Shown piece after piece: positions 1 to 64,000 of a stretch of 64,000 nt of DNA (positions within the stretch are counted from its first letter, which is position 1; each line of letters starts with the position of its first letter). The notes under the pieces were generated by a model. That model saw only the letters and a program-made list of their open reading frames with translations, was not told where the DNA came from and did no database searches. Where the stretch lies: contig BCJC01000003.1 in the NCBI GenBank assembly GCA_001600175.1, positions 2,108,001 through 2,172,000 of the forward strand. Reading direction: 5' to 3'. This DNA is from Erythrobasidium yunnanense. Its lineage: Eukaryota; Basidiomycota; Cystobasidiomycetes; Erythrobasidiales; Erythrobasidiaceae. Made by a program: the position numbers and the translations under genes.

Positions 1-310
1 GAGCAGGTAGTACAGCGTCTTGCCCAGAGCTGGCGAGGTGATAAGAACCCAAGATGGTACGACCCGTGGATTGGAAGGGTCTGGACCATGTCTGTCCTGC
101 TGTGGAGCGGACAGTACTTTACGCGAGGGTGGTACGACAGTGGCTTGATAGAGGTGAGCTGTTCATGACGCCGCATCGATAAGTTGCTGACGTTTCGATC
201 TGTAGGAAATGGTGACTCTGCCATTCCAGACTCTGGGTCTCGGCCTGGATATTGTCATCCAGGGCTTGTCAGCAGTCAGGGCGATTGTGAAGGGCTACGA
301 GGTAGCTTGA
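1..310 (+). CDS. 3' end of an unrecognised protein-coding gene (partial)
   Basis: An open frame enters from the left edge. It runs to base 153, is interrupted by a 52-nt intron (154-205, GTGAGC..TGTAG) and ends at a TGA at 308-310. The 86 visible residues are rich in Trp, Tyr and Arg at first (motifs WRGDKNPRWYDPW and WSGQYFTRGWYD) and then become hydrophobic and amphipathic, which suits a membrane-associated C-terminus. I do not recognise the family. Both exons are whole codons and the splice sites are canonical, so a real gene end is likely. It faces the PIG-U gene tail to tail with only 43 bp between stop codons. Confidence 0.6.
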
Positions 311-353
311 TCACACATGTAGCTTCTACCTTCCACTACGTATTTGCATGGTA

Positions 354-2035
354 TCACCGCTGTACTAAACTCCACTTATCTGTATCGTAGTCTATCGAGC
401 TCCCCTTTAATGCTGGATGACCCTTCGCACGCTGCTCGTGCAGGAACTTCTGCTTCAATGCTGCTGTGAGAGTATCGAGTACGCCTAATCCGCTTGCGAG
501 TGCCCAGACTAGAGTAGAAGCATAGTAGAAATTGCTGTTGCCCGAGCCTGCGTATAGCCAGAGATGGTGGAAGGTAGGCAGGAGCAATATCGTGTACAGA
601 TGCGCCATAATCGTAAAAAGCGGGTAGCGCATGTCTGTGTAAGAATTCGCGTTACGTTAGAGTGGGTGAGAACAGCGTAGGAGGCCCGGAGCGACTTACG
701 GGAAACCAATTCTGGATGAAGAGCTAGTAGGCTGTGGTAAAGTGCTGCGTCGCCAACGGTAGGATATGACTTGAAAGTTGCCTGTATGCCGCTTAGGACT
801 GTGAAAGCGAGCAGCGGATCATATCTGAAAGCAGGCAGCATCAGTATCGGAGCTCCCATGACCAGCACGGCAAGCTTACTTGAGCTTCAGGCAGATAGGT
901 ATCGCGTATGCCGACAGATGCGCTTGAAAGACCAGCAGGAAGAAGTTGCGGAAGTGGTCAAACATCTCGATGAAAAAGTACCAGTATAGCCCCACGTTCG
1001 GAGTCAGGTCTTGTACAGTGAGCCTTATTAGCGGAAACATTGTCAGATTAGAACGGCGTAGGCTCGGCCGATGCAGCTTACAATGCTACGTAGGTTTTGA
1101 GGAAAGACCAAGAGCCGAGGAGCATGTACGAGGCGAGTAGAAGAGAGACTTGCTGGATGACTAAGCTAGCTATGGTGCGTACGTAGAAATTGGTCTGTCC
1201 AGCTCACGCATCAGATAGGCTCAAACGGAGTTTTGTGACGGCACTTACTTGCTTCGGCTGCGATTGCTTGAGAAGCAGAAGAAACGCAGGTAGGAGAATG
1301 GTAGGGCAGGACAAATGCATTGCAATAGAGAAAGCGGATGTTGCAAGAGTCGTCGAGCCTATCATCTCCATTTCAGCATCTTGGCCACGCACCCTGCTAT
1401 AATGAGTGCATACCTGTAGATGCTCCATATACCGAAACTGCGATGGCCAGATTCGAGAAAGATGTAGCTGATTTCGCGACCACGGTGAGCAGTCCAAGCG
1501 GGTTAAACAGGACTCTGCCAGTCAATCTGAGCCGGCGTGATGGTAGAGATAGATAGAGACGTACAGGAGTGCTATCCACCAGGGTTGCAAGGACGATATG
1601 GAACTCTTCGCGTTCTTGGCTCGAGCAGCGCCGACAATAGCTAGAGCTGTTCCCAGGTCTGCCAATGCATACAGGAAGGGCACCAGAAGGTCAGGACATG
1701 CCGAGAAGACGGCTAGAAGCAGCGGCGCCTGGATGACATATCAGCCGGGCTCGGAGAGGTCGACCAAGCTGGTCGTACCTGTCGAAACACGCTGCCAGCG
1801 TATGGATCCAGGCCATGACGGTATAGATAGACTCCTTCCTGGACTGTACATCATGCTCAGACGTCGGCTTGCTGCTGGTTAGACCGTTTCTTCGCGTACG
1901 TGTTTTCCAGCTCGTCACCGGCGTCGCGAGCTCGAGACGTGTAGCAGCATGGCCAGCGACAGCAGGATGATGCAAAAGAGCAATACGTAGAGCTACTCCC
2001 AGTATCAGCACTGCCAGCAGCCGTGCATCCGGCAT
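354..2035 (-). CDS. GAB1: GPI transamidase subunit PIG-U / Gab1
   Basis: Polytopic ER membrane subunit of the GPI transamidase, which attaches GPI anchors to secreted proteins. The start ATG is at 2033-2035. Exon 1 (1900-2035) encodes an N-terminal membrane helix and the family's TPVTSWK motif. Exon 2 (1779-1843) reads EGVYLYRHGLDPYAGSVF and exon 3 begins at 1728. Later exons carry LTVQDLTPNVGLYWYFF, FKSYPTVGDAALYHSLL and a C-terminal GSGNSNFYYA, all hallmarks of PIG-U/Gab1. At least seven exons with about 50-nt introns are implied; the exon 3/4 junction (38-nt intron) is the least certain. Identification rests on strong motif conservation along the full length. Confidence 0.93.
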
Positions 2036-2434
2036 TTACTTGAATTGAAGCAAAAGAAACGGGGTAAAAAAAGGAATGAATCTTTGTATGGGTCTCGAGG
2101 GTCGAAACCAACGAGACCAAAGGAAATATTTCCAGATGAAATCCCCCAAAGGAGAACTTCTACCCCAGTTACTTCGTGGGACTGATGGGTTTGAGTCGCC
2201 GTGCAATGCGAAGTGACTGAGGTATCCAACAACGTTTCGTGAGCCGCCGTTGAAGTCTGCAGGCTGGGAAGGAAAATTCATGGTTAGCAAGTGGTTGCAA
2301 CTAGGTTAAAAAGTGGTAATTTACTAAGTATGAAGAACCTAAAGTGCTTGTGCATATATGTACCACTGCTGCCAGCCGAGGTGGGGCAAGGCGAGGCGAT
2401 GCCTTGGATCGAAAGCACACGCATTGCTATCCCA
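2036..2434. other. Intergenic: upstream of PIG-U, downstream of PEX39-like gene
   Basis: Both flanking genes are on the minus strand, so this holds the PIG-U promoter and the PEX39-like 3' UTR. Short open frames here show no family likeness and no splice context. I see no gene. Confidence 0.5.
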
Positions 2435-2728
2435 TCACACCTCCCACGGCTTCCTGCCAGCTCCAACTTTGCGTGCTAGAGACGCCTCACTCGGCGCCTG
2501 CTCGTTGATCTTGTCTGGAATCTCTCGGATCCCCGGAACAGGTTTGCCAGTCGCAATCAGCTCGGCAATATCTTCAAAGGATATGGGGTACGGAGGATTG
2601 TCTTCTGGAAGGGAGGGAACGGAGAGGGAGCTCGGTACACTAGGTGTGGTCGATGAAGCCGGGGCAGCTCTGCCGGTACCATGTCCGTATCTTCTGCCTT
2701 TAGAAGGTTGACATGTAACGTTGAACAT
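2435..2728 (-). CDS. PEX39-like peroxisomal import factor with C-terminal KPWE motif
   Basis: The predicted protein is about 97 residues from the ATG at 2728. It has a low-complexity Ser/Pro-rich first half, then the segment ISFEDIAELIATGKPVPG followed by IREIP, and ends in RKPWEV. This order (short helix, TGKPxPGI, then a KPWE tail) matches the small family of yeast Yjr012c and human C6orf226, recently named PEX39, which assists PEX7-dependent import of PTS2 cargo and shares the [R/K]PWE motif with Pex13. That role is family knowledge. The N-terminus is uncertain: the frame is open further upstream and a 5' exon may exist. It is divergent from MDM31 with 229 bp between start codons. Confidence 0.7.
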   Translation of the reverse strand: MFNVTCQPSKGRRYGHGTGRAAPASSTTPSVPSSLSVPSLPEDNPPYPISFEDIAELIATGKPVPGIREIPDKINEQAPSEASLARKVGAGRKPWEV

Positions 2729-2957
2729 CCCTGTGTATATGAATACGTATAATCTCAGGATTGAATGAATGAGAACTACGGGAAGTGAGGGGAAAGTGGA
2801 GACCCATGTCGCATACTGGCATGGTAATAGGGAGTGATTACGCACTCGCCGTATTCTATCAACAGAGACATATTGAAGACAACTCCTTGGTAGTAGTTGA
2901 TACAGAAGAAGGAGGTGCTTTGATCGGTCCTTTTCCAAGAGACGACTCAACCGATTG

Positions 2958-5439
2958 ATGTTGAAGCTGGGAACGCAAGCGCTGGTCTCTTCCAGTGTTC
3001 GCAATACATCCCGATACGCTGGAAAGGATGCCCGACTTTCGTATATTGCGTTATCGACCTTCTTTAGGAACCAGCAAGATTTGTCACGGCAGAATGATCA
3101 GAATCGAAGAATATCGGTAGCATCGCGCGTCAGGTCTTCATACACATCAAGATTGGCTTCTCAGATTGGGCAGATTCGAGGGATTTCTTCAAGTACTTGC
3201 TCGAGAGCTGTCAGTCCGGACCAGAAGAAAGTCGATCCAGCTCAGGCGCAAGAGCGGCAAGGAAATTTAGAGGCAGAAGCTTCAAATAAAAAACAGTTGG
3301 ATGTGCAGCATGAAGGGCGCAAGCGTGAGGTGCTGGCGCATGTCTCGAAATATCCGAAATCATTACAAGCCTTGGCTATGTCATTGCCGTCTTCTGGCTT
3401 CCACAGACCTACCAAAGACGAGTAAGGTCATACAAAGCTCCATCCTGAACTGCGCCCTGACTTCAAGCCCAGGCTCCTGTCCGCAACCTCGAACTTCTTT
3501 GAACGCCTCAGGATCCGATTCAAGTGGTTCACCATTCGTGGCTTCAGAAGGTTTAGAGCAGACGATTGGAGTGCCTTCTTGAGCTGGCTAATCGGGGGAG
3601 TCGGAATATGGATCATCGTGGGGACGTAAGCGCGAACAACTCGGCGAAATGACAATTTATATACTAATCTACTGTTTTGACAGGACAAGCTTCTTCTCCT
3701 TCGTTTTCCTTATCCTCAAACCACTTCAAGCCCAAGGTATGCATGACCGCTCGATCGAGGGATATCGTTCTGACAGCTTTCTATAGAATGGCTTGCGACT
3801 TGGCTAGGCTCCTATCTCACTTCACAATCGGGCATTACAATCGTTTTTGAGTCCGCCATTGTGCCGAAATTCTCAGTCAAGGACTCCAAGCTCACCTTCA
3901 AGAATGTCTATCTGTCGCGCGGCCTGGAGAAGCATAGCTCACTTAGCGCTGAAGATGCAGTCGACTCTAGCGGCGTTACAAGGAGGAAAGCTTCTAGTAA
4001 TAGAGTACGAAGGGTATCCAGCGAAGACCTTGCAGACCTTCGCAGCAGGAGTGCTGCTCAAAGTCAAGCGAGGTCTACAGTACCGGCTGGCGCGTCTGCG
4101 GATACCACACTAGCGCCGGCGGAGGATGGAGCACCCCAGTACACACACTTCCACCTTTCTGTCGATTCCATCGAAGTCTCGCTCAGCTTGCCTCGCTGGT
4201 TGGACGGGAAAGGACTAGTGAAGGAGGCTGCTGTGAGAGGCGTTCGAGGTGTTATAGGTATGTTGCAGACTCAGAGCCCTTATATGCACACTAATCACCC
4301 CTGCGATTAGATCGATCCCATATTCAGCATTTGGCCAGCTCCGGCGACCAGGATCACAGAAGATTCCGACACAAAGCTCAGCCAGGAGATTTCCATCTGG
4401 AAAATCTCGCCATAGAAGACTTCTTGGTGACAGTCTACCAGCCGGACAATTTTAGGCCGTACACATTCTCTATCTTTTCTGCCACCATCAACAACCTCAG
4501 AAAGCAATGGCTGTTCTTCGATCTTCTGAGTGCAGATAGTATCACCGGTCAAGTAGATAACTGTCTGTTCTCTCTTCATCGTCCTCAAAGCATAGGCCGG
4601 ACTAGCGAAGAAGATAAGAAAGACACGACATGGAAGCGAATGGTAAGCTGAGTTCGCGCTTCTGTGATTTGTATTCGGCTAATTCTAGCTCGTAGTCCCG
4701 CTTCAGAGTGGATGGCGTTTCAGTCGATCATCTACAAACATCACGCGATACTGGCCCGCTTGCTTGGATAGACTCGGGTCGAGCAGATCTAGTTGCGGAC
4801 ATCCGATTTCCTCATGAGCCAGGTGATGATGTCGACCTCAATACTATCATTGGAGATATAGTCGACAATCTGGACGAAGCGTTACGAGCGCCTTCCAATC
4901 CACCTAGTCAGCGCATACCAGGTCGACCAGAACTGGCCAAAGGCAAGGCTCTAGAAGCTCCCACTGCCTCACTCCGAAGTATGCTGGGCATAGAGGGCGA
5001 CACGTCTTCGGACAATGTGAATCGGACAGTCAGTATCGATCTTGATATTCGGTTCAAGGATGTCAAGGCTACTATACCAGTGAGCCCGCTTGCGACACGC
5101 ATACTTGAGCCATACTGACTGCAGCTCCAGCTATTCAATTCGGATCTATCCCATGTCAACAATGCTTTGGTCCGACCTATAGTCGCTTTCATTAACTCGA
5201 ACAGAACGCTCATTCCTGTCAGATGCCACCTCGATATCGGTCTAGAAGAATTCGATGGAAGTTGGACAACATACGATATAGGCTTGCTGGAGGCAGTTTC
5301 AGAACAGGTCTACAGCGCTTTGGCGCATCACGTACATAGCAGTCAGGCGAAACGCGCCAAGGCAGTCGGCCTTTGGAGCCTACAAAAGAGCGCTGCAGCT
5401 ATCCTGGTTGCATTTAGACAGAATCTCGAGCATCTTTGA
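2958..5439 (+). CDS. MDM31: Mitochondrial inner membrane protein Mdm31/Mdm32 family
   Basis: Mdm31/32 proteins sit in the mitochondrial inner membrane and are needed for normal mitochondrial shape, mtDNA nucleoid anchoring and cardiolipin homeostasis. The start ATG at 2958 begins a basic, Ser/Arg-rich presequence. After a 51-nt intron (3422-3472) come the family signature RFKWFTIRGFRRFRADDWSA, a membrane segment (WLIGGVGIWIIVGT, then SFFSFVFLILK) and a long intermembrane-space domain with FKNVYLSRGLE, HLENLAIEDF, DIRFKDVKA and ALVRPIVAFINSNRTLIPV. At least five further introns (about 3629, 3737, 4258, 4644 and 5079) are visible. The stop at 5437-5439 lies 44 bp from the convergent F-box gene stop. 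Confidence 0.92.
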
Positions 5440-5483
5440 GGCTTTGGCAGTTCTTGGATTTCAATGGACAGTGTATAATATAG

Positions 5484-6399
5484 CTAGACCTTACGGCGTT
5501 TAGATGGACGAATGGAGTTGAAATCCAATCTCTCGTTGGCTTGCGCTTCGATCGCTACGCTGTTCCCGGGCAATCCGTGCTGAGACAGAAAGGACTCGAC
5601 GAACGCCTTCACACCAGGTCTTCCAGTCTGTGCCCAATCCTCCATCGCTTGTTGCGTGTCAAGGCCGAAGTCCTCAATGGCTACATCCTGCTTCTTAAGA
5701 TGCGTACGTAGCAAATCCATTCTTTTGCTGACAGCGAAGTCTTTCTTTGCTGCTTTCTTCTCTTGTGCTGCCTCTTTTCTTGCCTTTTTAGCGTTACTCA
5801 ACCGTTCGATAGGTCCACGCTGGTACAGCTGAGCGTGTTTCCAGAAGTGATGAGCTACATTGGCCCTTTTCTGCATAGGTAGATGAGCTATGGCGTTACT
5901 ATTGAGTCCATACACTTCCTTCACTTCAGTCTTCTTCACGAGCTGATATTCTTCCGATAGCATACATAGATTGCACAGCAGTCTCTTGGCCAAGGAATGG
6001 TAGGCTGTGCAATGATTGAAGGCTTCGCACTCAAAACATGACACGCGGATGATGTCTAGAATGCCAGCTCTGCCTTTCTGTGGCTGGGTTATAATGCGAT
6101 TCAGAACGGCGGAGAAATGGGATGGAAAGTCTGAAGTGGGATTTCGAGGGATGACTGGTAAGCTGGAATGTCAGCCTTCGCTCGCTCGGACTCGGAAAGC
6201 ATGACTACTGACAGGCAAATCTACGCTCTTGGTATTTAATCCAGAAGTCCTCATCGAGGATCCGGTGCAGGCGCTTATTAATACTCGATAAGGAGACAAG
6301 TGAACGAGGATGATGAATCAGGTAGGAGGTAATCTTGAGGATCGTTTCATCGGGAAGACCACACAAGCTAGACTTGCTGCGAGCGCTTGGTAGGTACAT
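5484..6399 (-). CDS. F-box protein with XPA-type zinc ribbon
   Basis: There are two exons (6213-6399 and 5484-6154) around a 58-nt intron. Together they total 858 nt, a 285-residue protein. Residues about 14-50 form an F-box (LPDETILKITSYL, then LVSLSSINKRLHRIL), the module that docks Skp1 in SCF ubiquitin ligases. Residues 102-126 form CX2CX17CX2C (C102, C105, C123, C126), the same spacing as the zinc finger of nucleotide-excision-repair factor XPA. It is followed, as in XPA, by a basic YQLVKKTEVKEVYGL stretch like XPA's KLITKTEAK. The C-terminal half is Lys/Ala-rich and helical, ending in a basic RPSKRRKV tail (possible nuclear signal). It is not the canonical XPA/Rad14. A substrate-adaptor role at damaged DNA is inference only. 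Confidence 0.8.
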
Positions 6400-6985
6400 T
6401 GTTCCGAACAAACCGTGATATGGATGTAGTGGCAGGAAAGAGAACAAGGAGTGTCCACAAGGTACCGCAAAGAGCCTTGACGGGTTCCTTTGTGGTGCTT
6501 GGAACAAAAGCAGAAGGTCCGTGCGCGGAGCTCGAGCGAAAGTCCGGCTTTTTAGGTTTATTGTCAGCATCAAACTCGTGTACCCTTGGGTGTAGCGATC
6601 AATGTCGTCTTATGCTGATAACCCTCGCGGCAGCGAGAGCTTGTCAGTCCAGGGATGGCAGTCCTACGAACCTCGGTGTTTATATATATTTGATTTTATT
6701 TTATTTTGAATTGTTTTTGGATTTAGAGATATGTAGGAGAGGGATTGAAGGAGAAGCTACGAGGAAGAAGCTATGATAACTGGGCACATGACCGGGGCGA
6801 TCCTGCTAGAGCGAAAAGGCTATAGGTGCATGGTGTATCGTATCCAGGGAAGAAGACGAGGTGAATGTACGTTGGGAGTGCCCTAGAGTGCTTGCACGGA
6901 AGTAGCCGGAGGACTAGAAGCGTAAATCAGCGGATCGACCAAAGACTAGCATATCAAGAGAACCCTTACCTAGCTGCAGTGCAAC
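6400..6985. other. Intergenic: F-box gene promoter and PUB1 3' region
   Basis: Both neighbours are on the minus strand. A very AT-rich run at about 6680-6725 could serve the 3' end of PUB1 or the upstream region of the F-box gene. No gene is seen; short frames on the plus strand lack splice support or family resemblance. Confidence 0.4.
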
Positions 6986-8528
6986 TTAGGCAGATACTCC
7001 GTTGGACGAAGGAACGTTGTAGTACTTGGAGTAGTACGACAATTGAGCGGGAGTAAGGGAAGGAGCAGGTTTCTTCTGTTCTGGCTGTGCTTGTTGACCG
7101 TAAGGGAAAGCGTATGGCCAGCCTGCATATCCGTTGAAGCCTGCACCGTTGATCTAGTATATTCTTCAGCGGCAGACTTTCGACGTTAAGTTCGTGAAAC
7201 ATACCTGAGCTGGCGCTCCCAGAGGCGGAGAAGTGACACCGTTGGCTTGGTTGGCAATGATGGATGTATCACTTCCTAGCTTGTCTTTACCCCATGAACA
7301 CTTGACAGCTCTTCCGTGTACCATATTACCGTGAACATTGACGATGGCCATAGCTGCATTTTGATGGGTGTCTAGCTTGACGAAAGCGAAGCCTCGGTCT
7401 GCTTGCATTCTGATCTCGACCACATATCCGAAACCTTGGAAGAGAGGCATGATGTCTGAAGACTGGGTGTAGGGAGCGAGGTTTCCGACATAGACAGTGC
7501 TGTTTGAGGGAGGAGCTTCCTGAACGACGACATCGTAGATTTGAGGTTTGGTAGGGACAAAGTCTCGAGGAACTCGCGGCTGCTTGTATTCTGATGGAGG
7601 TGCTAGGTCGCTGTCACCGGCTGGAGCTGGTCCATCTGCGGTGTCATCATCTCCAAGGCCGCCAGCTGGCTCCTTAGGAGGTCCCAAGAAGGGTGGTAGA
7701 TTGGAGATTCTCATTGGTCCTCCTGCCGCTCCTGTTCCAGCTTCCATTCCTTGTCCTCCTGTACGCTGGTTGGCCCAATTTACTCTGATAGCTCTGCTTC
7801 CGAGCCACTCTCCATTCATTGCTGTGATAGCTTGTTCTGCATCGTGTCGTTCCTTGAATGCTAAGAAACCGTAACCTCTGCTCTTGCCGGTAGCGAGATC
7901 CCACATGACACGAGCGTCTGTCAAAGATCCGAATGCATTGAAGGCCTTTGTAAGGGTAGCATCACTGATTTCTGGTGACAGATCTCCAACGAAGACGTGA
8001 AAATGGCCTGAGAGATCCTCCTTCTGCTGCTGGTTCTGGTAGGCCCAGTTGACTTTGAGTTCGGTATCGAAAATCTTCCTTCCGTTCAGCAAGTTGAGAG
8101 CATTCTCGGCGCCTTGCATGGTATGATATTCGACGAAGCCGTAGTTGAGACCGCCATGCTGGAAGTTGCGGTCCGGGATAAGTTTGACACCGAGTACAGG
8201 ACCAGCGATGGAACTTCAGGACGATTAACGTAGCATTGATAGAGGTGATTGACGAGCTTCAAGTCAGCTTTCTACGGCAGCGCCCTGTTTGGACCGGTTT
8301 TGTGCCTACAAGACTTCAGCCAGCATATGTTCGCTGACGCGAGGCGACAGATTTCCGACATAAAGATGTGCTCTGGATGTATTGAAGCAGCGTAGGATGG
8401 CCGTAATCTCAAGTCAGTATCGCAGCTCACTTCCATCGCCTTTTTCGACGTTTTTGCGGCTTTTCCTCGTTCCCTCACCTCGCGCCAGCTCCAGGATGGA
8501 CGCCTACACCGGCGCCAGACTGCTGCAT
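6986..8528 (-). CDS. PUB1: Poly(A)/U-rich RNA-binding protein Pub1/TIA-1 type, three RRMs
   Basis: A nucleo-cytoplasmic RNA-binding protein of the Pub1/TIA-1 family, which binds U-rich mRNA elements and joins stress granules. RRM1 begins right after a Gly-rich leader (AHLYVGNLSPRVSEHML, RNP1 NYGFVEYH). RRM2 follows (FHVFVGDLSPEISDATL, RNP1 KSRGYGFLAF), then a Pro/Gly linker and RRM3 (STVYVGNLAPYTQSSDIMPL, RNP1 RGFAFVKLD). The end is a Gln/Tyr-rich tail closing at TAA 6986-6988. Introns lie within RRM1 near 8215-8306 and just upstream of it, and another is near 7150-7205. I chose the ATG at 8528 because it is the first in-frame Met before the leader; a further 5' exon cannot be excluded. Confidence 0.92.
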
Positions 8529-8817
8529 GGCTGTATGAGCTGCGTGATGACCGCCGTATGATCCAGGAAAAGCAAAGATTGAAGAAAGCCAAACCGACGA
8601 AAAGCTCGAAAGACAGCCGGATGATGCAATGGCAAAGCTACAAAAGTCTATGGCCTTCCTCCTCTGTTACGGAATCCCAACATCGCTGTTATGCTGCCTC
8701 CCTTTGTGCGGCAAGAAGCTGTGTCTGTAGCCCGACGGTCCTGTAGCTGACCTCCCCTGGCCTGTCTGACGCTCCTCTCTCCTCTCTCCCTTACGATACT
8801 GACTCTTAGCACTCACC
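8529..8817. promoter_or_regulatory. Divergent upstream region of PUB1 and the coiled-coil gene
   Basis: 289 bp separate two divergent start codons. A pyrimidine-rich run (about 8766-8795) precedes the plus-strand ATG at 8818, which has a good CACCATGG context. I see no distinct TATA box. Confidence 0.4.
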
Positions 8818-10206
8818 ATGGGCATGTTCGCTCGTTCCAGCTCCAGTAGCTCATCGTCAGAGAAGGATCCAAGATACTGGAGCGACTGGAAGCTTACGGA
8901 GAAGATAAGCAGTACTCAAGGGATCGTAGACAAGTTGAGAGATGAGATACGGGAGCTCGAACGCTGGGTTGCACCCATGAGCGCTCCTCGCAGGTCCGCT
9001 TCGCCAAGGGGAAACAAGTACGAGCAACTCGCCCATCTCCGTGAAGAGCTCAAACGAGTCATAGCCAAAAGAGAAGACATTGGTAGGAAGTTCGACTATG
9101 CTGCTCGTGCTGCCAGAAACCCTCTCCAGAGCAGCGGATATAAGGCCGAAGCCCTTTACGAATCACGGCTAAAAGCAGCACAAGACGACGAGTTACAAGC
9201 GGACGAGGACTATCTGCGCAGACGTATAAATGACTTAGAGGACGATCGGGCGCCACAGTACATGCCACATAGAGCAAGGGTGGAGCTGGATGACGATAGT
9301 CTGACGGACGGTCAAAAGGAATTGCAGATGAAGAAACGCGTGCTAGAGGCCTTCCTGAAAGAGGAGAAGGCATATAAGCTTGAGCTGATCAACAGAGGTG
9401 GCATCAAAACCCGCACGGTATCTCCAGGCGACCAACAGTACGATCTCAGAGGCAGACCACGCTCACCTTCGCTGAGTAACGCCCGGCGGTCTCCACTCAC
9501 CAGAAGGTATTCACGTGAACGTCCATCTGAACCCGACGTCGATGTTCAGATCGTTTATGGCGGTGAATCCGAAGGGCAGTTACCTGGAGAGACCTTCGGA
9601 CACAAAGTAACCGCTAAAGACGAGTTTGGTCGTCGTATTGTTCATCCGCCCCGTGCTCCTCACTCTTCTCGTCTCTCCCCTCCACTAGGAGCACATTACC
9701 CGATGCCTTCGAGAAGACCGTCCCCGGGCCTGTCTGAGGTACCGTCTCTATCGACAGGTAGCTCGTCTCCCTCGAGGAGATATTCGACTGGTCCACCTGT
9801 CACTACTCGAGTGACGCGTACAATTTACCACGTTCTGCCATCCGCTTCATCAAGACCAGCTTCTTTGTCAGGGTTCAATACCAGAGCCCCATCGCCTGCA
9901 AGAGATCCTTATACTGGTCGAATTGATCCTTTCCAGTTTCTTGATGCCGGGTCTCAGCCAGCAGTGGCTTACAGCACTCCTCAATACCAAACGTCTCCGC
10001 CTGGATACTCGAACACTTATCGCTCGACGGAACAGCGCTGGATCAATGACCAGTGGGTGACTGTTCACGAGGTTGCGCCAAGTCCCCATATGTCGGCAAC
10101 GCAATCGAATCAGTCATACTACTCTCCGTCCGCCCATTCCAGTAAAAAGAGCGGGAAATCGACGGGGAAGAAGAAGAAGAAGATCGCTATTATACGACGT
10201 AAATAA
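8818..10206 (+). CDS. Hypothetical protein: coiled coil plus disordered Ser/Pro-rich region and poly-Lys tail
   Basis: A single uninterrupted 462-codon frame, unusual in this intron-rich window. After a poly-Ser start, residues about 15-205 are strongly charged and helical with heptad-like patterns (KLTEKISSTQGIVDKLRDEI and later LRRRINDLEDD), suggesting a coiled coil. Residues about 210-440 are low-complexity Ser/Pro/Arg/Tyr. The C-terminus is KSGKSTGKKKKK followed by IAIIRRK, a likely nuclear-localisation or acidic-partner-binding tail. I do not recognise a family and propose no function. The next gene downstream is also a charged coiled-coil protein but the two do not look homologous. Confidence 0.75.
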   Translation: MGMFARSSSSSSSSEKDPRYWSDWKLTEKISSTQGIVDKLRDEIRELERWVAPMSAPRRSASPRGNKYEQLAHLREELKRVIAKREDIGRKFDYAARAARNPLQSSGYKAEALYESRLKAAQDDELQADEDYLRRRINDLEDDRAPQYMPHRARVELDDDSLTDGQKELQMKKRVLEAFLKEEKAYKLELINRGGIKTRTVSPGDQQYDLRGRPRSPSLSNARRSPLTRRYSRERPSEPDVDVQIVYGGESEGQLPGETFGHKVTAKDEFGRRIVHPPRAPHSSRLSPPLGAHYPMPSRRPSPGLSEVPSLSTGSSSPSRRYSTGPPVTTRVTRTIYHVLPSASSRPASLSGFNTRAPSPARDPYTGRIDPFQFLDAGSQPAVAYSTPQYQTSPPGYSNTYRSTEQRWINDQWVTVHEVAPSPHMSATQSNQSYYSPSAHSSKKSGKSTGKKKKKIAIIRRK

Positions 10207-10395
10207 GTAGCGGGTTGTGTTGATCTCCGAAGATAATGACTGCCATCGCCCATTTCGAATTCTCATCTTGCAAATTTTGCGTGATTACCGAAAGCACAGC
10301 CGCAAGTTGACAGGTATACTGACTCATCAGATTCTGCTTTCTCCCTAAAGGTACCTCCTCTGGCATCCGCCCAAGGCATCTCGAGGGTCAACGCC

Positions 10396-11525
10396 ATGGG
10401 CTCGTCGACTACATCGGACGACAGTGCATATCTTCGTCGGGCCGCGAAGCGAATGCTCAGAGAGCGAGAATGGCCTCTACGGCCACGGGGCGAACGTGAA
10501 CTGCGACAATACACACAAACTTGGCTGGAGGGAAGCCACAAGGCAGCTTTGGCGGATTGTGACAAGGCCAAAGCCACACTAGGCAAGGCCCGGATCATGC
10601 CTCAACATCCGCTGCGCAATATGATCCTGCAATGCGCGGAGATAGACTACGACGATGCCTGTCACGTCTTCCGCGTTATCGTGGATAGAGAGAAGCACTA
10701 CGAGTCCATCATGGCTAAGGCAAAAAGGCAACGTAGTGAATGTAAACGGAGAACGACAGCTTGGAAAAAGCAAAAAGAGAAAGCCAAGGAAGAGGCCAAA
10801 AGCAATCTCTCGCCCGCTTCAAGCGTAGCATCCACATCATGTACGCGTCTTGTTTCGGATGACATCGAGATACAGATCGGGTTAACGCGGAAGGACATAA
10901 AGACCTGCAACAACATTATAGTGGCCAAAACCTTCTACCGTCAGAATCTAAGCGACATCCTCGACCAGATCAAGCTCTTTCACAAGGATGCAGAGTCAGG
11001 TCTTGCGGATGCTAGAGAGGCATGGGAGAAAAGGTCAAGCTGTACTGCCAAATTTGTTCGGGCTATAGGAGGCCTAAAGTCCAGCAACACTACAGAGGAG
11101 CAGATCAAGGCTCTCACTCCGCACGGACCAACCTGGTATGCCGAATACGTCCTTGCTAGGGATCGAATGCTGTACGCAAGCTGGTGGGAAGCTGGCTGGT
11201 GGAATGACTGGGCGAGTACTAACGCCAAACAATGGCGACACCAGATGAGGGTGAACCAAGCGAGGTTCAAGTTACTCCCAAATACAGGAAGATGTTGGAG
11301 ATATTGGACGGAAAGCTCGCAGCAGCGATGGAGGAAGAGCGTGGCTGGCAGCACAAAAGTAAAGCGGAGGAGCGTGGGACGCCTAAACGGAAGAGAAGGA
11401 TGCAGGGCGATGGATCATCGGATGGAAGTGCGACCAGTAAAAGATCCCATTCAAGCAGGAAACCTGGCAAAAGTCGCAAGGGCGTTAGCTTCGATGCTAG
11501 AACGCCGGGCAGAGGGAGTGCGTAA
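10396..11525 (+). CDS. Hypothetical charged helical protein
   Basis: The first frame starts at ATG 10396 and is Lys/Arg/Glu-rich and helical, with KRQRSECKRRTTAWKKQKEK near residue 120. From about 11245 a different frame looks more protein-like: TPKYRKMLEILDGKLAAAME, then KRKRRM and SRKPGKSRKGVSFD, ending GRGSA at 11525. A textbook TACTAAC branch site at 11218-11224 suggests an intron there (donor near 11182, acceptor near 11260), which would join the two frames. Without splicing, the first frame runs to 11532 with a less convincing tail. The basic C-terminus hints at a nuclear protein. No family is recognised. Confidence 0.6.
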
Positions 11526-11657
11526 GAGTTAGTTGATGTCTTGACAAAGTGTAAGCAGACGAGGAGGTTGTTGCCAAAAACTTTGTCAGCATCCGTTATC
11601 ACCGAGTTACAAAATGACGCTGAAGCTTGAAGGTCGTGTCTTCAGTCTCTGACCAGC

Positions 11658-14334
11658 ATGTCGCTGGGCCGAATCACGACGACTCCTTCAGAGAACACCT
11701 CAGAAACTAATCTTGACCTTTCCGAGGTGAAGAAAAGCCTTTGACGGCCCATGACGCCAGGAAAACAAGACGAAAGCTGACCGATTTCTTGCAATCTCGG
11801 GGCACAATAGTATGAAGAACGGCATAATGACTCCTCGTTCGCAAGCACGAATGGCTACGGGAACGAGAACCATGTCGAAAGCGGATCCACCGAAGACGAG
11901 GCTGCCCATATTCGCGCTGTCGAGGCTGCAATGACCAAACTCAAGCAAGCTCACTCTTCAGAAGATTGGAAACGTCTGAATAAAGGAAGCCATGGCGTCG
12001 ATGTCGCTGTCCAGAAGAATACTGTCGAAGTCAACGGCAAACAAGTCAAGGTGCCTTTGTTGCGAGGGTGAGCTATACGTTCGCAAGGCGTATACCCACT
12101 GACATGTGCATGTGCATGTGCAGTCAGAAAGTCATTGAAGGCTTCACTCCTCAAGCGGTATTTCAGGTCGCAGGACAAAGAGATCTCTGGGACGACTGGT
12201 AGGCGCGATCACTCCGTCTTGTGATGTCGTCTAACGATTTCAACAGGTATTCATCGGGGAACTTCGTGGTTGACCTGGCCGAATCGACATCCCTAACTTA
12301 CATGGTCATGAATATTCCAAGCGCGCCTACGCGGTAGGCAGTAGCGCACAATATGCAGTAATATCCAGCTAAAGTATCATTGTAGACCACGCGACATGGC
12401 GCTCGTTGAGCGTGTCGAGTTGGGAAGCGACGGGACAATCTACTTCGTTGCGACTTCCGTACGATCAGCCAGGATTCCTCCTGTACACGGTCGCGCACGC
12501 GCAACGATGCTCTTGAACGGCTTCGTCATGCGACCCATAGAGAAGAACGGCGTTCGGAGCACTTGGCTATCCTACTACCTACAAGTCGATCCAGCTGGCC
12601 TTTTGACACAGACACTCGCAAGCCGGATGCTTTCAAAGCGGCCGGCTGCGATATACAAGATTGAACAATACCTTCAGAAAGGTGGACCAATTCCAAGCCA
12701 TGATGGCAACCGAGAAATGGCACGGAATGGATCAGTCAAGAGTGCAGGTCGGAATGGATCGCTCATACTTGCTGGCCCGTCGACGAGCACACCATCTAAG
12801 CGAAGGGAACACAAGGAAGTCGCTGCTGAAGGAGCAGACTCGCCGCTTATACCTCACGTAAGCTACCGGGAAACTGCATCATCAAGCAAAGTCATCCAGC
12901 AATCACAGGAGCAATTCCAGCAATTACTGTCTGAGAGGCAATGGGAGAAAGCGGTCGAGGACCACGGATCACCTATCTATTTCAGGCGGGATGGGAAGGC
13001 TGGCTTGCCTGCAGTCAAAGGCGAAGCTGTCATCGAAGAGGATTATACGACGGAACAAGTATTCGCAAGTATTGCGAGTCCTTCCGCGCGGACGATATGT
13101 AAGGATTTGGCTCTTCCCACATCTCAGGCTCTGGCTGACCGCTGCACGCGAACAGGGGACGATCAGTTCAGCTGGAGCGAAATTACCGAAAGTCAGAACG
13201 GCTTTGATCAAGCTTTGTACCGTGATACATGGAAGGGCGTGTATCCCCACATCTCAGAAACGAGTTTCACGCTAGCGAAAGCAGTTTTGCGGAAAGATGC
13301 CCGGACGGACGATGGCGAGATTCTCTATCTTGGGCGGTCAACGGAGTCAGCAAAGGCATCTGTAGACGTTTGGGGCTGGAAGATACAGCAAGGATCCCGG
13401 GGAACGGAGGTATCGCATGCTGCGAAGTTGGATCTAGGCAAGAGTGATTTGCCAGATTTCGTGGAGAAGATATATACGACAGCAGGAGCGAGTGGACCAA
13501 GTCGCGTCAAGAGCTTCCTGAAACAATATGGGCATCCGCCCTTCTTCTTGCGGTGGGGAGAAGGCAAAGCGCAGTTCTTTGGCGAGAACGAGGACAGCGA
13601 TATTACGAGAGGCAAAGTAGGGTGGACAATTGAGGCGGGAGGTGAGAGTGGGCAGCAACAACAGTTGGCGTGGCTGCAATGGGACAAGAGCATGTATCGT
13701 AAGTCGCAATGCCAATGCATATAAGTTCAGATGGACATTGACACTGTCTGAAACAGCTGAAGGCATCGCGCTTTCCGCAAATCCTGATGGTGCATGTCAT
13801 ATTTGCAAGATCGATGGCATGGCAAATACTGCTCAAATCACCTTTAAAGAGCTCCCTAGCTCTGGGATGACCCTACATATAGCACCAGGCTCCTCGAGCA
13901 CCAGCGAAATCACGTTCAACGGCAAGAAAGTGGAAGATTCTGTTCCTCCACCTTCAGGCGCGGCGATACAGCGGAAGGCGCCTGCGAAACAGGTCGATCG
14001 GCAACTGGAATCGTCGACACAGAATAACTTGCCGCCGGATCCATACCTGGTCGACCACTACCCTACTAGAGACACTAGGAGTGTTTCCACTAGCGCTGCT
14101 GGCGGTCTAGTCGCCATGCTACCCAGTAAAGAAAAGCTGGAGTCGCTCAACTTACCGCAGGTAGCGTCTGACCTGACGACGCTGCACCATCCTCGGAAGC
14201 TTGATAATGGGAGAAGAGAGTTGCCGGACGATGCGATGCTTATCATTACGAGGGATCTCTACTTTACGCGCTCGCAAATGGCTGTCATATCAGTGCTCAT
14301 GGCCATAGTTTGGTCTTTAGCGAAGGCTCTGTAG
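11658..14334 (+). CDS. Double START-domain lipid-transfer-like protein with C-terminal membrane anchor
   Basis: START domains bind and move lipids between membranes. After the start at 11658 and a short intron, exons up to about 12660 encode one START-like fold (EDWKRLNKGSHGVDVAVQ, RDLWDDWYSSGNFVVDL, then PRDMALVERV and GRARATMLLNGFVMRPI). A second START-like domain follows (PIYFRRDGKAGLPAVKGEAV, IASPSARTIWDDQFSW, TSFTLAKAVLRKDARTDDGE); its Trp codon is made by splicing out an intron at about 13098-13156. The remainder is Ser/Pro-rich and ends in one hydrophobic helix (MAVISVLMAIVWSLAKAL), so a tail anchor is predicted. The ligand cannot be told from sequence. Introns near 11742, 12070, 12200, 12336 and 13700 are canonical. 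Confidence 0.82.
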
Positions 14335-14542
14335 CGATGCATAGACACGAAACGCAATTAATAATCTTACTATAGTAAACACGCTTCTATTACACATTAC
14401 GGTAGTTCTACAGGGTTGATACTTGTATCTTCATCTCTGCTAGCTAGCTTACACAAGTTGCTATCAGACCTTGCTGCATGCATCTGACTTGTGGGAATAT
14501 GGCTTGGGCGTATCTTCTGCAGATGCTCCGGTTGAGAGGCGT
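14335..14542. other. Convergent 3' region of START gene and PMP3
   Basis: 208 bp, AT-rich near 14350-14400, holding both 3' UTRs. No gene seen. Confidence 0.4.
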
Positions 14543-15219
14543 CTATAGCACCTTTCCACCTTGGCGACCACCGTGGTTCGTCTGCATTTCAGGTGGAGGT
14601 GGTTGAGCATATCCTTGCTGAGGGTATGCTGCGTTCTGGTGCACCGGCTGCTGGACCTGCGTGCGCTCAGACACATCAGTCTACTGGCATACTCTGGACT
14701 TCCTAGAGGGTTACGCACGTAGATTGGCCTGTTATCGGTGTTATGGTGTGCGCCATAGTTAGATCTACGCTCTCCTGCCGCAGTCTGTCTTTCGGCCTGT
14801 AAGCAGAGTGCCAGACATGCCGTCGTCAGAAATGGGACTACGCCAAAGAAACCAGGAGGGTGCGCACCCGTCGAATAATCAGCCAGACTGCATGGAAACA
14901 GCCAGGCAAATATCCAAGGATGGTAAGAAGGATGTTCAGGCTGCGGGATTGCAGACTGCTCAGTGACCGAGCTTCGGAAAGCTATTTCTCGAGGCTATGC
15001 GTACCAGAATTGACCGCCTAAAGCTGCGTATCAGCTTGATTCTGCGTTAGATGTACAATACACTCACCGCAACCATCTGCGAACGCCAATCCAAGTATTA
15101 CCTCAGCATGACGCTCGGCCTTTGGCAGGCGCAAACTGACCTGTGATGAGGGCTGAGATTGGCGGGAAGAAGATTGCAATGATTACGAGTAGAAAATCTG
15201 AGCCATCGAGATTAGCCAT
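14543..15219 (-). CDS. PMP3: PMP3-family plasma membrane proteolipid with C-terminal extension
   Basis: Pmp3/stress-responsive proteolipids are tiny two-helix plasma-membrane proteins that affect membrane potential and cation tolerance. Here exon 1 (15141-15219) encodes MANLDGSDFLLVIIAIFFPP. Two micro-exons of 9 nt (15068-15076) and 13 nt (15005-15017) encode the conserved GCG..QF turn, and exon 4 (14868-14940) encodes LNILLTILGYLPGCFHAVWL. These four add to 174 nt, exactly 58 codons. Two more exons add about 63 residues rich in Gln, Pro and Asn, ending at TAG 14543-14545. The usual family length is about 55 residues, so the tail (total about 121) is an addition seen in some fungal members. 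Confidence 0.88.
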
Positions 15220-15642
15220 GGTTGCTTGTTTGCTTTGCTTGATTGAGGAAGAAGAGATGCAAGAAGCGCAAGTACGCAAGTGGCTAGAAGGTCAGGTCTT
15301 GGCTGTGCACAGGCAAAGAGCTGTGCGCGCTTTCGAGAACGATGACAGGAGATACACGCTAGTAATTCACGCTGAAACATCAAATATAGTACATAGGTGC
15401 CCGATAGGCCGAGGAGAATGAGAGTTGTGAACGCCTGATCTGGCTTGTGAGCGAGATGAGTGACGAGAGGGCATTGCGAAGAGCGCGAAGCATCTATACG
15501 ACGACATTGTACCGAGACTGACGTACCAAAGAACGAGAAAGGTTGCATAAGATAGCTGGGACGAAGTTGCGCGTTCGTGATCAGAACGATGTTGCGATAG
15601 GCATGAAACCAGATGTATTTGATGATGATGATAGATAGCGTT
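15220..15642. other. PMP3 upstream region merging into the 3' flank of PARP-like gene 1
   Basis: Bases about 15494-15625 are clearly similar to 17832-17957, the 3' flank of the second PARP-like gene (shared blocks such as GATAGCTGG.ACGAAG and TGTATTTGAT). They mark the downstream edge of the tandem duplication unit. The rest is PMP3 promoter sequence. Frames that look conserved here are shadows of this DNA similarity. Confidence 0.6.
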
Positions 15643-17524
15643 TCAGGCTTTGCGAACTTTGGCTTTACGAGCTCTTTTTGCTCTAGGCGCCCGGACAGCA
15701 CCTTGCACTGCACCAGGAGCTTGTACGTAGGGATTCCAGCCATTGTTGAGGGCTGGGACAGCACCAGCAATCGGAGGAGCAGGCACAGGAAGGCCTGTTC
15801 CCGCGAATATAGCTCCGAAAACACCAGCTGCTGCTGGGTTATTCATGATAGTAGGTGGCATGATGCCTCTGGGAAGGCCATAGCCGGGCTGCGCATAAGC
15901 ATATTCGAATTCAACGACGTAGCGCGGTAGGACTTGGTCTGCATGTCTTGCTACGAAAATTGTGCCGTTGGCGTATGCATCGAAGTCGTTTTGTCCGACA
16001 GGTAGTGGATTGCCACGCATCGCTATAGGCGAGCATATGATCAGTGAGTTGTTCCACTGTTAACGAGCCATGTGGGCCAAGCGTACCTGTGGCTGTCTGC
16101 TTTCCCAGCAAGACACGGCACGCGAACATCTTGGAGCAGCCTTGAGTATCTGTTTATATTGCCCCTCAGCTACATCTCTTGGCAAGGGTTGAGGATAGAC
16201 TCACAGCCCAGCGATGTAGCAGGAGACGATGCGAGGTATACGCCAACGCCATACGCTCTGGTTCATTGAAAGCAGAATTAGACATGGCAAGACGAAGTAA
16301 CAAGGTTTTTGAGCTGCACTTACTGTCCGTGAAGAACTTGCCCATCTACACCTCCTATCTTGAAGCCGTTCTAGATAAAGGAGATAGAGCAGTCAGCAAG
16401 CTATGCCTGCTAACTATGCAACAACGAGAAGAGATGAGAGTGAGCCTACCTCAAGGATAGGCTGCACGTTCTTTTCTGCCGGTCCATGAAACAGTCTATT
16501 GCAGGCACGGCCGAAGTCAGCTTGTTGACTCAAACAGGACAGCCGGGCGAGAAAGGTATTTGTCACATACGTCCTTTCGGTATCGTCTCTCTCCGCTTGT
16601 CCAAGAGCTATTTTAGCATTCTCGAATCGTTCATTCAGCGCCAGATTGACGAAATAGGTCACTAGTGGGGATCGCCAGAGTCAGTACTTTCAGATGGGAG
16701 ATGTTCGGCTACGCTCTACCTTTTTTGATCTTGATTCCGAGATACTGCTGGTCGAAGTCGGCTCTTACGAGTGCCAAACTACAATTGCATATGTCAGCTT
16801 TGTTGTCAAACAAAAGACGATGCGGTACTTACTGCGCAGCATTATCCGCATCATGATCTCCCTCGAGCGTATTCCCCTCTCCATCCATAGTGACTTGGAA
16901 GATGATCTTACTATCATTGAGAGTCCTTGCACCCCGTTTCCTCCTCATCTCGGCTGCTTTTTCATTCATCTTCTCCGCTTTCTCTGTCATCCGTGCAAGC
17001 AACTCATCGGATGCTTCTCTTGCTAGTTCAGCTTGTTGCTCAGCTTCCCATTGCGCGGAAAGACGCGCTGCCATAGCTGCATCCGCATTAATATCGATCA
17101 AGGGAGGCATAGTTGAGGGAGGAGGCAGTGACGAAGATGAAGAGGACGACGAAGCTATGGGAGGAATAGGTCCATCTATAAGAGCATTCTTTCGCGTGAC
17201 CGGACGACCGGCTTTTCGAGGCGAATAAACAACCTCGACATCGCTGTCATTTGCATCGTTCGCTGGAGCACGATGTACCGACTTTGTTGAAGGAGTGTTG
17301 CGATTGAATTTGCGTTTCTTGGGGACTGGCGTGACGGCAGCAGGCTCGTCTGGTTCGGTCGAACTGTCACTTTCTTCGGACAAGTCCACAATCACAGCGG
17401 CCGCTTTTGCTGGTGTCGCTGATACTGCTCTGCCTTTGCCCTTGTCCAGCTTCTTGACGGGACTGACGATTCGCACTGCTTGATCGTCCTCGTCTGAATC
17501 TGGTATCTCGAAGATTATGGGCAT
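15643..17524 (-). CDS. PARP-catalytic-domain protein 1 (tandem pair)
   Basis: The first exon encodes an acidic, disordered, probably nuclear N-terminus (IPDSDEDD, KKLDKGKGRAVSATPAK, KKRKF) and then NDSKIIFQVTMDGEGNTLEG. Downstream exons build an ADP-ribosyltransferase fold: TYFVNLALN, the first triad His in RLFHG, NVQPILE, FKIGGVDGQV, the Tyr motif GVGVYLASSPATS, CRKMFACRVLLGKQTATG and finally DQVLPRYVVEF. The glutamate that PARP1 uses for chain elongation falls in NGTIFVA, so E is replaced by G. Mono-ADP-ribosylation or loss of activity is therefore more likely than polymer synthesis. A Gly/Pro/Ala tail ends in a basic KRARKAKVRKA. At least six exons. Paralogous to the next gene in the same orientation. 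Confidence 0.85.
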
Positions 17525-17528
17525 AGCT

Positions 17529-17661
17529 GCATCCTCAAGCGCGTGTTGGTGAGAGAATCAGATCTATGGATTCATGGCTGGCTGTTCTAGTTGAGATCTG
17601 ATGAATACTTCTCTCATGCTTTGTGGAGACCAAAACAAACAAAGAAGACACGCGATGACCT
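17529..17661 (-). promoter_or_regulatory. Promoter blocks of PARP-like gene 1 shared with gene 2
   Basis: Two blocks upstream of the ATG (17522-17524) recur upstream of gene 2 at nearly the same distance. A proximal GCGTGTTGGTGA starts at 17541 (17 bp from the ATG). A distal block at 17618-17661 contains TTTGTGGAGAC and GAAGACACGCGA. The core ACGCG resembles the MluI cell-cycle box bound by MBF-type factors; that reading is inference. Confidence 0.45.
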
Positions 17662-18126
17662 TGAGGTCCAGGCTGGATAGGCGATACAGTAGAGCACTGT
17701 GCGCTGAAGGAGAATGTTGAACTATGATACATAGCTGACTGAAAGGCCAGGGAAGACTCGGAGAAGACATCTAGTCTAGCTTTGAAACGAAATTAGGGCG
17801 TAAACGATGTGTGAAGAGCAGGAGAGAAAGTATACGACGACATTGAACTGCTACTGAATGACTGAAGAACGATAGAGATTGGATAGGATAGCTGGAACGA
17901 AGATTTGCGTTGTAGAGCAGGATGTCTGCGATAGTGGGAAGTCTGGTGTATTTGATTAGCAGGGAAGAATTGAGGAGCTGATTTCTTGCATTCTCTCTTT
18001 CCTCTAAGCGCTCTGACTGCGCCTTGAGCGCCCGCTGCTTGCATATAAGGATTGGAGCCAGCGAAGCCAGGACGCGGTCTAGGGACAGCCGATCGAGCAC
18101 CAGCGTCGAACATACCGCCGAATAGA
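17662..18126 (-). other. Between PARP-like genes: gene 2 3' flank and relic of its C-terminal tail
   Basis: On the minus strand, bases about 17960-18126 encode a tail-like stretch (DLFGGMFDAGARSAVP, then SNPYMQAAGAQGAVRALRGK) clearly homologous to the tail of gene 1 (WNPYVQAPGAVQGAVRA). It is out of frame with the gene 2 catalytic domain, whose own frame stops at 18127. Bases 17832-17957 match the 3' flank of gene 1. Confidence 0.6.
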
Positions 18127-19745
18127 TCAGTTGCGTCGTCGATGTCTCGGCCCCTTGGGTTTTCGCGTAAACTCGACGACATAGCGAGGAAGGACTTGGT
18201 CGGCTGTTCTGGCCACGAATATGCCGCCCTGGCCGTATGAGTCGAATTGGTTCTGGCCAACGGGATTTGGTTTGTCGTGCATGGCTGAATGTGCCAGATG
18301 TATATCAGTTTGATACCAGCTTCGGGAAAGAGGGCCACGTACGAGCGGGAGTCTGCTTCCCGAGCAAGACGCGACATGCAAACATCTTTCGGCAGCCCCG
18401 AGTATCTATCGTTGGGGTAAAAGGACGTTAACGAAGGAAAAGAGCGCGAACAATCAAGACGAACAGTGCAAAGAAACAGACGGATCTTTTGCGAGGTAGA
18501 CTCCGATTCCGCAAGCCCTGTTGTATTGTACAGACATTCAGCCAGGTTGTCTTGTCGGGACTTGTGACATTTCGAAGTAGCTTACGTGCCATTAACGACT
18601 TGACCATCTACGCCTCCTATTCTGAAGCCGTCCTGAAACCATGTCTCAGACACTTGTACGTGACTCGCCGGAATTCGAGGGAGGCTTACCTCGAGAATAG
18701 GCTGTACATTCTGTTCATGTGTCCCATGGAAGAGGCTGCAGAGGGCAATGATTAGCAGTGGTCTGGGCAACGATAGGCAAGCGGCCCGCAGCCCTGATGG
18801 GAACTGACGTTGTCTCCGTATTGTCTCGACCTGCTTGACCAAGAACGGTCTTGGCTTTTTCGAAATTTTCGTTTTGGACGGGATTGACGAAGTACGTGAC
18901 TATAACGAACAGCGGCGATTGTCAGCTAAACGAATGAGAGCGACACCGAGGGTCGATGGTCACCACCCACCTCTCGCGATCGGCAGGCCTTTGAAGTCTC
19001 TTTTCACGAGCTCTAGGCTGCTCAGCAGAGTCAGCTGAGCATCCAGAGGCATCATGCCAGGGCAGACTTACTGTGCTTTATTATCCTCGTCGTGATCGCC
19101 TTCCAGCGTGTTTCCGTCCCCATCCATCGTGACCTGAAAGATGATTTTGCTACCATTCAGGCAGTCCGCATCTCCCCTCTTCCTTTTGTTTTCCGCTAGC
19201 TTGACAGCCAATCTCTCAGCCTTCTCCGTTGTACGTGCATAGACTTCGTCTGCTGCTTCTCGCGCTGCTTTTTCTGCTTGATACGCAGCTTCTTCTTCGG
19301 CTGTGAGACGCGCTGCAAAGGCTGCGTCGGCATCGATATTACTGTCAGGTGTTACAGGTGGTAGTGAAGATGATGAAGACGAGGAGGAGGAGGATGCTAG
19401 AGGAGGAAGAGAGCCATCTACGAGTTTATGTCGCGTTGACGGATCACGCGGTTTCTGAGTGGGATAAACAGCCTCGATATCGCTGTCACTTGCATTGTCT
19501 ATAGCATCACGATGAACAGGCGTTCTTGAACGAGCATTGCCATTTAATTTGCGTTTTTGGGTCGATGGGGGAGGTTCGTCCGGCTCTGTCGCGCTACTAT
19601 CGGTGTCTGAATCTTCAATCACGATAGAAGGCTTTGCTGGCGTCGCTGATATTGCTCTGCCCTTTCCCTTGTCCAGCTCCTTGACAGGGCTCAAGATCAC
19701 TTCCAGCTCATCGTCTGAATCTGGGATCTCGACGATTTGAGGCAT
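18127..19745 (-). CDS. PARP-catalytic-domain protein 2 (tandem pair)
   Basis: Paralogue of the preceding gene with the same architecture. It has an acidic start (IPDSDDELE), KELDKGKGRAISATPAK, KRKL, an Ala/Glu-rich helix, GSKIIFQVTMDGDGNTLEG, VTYFVNPVQNENF, the triad His in SLFHGTHEQNVQPILE, DGFRIGGVDGQVVNGT, the Tyr motif GIGVYLAKDPSV, CRKMFACRVLLGKQTPA, NPVGQNQFDSY and DQVLPRYVVEF. The position of the PARP1 catalytic Glu is again Gly (QGGIFVA). The frame ends after KPKGPRHRRRN at 18127, so it lacks the Gly/Pro tail of gene 1, whose counterpart survives just downstream in another frame. About six exons; the start is the first ATG, at the same position as in gene 1. Confidence 0.83.
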
Positions 19746-19748
19746 GTT

Positions 19749-19884
19749 TGCACATCAAAAGCGTGTTGATGATCATTTAGAAACGAAAGAAGACGTTCAT
19801 GAATTCTCTTGCTTTGATCTGCACACCCTTCGATGCATGTTTGTGGAGACGAACAACAAACAACAAGAAGACACGCGACGACTT
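19749..19884 (-). promoter_or_regulatory. Promoter blocks of PARP-like gene 2 shared with gene 1
   Basis: GCGTGTTGATGA starts at 19761 (16 bp from the ATG). TTGTGGAGAC at 19841-19850 (96 bp from the ATG, against 97 in gene 1) is followed by GAAGACACGCGA at 19867-19878. The sequence between the two blocks differs much more than the blocks do. Confidence 0.45.
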
Positions 19885-20872
19885 AGAAGATCCTGACCAC
19901 TCTGAAAGGGTTACTGGTTCTCTGTACACATCACATAATGGAAAGAATGAAACGATCCATGCTTTCTCAGCTAAAAGATACTGTCTTTGGTCCTGTCAAA
20001 CTGTTCGAAGATGACTCTGCACCGCTCTAAGCTCTCTTTACGCTGTAAGGCTGGTCATATATGTCCAGTTCCACGAGACATACCTGATAGAAGACGATAC
20101 CATCCTGGCGAAATGGGCATTCGGGCCCCCTCAAAAGTACCTGTGGTGTTCAGTTTCCAAGCCTCTCCAGACTTCTGGAATCTGTCTCGCCCTGTTGTTA
20201 AGATTCTGGAAGCCTACTTGGGCAAGCAATCCGTATTCTGCAGACCTTCCCGAAGTCGCTCGGCATCGATGTACGAGTAAACTTGACCGCATGCTACATA
20301 TGCTGCTTGACTTCTGCTCAACAGGATCTTTCTTCCTTCTGGTCTCGGCTGTGATCATCAATGCTCATATCGACTGCTTCCCAACTGTCCTAAAAAGTTT
20401 CTTTGGCTTCGTTGACGTCGACAAGAGCCCACCCTTTCCGGTCCCACTCACCATCACTGATCTTACATCAGTACATATCGTGCAAATGGTACCGGTACTT
20501 GAGCCATGCCATAAACGATCTCGGGCAGACTAGAATGGATAATACAGCTAACGCGTTGGTGACTGGGCCGGCTCAAGGAGAAGCATAACATCTCTCTGTA
20601 ACTTCTCTTGTACTCCCTCCCTTTCCGTATCACTGCGTTCTTTATGTCTTCTGACGCTGACGTCCGGCGTTCGGGCTCTTCGGAAGTCGTCTTGTCGCGC
20701 TGGCAGACGACACCACGTTTTGCGTTGTATAATTCGTATCGCAAAACATGCTGCCCTTCGAAGCCGGATGTAGAAAACTAACATTTCAACCTCGTCATGC
20801 TCGGTCTCTTTCTTACATTTACCATTTGCCTCCGACCATGCGAACCTCGTCCAGCATCGCACATCCAGCATC
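19885..20872. other. Long gap with one weak open frame
   Basis: No gene can be assigned with confidence. A plus-strand frame of about 170 codons (roughly 20010-20533) has several hydrophobic stretches and reads LVIYVQFHETYLIEDDTILA and later LLDFCSTGSFFLLVSAVI. It lacks a clear start, and I match it to no family. A second short frame starts at ATG 19939. This could be a decayed or lineage-specific membrane-protein gene. Confidence 0.3.
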
Positions 20873-22148
20873 ATGCTAGTAGCGTATGAAGAAGCAGCGC
20901 TTGCAGCTCGAGCTGCAGACATGCGCGAGCCGAGTGACCCAAAGGAGCAAGACGAGGGCTACAACAGTCACCCAGGCAGAAGGCGACGAAGCAGTAGCGG
21001 AAGCAGCAGTGGCATCGCAAGTAGCAGCAAGCACAAGCTGAACGACAGCGAGAAGCACATCCAAGCGCTGGGTCAGTAGCCTTCACTTCGTGGAGCATCA
21101 AGTGCCCCGGCTTTTGGCTGAGTGACCTGACATAACATGTTTATGATGGTCAGAACGCAAGCTTGCAAGAGTCAAGAACAAGCGACAACAGCGTGCGAAC
21201 AGCGTCGGGACATCACCTCTGGCTGCTGCGCTACCCCTCGACAGTCCAGGAAATAGCGAGGACGAAGAGCCATCAGATGACGAGGAAGCAGATATCTCGC
21301 CATCTGTAGTGGATGACAGCGAGACTGCATGCCTGCTATACCCTTCAAACAGCCCTTCCCTCAAGCGCAAACAGCGACGTCGCCGGCCGTCAATAGAAGA
21401 TGTTTTGGAAGCTGAGCGCGGACGGCGCAGGAACAGCGATAGTCTCAATGACAGATCCTATGCCTCTCAACGCGAAGCAGAACATACGCCTACATACACG
21501 CCTGCCTCCAACAAAATCACGTTTTCAGGGCAAGTGCGCATCTGCGGAGGGATCAGAAGCACCGATGCTAGTAACAGCAAATCCAAGAGCAGTGAACGCC
21601 GAGCGTCCATCTATCAGACTGCGCCTCATCTCTACGGCACTTCTCCCTCTTCTTCATCCTGTCATTCTCCAACTCCACCTCGCCGAGCCTCTCTTTCCCG
21701 TCCTTCCAGCTTCCGCTCAGAAGTCAGTCGAGCATCCACGCCCGCTTCTTTATACGCGCCTCTGCTCCTGCCGAGCAAGACGGCACCATCGCCTAGTCGG
21801 ACGCTGTACTTGACATTCGCGAGGGAACAGGGCAGAGTTCTCAATTCGGCATACAAGGACATGGTCAGGAAACAGCAGCAGAGATATGAAGATCGGAAGA
21901 AGAAGTCACGAAGCAAGGCAGGCTGGTTCGCTTGCCTGCCAAGCTTGTTTAGCTGTAAAGGGGAGATGGAAGATGAACAGCAGGAGGAGGATGAGGAAGA
22001 GGAACGCTTGAGGATTAGGTACAAGAGCGAGATGCAGGTCTTGTTTGGGAACAGACCGTGGAGATACTTCAAATCGTCATACTGGGCATACCACATTCGA
22101 GGCCTGTGCTCGCCGGAGACAGGCCTGGACGACGACGATCTCGTCTAA
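20873..22148 (+). CDS. Hypothetical basic, Ser-rich protein with Cys-rich palmitoylation-like patch
   Basis: The start ATG is at 20873. An intron (about 21072-21152, GTCAGT..GGTCAG) joins QAL to ERKLARVKNKRQQR. The protein is Ser/Arg-rich and mostly disordered, with an acidic run (SEDEEPSDDEEADI) and RRRRPSIEDVLEAE. The C-terminal part is more ordered: TLYLTFAREQGRVLNSAYKD, then KAGWFACLPSLFSCKGE, an acidic stretch, and RPWRYFKSSYWAYHIRGL. The WFACLPSLFSCKG segment resembles hydrophobic-Cys patches used for membrane attachment, but that is a guess. No family is recognised. Confidence 0.7.
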
Positions 22149-22441
22149 GCACATACATACACGCATTCACCTTATTACATCGCATAAGTGCATCTGTAGC
22201 TTGAAGAAGTGGGCTCGTTAGAGGAGGGAAGTAAGTCAGATATGTAGCTTTCGGGCAGTAGCAGTAGTCATTATACACGCGCGTACTATCAGTCTTAGCT
22301 GTGCTCTGCAATGCAATGTCCATATACGGATCAACCCATCTCCGACCCGCCGGCAATCCCTATCTACTGTCTGTTTCGAGTCAACACCTTTAAGTCCTCT
22401 CTTTCGTTCCTACCGACTTCACTTCAAGGCTTCTACTCGCC
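22149..22441. promoter_or_regulatory. Upstream region of BAT1
   Basis: 293 bp separate the stop of the preceding gene from the BAT1 ATG, both on the plus strand. A pyrimidine-rich stretch lies at about 22385-22435 just before the ATG, as is common for fungal housekeeping promoters. Confidence 0.35.
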
Positions 22442-24194
22442 ATGCAGCGCTGTAGCAGACTGCTGCGTTTGCGCACCGCCCACTCTACTCCAGCATCGCA
22501 GTTGCAGTTGTCTTCAAGAAAGCAGCCCGCGACTTCTCAGCTTTTCCAGCTTCAACAACAAAGAACGTCGAGAAGTTTGCATACTTCGAGATGTTTGAGC
22601 AAAGATGCAGCGGACGTAGGCGCTGGTCCTGCGATACTTGAACAAGGCCTGGAGAACCAGGGCCAACAAGCTGCGCCTGAAGCCGTCTCGGGCAAAGCTG
22701 CGTCTGTAAAGGACGATATCGACGTACGCTTGTGTTAGTATAAATGAGATGAGCGCATTGAATGCTGAACGTGAGATTGGATGCAGCCCTCACTCCTTAA
22801 AATCATAGGCGCCGACCAACCGAAACAGATCCCTCTATCTTCGACCCTACAGTTCGGACATACGTTCACAGACCATATGCTCACCATCCCTTGGTCACAT
22901 ACTACAGGCTGGGGCGCGCCTGAAATCAGACCCTATGGACCGTTATTGCTTGATCCTTCGTCCACTGTACTGCACTATGCGTGTACGCTCTTTGAAGGAA
23001 TGAAAGCGTATAGGAATGCAGAGTCGGATAAAGTCACACTCTTCAGACCGGATAAGAACATGGAGAGAATGAACAGGTCGGCCGCGAGGTTGGCTTTTCC
23101 TGTGAGCGGTGAAGTCATGTGTGTGTAGCGAGTGTTACTGAGAGAGAACTGCTCGCAGACATTCACGGGCGACAAGCTCACCGAACTCATCAAGAAACTC
23201 GTCTCTTTGGACCGCAAATGGATTCCAGCTGAACCAGGCCACTCGCTCTAGTACGTCTGTCCCTTCTACTTCACGGCCCATATCACTCTCTAATCCCTCG
23301 AGAACACAGCATCCGCCCAACGATGATCGGCACGCAAAAAGCACTGGGCGTAGGCGCATCGACCGATGTTCTCCTCTTCGTCATCTGCTCCCCTGTAGGA
23401 CCCTATTACAAAACTGGCTTCAAGCCCGTCAGTCTCCTCGCTACGACGAGAGACGTCCGCGCGTGGCCGGGCGGTACTGGAGGATACAAGGTGAGCCGAA
23501 CGTACACTTGGCGGGGATAGAAATCCTGATTGCGAGTCTGCTAGCTCGGATCAAATTACGCTGGAGGAGTCGTTCGTGAGTGTCGTTCTTCGGGAAGAGC
23601 TTGTGACCCGCTCTAAGACCCATGTTACAGCCCAAATGTCTGCTGCAACGGAAGGCTACCAGCAAATACTATGGCTGTTCGGCGAGGAGCACTACGTCAC
23701 TGAAGTCGGAACGGTAAGCTCTTCACGGCTGCCAGCAAGTTCGCTTATCCCTAGCTGATGACTTTACCCAGATGAACCTGTTCATGGTTGTGGCGGATGA
23801 GCAAGGTCAATGGGAGCTCATCACGCCTCCTCTCGAAGACATCATCTTGCCAGGCGTGACGCGGGACTCTGTCTTACAATTAGCGCGCGAGCATTCCGAC
23901 CCCAATAATCCTTTCAAGATTGACGGCTTACCTTCAAACATGAAAGTGACCGAACGGAAAATGACATTACCACAATTGAAGAAGCTGCAGCAGGAAGGAA
24001 GACTGGTGGAGATGTTCGGCTCGGGTACGGCGGCTGTCGTCAGTCCCGTCAAGGAGATCGGGTATGAAGGAAGTAACATCCCTGTTCCTGTGGGAGAAGA
24101 TGGATTGGGAGATGTTGCAAGAGCAATGCTGAGCGAAATCACGGCGAGACAGCTTGGAACAGTCGAAAGCGACTGGACTGTCGTCGTTGACTAG
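22442..24194 (+). CDS. BAT1: Branched-chain amino acid aminotransferase, mitochondrial
   Basis: A PLP enzyme of fold type IV that interconverts Leu/Ile/Val and their 2-oxo acids. The Arg/Ser/Gln-rich first 50 or so residues ([15 protein letters not shown]..) look like a mitochondrial presequence. Conserved pieces follow in order: [93 protein letters not shown] (the Lys is the PLP Schiff-base residue), [29 protein letters not shown] and [14 protein letters not shown]. Introns lie near 22727-22785, 23102-23158, 23251-23308, 23491-23544, 23570-23631 and 23713-23772. It ends in WTVVVD. Complete and intact. Confidence 0.95.
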
Positions 24195-24616
24195 ACGGCC
24201 ATAGCTGGGTGTCGGAGCAACAGAGACGTTGGGCGCATCTTCAATCATAAGTACTCGTTACAGACTTCATCGATAGATCTTAGGCACTGATGAACAACAA
24301 CGAGGAAGAAACGAGTCTACGTATTTTGCGATGCTACAATATTGCTTTCAATCACAAGAGAAATGTGACTGAGTAATGTCTAATTGGATGATAACTACTG
24401 AAACACTATTCTGATAAATTTTGTGCTGCACAACTACAGGCTAATTTTTCTCTTGTTCTACTTTGACTTCAGGATTGTCCGTAGAAGTTGCTTTCGTATG
24501 TGATAACGATATATGAGGAAGATGGATCGCATGCCCTTTTGCTGTGTCTTTAACTACCTCGAAACTGACGAGGTCGACTACGAATCATCGTTTGCCTCAT
24601 CGTAGTCATTGAGGAG
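24195..24616. other. Convergent 3' region of BAT1 and the TRP/Flc channel gene
   Basis: 422 bp, AT-rich around 24330-24440, carrying both 3' UTRs. I see no gene. Confidence 0.4.
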
Positions 24617-27306
24617 TCAAGCGTTCGGACTCGGTTCATGGTCATCTCCTTCTTCTTCTCTATGCGAGGTCTTCCAAAAGGGTGTCGAGCTTCTTTGCTT
24701 GTAATTGTTCGCATTGCCATACGCATTGCTGAGTGTCAAGTCGCTAGCTGCTGATTGACGATTATTGATGGCACTAGCATCGTCTGGAACGACTGTCGTC
24801 ACGCTTTCTCTTGAATGCAAACCACCCCCTCCGCTCAATTCGCTAGGTGAGCCAGGAGCCACAGGGACATAGAGTGACGAGACGGGGGGTGGGTTATCGT
24901 GTGCATCGTATCCATTATCGTGTCCAGCTTCTAGATAATCGTCTCCTGTCCGATCTCTTCCTCCCGTTCCTACGATACTCGCACTAAGCAGCGGTCCGCC
25001 TGTATTCCTATCGCCCGCAGCGGAATAACCCTTCTCGCGCATCATGGCAGTCTTCTCTGCGTTCTCTCGCTCAGCTTCTTTCCTAGCTTTGCGAGACCAG
25101 ATAATGCCTGTGCCGAGGTTGTAGATCGTCACGATGAAGAGAATGACGGTCATCACGCCTTGAATGGCAATGAGCACAAAACCAAGAACGGCAGTGATTA
25201 TTCCGTTGAGAGTGATGTTTGCGTAGAAGACGACGAGGATGGCATAGGCGGCAATCTTGAAGATCGAGATGATGATCATGAGGATGTTGGAACCGCGATT
25301 CGCGAAGGGACGCCAGATGCAGAATGATGCGAAGACGATCACTTCGATGACGATGAGGGGAATGAGTTGGACAAGTCCATGGCCCTACAAACCAATGCAA
25401 AGGCATTAGTCGGTAGCTTCAAGCCGTCCATGGAGCAATGTCACGTACCTGAGCGAAAGCCACGAATGCCGAGCTGACGAACGCTGCCGCAGCCAGGATG
25501 AAGAGGTACCCACTTCCTGATCTCTTGAACTGTTTCGTGACCGTCGTCCATCTGAGACTTAGGCTCTCTCTGCCTCCATGGAGTGCATTATTCGCGATTT
25601 TTGAGATATGCCAATAGACTCCAAGTATGGCGAGATGGATCCATACGAGCACTAGGGCAGCTATGAATACAGCCAGCCAACCTGAGTCGTAGCGATGGAG
25701 GAATTGCCAGAAACAGAACAGGACAAGAGGAGTATAGGAGATCAAGAGTGTTCGAAGGAGGTTTGTCCAGATGAAATAGCGGAGGTTGTAGAAACTCGTG
25801 GAAGAGCGTGCTCCTCCGGATGTAGTGTGTCGGCCAGCCTTGGTGTCTCTCCGCTTGCGTAGAAGCTGGTAGAGGAGTACGAAAGCGCCAGTGAGGATAA
25901 ATATACTGATCATCACGCATAGCAAGAACAAGAAGACAATAAAGACCGTCATGAATGCATTCGGGTACGTTACGCCTATATCTTCAGCTGTCGTTTCTAT
26001 TCCCGAGATTAGATTATAGGAAGGTGCGTCTTGCACTGTGGGAGTCGTGAATGCAGAAGCGGCGGCGAACGACTTGGCGGAGGAAATAACATTGCGGGTA
26101 CTGGAGGCTTCGTTGATGATGCTGTATGTCTGCCCTTCCCGGTTGACGCCGCCCGTCATGTAGCGCATGCGGTTGATGGCGTCATCGATGGGCTTCATGT
26201 AGATAAGTCCTTGTGCTGTGAACATCATCTCTATCAGTACTTACACTTTCAGCTGATGATAACGAGCCCGCTTACCCCATACGAAGTTGAGTGTGAACTG
26301 CTTGTAGACTCTCGGATAGTCAAGGGACAAGAACCCGCACAGCGCAACATGTTGGAAATACGTCACTATCGTCGCGAACCTCCACTCCGGCCCTGATTTA
26401 TACGGCGAGAGCGGCCAGAACGAGTGGATGAGCGCTACGAGGAAGCTTCCTATCGTCAAGCCTGCGATGGCCCATTGCACTTCGGACAGATAGGTTGTTT
26501 TGCCGTTCGATAAGATGGCGTTGAGACAGAGAGCTTCTTCGCCCGTTTGCTGGTTGATGAGGATGATAGTGGCACTCGCTTCGAGATCGGGTACGGTCCA
26601 TGCTAGACCTGGTAGATCGATGTTGCTGTAGAGCACACGGAATATACACATCAGTAATCAGCTGGCAAGCCGACCATAATAATGTAGGACCGGCTTACAC
26701 CGAATCCGGCAGTATGTATGCGAAGCTGCCATCGAATTGATATTGCGGCAGAGGACATAATGCTCCTCCAACTATACTGCATGTGTTGGCAGTGAGGTTG
26801 ATGCGCTATGATCAGTACAAAAAGCGTTAGCCTGGAAACGGTGATGTGACCAGGGACTGATTAAGCGCACCGTCTCTCCGTATGCGAACAGCTGTATATT
26901 GAGATCTGCATTGAGGTTTTCTGCTACGGACCGTGCGCTGATATCGAAGCCTATACTCTGGTTTTGTCTGCATCATCGAAATTGAGATTGAGCTTGGGAC
27001 GCCGTCGTCGATGAGAAATAGAGGACGCACCTGTAGTATCTTATATCGAACCTCTCGACTTCTACTGCTCTCCCACTGCTGCAGTACGATACTTCTGATG
27101 CATCTGTAGAGAGAGAGATTTCATGTCCGACGTCAGCTTCTCGGCGGGCAGGGCGCACAAGAGGTCGCAACTTCACAGCGCATGGATGAGTTCGACTTAC
27201 AGATATACTCAGCTTGCGCTTGGAATGCATGTACTGGCGCCAGAAGCAGCGAGAACACGGCCAGGACAGCCAGAAGAAGGTCGGGCGGCGATATCGACCG
27301 AGGCAT
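24617..27306 (-). CDS. TRP-like / Flc-family membrane protein (ML-like plus TRP domain)
   Basis: Fungal Flc1-3/Pkd2-type proteins are polytopic membrane proteins linked to calcium release, FAD transport and cell-wall integrity. The ATG at 27304-27306 starts a clear signal peptide (LLLAVLAVFSLLLAPVHAFQA). Several short exons (about 26240-27230) cover the lumenal ML-like domain. The TRP part follows with many hydrophobic segments, including AFMTVFIVFLFLLCVMISIF, LLISYTPLVLFCFWQFLHRY, WLAVFIAALVLVWIHLAILG, YLFILAAAAFVSSAFVAFAQ and IIISIFKIAAYAILVVFYAN. The C-terminal cytosolic tail is disordered and charged, stopping at 24617. I cannot tell which Flc/Pkd2 subgroup this is. Confidence 0.87.
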
Positions 27307-27721
27307 CGCTCGTTCGTTCGCAGGGCCAGCCAATCCAGATGGAAGCAGACCTTGACGATGTCGTTCTACCCTACTACTCCCTTCTTACGCCCGATTCCAC
27401 TTCGGAAAGGCCAACCTTTGAAATCCCGTGTAAATTGCTGAACAGATTGACGATGAGGTGATAAAGAGAGAGTGAGGTAAAAGTCTTGTAAGCCAAGACC
27501 TTGAAACCTTGAGTGAAAGCTGTACAGAGATGTACAAGATGTATAAGAGGACGTAAGAAGCCTGTCTGTCTGACTGATTGACAAGTTTTCGGAGAGAGCG
27601 CTCAAATTGCGTTGATCGGGATATCCCTCATGCCAAAAGCGTCATGCCAAAGTCCGCGCAACTTGTGGTACTGATAAATAACAAAAACTGATACATCAAA
27701 TACTGCTCGTTGATCTTCGAC
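27307..27721. promoter_or_regulatory. Divergent promoter region of the Flc-like channel and nicotinamidase genes
   Basis: 415 bp lie between divergent start codons. No obvious TATA box or repeated motif stands out, and no gene is seen. Confidence 0.35.
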
Positions 27722-28744
27722 ATGGCTACTGCCCTGCTCATCGTGTGCGCTCGCTGGCCCGAAGAAAGCATTGGCGAATGATCCCTATATTGACTTGACT
27801 CTCGACCTCCCATGCCTCGTCTTCTATTATCCTTTCTCCTTCCTGATCCTAATGATGCAACAGTGACGTCCAGAACGACTTCCTGCCTCCCAATGGCAGT
27901 CTGGGCGTCGAGAATGGGCGTGATATCCTGAAGCCCATTCAGACACTGCTGGACGAGCAGCAGGATTGGCCATGGAAGAGAGTAGTAGCATCAGTAGTAC
28001 TTCCATCAGTCCCCTTGAGCACCCGCTCCGGCAAGCTGATCCATGAGATTTCCTAGGACTTCCACCCTCCTGGCCATATCTCGTTCGCAAGCTCCCATCC
28101 TGGACAGAAAGCATTCACAACCATCACTGTCAAGAATAAACAAGGGAAAGACATTGATCAAATACTGTGGCCGGACCATTGTGTGCGTTCGCCCAGTCGC
28201 GATTAGCAGCCCTTGCTGATGGTACTGGCTTCATTTCACCAGGTACAAGGAACAGAAGGGTGTGCGATAGAAGCTAGTGTGCTAGCCGCTCTTGAGCCTT
28301 GGAAGTCCAAGAAGCAGTTCCATCTAGTCCAGAAGGTATGTCAATTTCATTCTGGCTCTAAACAGCTAGTTATGCTCATGCTTCTTGGCACAGGGAACAG
28401 ACATATCTCTCGACGCATATTCAGCCTTCGCAAGTCCCGACACTCCTTCCATCTCAGCCTCTACACCTTCTTCCGCTTCTTGCTCTTCTACTTCCTCAAT
28501 GACGCCTCTTACACAATATCTTCGCTCGCACTCCATTTCCCGTCTGGTAGTCTGTGGAATAGCAACGGACGTCTGCGTGCATGCCACTATCAAAGATGCG
28601 CTCGCAGAGGGGTTCAAAGTGATCTTGGTGGAAGAAGCATGTGCAGGCGTATCGGGACAAGCCTCTGCACAAGCGTTGAAGAAGATGAGGGAGGATGGTA
28701 TAACAGTCGTCAAGAATGCGGAAGAGCTTAGGAAGCTGTTATAG
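27722..28744 (+). CDS. PNC1: Nicotinamidase
   Basis: Hydrolyses nicotinamide to nicotinic acid in the NAD+ salvage pathway. Exon 1 is MATALLIV; the next exon continues DVQNDFLPPNGSLGVENG with the catalytic Asp. Metal ligands are in DFHPPGHISFASSH, and KNKQGKDIDQILWPDHCVQG is typical of the family. The catalytic Lys is in VQKGTDI and the catalytic Cys in VVCGIATDVCVHATIKDAL. A Ser-rich insert (SISASTPSSASCSSTSSMTP) separates SAFASPD from the Cys motif. Introns near 27743-27862, 27990-28050, 28180-28240 and 28336-28394 are canonical. It ends at 28744, convergent with the histidine-phosphatase gene. Decayed sequence related to its 3' end lies at about 54.3 kb. Confidence 0.93.
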
Positions 28745-28978
28745 CTATTGCGGTTTCGAAGACCTCTGACGATATCAGATGCCGGGAGAAGGCAGGAAGA
28801 GTCAGATCTGGTGTGATAGAGTAATGCGAACCAAGGCGCTGTGCGCAAACAGCATTGGCCTTCTCTGGAATGCTACATGATAACCTTCAGGTCGACATAC
28901 ACCGTAGGTATTGGTGAATCACTCTCCTTGTTACAAATGGGGCAGGCGTTCCAAGAATGACGGAATATCCATGAGGGC

Positions 28979-30120
28979 TCAGTCTGCAGGCAGCTGAATA
29001 AATCTATGAATACCTTCTTTTCGCCAGTTCGCCTGACGTCCTTGGTTTTGCAAAGTTTAGCTTTACTTCCACGTCCTGTTGGACGAGCCAGTTCTCCGGA
29101 TCTCTGGGGCTGAAGATGTAGCTGACGCGCAAAGTCCAATCAATGCCTTTTCCCCGGACAGACTGTAATAATGCAGAGTGATATTGCTCACCTCCTGATC
29201 TCACCATGTCCAAACAACCCCGTCGCCATACTTCCGAGCGTCAAGAACCTTATCAAGTCTCCATGGCATACGACGACGATCTTCTGTGCATCCCCCGTAG
29301 AGTAGCGTAACCACGTTCTCACCCATTTTGCGCGAGCTTTGATGGCGGGGACAGCTGTGGAATAGAAAGATGAAGGGGAGGACTTGTCGCGATAGTCGGG
29401 TGAGGCGGCGAGGTTGGAGAAGTCGACTGGCGGAAGAACAGGAACAGTGAGCCAATTGACCGAATACAAGGATCTGAGAGGTACTTACGACCTTCGAAGA
29501 CTGGATCTACTGAGATCTCTTCAAGCGGAGTACATATGTCGTTAGGGTCTGCGAAGCCGCATCATCAGTCTGTTATTTATCTTTCTGCTCAGGGTGCGAC
29601 TCACGTCCATTGATCTCCTGCAGCTGTGGCAGCACTACAATCTTATCTTTCCCCAGCCTCTGTACAGCCGTCTCGAACGAGATCAAGCACGTCTCCATCG
29701 TCCTCCGCAGAGGAGAACAGACAATCATGTCAACTTCTTGCTGTAACGTATTCTGTGTCAATTTATGCAGCTCGCGACATTGTTCTTTGCCCTTGTCTGT
29801 CAGGCGTGGGTCGGGGAGATGGTCGTCGTTCTGCAAGAATAGACTTAGCTAATCATATGGCTTACGATCGAGGAGACTCACTCGCAAGTTGTGGAAGCCT
29901 TCGCAGTGCCGGACCTGCAATATGAATAGACAGAATGGGAGGAACAGTCAGCGGACTGCAGGTATAGCTGGACGAGCTGTGCAGCTGGGATGATGTGTGA
30001 GGAATTAAGAATATGGGCGATATACGCACTAGGTAGATAGTCTTGCTTTCGGTCGAGAGTGACACCGAGGAGATAGTCAGTCCCGGTTATCAGACTCGCA
30101 GGATACCATGCACACCTCAT
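28979..30120 (-). CDS. Histidine phosphatase (phosphoglycerate-mutase-like) family protein
   Basis: A small soluble member of the PGAM/acid-phosphatase clan. I read the start as ATG 30120 followed after two codons by an intron, giving MSKTIYLVRHCEGFHNL with the phospho-acceptor His. Then come DPRLTDKGKEQCRELHKL, VDMIVCSPLRRTMETCL, LPQLQEING, VDFSNLAASPDYRDKSS, KARAKWVRTWLRY and IVVVCHGDLIRFLTLG with the second His. The C-terminus is spliced twice: SYIFSPRDPENWLVQQDVE, then NWRKEGIHRFIQLPAD and TGA at 28979-28981. This end is supported by the same intron borders in the relic at 54.8 kb. The substrate is unknown. Divergent from RNase H2A. Confidence 0.85.
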
Positions 30121-30456
30121 GGCTACTACTACGTCTGACTTGTGCTGAGCTGGATAAGAGGCCACTATCTCCAAGCTTGCCTAATGCACGCGGATGGGGT
30201 CCCCGCAGCAAGGATTCTTGACGTGAGCTGTCAGAGGTAAACCTTGCAATGTAACCGGGATTTGAGTAGTGTATCTTGGCAGCGTAAGGTCAGGTTGATA
30301 GTAAGGTGAGGCAACAGGTCAAGACGGGTAACAAGCAATTGCAAGCGAGACAGAAGCAAGACAGGTTCATGACTTTGGTGCTCTACGCCAGGCCTTCTAG
30401 ATTCCAGATTGTTGCGTAACATATACACCATAGCTCGTTGTAGTTCCGCTTGAAGA
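30121..30456. promoter_or_regulatory. Divergent promoter region of histidine phosphatase and RNase H2A
   Basis: 336 bp between opposite start codons (more if RNase H2A starts at 30556). No clear motif or gene is seen. Confidence 0.35.
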
Positions 30457-31911
30457 ATGGCCTTAGTACCCGTCGTTTCGGGAACTCATCGTCTCTCTTC
30501 TGACTTGATTGCTTCAAACTTGGAATTCGTACGCGACACTCGTACTGCATCCACCATGTCCCAATCCCAGCCAGTCGCCAGTACATCCAAGATACCGCTC
30601 ATCGACGCGACGATGGACGAAGATGAAGAAGCTGGTATTGACGCTGGCACGTCCGCTGCTGTTTCTGGGCTGCCTTGTCTTGAAGATAACAATTTCTCTA
30701 CATCGTATACATGGCATTCAACGACTGGATACGTAAGGGATGCATCGGAAGAAGGCGAAGAGCCTGCCTGGATCCTCGGTATTGACGAAGCTGGACGAGG
30801 GCCCGTACTGGGCAAGTCGCGTACATTCAAGCTATGATATACATTGCTGATGAGTGTTGCAGGTCCGCAGGTATACGGAGTATCGTGGTGTCCCGCTGTT
30901 TATAGCGATTCTCTCAAGAGCATAGGCTTCGCAGGCAAGTTTCGCAAACAACGTGTTAACCCATTCGCAAGCAGATATACTAACAGCATGGTGATACACA
31001 GACAGTAAAGCATTGACGGACGTACAGCGCGCCCGACTCATGCAAGAGATGCTGGCTGGGCAGGCAAAGAAGAATAAAGTAGAGTACGGCGTGACGGTCA
31101 TGCATCCTCAAGATATATCAGCTGGAATGCTGCAGAAGACCAATTACTCATTGTGCGCATGTCCCTTGATTCCTTGCGATTGAGTTGTCAGACTGAGAAA
31201 GGTCATTTCCGTCCATAGAAACGCACAATCGCAAGACGTGACGGTCAAGCTGATTCAGGAAGTGATCAACATGGGCTTTCCTATTCAGCATGTGTGTCTT
31301 CGTTCAACCCCTCTCTCCTCGTCTTCAGCAGCTAACATCGATCGACAATCCAGATCTTCGTCGATCCAGTCGGCCCACACGAAGTGTACGAAGCGAAGTT
31401 GAAGTCCATCTTTCCAGGAAAAGACATAACCGTGGTACCTAAAGCCGATGCGCTCTTCCCTATCGTGTCAGCTGCGAGTATCGTAGCGAAAGTTACAAGA
31501 GATACATTCATGGAAGTGTGGAAGTGGTCTTTGAATGAGCAGGTCAAGGGATTCGATACGGAATTCGGGAGTGGATACCCATCAGGTGCGTTGCGCTTCC
31601 TTTCCATCTTCTTCGAGATTCCTCGGTGGGAGACTGAAAGCATGTTCTCTTGTGTGATTTCCACAGACCCACGCACGGTAGCTTGGCTCGAGAAGCACTT
31701 CGATCCCGTGTTCGGGTATCCTTCCATCGCTCGACAGAGCTGGGGCACTATCCGACAGCTGATGGAGAAAAGGGGATATAAAGTGAAATGGTGCGAAGAC
31801 GAGAGTTTAAATAGCATACGGTCTTATTTCATCAGTGCAAAACCGGGAGAAGACCGTGAGAGGCCCGCGTTGATGAAGGATTTAGGGTTGTCTTCCATTG
31901 CTGTTATCTAA
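30457..31911 (+). CDS. RNH201: Ribonuclease H2 catalytic subunit A
   Basis: Removes ribonucleotides from DNA and R-loops in the nucleus. The type-2 RNase H signature is present: ILGIDEAGRGPVLG (catalytic Asp and Glu), FADSKALTDVQRARL (Asp) and IFVDPVGPHEVYEAKLK (Asp). It is followed by DALFPIVSAASIVAKVTRD, GFDTEFGSGYPSDPRT and the C-terminal SWGTIRQLMEKRGYKVKW. The translation could begin at 30457 or at the second in-frame ATG 30556 (MSQSQPVASTSK), which is closer to usual family length. Introns occur near 30812-30863, 30933-31010, 31154-31219, 31291-31353 and 31587-31667. The stop is only 18 bp from the convergent VMS1 stop. Confidence 0.94.
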
Positions 31912-31929
31912 GATTGAGAAGAGGGTATG

Positions 31930-34246
31930 TTAAGAGGAAGGACGTGCTTGTAGTCTAGCTTCAGCGGCTTTTGCACGCCTCTCCCTCTCTACCCTCATTT
32001 TTGCCTCTTCGCTCAATCCCCGCAGCTGAGTCTGTTCCAGTACTTTCTGCGGCGCCGTCCCTGCTCCACCCAACCTTCTCGGCGCAGTAGAGCTGCTCAT
32101 CCTCCTCTCTTCTTCTTTCCTCTTCTCCACTTTCTCTTTCTCTAACCGAGCTATCTCTTCTTGAGCAGCGAGCTCTGCGTCTCGTTCTGCTTGGCGCTCT
32201 TTCAGCTTATCTTTCAATTTATTCTTCCGCTCTGTCTTCTTCGCGTTCTGCGAAGTCTCTTGCTCTTCCGTCAACGCAGAAGGTACGCGAGCATCATTTT
32301 CCCAGTCCCATAACGTAGGAAAGTCCGCATAGGCGCGCCTGAATACGTTTCGCACATTTCGAGATGAAGCACATTCATATGCTGTTCGAGGTGGGAGAGT
32401 TGACGACTGGTTTTCAGTAGCGGACGAGGAGGAATCAACGAAGGCTGAAAGTGTGGGATCGACATGTAGGTCGAGCAGAAGATATCGCGTGATATCCGGC
32501 TGGTCGTTTGATGCTGCGACATGTAGTAGCGTAGGCGAGCTCTTCGCTTCTTCCATCCACGATGGCAGGCGGCCAATCCATTTCTCGTTTGAGCTTGCGC
32601 CGTTGGAAGCAGCCGGCTCAGTTGCATCTATGACAGCAGCGCGCTGCCTCTCCAGGAATCCTTTAAGCGCTTCCAACCTTCCCTTCTTGACCATATCCAC
32701 CATTCTCTCCCACTTATCTCTCTCCACAATCTCCTCTCTCGATAATTTGGGTACTTCAGGTTTGGCTTCTTTCTCCTTTTCTGAAACTTTCGGCACAGGT
32801 TTCGGTTTAGGCTGCATCGCTGCGCGATACGCATCGTCGAGCTCTTGGAGCTCGGCAGCGGTAAGGTGGGAGAGCTTGACGCGCGTAAGCTCGGTGAAGC
32901 AGCGTACGAGCTCTGCTTGTGTAGGTCGGCGAGTAGGAAATGGGAATGTCCGCATACGAGAGTCCTCTGCAAACGCAAACAAACACATTAGCTGCGTTCC
33001 ATGATGATCCAATAAAGGTTGGTCAGGCAGGCTCACTCTTCTCCAAGACTGCATCTTCGTAATCATAGAAGATCTTCTGACTTGTCTTTGACGCTCTCAC
33101 GAAAATCAATTCGCTCCTTTTGACGTCCTCCTTCCAGCTCTCCAGCAGTGCTCTTATCTCGTCCCTCAGCATGGCCTCATTATATCTTCTGATCTGCGCT
33201 CCTGCAGATTTCGCATTTCCTTTCGCTGCATCGTTCGCAGACTGTGCACCTCCTTGTTTCCTTCGTGTAGTGTAACGGTGGAAAGTCTTGCTTTGCAATA
33301 CTTGTACTTCGCGCTCAACTCGACCATTCCGAGCTTGTACTTTGGGTACAAGCGACACGACCATCCCTGCGAAATGCCCGCCTCCGACAGCTAGTAGTGT
33401 CCATGTTCGGCTCGTAGCGTCTGTAGCTGGCCCTTTTTGATGCTTCCACCCTCGTTTACTCGTATCTTCCGTGACTTGTAAACTCCGAAGTTCGGCCAAC
33501 CAAGGTACTTCAGTCGCTTTCTTGACAGCTGAAGGGAAGATCGTCCGATATATCCCAAATTGCGTATCTGCTATCAGGTTGTTCGCCTCGAACCAGAGAA
33601 GCGGCGAACGTGGTGAGGCAATGTCGATGTCTTCGGTATCCGAGGGTGCGTCGTTGTTGCTGATCTTCTGCTTGGCGAGCACGCGAGCTACTTTCGTCTC
33701 GTCTTCTGAACCTTCGTCTGAAGTTGAGCCTTCAGAGCTTTCCGAAGCTGAGCCAGTTAGAGAGTCGCTGAGGGCTGATGGGACATTGCACTTAGTAAGA
33801 GACGAGATAATATGCATATTATACTCACCCTCGACCAATCCTTCCCACTCTTGCTCGCCAACAGTACTCTTGTTCGCCAGTCTTCTTTTCACATTATATC
33901 GATGCCAGTCTGTCGTGAAGTGTGATCTCTGCTCCGCTATATCATCGAATGTATCTGCTCCACAGAGATTGCATCCCAGCGCAGATATCCGTGATTTTGC
34001 AGTGCCGTCATCGCCAGCAGCGTTCTTCTTCGATGATGATGCTGATTCTTCTGAAGCTTCGCCAGTACTTGTGCTTGCATGACCGCCTAAGGGAGACCGT
34101 AGTGCGATGACTTGGAGCAATTCTTGCGGGAGAGCAAAAGCATACAGAGGTCCAGCAGCGCCAGCCAGCAAAGGATGTCTAGGCGAGGCAGCAGCAGCGG
34201 GAGAAGCAGCGCCAGATCGCGCAGGTGAAGTGTCAGCTGACACCAT
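31930..34246 (-). CDS. VMS1: VMS1/ANKZF1 peptidyl-tRNA hydrolase of ribosome quality control
   Basis: Vms1/ANKZF1 releases stalled peptides from tRNA on 60S ribosomes and recruits Cdc48, notably protecting mitochondria. In order: a C2H2 finger of the Rei1 type (CNLCGADTFDDIAEQRSHFTT, then DWHRYNVKRR); acidic linkers; the VLRF1 domain (TWTLLAVGGGHFAGMVVSLV, KTFHRYTTRRKQGGAQSAND, GAQIRRYNEAMLRDEI) with the GGxQ-type catalytic Gln; a segment typical of the family (FPFPTRRPTQAELVRCFTEL); ankyrin-like repeats (SPTLLHVAASNDQPDITRYL); a long charged helix; and a C-terminal VIM-like element (LRGLSEEAKMRVERERRAKA) for Cdc48. Introns near 33770-33828, 33030 and 32968. Start ATG at 34244-34246. Confidence 0.93.
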
Positions 34247-34329
34247 GATGGGAAGACTCTAAAGAAGATGATGAACGAGTTGTTGCGAACCGAAGAAGCT
34301 GAGATCTGACGGCTCTTCTCTTCCAGCTG
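34247..34329. promoter_or_regulatory. 83-bp bidirectional promoter of VMS1 and GATB
   Basis: Only 83 bp separate the two divergent start codons, so the 5' UTRs and core promoters must lie in this space or overlap the opposite gene. The sequence is purine-rich on one side and pyrimidine-rich on the other, without a TATA box. Confidence 0.5.
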
Positions 34330-36458
34330 ATGATTTGTGCTTTTCGCCCATTACCGCTTCCCTCATCACTACTGTCGCTGATACACCAGCACTGCTTGGG
34401 ATATGCCTACTCTGCTGCTTCTGCTCCCCGTTCTTTCATCCAAAGAAGCGGCCATTATGCCTCCAGCCGACGATATCATCAAAGCAGCTCGTTCGCAAGC
34501 TCTCATAGCAAGACTCTAGACCATCGCAATGGATGGCAACCCGTCATAGGATTGGAGCTGCATGTCCAGCTCAAATCGCCAATCAAGCTATTCTCTCCTG
34601 CCCATACTTCGTTTGATGAAGTACCAAATACGCAAATCGCTCTCTTCGATGCTGCGATACCTGGATCACTACCTGTGCTCAATCCAGAGCCGGTCAAGCT
34701 GGCGCTAAAAGCTGCTATAGCCCTTGGCTGCAATATTCGGAGGAAGTCCAAGTGGGTCACCTTGGTTGGAATCTGGAATAGGATGCAACTGAGGATGATA
34801 CTCCTACAGATTCGACAGAAAGCACTACTTCTATCCTGATCTGCCGAACGGTTACCAAATAACCCAGAAATACTGTGAGTAACCCGTCTGTACGATCACC
34901 AGTCTCACTGAGTACGGTATACATGCAGCTGCATTCGCCAACGATGGACTAGTAAAGCTCACACCGAGACACGACGGGCTCGAAGCGCCTCGAGACGTGC
35001 GGATATCGCAAGTACAGCTAGAGCAGGTACTTCAGACCCTCTTCTCTGGGCTTCAACTCTACTTAGACAGATATGCAGGACACCGCCAAGTCAATGCACG
35101 ATACTCACACATCAACTACGCTCATCGACCTGAATCGAGCGGGAACTGCGCTAATCGAGATCGTCAGTGAGCCAGATATGAGGGATGCGAAGCAGGCGGC
35201 TGCATACGTACGCAAAGTGCAAAGTCTGCTGAGATGTACAGGAGCAAGTACGGCAGATATGGAGAAGGTGCGTATATCAGGATAGCAAGTGACCAGTACT
35301 AACCAGTTGTCGTTTCAGGGCTCGCTACGTATAGACGTCAATGTGTCTGTATCTAGACCGGGAAGTGATGAACTGGGCAAGCGGTGTGAGATCAAGAATC
35401 TGAATAGCATACGATCTATGGTCGATGCGATAGGTGAGCCAGCTTGCTGGGCTTTCTCTCAACTTGACCGACTGACAGACTGTCTTTCGCAGAGCATGAA
35501 ATAGATAGACACATAGGCATCCTAAGCTCCGACTCTACCGCACAAGTCGAGCAAGAAACACGAGGCTTCGACGCAGTCCTCGGAACGACATACAAATTAC
35601 GCAGTAAAGCCGACACGCCCGACTATCGCTATATGCCAGATCCAGAACTGGCACCTCTCGTCATTCCAGAGTACATCATTGAGAAGATAGAGAACAGTCT
35701 GCCGGAGCTGCCGGACGCGAAAAGGGAACGTCTTGAAAAGCAGTATGGACTGAAGCAGAGAGAGGTGGATATCTTGGTCAAGCTGGATGAGGCTGTCGAG
35801 GGCGATAATGGGCTTCAGGCGGATGCTACCGCGCAAGGCGGTGTCAGCTACTTTGAAAAGGTAGCGAGGGGCAGAGACGCGCGGACAGCTGCAAATTGGT
35901 GAGAAGACTACTCCTTCAATATATCGGCATGTCTAATGCATGTCGAGCAGGGTCATACATGATCTCCTGGGTTTGCTGACGAAGCACGAGAAGAGCTTCG
36001 CTGATAATCCAGTCAACGCCGATGATTTGGGCGCATTGATCGATGCCGTCGAGAGTAACAAGATCAATGGTAGGTCGTGTTCGCTGCCGCTATCTCACTG
36101 TAGCTCACTCGCTGCTTTACGAAAAGGTACTACCGGCAAAGCATTATTGGCATCTTACGTCGCTGCACCCACAACTTCGTCTCTCTTAGCCCAGCTCGCC
36201 GAAGCCATTCAAGCTACAAGTTCCTTGAACACAGACTATACTGAGCTTTGCAAGCGCATCATCGAGAAACTACCGACTGAAGCGGACAAAGTGCGTAAAG
36301 GCAACACAAAAGTCATTGCCCGGCTCGTGGGAGAAGGGATGAAAGAGACCCAAGGCAGAGGAGATGCGAAGCAGCTACGAGAGATGCTGGAAGAGCTGCT
36401 TTTACCGCAACTTGGCAGCAGGATCCTGCAGGCTGCTGCGGCCGTCAATTCAGCGTGA
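34330..36458 (+). CDS. GATB: Mitochondrial glutamyl-tRNA(Gln) amidotransferase subunit B
   Basis: Subunit B (yeast Pet112) of the GatCAB/GatFAB enzyme that converts Glu-tRNA(Gln) to Gln-tRNA(Gln) in mitochondria. The first 60 or so residues are Ser/Arg/His-rich, a plausible presequence. Family motifs follow: [102 protein letters not shown] and a C-terminal YqeY/tail domain ending near AAAAVNSA. Introns are visible near 34750-34808, 34874-34927, 35027-35072, 35267-35318, 35434-35492, 35899-35950 and 36070-36126. The gene appears complete and intact. Confidence 0.94.
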
Positions 36459-36978
36459 AAGGCGGTCATATTATTGAGCTACCCATGTGTAACGCTAACC
36501 TAGCTTCGATCCATATCTTCCACTTCCGTAACCCTGGAACTTCAGCCACTCATCCTCCACCTTGGCAGCAGTTTGACAGACGCAATGCGTCATGCTGACT
36601 ATGTCAGCATCTTCCGACCTCTGACTATAAAACGCCCCTTTCTGCGCTCCCTCGCTCCTGCTTTTCTTCATTTCATTCACTCCTAATCTCACATTACTTC
36701 GCTTCCTTAACAACCCTTTCCTTCATCATGCTCACACTTCATCAACACTAATATCACATAATATTCATCACCAAGCTGAGCCATCCAATGGCTGCAGCAA
36801 AGATAACTTCGAGTTCCAAAGCTACTTTCGCAAGGCCAACCATTTTCTACTGTACCGAATTGACATGCAGCAAAAGAGTGCCTGCCTCGAAGGACAGTAG
36901 CCACTGCCAGTCCTGATCTGATAAGCACAAAGCAGTAAGTCACTTCTCTCCTTTTCGGGGTTTTCGTGCTGAATCTAG
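36459..36978. other. Gap downstream of GATB, possibly holding a 5' exon of the next gene
   Basis: An ATG at 36788 opens a 43-codon frame (MAAAKITSSSKATFARP..) with spaced Cys and His residues, and a strong donor GTAAGT lies at 36935. An acceptor (TGAATCTAG) at 36970-36978 begins the open exon of the next gene. The phases do not join simply, so I leave the 5' structure open. Confidence 0.35.
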
Positions 36979-38758
36979 CCAAATGCAGCCTTCCCTTCCT
37001 TGGCAGTGCTCTGCCGCGACATCATTACTAGAGAGAAGAACCGCACGGGCGTGTCAAAAGTTGTTAGACCTGCCATCCCTGATTTCAAGCAATACGCGCA
37101 TTCACTGCTGGTTCCCAGCAGCCCGACCTTCTTCGAACCGCGACTCTGTATCCACGAGCTCTACGGGCGTTACAATCGATACTTCCTACGCATGGCAAGC
37201 TTCATGGCAAAACGTGATAGCATCATACATGCGCTGCGAGAAGAGAGCTCCGTGAACTGCAAGATTTTTGGGTTCAACATGAGCGGACAAGCTATCTTTT
37301 CATCACCGCGATGAAGCGGGCTGCGCCTGCAAGCTCCACCTTTCAGGGTGACCAGGGGACTCGAGGTGCCGAAAGCTCTGAAGACGTAGCAAAGAACTTT
37401 TACCTTGCAAGCGCCGTCTATCAGAGGACCTCGGGAAGAATAATGGATTTCAGCAAGCTAGACAGTCAACTGCTGCACAAGATGCTGGTTGCATGCCATG
37501 GAACATCTGCGACATGGGAAGATCTTCGCGACTGGCATTCGCAGTGATGGAGCAGGTCGATCTGGCGGGTTATATTATAAGACCGACAAGCGCTTCGCAG
37601 AAATCTCGAGTAAGGCGATGAGTCTGGCGGGTATGCGTCGGAATGCATTTTCTGCTTGATATGCTGCGATTCCACTGATGAGGATGTTGTCTTTCTCCCT
37701 CTAGGCTGTGACAGTCAGGCTGGACGCCGTGTCCGACAAATTCGACACATTGGCTATATCGTCCTGCGACATGGGCTACGTTGCGAGCAGGTTGAATGAT
37801 GTTCAGCAGTCTTTGCGGGCAGAGGTCCTTGCTCTTGACGCAGTCCGTGAAGCCGAGACGCATAGTGTTGTCGAGACTGTCATTGCCGCACAAACTGGCC
37901 ATCTGCAGAAGTTCGACGTCAATACGGCTGATCTCGTACATCTGTACAATAATCAGGAAAGTTAGCAAGAGTCACTGGACTTGGTCAGAGAGAATGTCGC
38001 CGACAGCATATCGAGCTCCGCCGACAATGCTCTACAAATCATCTCTCTCAGCACCAAAGTCGAGGACCTCGACGTACGCGGCGTATGGACTGATCAGCAT
38101 GCAGCGGTCCAGTCCCTTGCGATCGAAGGGCTCGTCGAAAACCAAGCGGAGGCATCCAAGTTGAGCAGCGTGATGCTGTCTGCGATCGGCAAGAATGACC
38201 GAGAGATCCGACGTATGCGTCTAAGAGTTGGCGATGGCGAATCAAGGCTCGACAACTTGGCGACCATGTGTCCGAAGCCCTCGGTCATTGCAGACCTGCA
38301 TGGCGAGATCAAGAGTCTGACCAACGTCAGCAATATCGTTGACGACCGAGTCGCTGCCCACCACGACGCCCCCGCAGAGCGAGCTACCGATGTCGACTTC
38401 CTTTCCTCTCAATTGGAGGTGTTGGCTATCGATGCTGCATCCGATGTCAGCTTGGGCGAGGTACGAGGCAATGTAAACTTGCTCACCCGGCATCTGCAAG
38501 ACATCTCGCGAAGACTGAGTGTCGGCTTCGGGAAGATCAAGCAGGTTTCCCATTTGGTCAAGACCTCCCAAATCACCTTCTCTGCTGGGATTGCGACCTC
38601 TGCGCTAATTTGCGGACGGCTGTTCCACGGGCCTCTACGCACCAAAGAATCAGCCTCTGACAGCTGCCTATTTGGTCAGCCGACTGGTAATGTTGGATTC
38701 GCTGGAGTCCAACATGAGAAAGCTTCTCAAGGATGTAGAAAACGTCAGCATTGTCTGA
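36979..38758 (+). CDS. Hypothetical coiled-coil protein (5' end uncertain)
   Basis: Exon A (from 36979, after TCTAG) reads DIITREKNRTGVSKVVRPAI, then FKQYAHSLLVPSSPTFFEPR and FMAKRDSIIHALREESS. It joins after CACCTTTCAG (about 37348) to GDQGTRGAESSEDVAKNFYL. From 37705, after CCCTCTAG, a long helical region begins (VRLDAVSDKFDTLAISSCDM). A TAG at about 37963 is removed by a 45-nt intron (37944-37988), giving ADLVHLENVADSIS in frame. The region to about 38550 has heptads and repeated small motifs such as LSSQLEVLAIDAASDVSL. A last intron leads to QPLTAAYLVSRLVMLDSLES and then NMRKLLKDVENVSIV, stop 38756-38758. The junction between about 37540 and 37705 is unresolved. No family is recognised; the fold looks like a long rod. 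Confidence 0.55.
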
Positions 38759-38993
38759 GGCGGCTACATTAAGCGGGCAGAGCGAAAGGCGCAAGGACAC
38801 CGGTACCAGTGTCACCAATATCTTCCTGGGCCCATAACCGTACTGGAAAACTTGGGCAATCATCTTTTACATTCTTCACCCTCCTCATTTAAATCCATTC
38901 TTCCCGGACTACTGCTATCTGGTCACCTGCCTGGACCTCATTCACCCTTCCCTGGTTTCTACTTCCCTTTCCTTTCTATATCCTCTTTCGTAC

Positions 38994-39869
38994 ATGTACC
39001 ACCTACAAGAATTGTTTAATTGTGTTCTTCAATGCCGATATAGCAAAACTTGGGGGGCTATGCCACACTTATCGATACCTGTCGGCTCGCGCGCTTTTGT
39101 GGCCTGTACAAAGTCGACGCGATCTTTGAAAGCGTTCAACAGCCTTGGGGAGGACTGCTTTGTCGCCCTGCATCTCGAGACGTTGTTTCTCCTGCGAAAA
39201 GAGCCCAGACGCTTCGACCGCTCTTCCATCTCCCTTCCGGCGAATCTCCGTCAATTGTTCATCAATGTGACCTTCCTATATCTTGGCGACGTGTCGATCG
39301 ATGACTACCTACCTGTGATGCGCAGAGCTACTCATCTCCACCGTCTAGCCCTTAAATCGGCACATATCGATACGACATCTCTAATCTTACCGATGGAATG
39401 GGTCACTACTCTGCGACGCCTCGAAGTATACGGTACACATGGAGTGATCGCTCTGTCAATCAGCCACTTGTCCAAGAGCTTCAAGCGGGCCTTGCGAATG
39501 CTCTCCATGCGGCGGCGCAGCTGGTTGAAGCCATGCATGACGAAGAGACAGATGCGGGAAGCGAGGCCGGAGATGTGGTTCAAGCCTGGGGAGGCGATAT
39601 TCTGGCAGAACCAGTGCTGCCTGCACCTCTGGTACTCATCGACGAGGCATCACAACAGCTAGTCCAGCCCGCAGCTCTACCAGATCGTGATCCTTGGCAC
39701 AACCGCGCTCCTGCATTCCACCAAAACCGTATGAGGCCTATGTCAGCGTTTCTCTTCAGATTACTGCCCCACCGCAGGAAATGTGAAGAATCGATTGGGA
39801 TCTCCTTTGATTGCCCAAGTCGCGATCGATGTATTTCAGGGAATGGCTCGTTCCTGGCCATCTGTGTAA
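38994..39869 (+). CDS. Hypothetical protein with leucine-rich-repeat-like segment
   Basis: From ATG 38994 the first exon has leucine-spaced stretches (LETLFLLRKEPRRF, LRQLFINVTFLYLGDVSIDD, LPVMRRATHLHRLALKSAHI, WVTTLRRLE) typical of divergent leucine-rich repeats in fungal F-box-type proteins, though no F-box is visible. A donor at about 39428 (GAA|GTATAC) and acceptor ATCAG at about 39465 join in phase to PLVQELQAGLANALHAAAQL, an acidic EAMHDEETDAGSEAGDV and a Pro/Ala-rich segment. A further intron (about 39730-39778) would lead to NVKNRLGSPLIAQVAIDVFQ and a TAA near 39869. The function is unknown and the exon structure tentative. Confidence 0.5.
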
Positions 39870-40470
39870 CAAACCAAGATGCATCAATTAAGGAGCACAT
39901 CATGGTAGAGGACCACAACTATCAGGCTGGATGAAAGACGTGCGCCAAGAAGCACATCCTTTGCGGTCACGAAGGCAGTCAAAGACAAAGTAGGAGCCAG
40001 ATCGCGCGTTTCACCGCGAGGTCCATTCAAAAGTCGAGTACGAACGCGCTTGAAACATTTTCCAGTCTCTTCTTATCTTGAGCAGGCCAGATGCAATACA
40101 AATGGATTATTTCAGACATCTGCCAGCATCAAAGCATGACCAAAGGTCAGGCAGAAATCTTTCTCGAGCTACGAAGTCACGATCAAGCCGCGATCGATAG
40201 CAAGTACGAAGAGCTTACAACAGTAGTCCTGCTTGGATGCTCCGTCTCCTCGATCACAAGTCGTGCTATCGAAGGCATATAGAATATGGGCATAGCATGC
40301 AGAGGTGTCACCGAAGACAAAGAAAGTCCAGAGCTGCGGGATGTAGGACATTTGGCCAGGAATGTAATGAACTCCCTCGAGTAAGTGAATGTCGGCACTT
40401 TGTTCGCTGATGTGTTTTAGCAGGAACAACAACAGAATTTGCTTACAACGCGGCTGAACCCAAAGCTATT
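39870..40470. other. Gap with one short open frame
   Basis: An ATG at 40091 opens 63 codons (MQYKWIISDICQHQS..) on the plus strand. It has no partner exon or family likeness. The rest appears non-coding and includes the 3' flank of the minus-strand zinc-finger gene. Confidence 0.3.
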
Positions 40471-41566
40471 CTAGCCCTTCAACGATTGCAGATCCGGATA
40501 CAGCTGTGAGAAGTGCAAGCGAAAAGCGCTTGGTTCTGCTTGACTATTTGTGGGTAGCTGGCTTTCCTCTTGCTGGGTGAGATTTACTGATCTGTCGTTA
40601 TCTTCGGCAGCGATATCTTCGTCTTCTACTATGGGACCCACACCTGGCATCTGTGAGAAGTGAAAGCCGAACGGCTGCGTGCTCACTACTCCCGGGAAAT
40701 CGTCAAGATTCTCCTCGTTTGCATCCAGCTCTTCAATTGAAGGAGCGATAGCCCCGACGGCTTCTGACTTCGCGCCGGCTTGAAGATCACCAAATGCAGA
40801 GTATTGTGGTATCGTCTTGCTGTGTTTCGTGTAATGCCTAGATTGCGAGAGTGGAGTAAATGTACTGCCTAGCAATGCACGCTCAATGTCGAATGAAGAG
40901 TTCGCTTCTATCTCTCCTTCATCATCTTCACTATCTTGTTCTCCATAGTCGTCATGATCCCGCTGCCTCTTACTTGCACTCGATGAAGGTGGCTCAAGGA
41001 AAGATACCTGCGAGCTTGGCAATGGCGAAGGAGCATCTTGAGAAGCTTGTATGCTCATCTCTTGAGTGAAAGCATCTCCATATTGGGTAGCTTGCGAGCC
41101 TTCTGGCGCATATGGTATAGTCGCTGGAGGAGCGGAAAGAGCAGGTGCTGGCAATTCATCTGAAGCTGTACGTTCCAGTGCCTTGTGTGTCTTGAGACCA
41201 GCAGGTAAATAAGGACCAGAAGACTGCGACTGCGAGCCAGGTGCAGACTCTTCTGTCGTTTCATTGCTTGAGACATCTTTCGCGTCGGCGACAGCAGGAA
41301 TAGCGGGAGTAGAAAGAGTTGGCGGCAGATAAGATTCGCCTAGAGAGCATAAATCAGCTACGTAACGCTGCGCTTTCGTTCTAAAGCACCTTGACTACTC
41401 CGCTGCAGGCTGAGCCGCTGGATAGGCTTTGCTTCTGCTACATGGCGCTTCCAATGGCGAAGCCGTTCTTCTCTTGATGAGCATACACGGCGACACCAGC
41501 CCCAGTCGCATTCGCTGTGCGATCAGGGAAGAGGAACGAGAGGTTTTTTCAGGACATCGAAGCCAT
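40471..41566 (-). CDS. Putative C2H2 zinc-finger protein, otherwise disordered
   Basis: I read an 11-nt coding first exon (41556-41566), a 41-nt intron, then SIECDWGWCRRVCSSREERL followed by RHWKRHV. C6, C11, H24 and H28 give CX4CX12HX3H, the C2H2 zinc-finger spacing. After an intron at about 41339-41392 the protein is Ser/Pro/Gln/Glu-rich (SYLPPTLSTPAIPAVADAKD, then SSNETTEESAPGSQSQSSG), with a nuclear-type KRQRDHDDYGEQDSEDDEGE. Two repeats follow: TQPFGFHFSQMPG and SAFRLHFSQLYPDLQSLKG, the stop following at 40471. A FxxHFSQ motif thus occurs twice. Probably nuclear; partner and target unknown. The donor of the first intron (GTCCTG) is weak. Divergent from UCH with 200 bp between starts. Confidence 0.6.
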
Positions 41567-41766
41567 TTTACAGATTGAAATGCGTAAGGCTTCTGCCGGG
41601 AAAGCATCAGCTCCTGTTCACTGTCTGTTCAGTATGCTCTCACACAGTATCTCTGCGCTTGAAAGCTGAGAAGTCATGATTTGGCCATTTGAACGTGAAG
41701 CAACCTTTGTCTTCGGACGACTGCAACATCAAGCAATCGCTATTAAACATCTCAATTATCTGAAAG

Positions 41767-42940
41767 ATGCGCTGGGTACTCACACGCGAAGACTCCTCTA
41801 TGCTCGAACAACACCGCTGACGCAGCGCGTTTAGGTACCTCTCGAAGCCAATCCGGAAGTGTTTCAAGAAGTACAAGGCCCTTCTCGTGCTGCATGTTAC
41901 CCCTTCTCATGTCAACCTTCTGCTAGTGGACGGCTTCGCTGGGTTTGAAGCCAGAAGACGCGAGTTTCTGTGACATTTACGGCCTGGACCCAGATCTCCT
42001 GTACTGCTCCTGTCCTAGTCTCCTGCTGCTTGCTACTCTCACTGACATCCGCCTGAACTCGCAGAGCCTTCGTACCGCGACCGGTATATGCTGTCATTCA
42101 GCTGTTCCCTGCTTCCGAAGGCTATTGGGAAACACGCAAGAAGATGGACGATGAGCAGAAGGATCAGCCCTTACCTAAGAACATCATGTTCTTCAAGCAG
42201 ACTGTAAGCTTTTCCTCATAGTTACATATGTAATCAGGAAAGTCGGCTAATTCGGCTTTACATAGATCGGTCAGTGAGCATTGGATGCATTGTCTGCGAC
42301 AACAGTTGACATCAAGTGTTGGCTACGTATAGGTAACGCCTGCGGTAAGTCTAAATGCGATTGCAAGCCAAACAAGTACCGGAAAATAAGCATGCTCTGC
42401 AGGAACCATGGGAATTTTGCATGCAGTCGCAAACATCCCAGTCAAGCTTGGCAAGTGATACAGAACCCAGAGTAGTTTCAGTCTTGTCTTGCTAATCAGT
42501 CCAGTGTAGACCCATCATCCGCACTGGCCAAGATCTTTTCCGACTGCAAAGATCTTTCGCCCGCTGAGCGTGGTAAATACCTCGAAACATGCACAGCACT
42601 TGAAGCTGCACATACCTCGACCGCACAAGGCGGACAGACAGTTGCACCTGATGCAAATGATGATGCACCTCTGCACTTCTCGGCTTTTGTGGCCGCAGAT
42701 ATCGATGGCCAGAGGAGCATCGTCGAGTTGGACGGTGGTAGAAGAGCGCCTACGATCCATGGACCGCTTAAGGGTGATCTACTAGAGGTGGGTCAAGGAA
42801 AGACTGAGCCTCTTACGCCATCCAAGCTGACAATGAGTCAATCGCTACAGGGCGTCGCTGAGATTGTCAAGAAGCTGATGGCTATGACAGAAGATATCAA
42901 CTTCAGCTTGATAGCGCTCACAAAGCCAGCGAAGGCCTAA
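41767..42940 (+). CDS. YUH1: Ubiquitin C-terminal hydrolase, UCH-L3/Yuh1 type, eight exons
   Basis: A cysteine protease (peptidase C12) that trims small adducts from the C-terminus of ubiquitin and related modifiers. Exons 41767-41775, 41835-41870, 41927-42000, 42065-42203, 42266-42269, 42333-42344, 42403-42440 and 42500-42940 sum to 753 nt, a 250-residue protein (family about 230-250). Motifs: MRWVPLEANPEVFQEWTASL, DIYGLDPDLLAFVPRPVYA, KQTIGNACGTMGILHAV with oxyanion Gln and catalytic Cys, LHFSAFV with catalytic His, and IVELDGGRRAPTIHG with catalytic Asp. The motif around the catalytic Cys is assembled from four exons, two of them only 4 and 12 nt. It ends KPAKA at 42940. Confidence 0.93.
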
Positions 42941-43316
42941 TTGGCGGCCCTCGGCGTTCAGCTATAGAGGGTCTGTTGTATCATCGTGGCAGCAACCGTT
43001 ACGTCCTGGCGGACATCGCTATGGAAGCAGTGCTGAAGATGCCCTAACCTTTGTTGAGCTCATATCGCCAACCCGAATGTAGCGCTGGGCCGCTGGCTGT
43101 TCGGCGATTTTGAGACGCGTTCTTGACTCGGTACCTAAGAAGTATGCCTACAAGAGGTACGTATACATCGGATGCGCAAGTTTCTCGTCGTACCTTATCG
43201 AAAATAGGAGTCGTGCATGGGGTCTCGGCCGTCTTGTCCTGAAAACTGTTGCGGAGTTTCCTCTACTTCTACAATTTGATCTTCCCTTCGCATTTGAATG
43301 ATCAGAAGGAGACAAC
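42941..43316. promoter_or_regulatory. Upstream region of the DUF1275 gene
   Basis: 376 bp between the UCH stop and the next ATG on the same strand. No gene is seen. A T/C-rich stretch lies just upstream of the ATG. Confidence 0.35.
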
Positions 43317-44489
43317 ATGGCCACGGCTGCTGCGCCTACGCTCGACCCAGCGAATGCTTCAGCCGAGAAGAACTTGAACAATCTCGAATCAGGCCTTAGA
43401 GGATCAGGTCCAGCAGGGCAAGCCAGCGAAGTTGCAGCATCTACAGAAGACTCTCTGAGAACAAGAATATGGAAGCATCTGGATGGCGAAGTCAACCCTG
43501 AAGCTGTACGTAGAGGAAGAAGTCTCGGTGATGGCGCAATGTCATCATCCCCGAGGAGCTTGTTGTGTCCTGACATGATATACTGTTGCAGTGCACATAC
43601 CACATGATAGGCTACTGCTTTATTACTGGATGGATAGACGCAATCAGTTTCGCAGCGGCTTTCCTCTTCTGCGGTTTCCAGACGTAGGTCTGCTTTCATT
43701 GCAAGAAGATGTCTCATTTCTTACACGGTCTCTCTCATCCTTTATACCTACCAACAGCGGTAACGTCGTTCAGCTAGCAGCAGCGCTGGCGAGGCTCTTC
43801 TCCGGACCTTTTCAATCTTCCTACTTCCATTATGCCGATAGGCTCTCTCTTACTTCCCTCTGCTCCTTCCTTCTTGGCTCGTCACTTGGACAGCTGGGCG
43901 ACCGAATAGGGCCCAAGAAGCGGTTATGGCTTATGGGCGCGACTTTCTTGCAGTCAGGATTGATGATGGCCTCCTTCATATGCGTGCTCGCTTCGGGCCA
44001 GCCATCAGTAGCGGAGAACAGGGAAAATGTATCTTGGACGAGCGGGCTTGGCTTTCTAGCGCTGGCTTTCGCATCCGCAAGTATGGGGCTGCAAGGCATC
44101 TGTGGAAAGCGCCTGAATACGCATTACGGGACCACAGTGGTATTGACAAGTGTGTTGGTGTCTAAAACTTGCGCAGAGTACAGGCTGATGTGATTACATA
44201 GCTATCTGGTGCGAATTCATTTCCGATCCTGGACTCCTTCACTTCCGCAACCGGTGCGTCATGCGCGTCTCTTCAATGTGTAGTCAGCTAAAACTGAATA
44301 TAATGCAGGGTACCGTCCCGCGACCACCGCTTGACAGCTATCATGGCACTCTTCATCGGCGCCTTGGTTGGCCGGATACTGGTCAACACGATAGGCGGAG
44401 CAGCGACTTTCGGCATAGGAGCAGCGATAAAAGCATTAATCGCCATCACCTTCTGGTGGGTGCCCACGAAGGTCGTGAAGAAGAGCTGA
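43317..44489 (+). CDS. DUF1275 (YoaK-type) polytopic membrane protein
   Basis: A family of unknown function with about six membrane helices, common in bacteria and fungi. The first exon encodes a soluble leader (MATAAAPTLDPANASAEKNL). The next exon starts the membrane domain with the family's opening YHMIGYCFITGWIDAISFAA, then FLFCGFQTGNVVQLAAALAR, SLCSFLLGSSLGQLGDRIGP, GATFLQSGLMMASFICVLAS, GFLALAFASASMGLQGICGK and the NTHYGTTVVLT motif. The last exons continue IWCEFISDPGLL, SRDHRLTAIMALFIGALVGR and AAIKALIAITFWWVPTKVVK, stop TGA 44487-44489. Introns near 43506-43591, 43686-43758, 44144-44207 and 44253-44310. The transported substrate, if any, is unknown. Confidence 0.86.
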
Positions 44490-44962
44490 GCGAGCAGCGC
44501 AGCCACCTTTAGGAATTTGCTAAGCAGTGCAGGATGAACAACGTCAAGAGGCAGTAGACACACTAGACTTATAGATAGTAGAAATAAAGAATTGTTGTTG
44601 ATAGACACCTATTGTGCTTGATGGATGCAAGAAAGCGGCAGGCAGCGAGGGCGCTACGGTTTTTGGGGCATATATCACTACTTTCCGCCGCGTGCTCCTG
44701 GGCTGAAGCTTTGACTGTACCGGACCTGCCTTGCACGCGAAAGCAGTCGCCAGGCAGGACAGGCAGGCTTTTCCTTCATATTCGACAGACTGTGGTAGCT
44801 ATTGCTCCATATTTGAGCCTCCCAATGACCGCGCTTGCCCCTTTGACACTCCGCCATGACTATTTGCGCTGATAGACGGGGTCGCCTGCGCCTGTTTGTG
44901 GGAGCGTTGAGGTTCTTGTATGACCTGGGTCTCCGCATTGACGTTACATATCTAGATGACTG
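44490..44962. other. Convergent 3' region of the DUF1275 and regulator genes
   Basis: 473 bp between stops. Two short overlapping frames (plus 44612-44872, minus 44678-44938) show no family likeness, so I treat the region as untranslated. Confidence 0.4.
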
Positions 44963-47015
44963 CTACGTATACCTGCCGGCTTGCATATCTCTTGCTATCT
45001 TGACCGTCTCGCAATACGCTTGGGCGTCGTCTGGAGCTTCCTGTAATAATCCTTGATAGGCATCTAGCAGCTCCTCCATAAGTGCCAGATCTTGGAATGG
45101 AGGGTCTATCGCTCTACAAAGCTCGTTCGCTTTCACTAATGCGAGGGCGATATCGCATAATTTGTCGAACAGGCCTATACCGTGCGCGTCTCGAGAGGCA
45201 CTGGGCATCCCTTGATATGCTTCACAAGCATTTCTGGCAACATGAAGCACGTATGCTGGCCTTAGTTGCTCAGCTGGAGCGTCTAGGGATACCAGGCCGT
45301 GCCAGAGAGCCACCTTCCACAGTTGCGAATGAAGCCATTCCTTTGTGACCAGCGTATCGATCTGCTGAATCTGAGATCTGTCCCAGCTCGATGTGGCGTT
45401 GTTGTAAGTTTGCAGCCTCGGTGGTGAAGCGCTCTCTGCGACTCTCGCATCGAGCGAAGTATGCAGCTGAATTGCGCGTTCTGGCGTAAGAAGCGGGCAG
45501 CCGACTCCAGTGCATTGCCGCCTCCAGCATACGAGGAAGCTCTCATCAATATCATCGAACAGCCCGAGGGTCTGCATCGGGAAGTCGGCCAGCTGCGAGT
45601 TCGTGAGAGAAGCTCGAAGACCCGCCATGTCGCGACCTGGATTGCCAGGAAAGCCCAAGGTTTCGCCATGCTGCAGGGCATAAGCGCGTTCGGTGATGGA
45701 AAGAACCCAGAAAGCCCGCAACCAGCGTTCTTTCTCCTGGTTCGGCAGATTGCGGTACGCTTCGCTTTCATGCAGCTTGAGCAAACGACCAAGTGTGACT
45801 GCTTCGCGTCTGTAGGATAAGCAACAATTCGTCAATGATGGGTAGGGAGGCGTACGGTCATATGGCCAGAAAAACTCACAATCGGAAGGTAGCGGCGCGA
45901 GTTTCCTGCAGTCCGAACAGACATCCAAAGGTGTAGAAGGAGGCAAGAACGGACTCCAGGCCTGTATGTTGACCAAGCATAGCACTGGCTTGCATGGCAA
46001 CGCTCTCTTCGAGTATAAGTCTAGCTTGCTGTAGCAGGGCTGGCCGCTTCTGCCGCTCGCTGGCCTTGATAGGCTGTACCAGCGCGAAAGCCGACATCGC
46101 CAGTAGCATGGATGCGAATTCTCGCGACGTTCTATGGTCTTCTCTGTCCAGCCTTGAGAATATGTATGAGCGCGAGAAGATGGGCATGATTGGGTGGATC
46201 CGCTCGAAGAAGAGGGCTATGTTGGGGATAAGTACCGAGTCTGAAAGTGAATCTTCACGTGGTAGAGACAGAGGGCTGAGATTGGTTGTTGGTAAGCTTG
46301 AAGAGACTGACAACTCTGAACCAGGAATTGCATCGGTATTTATGCATTGTGAAATCCAGCAAGGCAGGGCTTCCGACTGCCAGACGGAGGACCAAGGAGA
46401 TAGATCTGATCCATCGGCACTTTCTGGCCTAACGGTATTGGCAGTGTCTCCGGCAAGCTGCAGGGCGTTCCCTCCGTTGATATCGATGTCTGGCTGCAGG
46501 CTAGGATTTGGATAGAAAGCGGGAGGCTCTGGGGATGTGAAGAAGCCTGTGTAAGGTGGAGTTGGGCCAGAAATGCCATTGTTGAGCAGATTAGGGATAG
46601 AAGAACCACTGGCTGCAGAAACGGGCTGAATATCTTGAGATGGCTGAGATAGACTGCGTAGACTCTGTTGACGTCTGTAACATAGTGTCAGAGTGTGTTA
46701 TACCAGCTGCAGACGGCTGTAACTTGCTTTCCGCCTCGGGCTTTCAGGTAGGAGCTGATACCCAATTTCAGCGAGAATCAGCGAGCTTTCTCGGCACTTT
46801 GGACGGCTCACCACTCTATCTGAGACGATGTACAGCGACTACATGGCGCCTCACCGTCGCACTTGACTCTCCGAAAATTACACCTGTCAAAACAAGCGGA
46901 GTTGTCAGTCGAAATCGGTTCCCGGGCCGCAGCGAGAGAAGTAGCAAGCGGGCCCTATGGAGCATCAACGAGATCCTCACTGGTCACAAGCCCTTTTACC
47001 GGCTACCCGGGGCAT
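44963..47015 (-). CDS. Zn2Cys6 transcription factor, candidate maltose regulator
   Basis: ATG 47013-47015 starts MPRVAGKRACDQC; residues C10, C13, C20, C26, C29 and C36 form the binuclear cluster CX2CX6CX5CX2CX6C, assembled over two introns. A Ser/Pro-rich linker follows, then the fungal-specific middle homology region: VLIPNIALFFERIHPIMPIF, EFASMLLAMSAFALVQPIKA, SVLASFYTFGCLFGLQETRA, EAVTLGRLLKLHESEAY and ERWLRAFWVLSITERAYALQ. It stops at 44963. Its position immediately downstream of a maltose permease, which is divergent from a maltase, and its Mal-activator-like arrangement suggest it controls these two genes. That is inferred from context; sequence alone does not identify the sugar. Confidence 0.85.
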
Positions 47016-47288
47016 CGCAGAAAGCCAGAGTCAATTGGAAGTTAGATCAGTAGGAAGCTGAGACCCGATTTGTCATAAGAGGTGAAATGACATTAAGATG
47101 TTAGCCAAAGACTGGCTTATCATACAGAATCCTATTCGATAACGAGCATATGCTATCCTAACCATATACAGAGCTAACTATTACCATTCAATGCTGTGAT
47201 TGATGCGCCGCTTTTGATATCCGAGAGAAGTTGCTGATCCGAGCGAAGTTGCTGTTCCCATACAGCCAACCGAGCCTGTAGCTCATAT

Positions 47289-49173
47289 TTAATGAGCACC
47301 ACCACCAGCTGAGGCGGAGACGAGGTCTGCAGCGTCGTAGCGGCGGCCGGTCTTCTCGGCGTGAGCTTGGATGTCGACAACGGTGGTTCGGAACTTGCGG
47401 GCAGATACGCGCTCCTCGAAGAGGATGTCCAACTCTGCGTAAGTTCGGTCCTTAGGCTCAGGGAGACGGAAGAAGGTCCAGGCAGCGGAGAGAACGCATG
47501 CACCGGCCCAGAAGAAACCGGCCTTCTTGCCCCAGTTCCAGCTGACGGGTGAAAGCATTCGGGGGAAGAGAATGTTGTTGATGATTCCGACAACGTTATA
47601 TGCAGCTCGGGCGAAGACGACGCTCTTGGCACGGAGACGAGTGGAGGGGATCTCAGCTACGAGGCAGTAGCAGACTGGGCCGACTGTGAACTGGTAGAGG
47701 AAAGAGTAGAAGAAGACGAGGGATCCAGCGGCCCATGAAGCGCCTGAAGACTTCTTGAAGCCAGTGCAACCGACGGCGAAGAGAACAGCTGCCATAGAAG
47801 CAAGACCCCACAAGTAGAGCGGTCGTCTACCGAACTTGTTTATCGTGTACCAAGACGACATCGTACCAATGGCTCCGAGAGCGTACTGGCAGAGGGAGAG
47901 CGTGAAGGCGTTGGAAGTGGCGAGACCGGCTTGGATGTAGAAGACAGTCGAGAAACCGATGAAACCGGAACCGGACAGAGTTTGAATCATCCAGACCATG
48001 GAAACAATCTCGGTTCTGCGGAGATTGACACCTCTGAAGAGATCAAGGTAGCTTTGACCGGCATTGACCGAGATTTCCATCTCGTTGGTAACCTGCATCT
48101 GGGAGATACGCTGCTCGATGTCGATGGGGACGGCGCCTGGCTTGTTTGAGGAGATTCTCTGGAGCGATCTGCGAGCATCGTCAAGGCGTCCCTTGCGGAC
48201 GAGGTACCATGGAGATTCTGGTGCGAAGAGAGATGCGACAAGGATGGGTACGGGCCAGATCCACTGGAGGGCGAAGGCTGCGAAAACAGTCGGTTCAGTC
48301 TCATCGCCGGTAGATCAAAGAAAGACGCAACTTACGAAGGCGGTATGCCCACTCATCGTTGACATCGTACTGGGAGACACCCTTCAAGACACCGGAGGAG
48401 ATAAATTGACCCATGACCCAGCAGAGATTGACGTAGGTAGTAAGGTAAGGGCGGAGAGGGGTAGGGCAGACTTCGGCAGCGTAGGCAGTTGTCAGGGTTT
48501 GGAAAACACCCCATGGGATACCGCAGAGAAGCTCTCCGACAAGTAGCATTTGAATGTTGTGGGCGAAGAAGGTGATGAAGATGAATCCAATGATTGCGAC
48601 CAGGGAGATGGACATGGTTCGAAGGTATCCGAATCTGTCGCATGCCCATCCGTTCGCCGCGAGACCAATAAGAGAACCGACTTGGACTGCGTTACTGAGG
48701 CCGGATTGCCATGCTGGGCTGATGATATACTCATTGGGCCCGATTTGAGTTCCGTACTTCTTCTGGAAAGCTGGGAGACCGTAGAAGGAGTTGATCATGG
48801 TAAGATCGAAACCCTCCATAACGATGGCTGTGGAGAAGATCATGCTCCACCTGTAGGAATCTGTCTTAGTAGATATACGAAATCCAGCACTGAGATAGAC
48901 TTACATTACTGCCTTTGGATATGCCTTGAAGGCAGCCTTGATGCCCATAGACTTCTCCGCAGCAGTGGCCTGACCCGCATCGTCGACATCGACCTGCTCT
49001 AGGGCACCCTGGCCCATGTCGGGCTTTTCGTTAAGTTCTTGTTCATAGTGTTTGGGCGCTTGGGCAACTGATACGACAAGGCATAAGGGTCAGGTACGTT
49101 GTGGGGAAGCAGAGTAGAGAAAGCGGGACAGCAACTTACTGCCCTCTTCGCCGTAGGCCTTAGCAGTAGACAT
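47289..49173 (-). CDS. Alpha-glucoside (maltose) / H+ symporter, MFS sugar porter
   Basis: Twelve-helix sugar porter of the Mal11/Agt1 branch. Start ATG 49171-49173 (MSTAKAYGEEG). The N-terminal cytosolic part is acidic (ELNEKPDMGQGALEQVDVDD). Then come TAIVMEGFDLTMINSFYGLP, GLAANGWACDRFGYLRTM (the PESPR-type loop-2 motif region), LLCGIPWGVFQTLTTAYAAE, CPTPLRPYLTTYVNLCWVMG, FIGFSTVFYIQAGLATSNAF, NKFGRRPLYLWGLASMAAVL, SFLYQFTVGPVCYCLVAEIP and RLPEPKDRTYAELDILFEER. The YVNLCWVMGQFISSGVL and YQFTVGPVCYCLVAEIPSTR signatures are characteristic of fungal alpha-glucoside permeases. Introns near 48268-48338, 48850-48905 and 49070-49139. Divergent from the maltase gene. Confidence 0.92.
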
Positions 49174-49800
49174 TGTGTGCTCCTTCTATTTGGTAGATGG
49201 AAGAGGGAGATGTACTGATGAAGGAAGGAGAAAGAGAAGAGGAGAGCCAGCTGGGAAGAAGGGGAGCTTTTGTACTTGGAGGAAAAGCGCGGGGCTCGAT
49301 ACCGTCACTGATCTCGAAACCCGAGCAGATTTATACCTAGCAGCTAGCTCATTCGTTGAGCTGCGGCCAGGCTTGAGCATTTTCACCCTTCCCCGGCTTC
49401 CGGGACCTCTTGTGGCCGTCCATTTGTCAAGAAAAGTTTGCTCGAGTACCGAAATTTACCATTAGTTGCGGGGATGCTGTCAGAAATGTCAAGCGCTGAG
49501 AGCACGTGAGGCTGGAACTCCGCAGCTGGGCAAGCTGGACTGACCCTGCAGAAAGCGAGAGATACCGAGAAACGCCTGTCCCGTCTAGCGTGGGAGCTTG
49601 TGCACCTTGTGCCCTAAGTTTCAGCTAGACAGTAGCACGCGCAGGCATTGTATACCGAGTAAGGCAGCTTGTGTACGTATCTTGAGAGAATCTTGAGCTG
49701 CAGCCGTGCGGGACCTCGATTTCTGTGTAGGCGGTATCTCCTCATCGAAAGCTTCGTACTCCATTGCGCCTAGCTGCTCGTAAGACATCAGAAAGGCATA
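49174..49800. promoter_or_regulatory. Divergent promoter between maltose permease and maltase
   Basis: 627 bp between start codons. A near-perfect inverted repeat, CCCGG-CTT-CCGGG, lies at 49392-49404 and contains everted CCG/CGG triplets of the type bound by Zn2Cys6 dimers. Candidate Mig1/CreA sites are TGCGGGG at 49467-49473 preceded by AT-rich bases, and GCGGGG at 49289-49294 after an A run. TTATACC near 49330 could be a TATA element for the permease. Functional assignment is inference. Confidence 0.5.
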
Positions 49801-52034
<2,234 letters not shown>

Positions 52035-52378
52035 GAAGTAGTAGAAGTACGAAACGAGAGAGAGATAGCAAATAGAAGGAGTATAAGGTCCCTTGCGTAG
52101 GCAGATTCCGTGAACTATGGACTAGTGCTTTACGTGCTTTTGTGCGGATACCCATAACCCAAAATGAAAGCAAAGCTGCAAAATCAAGCACTTTTATGCG
52201 TGCTCTACCTATTGTCGTGTTCGAGGACTTTTGACTTTCTCTTTCTGACTTTACCCTTTGCTGCATGAGGATGCGCTTTGACAATCCTGGAAGTGTCTAC
52301 AACAACATCACCATCCTGTTTGTACTACTGCAACGTATTTCTCTGTATCTCCAATATCTCCCCTGCATCTACCGCGCA
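52035..52378. other. Convergent 3' region of maltase and ICE2
   Basis: 344 bp between stop codons carrying both 3' UTRs, with T-rich runs near 52210-52260. No gene is seen. Confidence 0.4.
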
Positions 52379-53967
52379 TCATTCGCTCTTCATCCTGAAG
52401 CCCTCTACGATATTGACCTGATTCTCGGCTCCTTTTGACAGCAGCAATTCCACCGCCCATAATGAGAGCGTGATGAAGACGTTCAACCAGCTCCAGAACA
52501 TATGGCCACCCTGATTGTTGATGAGCAGTAGATGCGTATATACCGAGATGAGAATGCTATTTGGCAAACGAAATCAACTTAGCTGGACGAAGAAAGGGGA
52601 AGGAAATTGGACGCACAAGCGGCTGTAGGACATAATAAGGCGCATCCCGCTCAGGCTTTGCGAGCCTTCTTCGCTATCTGCCGTAAGTTCGTATTCATCG
52701 TAGCCCGTCTGAGCTCGCTTGAGCGCCACGACGACCTGTCCCGCTGCGTATAATATAGCTAGAACGGCGGATCAGCTTTCCTGTTCCTGTTCGGCAGCGC
52801 AAGAGATGGAAAGCCCACCTATCCGATATGCCAATCCGACGAGAACAGGCAGTGGCAGCGCCGAGTATGCCGCAATCAAGAAATCCAGACTTGCGCCGAA
52901 GATGTGCGAGAAGAAGGATAAGATCGTCGATAAGCTCTGTACGATGTGGACGGGGCCGCTTTGCTGCAAGTAGCCGATGTACGTCCATGGATTCGGACCG
53001 TCCGTCAGGTAGAAGATCTGGAATGTTATATAGGCTAGCATTAAAGACGTCTCGACGACATTGCCTTTGCGTAAGGCGAAAGCTATGCCGCTGGAAAAGT
53101 GCGGTCAATCAGTCTGCTGTGTGTATATATAAGAGGGAGATGTGAACTAGCTCACGTCAGGAAGATGACGCTCGTCACTGATACGCCTATGAGCGTCGCA
53201 CTTGTCGGAGTTGCCGCTGCAAACTTGTACGAATCGTATAGAAAGAAGGCGCTACCGACGTATGTTCTGCACAGAACGATCCATCAGCATGATCCTCCAT
53301 GTGATATGCAAAGCATCGGAGAACCTACACTGCCGAAGATATGAGAAAGACGAACTGGAACGATTCGTTCTTTTCTTCGATGAGGTATTTCGAGACTTGT
53401 CCGAGAGCTTGTATGACAAGCAGCGTTGAGACTCCTTCCAGAAGCACAAAGACGGGCGTGAGTGTCTTCAACACCGACTCCCATATCGAGGGCACGTATA
53501 TGAGCCACGAAGCGTAGTTTATTGAAGAAGCTGAGGAAGACGGAGTTGCGGAATGGTATAGATTCAAGAATAGAAGAAGAATAGCTGGGATAATGATGAC
53601 TTGGGATGGATAGGTCAGGGTGTTTAGGAAATTCAGACGGGTCCCTCGGAGTAAGTTTGACAAGGTGCTTTGAACAAAGTAGTAGAGTGCCAGAGCAGCG
53701 GATAGAGAGAGGAAGCACGACTTTCCAGCGACCTGGCCATACATACACGGAATCAGTATTGATCAGAGCAGCATGCTCCGTTCAAGACGACACACCTCGA
53801 GCGAAAGCGGGAGGTAGATTAGGACCTAAAGTTACAAAGCACAACGCAAGGATCAGTAAACCACAGATCAACGCCAACTCGACAGCCAAACGCACCTGAA
53901 CGAACGCCAGCCAGCTCACGCTGCTTGAAAACAGGCGCCTGAGCACCATGAAGCCTCGAGGAGCCAT
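52379..53967 (-). CDS. ICE2: ER membrane protein Ice2
   Basis: Ice2 shapes and distributes cortical ER and links lipid droplets, phospholipid synthesis and ER growth. ATG 53965-53967 starts MAPRGFMVLRRLFSSSVSWL. Spliced exons give VLIYLPLSLEVAGKSCFLSL (the family's opening LPLAFD..GKxC pattern), SAALALYYFVQSTLSNLLRG, VIIIPAILLLFLNLYHS, WLIYVPSIWESVLKTLTPVF, LLEGVSTLLVIQALGQVSKY, SSAVYVGSAFFLYDSYKFA, MLAYITFQIFYLTDGPNPWT, FFSHIFGASLDFLIAAYSAL and a last exon ending in NVFITLSLWAVELLL. About eight membrane segments and at least seven introns. The stop is at 52379-52381. Confidence 0.88.
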
Positions 53968-54257
53968 TCCATGCGGCAGCTACAGCGAGATCTTTCTCGA
54001 TGGATCTCAGCGCTTTTGGATACTCGATGTGCTTCAAAGTCGATGATGTCGGGAAAAGCACGACACGCGAGCGCGTAAGAGAGCAACGGGCGTGACGCAG
54101 CTTGCTTTACACGAAGAAGGCACAGTGACGAAGCAGATTCTCATATGCCTACAGGTTCCTCAAAAGCTTGTAGATGGAGCGTTATGCACAGTATTACAGA
54201 TGGCTCTTTCGACATGCCCACTTCCCGGAACGATAAAGCCTTGACGGTAGAGCTGCA
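53968..54257. promoter_or_regulatory. Upstream region of ICE2, adjoining the pseudogene tract
   Basis: 290 bp upstream of the ICE2 ATG. No gene is seen. The nicotinamidase relic starts at about 54258. Confidence 0.35.
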
Positions 54258-54432
54258 GCGGCTTTCATCAAAGCTCTTCAGTATCCTTCACCACTTTCGC
54301 TCATTTTCTTCACCGCTTGTTCCGATTCTTGAGCTGACACGCCCTGACACGACTCACATTGAATCCCTTTTAGAGCGCATCTCCGACAGAGGCATGCACG
54401 CATACGTCCGTTACTATTCCGCAGATCATCAA
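54258..54432 (-). pseudogene. Relic of a nicotinamidase 3' end
   Basis: Read on the minus strand, this matches the coding sequence around the catalytic Cys of the intact nicotinamidase at 28.55-28.73 kb: GGAATAGTAACGGACGTATG aligns with GGAATAGCAACGGACGTCTG, and the translation TDVCVHASVGDAL parallels TDVCVHATIKDAL. Further on, AAGCGGTGAAGAAAATGAG aligns with AAGCGTTGAAGAAGATGAG. Just after the Cys motif the reading frame runs into a TGA (giving GDALKRDSM and stop), and internal bases equivalent to the VILVEEACAG segment are partly missing. No upstream exons are found. It is a truncated, non-functional copy. Confidence 0.75.
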
Positions 54433-54689
54433 ACGCGTAATGTAACGTGAGCGCAGACGCTTCACGGAGGAGATATGCCGGCTCTGCGGCCGTCGAAGAG
54501 TCCAATAGACACTAAAAAGATAACAAGTTCAGACCTGCGGCAATATCCACAAGGACTTCAGCAAGCTGAGGATCTGAGAAAGGCTTACATCTGAAGTTAG
54601 TACAATGTCAAGCAAATCGTGCTTCGGGTAAGGGCGAGCGACTGACGCATTTCATCACTCTGCACGTCCGCCAGCACTGCTGGCTGGAT

Positions 54690-55011
54690 GACTGTTGATC
54701 GCCTTCGGCGACCTGCAAGCTGCCAAATGTGCTGATTGGTTCTCGAGAGCAGAGGGAGGGCAGAGCGGAGGATGCGCTTCAACCCAAGAGAACTGGCTCG
54801 TCCAGCAGGATGTGGAAGTAAGGCTCAATCTCGCAAGACCGAAGAACGTCAGAGAAATTGGCGAACGGAAGGTCTTCATATTCTGAAGTTGCCCGCAAGT
54901 GAGGCATCAAAAAAATTGCGTCTTTCCTGGACAGCGGAGAGAGCATTATGTAACGAGGATTGCGGTGTAGTTGTATCAATGTGCAAACTGTCATGTAGCA
55001 TCTTGAAGTAA
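54690..55011 (+). pseudogene. Relic of a histidine-phosphatase 3' end
   Basis: The plus strand carries GAACTGGCTCGTCCAGCAGG, nearly identical to the end of the histidine-phosphatase gene at about 29.1 kb (ENWLVQQDVE). The following intron borders are conserved in both (GTAAGGCT..GTCAG here, GTAAAGCT..GTCAG there), and spliced reading gives NWRTEGLHILKLPAS against NWRKEGIHRFIQLPAD. Similarity continues into the old 3' flank (CATGTAGCAT near 54993). An open frame now runs on to about 55011. Upstream only a weak GDL remnant of the CHGDL motif is seen and the catalytic RHC exon is absent, so the copy cannot make a working enzyme. Confidence 0.75.
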
Positions 55012-55353
55012 AGCTTCGAGCATCCTATGACATCGATACGTTGACTCCCGCCCAAGCAGTCACAATAGCGGCTCCGAGCTTGACTTGTTTCGTATATGCA
55101 GCACAGGATGCGTTCGTCCAAGCATCCGACGCATCAGCACACAGCATCAGAAGCATCGGCGGTAACGGTGAAGTTCTTGCGAGTGCAGTGTCGCCAAACA
55201 GCAGAGATGAGAGATAGACCTTGTGAATACTGTGAGCTTGTCTTCCACTTCGTCAATTGATAAGTTCATAGCCAATCTCGCACAACTTTTGATCTCCAGA
55301 AGAAAGAAGGCGACTTTCTGGACAGTGACCCTATTCTTTGATTGCGAAAGAAC
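55012..55353. promoter_or_regulatory. Upstream region of the FluG-like gene
   Basis: 342 bp between the relic and the FluG-like ATG. No gene is seen. Confidence 0.35.
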
Positions 55354-58189
55354 ATGGCGTCGCAAGACGACGTCGACTTGTTGGATGGATTGTCGCTTGA
55401 AGACTTCATTGAGCGCTGTCCGCTCGTCGATAATCACTGCCATGCACTTCTTCCCTTTAATCAGCAAAAGCAAGAAGATCTTCTGACAATCACATCCGAA
55501 GCATCTGGCGCAGCTTTATCTCATGCTAGCAGTACATTGGCGCACCATCGCGCAGTCAAGCAGCTATGCCAACGCGAAGAAATCCCATTGCGCAAGACAA
55601 CAGCGGAGAGCTGGAACGCGTACCTCGAACACCGAAAATCGCTTACGGAAGAGGAATTTACGAGGCGCAGTATGCAAGGTATAGAGACTGTGCTGATAGA
55701 CGATGGAATAAGACACGCATCCACTCCCCATCCGTACGAATGGCATTCTAAATATACACGAAGTCCTGCAAAGAGGATAGTACGCATCGAAACAGTGGCA
55801 GAAGACTTACTGGAAGCCTCAGCGAAGATTGCACAAGAGGATCTGAAGGACGGCTCAGATATGTCGGAGTGGTCTTTCTTCAACCCGTTTGAACCGGAAC
55901 TATGGGAAGCCATCGATAATCTGATGGACGACAAAGAAGTGGTAGGCTTCAAGAGCGCCATTGCTTATCGCACTGGCCTGGCAGTCATCCCTGCAGTCAC
56001 TCAGGTGCAGCCAGCGCCTAAAGAGGTTATGCAAGAAGTAGAAAATATGGTCAGAGCACGCGTCCTGAAGAATACTCCTATTCGTATCAATTTCAAACCA
56101 CTCAATGATTGGATCGTCGATACACTGGCAGCGGGGATAGATTGTAAGGTCAAAGAAGGCTCGCGAGCCAAACCTATCCAATTCCACACCGGTCTAGGCG
56201 ATAACGACCTTACTTGGACACTAGCAGATCCTTCCCATCTGCAAGCATTCATCAAGCGCTGGCCTACCGTTCCCATCGTCCTTCTACACGCCTCTTACCC
56301 CTTCACTCGCCAAGCAGCCTACCTCGCATCCGTCTACTCGAATGTCTACTTAGACATAGGCGAGATATTCCCGATGGTATCCAGAGACGGTCAAAAAGCT
56401 GCACTACGCCAAGCATTGGAGCTCACGCCTACTACAAAGGCATGCTGGTCTACAGATGGGCATTTCTACCAAGAGACATACTCGCTTGGCGTATTGCAGT
56501 CGAAGGAAGCGCTGAAAGAGGTACTGGGTGACATGGTGTGGAAGGGCGATGTTAACGAGAGACTGGCGAAAGAGATCGTGAAGGACCTCTTCTTCAATAC
56601 TTCAAACAAGCTCTACGACCTCAAACTGCCGTTCAAGCTCCTATCAGCTTCGCAAACACATCCACAAGGCTCGTCTCCATCCACTGTCACCAATGTCGGA
56701 ACCAATCTTGCACATCTTCAGATTTTCCTTGCCAAACATCCCTCTGTAAAGTACATCCGCCTATCCTGGACAGACTACACAGCTACAGTTCGGGCACGAG
56801 TGTTCACTGTTCCATATGTACTATCTACTCTCAGCTCTCCCACCAGCGATGGGTCCCTCTGCGGCATTACTGCCGACAATATATTGACTTTACAAGACGA
56901 CGCTGCGGGCATACCCGATTTATCGGCCGTAGGAGAGCTGCGCCTCCATCCGGACTTCAGTAATCTCAGACTGCATCCTCGTATCGGCGGGCGGCGACAA
57001 AAGCAGGAATACGCATGTGCCATGGGTCATTTCTACGATGAGAGGATATCGTCTAAAGATCCTAGGTGCCCCAAAGTAATACTGGAGAGTGCAATCCAGG
57101 AAGCTGCGAAAGCGGGAATCGAGAACCTCAAGTTCGGATTCGAGATTGAGTTCTGTCTCTTTGAGGCAGATGCGCTGGAGAAGGAACATAGACTCGTACC
57201 GATAAGTACAGCACATGCATGGAGTACTGGCACGGCCCTCAATGCAGCAGGCGGCAAAGCTTTAACGATACTGGAAGAAATGATGGAGGCGCTTAACGAT
57301 AGTGGGATAGAGACATACATGTTTCACTCTGAGAGTGCACCCGGTCAATGTAAGTTCAACTGCCCGAAGTATCGATTAAAGCTGAAGTATAGTTCCAGAT
57401 GAAATACCTTTAGGCCCGCTTCCGCCTATGGCTGCAGTCGAGCAATTGCTGCACGCCAGAGAAGTCATAAGCTATATCGCAAGCCTGCACGGCTATCGAG
57501 CAACACTACATCCCAAGCCGGTAGCGAACCAAGCTGGTACTGGTGCACATCTACATATTTCTTTCCCTCCTTCTTCTACTTCTTCTTCATTCTGGGCAGG
57601 CGTACTGCATCATCTTCCAGCAGCTTGCGCGTTCACGCTGCCTAATGAAGCTAGCTATGCACGCATAAAGGACGGAAGTTGGTCCAGCTCGACTTGGCGT
57701 ATATGGGGCGATCAGAATAGAGAAGCACCACTGCGCAGGATCAGTCAAGAGGATAACCATTGGGAGATCAAGTGCATGGATGGGCTGGCTAACCCATACT
57801 TGGCTGCTGCTGCCATTCTGCACGCCGGTAGATTAGGCGTCGAAGCTGGGAGGCCACTACCTTCACCTTGCAACGGTAAGCATGATTAAACAAGATGCAG
57901 CAACAAGCTTTTCGCTGACTTACGTGCTTCCGTCTCATGCACAGTCCAACCTGGAAGCCTTTCCGACGAAGCCCGCATTGCAGCTGGAATCACAGACCCC
58001 ATGCCCAGGAAGCTCGACGATGCTTTACAAGAGCTAGAAGATTCTTCAAACCAGCTTGCGAACGCACTGGGTCCGGAAGTAGTCAGACGGTACGTGCAGG
58101 TGCGACGTGCCGAAAGACAGAAGCTTCGTGATATTGCAGATGCACAAGGAGAAGCAGCTGCTATAGCATGGATGGTACAGAGGTACTGA
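55354..58189 (+). CDS. fluG: FluG-type fusion: amidohydrolase domain plus type I glutamine-synthetase domain
   Basis: Start ATG 55354 (MASQDDVDLLDGLSLEDFIE). The N-terminal half is an amidohydrolase-related domain: metal motif LVDNHCHALLPFN, later FHTGLGDNDLTW, IVLLHASYPFTRQAAYLAS, VYLDIGEIFP and CWSTDGHFYQETYSLG. The C-terminal half is a GSI-like glutamine synthetase: YIRLSWTDYTATVRARVFTV, FGFEIEFCLFEADAL, SAPGQYEIPLGPLPPMAAVE, HPKPVANQAGTGAHLHISFP and NHWEIKCMDGLANPYLAAAA. Two introns (about 57353-57402 and 57874-57942) split the end; it stops at 58189, giving about 890 residues, close to Aspergillus FluG (about 865). FluG makes or handles a sporulation signal in Aspergillus; whether that holds here is unknown. 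Confidence 0.9.
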
Positions 58190-58403
58190 CGGAGCATTGG
58201 TGTGGTACTATTTACGCGTTGATCGCACACCATTCTTGAGAGTTCGTGCATACTTTACCTTCGCATTCTTGAGTAGACATTCTAGAGGTAACGATCGAAG
58301 TAGCAGATATCTCCATCCGAACAGCTTGCCTGTTTGCCTGCTGTTTTGACATCTTAACCCTATTTCCTTTGTCTCACTCCACCGAACGTATCGAGTACAG
58401 TAC

Positions 58404-60615
58404 ATGGGTGCCGCCTTTTCGTCGTGTTGCGGGCTGGGTAAGGCGCAGAAATGATACGCCAGAATGATACCGGAAACGGCTAACATTGCTATGCGATGCG
58501 AATTGTAGGGCCAAAGTCGCAAGGGTATGAGCCATTGCTGCTGGAAAACGAGCGCGAAGCCGTCGCAGATCTGCTGCAATACCTCGAGAGTGAGTTGGGC
58601 GCAGGACGACAACGATTACTGGCTTCTACATCATCGGAGTCTGGGTACTCTCGCGCTGACGCTTTCGCCGTTCGTTTGGCCCGTCAACCCTTACAGACCG
58701 CTCCGAGACCAATTTCTTCACGGGAGACCCTCTACGCTCACTCAGTACACTATCCTACTCTGAAAATGTAGATCTGCAGCGGAGTGCGGCGCTGGCGTTC
58801 GCTGAAATCACCGAAAAGTACGGAGCGCTGTTTCACGCAGAAAGAGCGAGCTCATGCTGATACCTCGTCTATCTGGCAATCAGGGATGTGAGGGAAGTTG
58901 GAAGAGATACTCTCGAACCTATCATGTTCCTGCTGCAGTCCCACGACGTAGAGGTGCAGCGCGCAGCGAGTGCCGCTCTTGGCAACCTTGCAGTGAATGG
59001 TGGGTCGCAATACCGACACAGAGTCTCTCGGCGCCATATACTAACAGTATAGCTGTGCTAGGCGACAACAAGATCCTTATCGTGCAGCTCGGAGGGCTGG
59101 AACCTCTGATCCGCCAGATGCTGTCAACCAACGTCGAAGTGCAATGTAACGCAGTAGGATGCATTACGAATCTAGCTACACACGATGAGAACAAGACGAA
59201 GATCGCAAAGAGCGGAGCCCTTGTCCCGCTTACGAGGTTAGCGAGAAGCAAGGATATGCGGGTGCAAAGAAACGCGACAGGTAAGCGAGGCCGTCGAGCA
59301 TTGCAGATATACTCAATGCTAATGTTGGTCATAAGGCGCCCTACTCAATATGACACACTCCGACGAGAATCGCACGCAGCTCGTCAACGCAGGCGCCATT
59401 CCTGTCCTAGTTTCGCTTCTTTCTTCACCCGATACCGACGTCCAATACTATTGCACGACAGCTCTCTCCAACATCGCAGTGGACGCAGGCAATCGCCGCA
59501 AGCTCGCACAAACGGAGCCCAAACTCGTCACCAACCTTATCTCGCTCATGGACTCTCCGAGCTTGAAAGTGCAATGTCAAGCAGCGCTCGCTCTTCGAAA
59601 CTTGGCTTCAGACGATAAATATCAAATCGAGATTGTCTCAAAACATGGTCTTCCACCTCTGCTACGACTCCTCAAATCCTCCTTCCTGCCACTCATCCTC
59701 TCTTCCGCCGCATGTGTCCGAAACGTCTCTATACATCCCATGAACGAGTCGCCAATCATCGATTCTGGCTTCTTGCAACCCCTTATCGAATTACTGGCAT
59801 ATGGCGAGAACGAGGAGATCCAATGTCATGCAATCTCTACGCTTCGAAACCTGGCGGCTAGCAGCGAGAAGAACAAGTTGGCGATCGTGGAAGCGGGAGC
59901 AGTGGAAAGGATCAAGAGCTTGGTACTTACGGTACCCTTGAGCGTGCAAAGCGAGATGACGGCTTGTGCAGCAGTCTTGGGTTTGAGCGGTATGTGAACA
60001 TGTCTTCGACATTGACGGACATTTACTGATGCGCTGTGCTGGCCAGACGACATCAAAGGGCAACTCATCGATATGGGCATCTTGGAAGTCCTAATTCCAC
60101 TGACGGCCTCAGATAGCGTGGAGGTACAGGGCAATAGCGCAGCAGCAATCGGTAACCTGAGCGCCAAAGCCGACGACTATAGCAAGTTCAACGAAGTGTG
60201 GCTACAGCCCGAAGGCGGGCTTCATGGCTATCTCGTCCGCTTCCTAGAATCCCAAGACCGAACTTTCCAACATATCGCCGTATGGACCGTTGTCCAATTC
60301 TTGGAAGGTGGTGACCCCAAACTCGCATCTTCTATCAAGTCTTCGAATCAGATACTTCCATTCGTCAACAACCTGGTAGCAGCTGCGAATGGCGACTCCG
60401 GCGAGGGAGCAGAAGACGATGAAGATGCGCATGATGGTGGTAAGAAGAGCAAAGCGGACAGACAGTCGGGAGAAGTCGCCATACCAGATGGAGATGGAGT
60501 GAGACCTTCAGACTCAGTCTCGCAGCATGGGTCTATCGGATCAGACGATGAGTTTGGCGATAATGGAGAAGCGGAGATTCCGCAGCTGGCGAAACGGATT
60601 CTCGAGATGATCTAG
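58404..60615 (+). CDS. VAC8: Vacuolar armadillo-repeat protein Vac8
   Basis: Vac8 is a lipid-anchored armadillo scaffold on the vacuole, used in vacuole inheritance, fusion, nucleus-vacuole junctions and autophagy. The 34-nt first coding exon (58404-58437) encodes [11 protein letters not shown]: Gly2 for myristoylation and the Cys pair for palmitoylation. After introns the repeats follow: [149 protein letters not shown] and [20 protein letters not shown]. The end is acidic and disordered ([20 protein letters not shown]) and stops at 60613-60615. Introns near 58438, 58591, 58998, 59281 and 59992. Confidence 0.95.
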
Positions 60616-61064
60616 ATTTGCGCTACAATCAAGCGTCTAGATGGGACCGGAACCGGTGAATCAGCACTTCTGCCCCTCCGGATTAGCCTTCTCATCTATG
60701 CGTCGCCTGTACAACTTCAGATAATATTGTTCTTCCTACGACCTTAGTCTATTTCTTATACTAGTATTCACGCCTGTCATCATGATGTACATACCCGCTG
60801 TTTCGACAACGCCATCTCATGCCCGAATGCCATAATCTCGAATCTCGACGCTATGGAGCGATTGAAGCGCAAATGGACAACGATCATGAGAAAATGGCTT
60901 TGCTGACGTTGCCTAATAATACAATGACAGATACGAATTGTACGAATGAGCCGCAGACGAACGTGTATAAGCCTGGACTACTACTGTCTAGACTGTGTAT
61001 GCAAACTACTACTGCGTATATATATCCTAAAGTGTCCAGAATCCTGTATTGACGATGCTTCACC
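60616..61064. other. Convergent 3' region of VAC8 and the glycosyltransferase gene
   Basis: 449 bp between stops, with AT-rich tracts near 60715-60770 and 60905-61050. Short frames lack any recognisable content. Confidence 0.4.
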
Positions 61065-62748
61065 TCAGAAGGTCAGCTTTATCCGAATAAGGTCTTTATG
61101 CTGATTCTCGTAGATGAGCATGTTCTTCTCTGGAAGGACGTCGATGAGATAGTACGTCGTCTTCCATCGTCCTTTTGCTTTTCCTTCTGCCACACCAGGT
61201 CTTGATGGCCAGCGGAGCGTGTGCTCCCACCATCTATGCGTCCGCTCAATGAGCTGGAGCTCGTATGGCCGCAAAGGCTTGGAGTAGAGCGTGATGCTGT
61301 ATCCTAGCGTGAGCAGGGTAGCACCGTCATCGAAAATGAAGCGCTTGAAGCTGCAAAGAACTCATTTCAGCTATCGTCTGTCCTCGAATGAAGGTGGATA
61401 AAGGCGTACAGGTTATCTCCTCCGAGGAAGTCTGCAGCTTTCTGCAATCTATGCAGACCTTCTATGCGATCAGGACTCGACCAATGCGGGAATAGCCTGT
61501 GAAAGCAACACCGTAAGTTCATATGCTCTGCATAAAACATTCTTTCTACTCACTCTAGCCACCCTGTGTAGTGATGGATCGTGATAAATGGCAACCCAGA
61601 CTGCAAGAAGCCTGTCCCGTCTCCTGGAATATCGATTTCTGCGTACCAGATTCGTCAGCTTGAAATAAATCGGCCAGAGAGTGACAGCGCTCACGATGTA
61701 AAGCATCGATATGCTCCATGACTTTATCTGGGGGAATGGAGCCCGTCGCATTGGCAGTCGCGGTAGATGCACAATGCGTGAGCATCTCATCTCCTCCAAA
61801 CAGCCAATGGTGCCACCAGAAGCATTCGTCCATCCTATCCGACATCTTCTTGACGAATGCAGCAGAGATCAGGATCCCTCCACCTCCATAACAGATTTTG
61901 CCATGTCTTGCCATCTGATTGCTCGATTCCGTCAAAGCGCACACAAAGTGATCTTGCGTATGTGGCCGCTTGCTCATCTCCCTCTGTAGTAAGCCAATGT
62001 CCAATACTTGCGTATCGTCGTCTGCGACCACAAACCACTTTGGCTTTACTTCTTGCCCATTCTTGTCGGTGTAGACTGTGTTGTGCATGAGTCTCGGCAT
62101 GTTCATGACTCTCTGCTCGTATCGCTCGTATTTTCCCAAGTCTACTGCCTCAACATGGCAGTGCTCCAATCCTTCTTTCTCCAGGTAATACTTGAGATCC
62201 CTGACGAACATGACTTGATCCTTCGGTAAGGCGATCACGCATTGCGCTCCTGACTTCAAGAAGTGCTTCCAAGTAGCACACATATCTCGTACTCTCAAGT
62301 ATGGCGACGTGAAGCCGAAAACGATCTCTTCCGCTTTGACGTTATCTGGCAGGCCAGAGATGACGGCTTGCCTGGGGTAGACACTGATAGTGTGCTCTTT
62401 TGATGGAGCTGCATTGCGCTCATAACCTCTGTAGTGTGCTAAGCTGCCATTGATCCACTCGAGCGGTGATTCACGCCGTGGTAAGAAGGTATCTTCCGAC
62501 CAGTCAAACACTTTTTGGGGAGTTTTGCTTTCAACAAAAGCTTCTTGTTTCGTCCTTAGAGTGATATCGAAGATGTGCTGGCGGTCATTGATGCGATTGA
62601 GCACACTTCGAGCCGATAGCAGCAAGGCCAGACCACCGACGAGCCCGAGGATATAGGAGAGTAGGCGATGCCGCCGTAAGCTTGACAGATTGTTATTGTT
62701 GTTGGCTGATCTTCCGTAGCCTCTTTTCTCGCCCAGCAGCGGCTCCAT
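61065..62748 (-). CDS. Type II membrane glycosyltransferase, GT31/Fringe-like
   Basis: ATG 62746-62748 starts MEPLLGEKRGYGRSANNNNN, followed by a single signal-anchor helix (LLSYILGLVGGLALLLSARS), so a Golgi type II protein is predicted. The lumenal domain has EIVFGFTSPYLRVRDMCATW, a DDD metal/nucleotide-sugar motif in KPKWFVVADDDTQVLDIGLL, a Gly-rich GKICYGGGGILISAAFVKKM and ECFWWHHWLFGGDEMLTHCA, as in fungal GT31/Fringe-like (DUF604-type) enzymes. Introns near 61639-61700, 61499-61555 and 61350-61411 lead to a C-terminal exon with LRWPSRPGVAEGKAKGRWKT and a stop at 61065. Sugar and acceptor specificity cannot be inferred. Confidence 0.85.
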
Positions 62749-63486
62749 CGCGTTGAGACTCGCTATCGATACCAAGCTTTTCTCCTTCTTTCTTCGTTCA
62801 AAATGGCCAGGACTGGTCCCGCTAAACAGCGCCGTCTTCTCTGATAGTCGCTGCTCTCTCACTCAGCCTGTTCCTGCAAAGTTGTTGGGAAAAGCAAGAA
62901 GACCTTTGCCCAACGCGCCACCTGCCGAAGCTGGTCTGGGACACTCAGCGATGACGATGTTTACTCGGAAAACAACAGGGAAATGTATTCGTGTTCGCAG
63001 TACACGCTCTGATGATACTATGTCTGTGCTGGCCCAAGCTGGCCCTCCAGGGCTGACTCAACCTGATCAATCCGACATCCTAAATTCTCCTCCTTCTGCG
63101 ATGTCTTCCCTGCAGCCATAAGGGTCCTGTGTGTCTCTTCTTGCAGCTCGAGGCGATGAGAGTTATGTCGGATCAGAGACACAAGCAGATTCAGCACAAG
63201 ATATCGGAATGCGGAGGATCACTCGCCATCATGTCCGCCGTACTTCCTTCACACAGCCTGTGCCTTCCTGCACTCCTCACCTGCGAATAAAGACGTCACG
63301 ATCCATGAACGATGCACCTGTGATCCTTTGTAACAGCAAATATGCCTGTCATATGTCTGACAGGCGGAATGTCTCCTCTGACACATTTCTCCTATAACAC
63401 TTGTCAGCGATTGATGCTTTCTCGCCGCATCGGTTGGTCATCCAGACACGCCGCGAGGAACATCTTGTCACCTCTTAACGGGATTC
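62749..63486. other. Gap upstream of the glycosyltransferase gene
   Basis: 738 bp. Several plus-strand frames of 60-120 codons are Ser/Thr/Arg-rich with no family likeness or consistent splice signals. The region holds the glycosyltransferase promoter and the 3' flank of the minus-strand gene at the right edge. No gene is called. Confidence 0.35.
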
Positions 63487-64000
63487 TCAAAAGGCTTTTG
63501 GGATACAAGGCGCGACGTTTCGGCAGCAAATCTGCCATTCCAAGAAGAGTGGTGCTAGAGGCACGAACTCTGAACCATATAGTTGCTCTAGCGCCTTGCG
63601 ATTCAAGCTGATTTTGGCCGACAGGCAGGCCATGAGCAGGCCACGAAGCTGCCCAATCGTATAGACTTTGGGATCAAAGTGGCGGCAGGAGATACCACAG
63701 ATCATCGACCTTCTGGGAGACGTCATACCGACGTGAACCAGCGGGTCTCTTCGGAGGTACAGCGAATACAAGTATTCGGGAAGTGCCTCATAGGCGGCCC
63801 ACGATATGGTAGGCATCCATTTCCCTGATGCTGAATCCAAGGGTGGCTGACTCGACGCTTCCTCATGTGTGCCGGCTGATGCTAGTACCTCTTCGATGAG
63901 TCTGGTCCATGAAATCCGAAATAAAAATCGCCACATATCTCGTGGTCGTCTGGAAGTGTCTTTGCGCTGCATGCACAGGACGTAATCCACAGTAGAAACA
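63487..64000 (-). CDS. 3' part of an unrecognised gene (partial, runs off the right edge)
   Basis: A minus-strand frame enters from the window edge without a stop and ends at 63487. The 171 or so visible residues include DMWRFLFRISWTRLIEEVLA, a PPLDSASGKWMP linker, ISWAAYEALPEYLYSLYLRR, CGISCRHFDPKVYTIGQLRG and LEWQICCRNVAPCIPKAF. It is mixed helical with several Cys residues. I recognise no family. There is no ATG at the edge, so the start and any upstream exons lie outside. Confidence 0.55.
   Translation of the reverse strand, partial: VSTVDYVLCMQRKDTSRRPRDMWRFLFRISWTRLIEEVLASAGTHEEASSQPPLDSASGKWMPTISWAAYEALPEYLYSLYLRRDPLVHVGMTSPRRSMICGISCRHFDPKVYTIGQLRGLLMACLSAKISLNRKALEQLYGSEFVPLAPLFLEWQICCRNVAPCIPKAF

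Follow-up and report, generated by a model that had tools for sequence, protein, structure and literature searches.

The gene at positions 41767–42940 (+) of the 64,000-nucleotide stretch of Erythrobasidium yunnanense DNA that was analysed in this work (referred to here as the window) is probably a functional deubiquitinase gene of the UCHL3 type. Three short spliceosomal introns of an ordinary kind would interrupt its active-site motif, so that the internal exons between them are of 4 and 12 nt. As judged from its sequence, this locus encodes a UCHL3-type ubiquitin C-terminal hydrolase (UCH) belonging to the peptidase C12 family; the protein looks ordinary and it is the exon structure alone that is unusual. 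Considered separately, the 12-nt exon, which carries the catalytic Cys, is very likely to be real, and the 4-nt exon, which consists of the letters ATCG, is likely to be so. The genome in which this gene and its relatives were sought is rich in introns and comprises 20.9 Mb in ten contigs, and the UCH gene is located on contig C3.

The identification of this gene as a UCH, which had been proposed in a preliminary description of this DNA, is well supported by profile and structure comparisons. The predicted protein shows a match of 192 bits (cut-off 27) to Pfam Peptidase_C12 (PF01088), extending over positions 1–196 of the 211 in the profile, and its best solved relatives are the entries for UCHL3 (1uch, 6qml, and others; E about 4e-45), followed by UCHL1, with UCHL5 and BAP1 being far weaker. 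In the alignment to UCHL3, the residues Gln85, Cys91, His166, and Asp185 are all present and the Q-x5-C spacing is kept; based upon their UCHL3 equivalents, we take Q85 to be the oxyanion Gln and C91, H166, and D185 to form the catalytic triad. The UCHL3-like form of these enzymes is short and single-domain, without the long extension of UCHL5 or BAP1, and the protein described here, which is 253 aa long, is of this form. The domain, the Cys-His-Asp residues and the oxyanion Gln are common to UCHL3, UCHL1, and yeast YUH1, all of family C12, and the motif KQTIGNACGT seen here corresponds to KQTISNACGT and KQTIGNSCGT in these relatives, from which the gene differs in exon structure only. In the family search with PF01088, the gene was matched in two blocks (profile 30–87 and 97–196), and the part of the profile around the catalytic Cys (88–96) was missed. 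Among the matches of this search it is the sole UCHL3-type copy, the other PF01088 locus of the genome (L001, C3:247744–248448, minus strand) being apparently UCHL5-like. The latter locus has the motif HQVINNACAT in one frame, with no intron in the Cys motif. Prokaryote genome contigs and viral contigs were also searched for relatives of the UCH protein and none was confirmed among them.

The coding region is divided into eight exons, all on the plus strand. Coding exon 1 (41767–41775; 9 nt, ATGCGCTGG) encodes MRW, of which RW corresponds to the RW of UCHL3, and it is preceded at a distance of two codons by an in-frame stop (41761). Coding exons 2 (41835–41870; 36 nt, VPLEANPEVFQE), 3 (41927–42000; 74 nt), and 7 (42403–42454; 52 nt, GTMGILHAVANIPVKLG) were placed by spliced alignment. 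The last residues of coding exon 4 (42065–42203; 139 nt) are FFKQT, which include the oxyanion Gln, and this exon is followed by intron 4 (42204–42265; 62 nt, GTAAGC..CATAG), which has a branch-like CTAAT 15 nt from its 3′ end. Micro-exon 5 (42266–42269; 4 nt, ATCG) then provides the Ile codon and the first base of a Gly codon, and beyond intron 5 (42270–42332; 63 nt, GTCAGT..TATAG) micro-exon 6 (42333–42344; 12 nt, GTAACGCCTGCG) contributes the remainder of this Gly, Asn, Ala, the catalytic Cys and the first base of the next Gly. Intron 6 (42345–42402; 58 nt, GTAAGT..TGCAG) contains a weak branch-like site (3/5), and coding exon 8 (42505–42940; 436 nt including the stop) carries the catalytic His166 and Asp185. 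Joining of exon 4, ATCG, GTAACGCCTGCG, and the exon from 42403 yields KQTIGNACGT, as the preliminary description had reported, and its coordinates and letters for the end of exon 4, the two micro-exons and the three introns match the sequence. The presence of the catalytic Cys on the 12-nt exon is likewise borne out, both by the joined reading and by the match to Peptidase_C12, and so is the statement that omission of the 4-nt exon leads to a frameshift, while skipping of the 12-nt exon deletes the equivalent of four codons, Cys included, in frame. The exons had also been said to be eight in number and to total 753 nt, or 251 codons. Although their number is correct, a sum of 753 nt is obtained for the seven exons from 41835 to 42940 with the stop; the full eight amount to 762 nt including the stop (253 aa plus the stop), and the frame is open throughout the 253 codons. 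If the last bases of intron 5 are read in frame with exon 6 (42329–42344), they give ATA GGT AAC GCC TGC, or IGNAC, and duplicate the Ile-Gly that comes from the 4-nt exon. This is probably a coincidence, as a TAG ahead of GT yields an NTA-Gly reading.

The two tiny exons were placed identically in all four spliced alignments that were carried out (to human UCHL3 or UCHL1, with introns of either 38–160 or 30–330 nt). These alignments, the main listing of splice paths and the shuffle tests were based upon GT-AG introns only. When the minimum intron length was set at 40 nt, 655 GT-AG paths were found, of which 29 gave open peptides, and the path with both micro-exons was at the top with a score of 80 versus 66; when introns from 30 nt were admitted, the runner-up was a path with another 4-nt exon (score 70). 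Relative to the full product, the PF01088 score was reduced to 167.8 bits without the 12-nt exon, to 82.1 without the 4-nt exon and to 79.5 without both of them, and the product truncated in a retained intron 4 scored 82.7 bits. The loss of the 12-nt exon thus costs 24 bits and that of the 4-nt exon 110 bits, the latter through the frameshift. When the sequence between the firm exons was shuffled and the alignment scores were compared (n = 100), the score for both tiny exons was not reached by any shuffle, nor was that for the 12-nt exon alone, whereas the score for the 4-nt exon alone was reached by 7 of the 100. In 20,000 shuffles with introns of at least 40 nt, an open 4-nt exon occurred at random in 22.8%, one leading to QT[IV][GSKNAPC] in 2.8%, and one leading to QTI and then G or S in 0.85%. 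On protein score alone, the 4-nt exon is hence weaker than the 12-nt exon, but it is well supported once the splice signals are counted. In a splice-aware model, trained on the splice sites, branch sites and lengths of 150 other introns from this genome, the arrangement with the 4-nt exon scored 63.6 bits versus 35.1 for the next GT-AG model, and none of 4000 shuffles reached 63.6. A pseudocount in this test gave introns without a branch-like site a positive value; as this favours the shuffles, the test is conservative. The lengths of introns 4 and 5 (62 and 63 nt) are close to the genome median of 64 nt, and introns of 129 nt or more comprise 2.7% of the 150. If micro-exons are defined as internal exons of at most 15 nt that have usable spliceosomal signals and keep the motif in frame, both of these predicted exons belong to this category, the 4-nt exon only if the GT-AG reading is preferred to the GC-AG alternative that is considered below.

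This alternative, which we regard as unlikely but which is the strongest of those considered, has no 4-nt exon. Exon 4 is extended by GTAA up to a GC donor, and a single GC-AG intron of 125 nt (42208–42332, plus strand) takes the place of intron 4, exon 5, and intron 5, which results in KQTVSNACGT, an equally good active site. It requires one intron fewer and is simpler, its QTVSNAC is near the QTISNAC of UCHL3, and when GC donors are admitted it constitutes the second-best path (76 versus 80); the Pfam scores (191.2 versus 192 bits) do not separate the two arrangements. However, its donor, TAA/GCTTTT, has neither A nor G at +3 and is also without the A at +4 and the G at +5, and four bases 5′ of it there is a GT donor whose strength is average (55th percentile). 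With a share of 1–3% assumed for GC donors in the scoring, the total for the GC-AG intron was −4.6 to −6.2 bits, whereas introns 4 and 5 reached +16.0 and +13.1, respectively. Additionally, GC is found at positions +5/+6 in 53 of the 150 introns, and a GC that fixes the frame is therefore a cheap coincidence. The 12-nt exon holds under both the GC-AG arrangement and the GT-AG model with two micro-exons.

In the GT-AG model with two micro-exons, the donors of introns 4, 5, and 6 are at the 55th, 50th, and 92nd percentiles among the 150 introns and their acceptors at the 25th, 17th, and 100th percentiles, respectively. The branch-like site is good in intron 4, fair in intron 5 and weak in intron 6; a level as low as that of intron 6 (3 or less) was observed in 5 of the 150 introns of the genome, which counts against the model. 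The donors of introns 1, 2, 3, and 7 (at 41776, 41871, 42001, and 42455), viz. GTACTC, GTACAA, GTACTG, and GTGATA, are very weak, which likewise counts against the model. Unlike the three donors around the tiny exons, they are in the 1st–2nd percentile of the 150 and have no G at +5.

For comparison, the same spliced alignment was carried out on Ras-family, ubiquitin-E2, Arf, and phosphatase loci, using human references. The loci taken were 30 of 50 Ras matches, 23 of 23 for E2, 20 of 24 for Arf, 13 of 13 for phosphatase, and none of 25 for actin. The first of these alignments gave 36 distinct products, 15 with scores below 350 were left out, and the final count is based upon the 35 genes with a score of at least 350. 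With introns of up to 330 nt, these 35 other genes contained 179 introns (median 65 nt) and 144 internal exons, and for 11 of the latter, distributed over nine of the genes, the predicted length was at most 15 nt, in GT-AG models only. Seven of the 11, ranging from 5 to 14 nt, were not reached by any of 100 shuffles: a 6-nt exon in RAN, 12-nt exons in a Rho-type gene and an E2 gene, exons of 8 and 14 nt in a Rab5-like gene, and 5-nt exons in a second Rab5-like gene and in Rab11. Their margins over the best of the 100 shuffles were thin for the 14-nt (0.5 points) and 8-nt (2 points) exons of the Rab5-like gene and for the 5-nt exon of Rab11 (4 points). The loci L023, L020, L010, and L014, in which exons of 5–14 nt were called, correspond to Rab11, the two Rab5-like genes and RAN. 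Both of the called 5-nt exons sit in the nucleotide-binding loop (P-loop motif) of Rab genes. A 13-nt exon in L044 was reached by 2 of 100 shuffles; a 15-nt exon in L058 and exons of 15 and 11 nt in L089 were outside the shuffle test, and the two in L089 look spurious. Two further calls proved false. A 4-nt exon in CDC42 (L009), which 3 of 100 shuffles reached, was a product of the 160-nt intron limit and was gone with longer introns, and exons of 14 and 3 nt in ARF1 (L057) were also gone once introns longer than 160 nt were admitted. Tiny-exon calls by spliced alignment consequently need care. The UCH gene seems, from these predicted structures, to share its tiny-exon habit with other genes of this genome.

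Exons of comparable size have been described in other organisms. In plants, 1-nt exons are established for APC11 and VPS55, and the rice gene Os08t0562700 has adjacent exons of 5 and 12 nt that were validated by RT-PCR sequencing (PMC8831610). The latter, although it is a plant gene, resembles the UCH gene in having two neighbouring tiny exons of nearly equal sizes. For a 1-nt exon in the P450 PKG motif of Fusarium CYP621A, there is support from SRA reads of two species and from 20 orthologous genes (PMC12940212). As in the UCH gene, this tiny exon is within a conserved motif, where it restores the phase, and it was deduced from homology to the motif and from an apparent intron of excessive length; however, it is of 1 nt and has read and ortholog support, whereas the UCH exons are predicted from genomic sequence. 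The same paper (PMC12940212) mentions a Phanerochaete P450 whose I-helix motif contains an exon of 8 nt, and the shortest of the micro-exons in the P450 genes of Phanerochaete chrysosporium is 6 bp (PMC1184071). These genes are also from a basidiomycete and have short introns with tiny exons across many genes, but they belong to a different gene family. Exons of 4 nt are known from human MPC1 and TNNI1, that of MPC1 being constitutively included (PMC9929638). Like the ATCG exon, these are of 4 nt and no multiple of three; the MPC1 exon, however, has very long flanking introns and depends upon exon definition, in contrast to the 62–63-nt introns of the UCH gene. Among the Tremellomycetes, intron-rich genomes similar in size to the present one have been reported, mostly with 5–8 introns per gene (3.2 in Trichosporon; PMC5103461). 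The matches listed in searches of the literature on micro-exons (Cryptococcus/Ustilago, Tremellomycetes and intron-rich basidiomycetes) and on UCHL3 splicing included none on this gene. The structure of the UCH gene is real, but it is of an already known kind, exons of 1–5 nt having been verified in fungi, plants, and man. The earlier statement that 4 nt is near the lower limit of spliceosomal exons is contradicted by the 1-nt exons of plants and Fusarium and by those of 4 nt in human MPC1 and TNNI1 (PMC8831610, PMC12940212, PMC9929638).

In splicing by intron definition, short introns are recognised across the intron, and there is no minimum exon size. Introns 4–6 of the UCH gene would most probably be removed constitutively in this manner: introns of 58–63 nt would be recognised as units, for which the size of the exon is irrelevant, and after the removal of either neighbouring intron the tiny exon would become part of a larger one. 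For both of these reasons, constitutive splicing is the simplest reading. The mature mRNA would specify a standard Cys91-His166-Asp185 enzyme with the oxyanion Gln85, and we infer its activity, as well as the actual splicing and its constancy, from the gene structure. Skipping of the 4-nt exon would lead to a frameshifted dead product of 108 aa and skipping of the 12-nt exon to a protein without the Cys, and such mis-spliced products are regarded as errors rather than regulation. The preliminary description had suggested instead that splicing could act as a switch, so that the pair of tiny exons would regulate the choice between an active and a Cys-less enzyme. We consider this to be highly improbable. 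Omission of the 12-nt exon does keep the frame and drop the Cys, and a regulated fungal micro-exon is known from Trichoderma (Xlr2 of T. virens; PMC11121469). However, the suggestion finds no support in the donors around the tiny exons, which at the percentiles given above are average to strong and give no hint of regulation, and several other housekeeping genes of this genome also have predicted tiny exons. A built-in version of such a switch, to which we would assign a slightly lower probability still, is that the GTAACG with which the 12-nt exon starts becomes a new donor after the upstream junction; its use would delete four residues, including the Cys, in frame and produce a UCH that binds ubiquitin but is catalytically dead. 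The regenerated donor, TCG/GTAACG, through which recursive skipping could take place, ranks at the 3rd percentile compared to the 92nd for the authentic donor, and recursive splicing at this site was rejected because of this low rank.

Other divisions of the same region were also considered. A single GT-AG intron of 113 nt (42204–42316) followed by a 28-nt exon (42317–42344) would give QT-CWLR-IGNACGT, with an insertion of four residues, and there is very little chance that it is correct: although its frame is open (path score 66) and IGNACG is the natural read-through across TATAG, the Pfam score is down to 181.4 bits, the acceptor CATCAAG is at the 1st percentile, the top branch-like site is 3/5, the splice-aware total is 31.7 bits, and the Q-x5-C spacing seen in UCHL3 and UCHL1 is lost. 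Among the other candidates that were rejected, an alternative 4-nt exon, GAAA (42238–42241), required an intron of 34 nt and placed Glu at the position of Ile (33.9 bits, Pfam 187.9), a 31-nt exon, the GT-AG runner-up at 35.1 bits, introduced an insertion of nine residues, and a 13-nt exon scored 29.1 bits in the splice-aware model. Paths with AT donors and AC acceptors gave the same peptide only through a different partition of the same bases, with GT..AC and AT..AG as the intron ends. That the UCH locus is a decaying pseudogene with a partly accidental fit, as the unusually weak donors in four of its seven introns might indicate, is scarcely credible, given its 253 open codons, the presence of every catalytic residue, a match of 192 bits across nearly the whole domain, and its being the only UCHL3-type copy found by the family search, where the other PF01088 locus looks UCHL5-like.

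The biology of the enzyme itself is ordinary. The active site of this gene could, however, easily be overlooked by gene finders, as without its two tiny exons the gene appears truncated or dead. The genome may be rich in exons of 5–15 nt, including those called within the nucleotide-binding loop in each of two Rab genes, and if such exons are frequent, this species would be a good fungal system for examining how very small exons are spliced amid short introns.

Some other features were observed elsewhere in the window. Two overlapping ORFs at 31930–34246 (minus strand) match consecutive pieces of the Pfam bVLRF1 profile (157.4 and 37 bits) and are perhaps a Vms1/ANKZF1-like release factor gene. 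An ORF at 47289–48098 (minus strand) matches part of a sugar transporter (Sugar_tr, 129.7 bits, profile 238–452 of 452). Lastly, the ORF at 55342–57402 (plus strand) contains an Amidohydro_2 domain and then the beginning of a Gln-synt_C domain, an order known from fungal FluG-like proteins.
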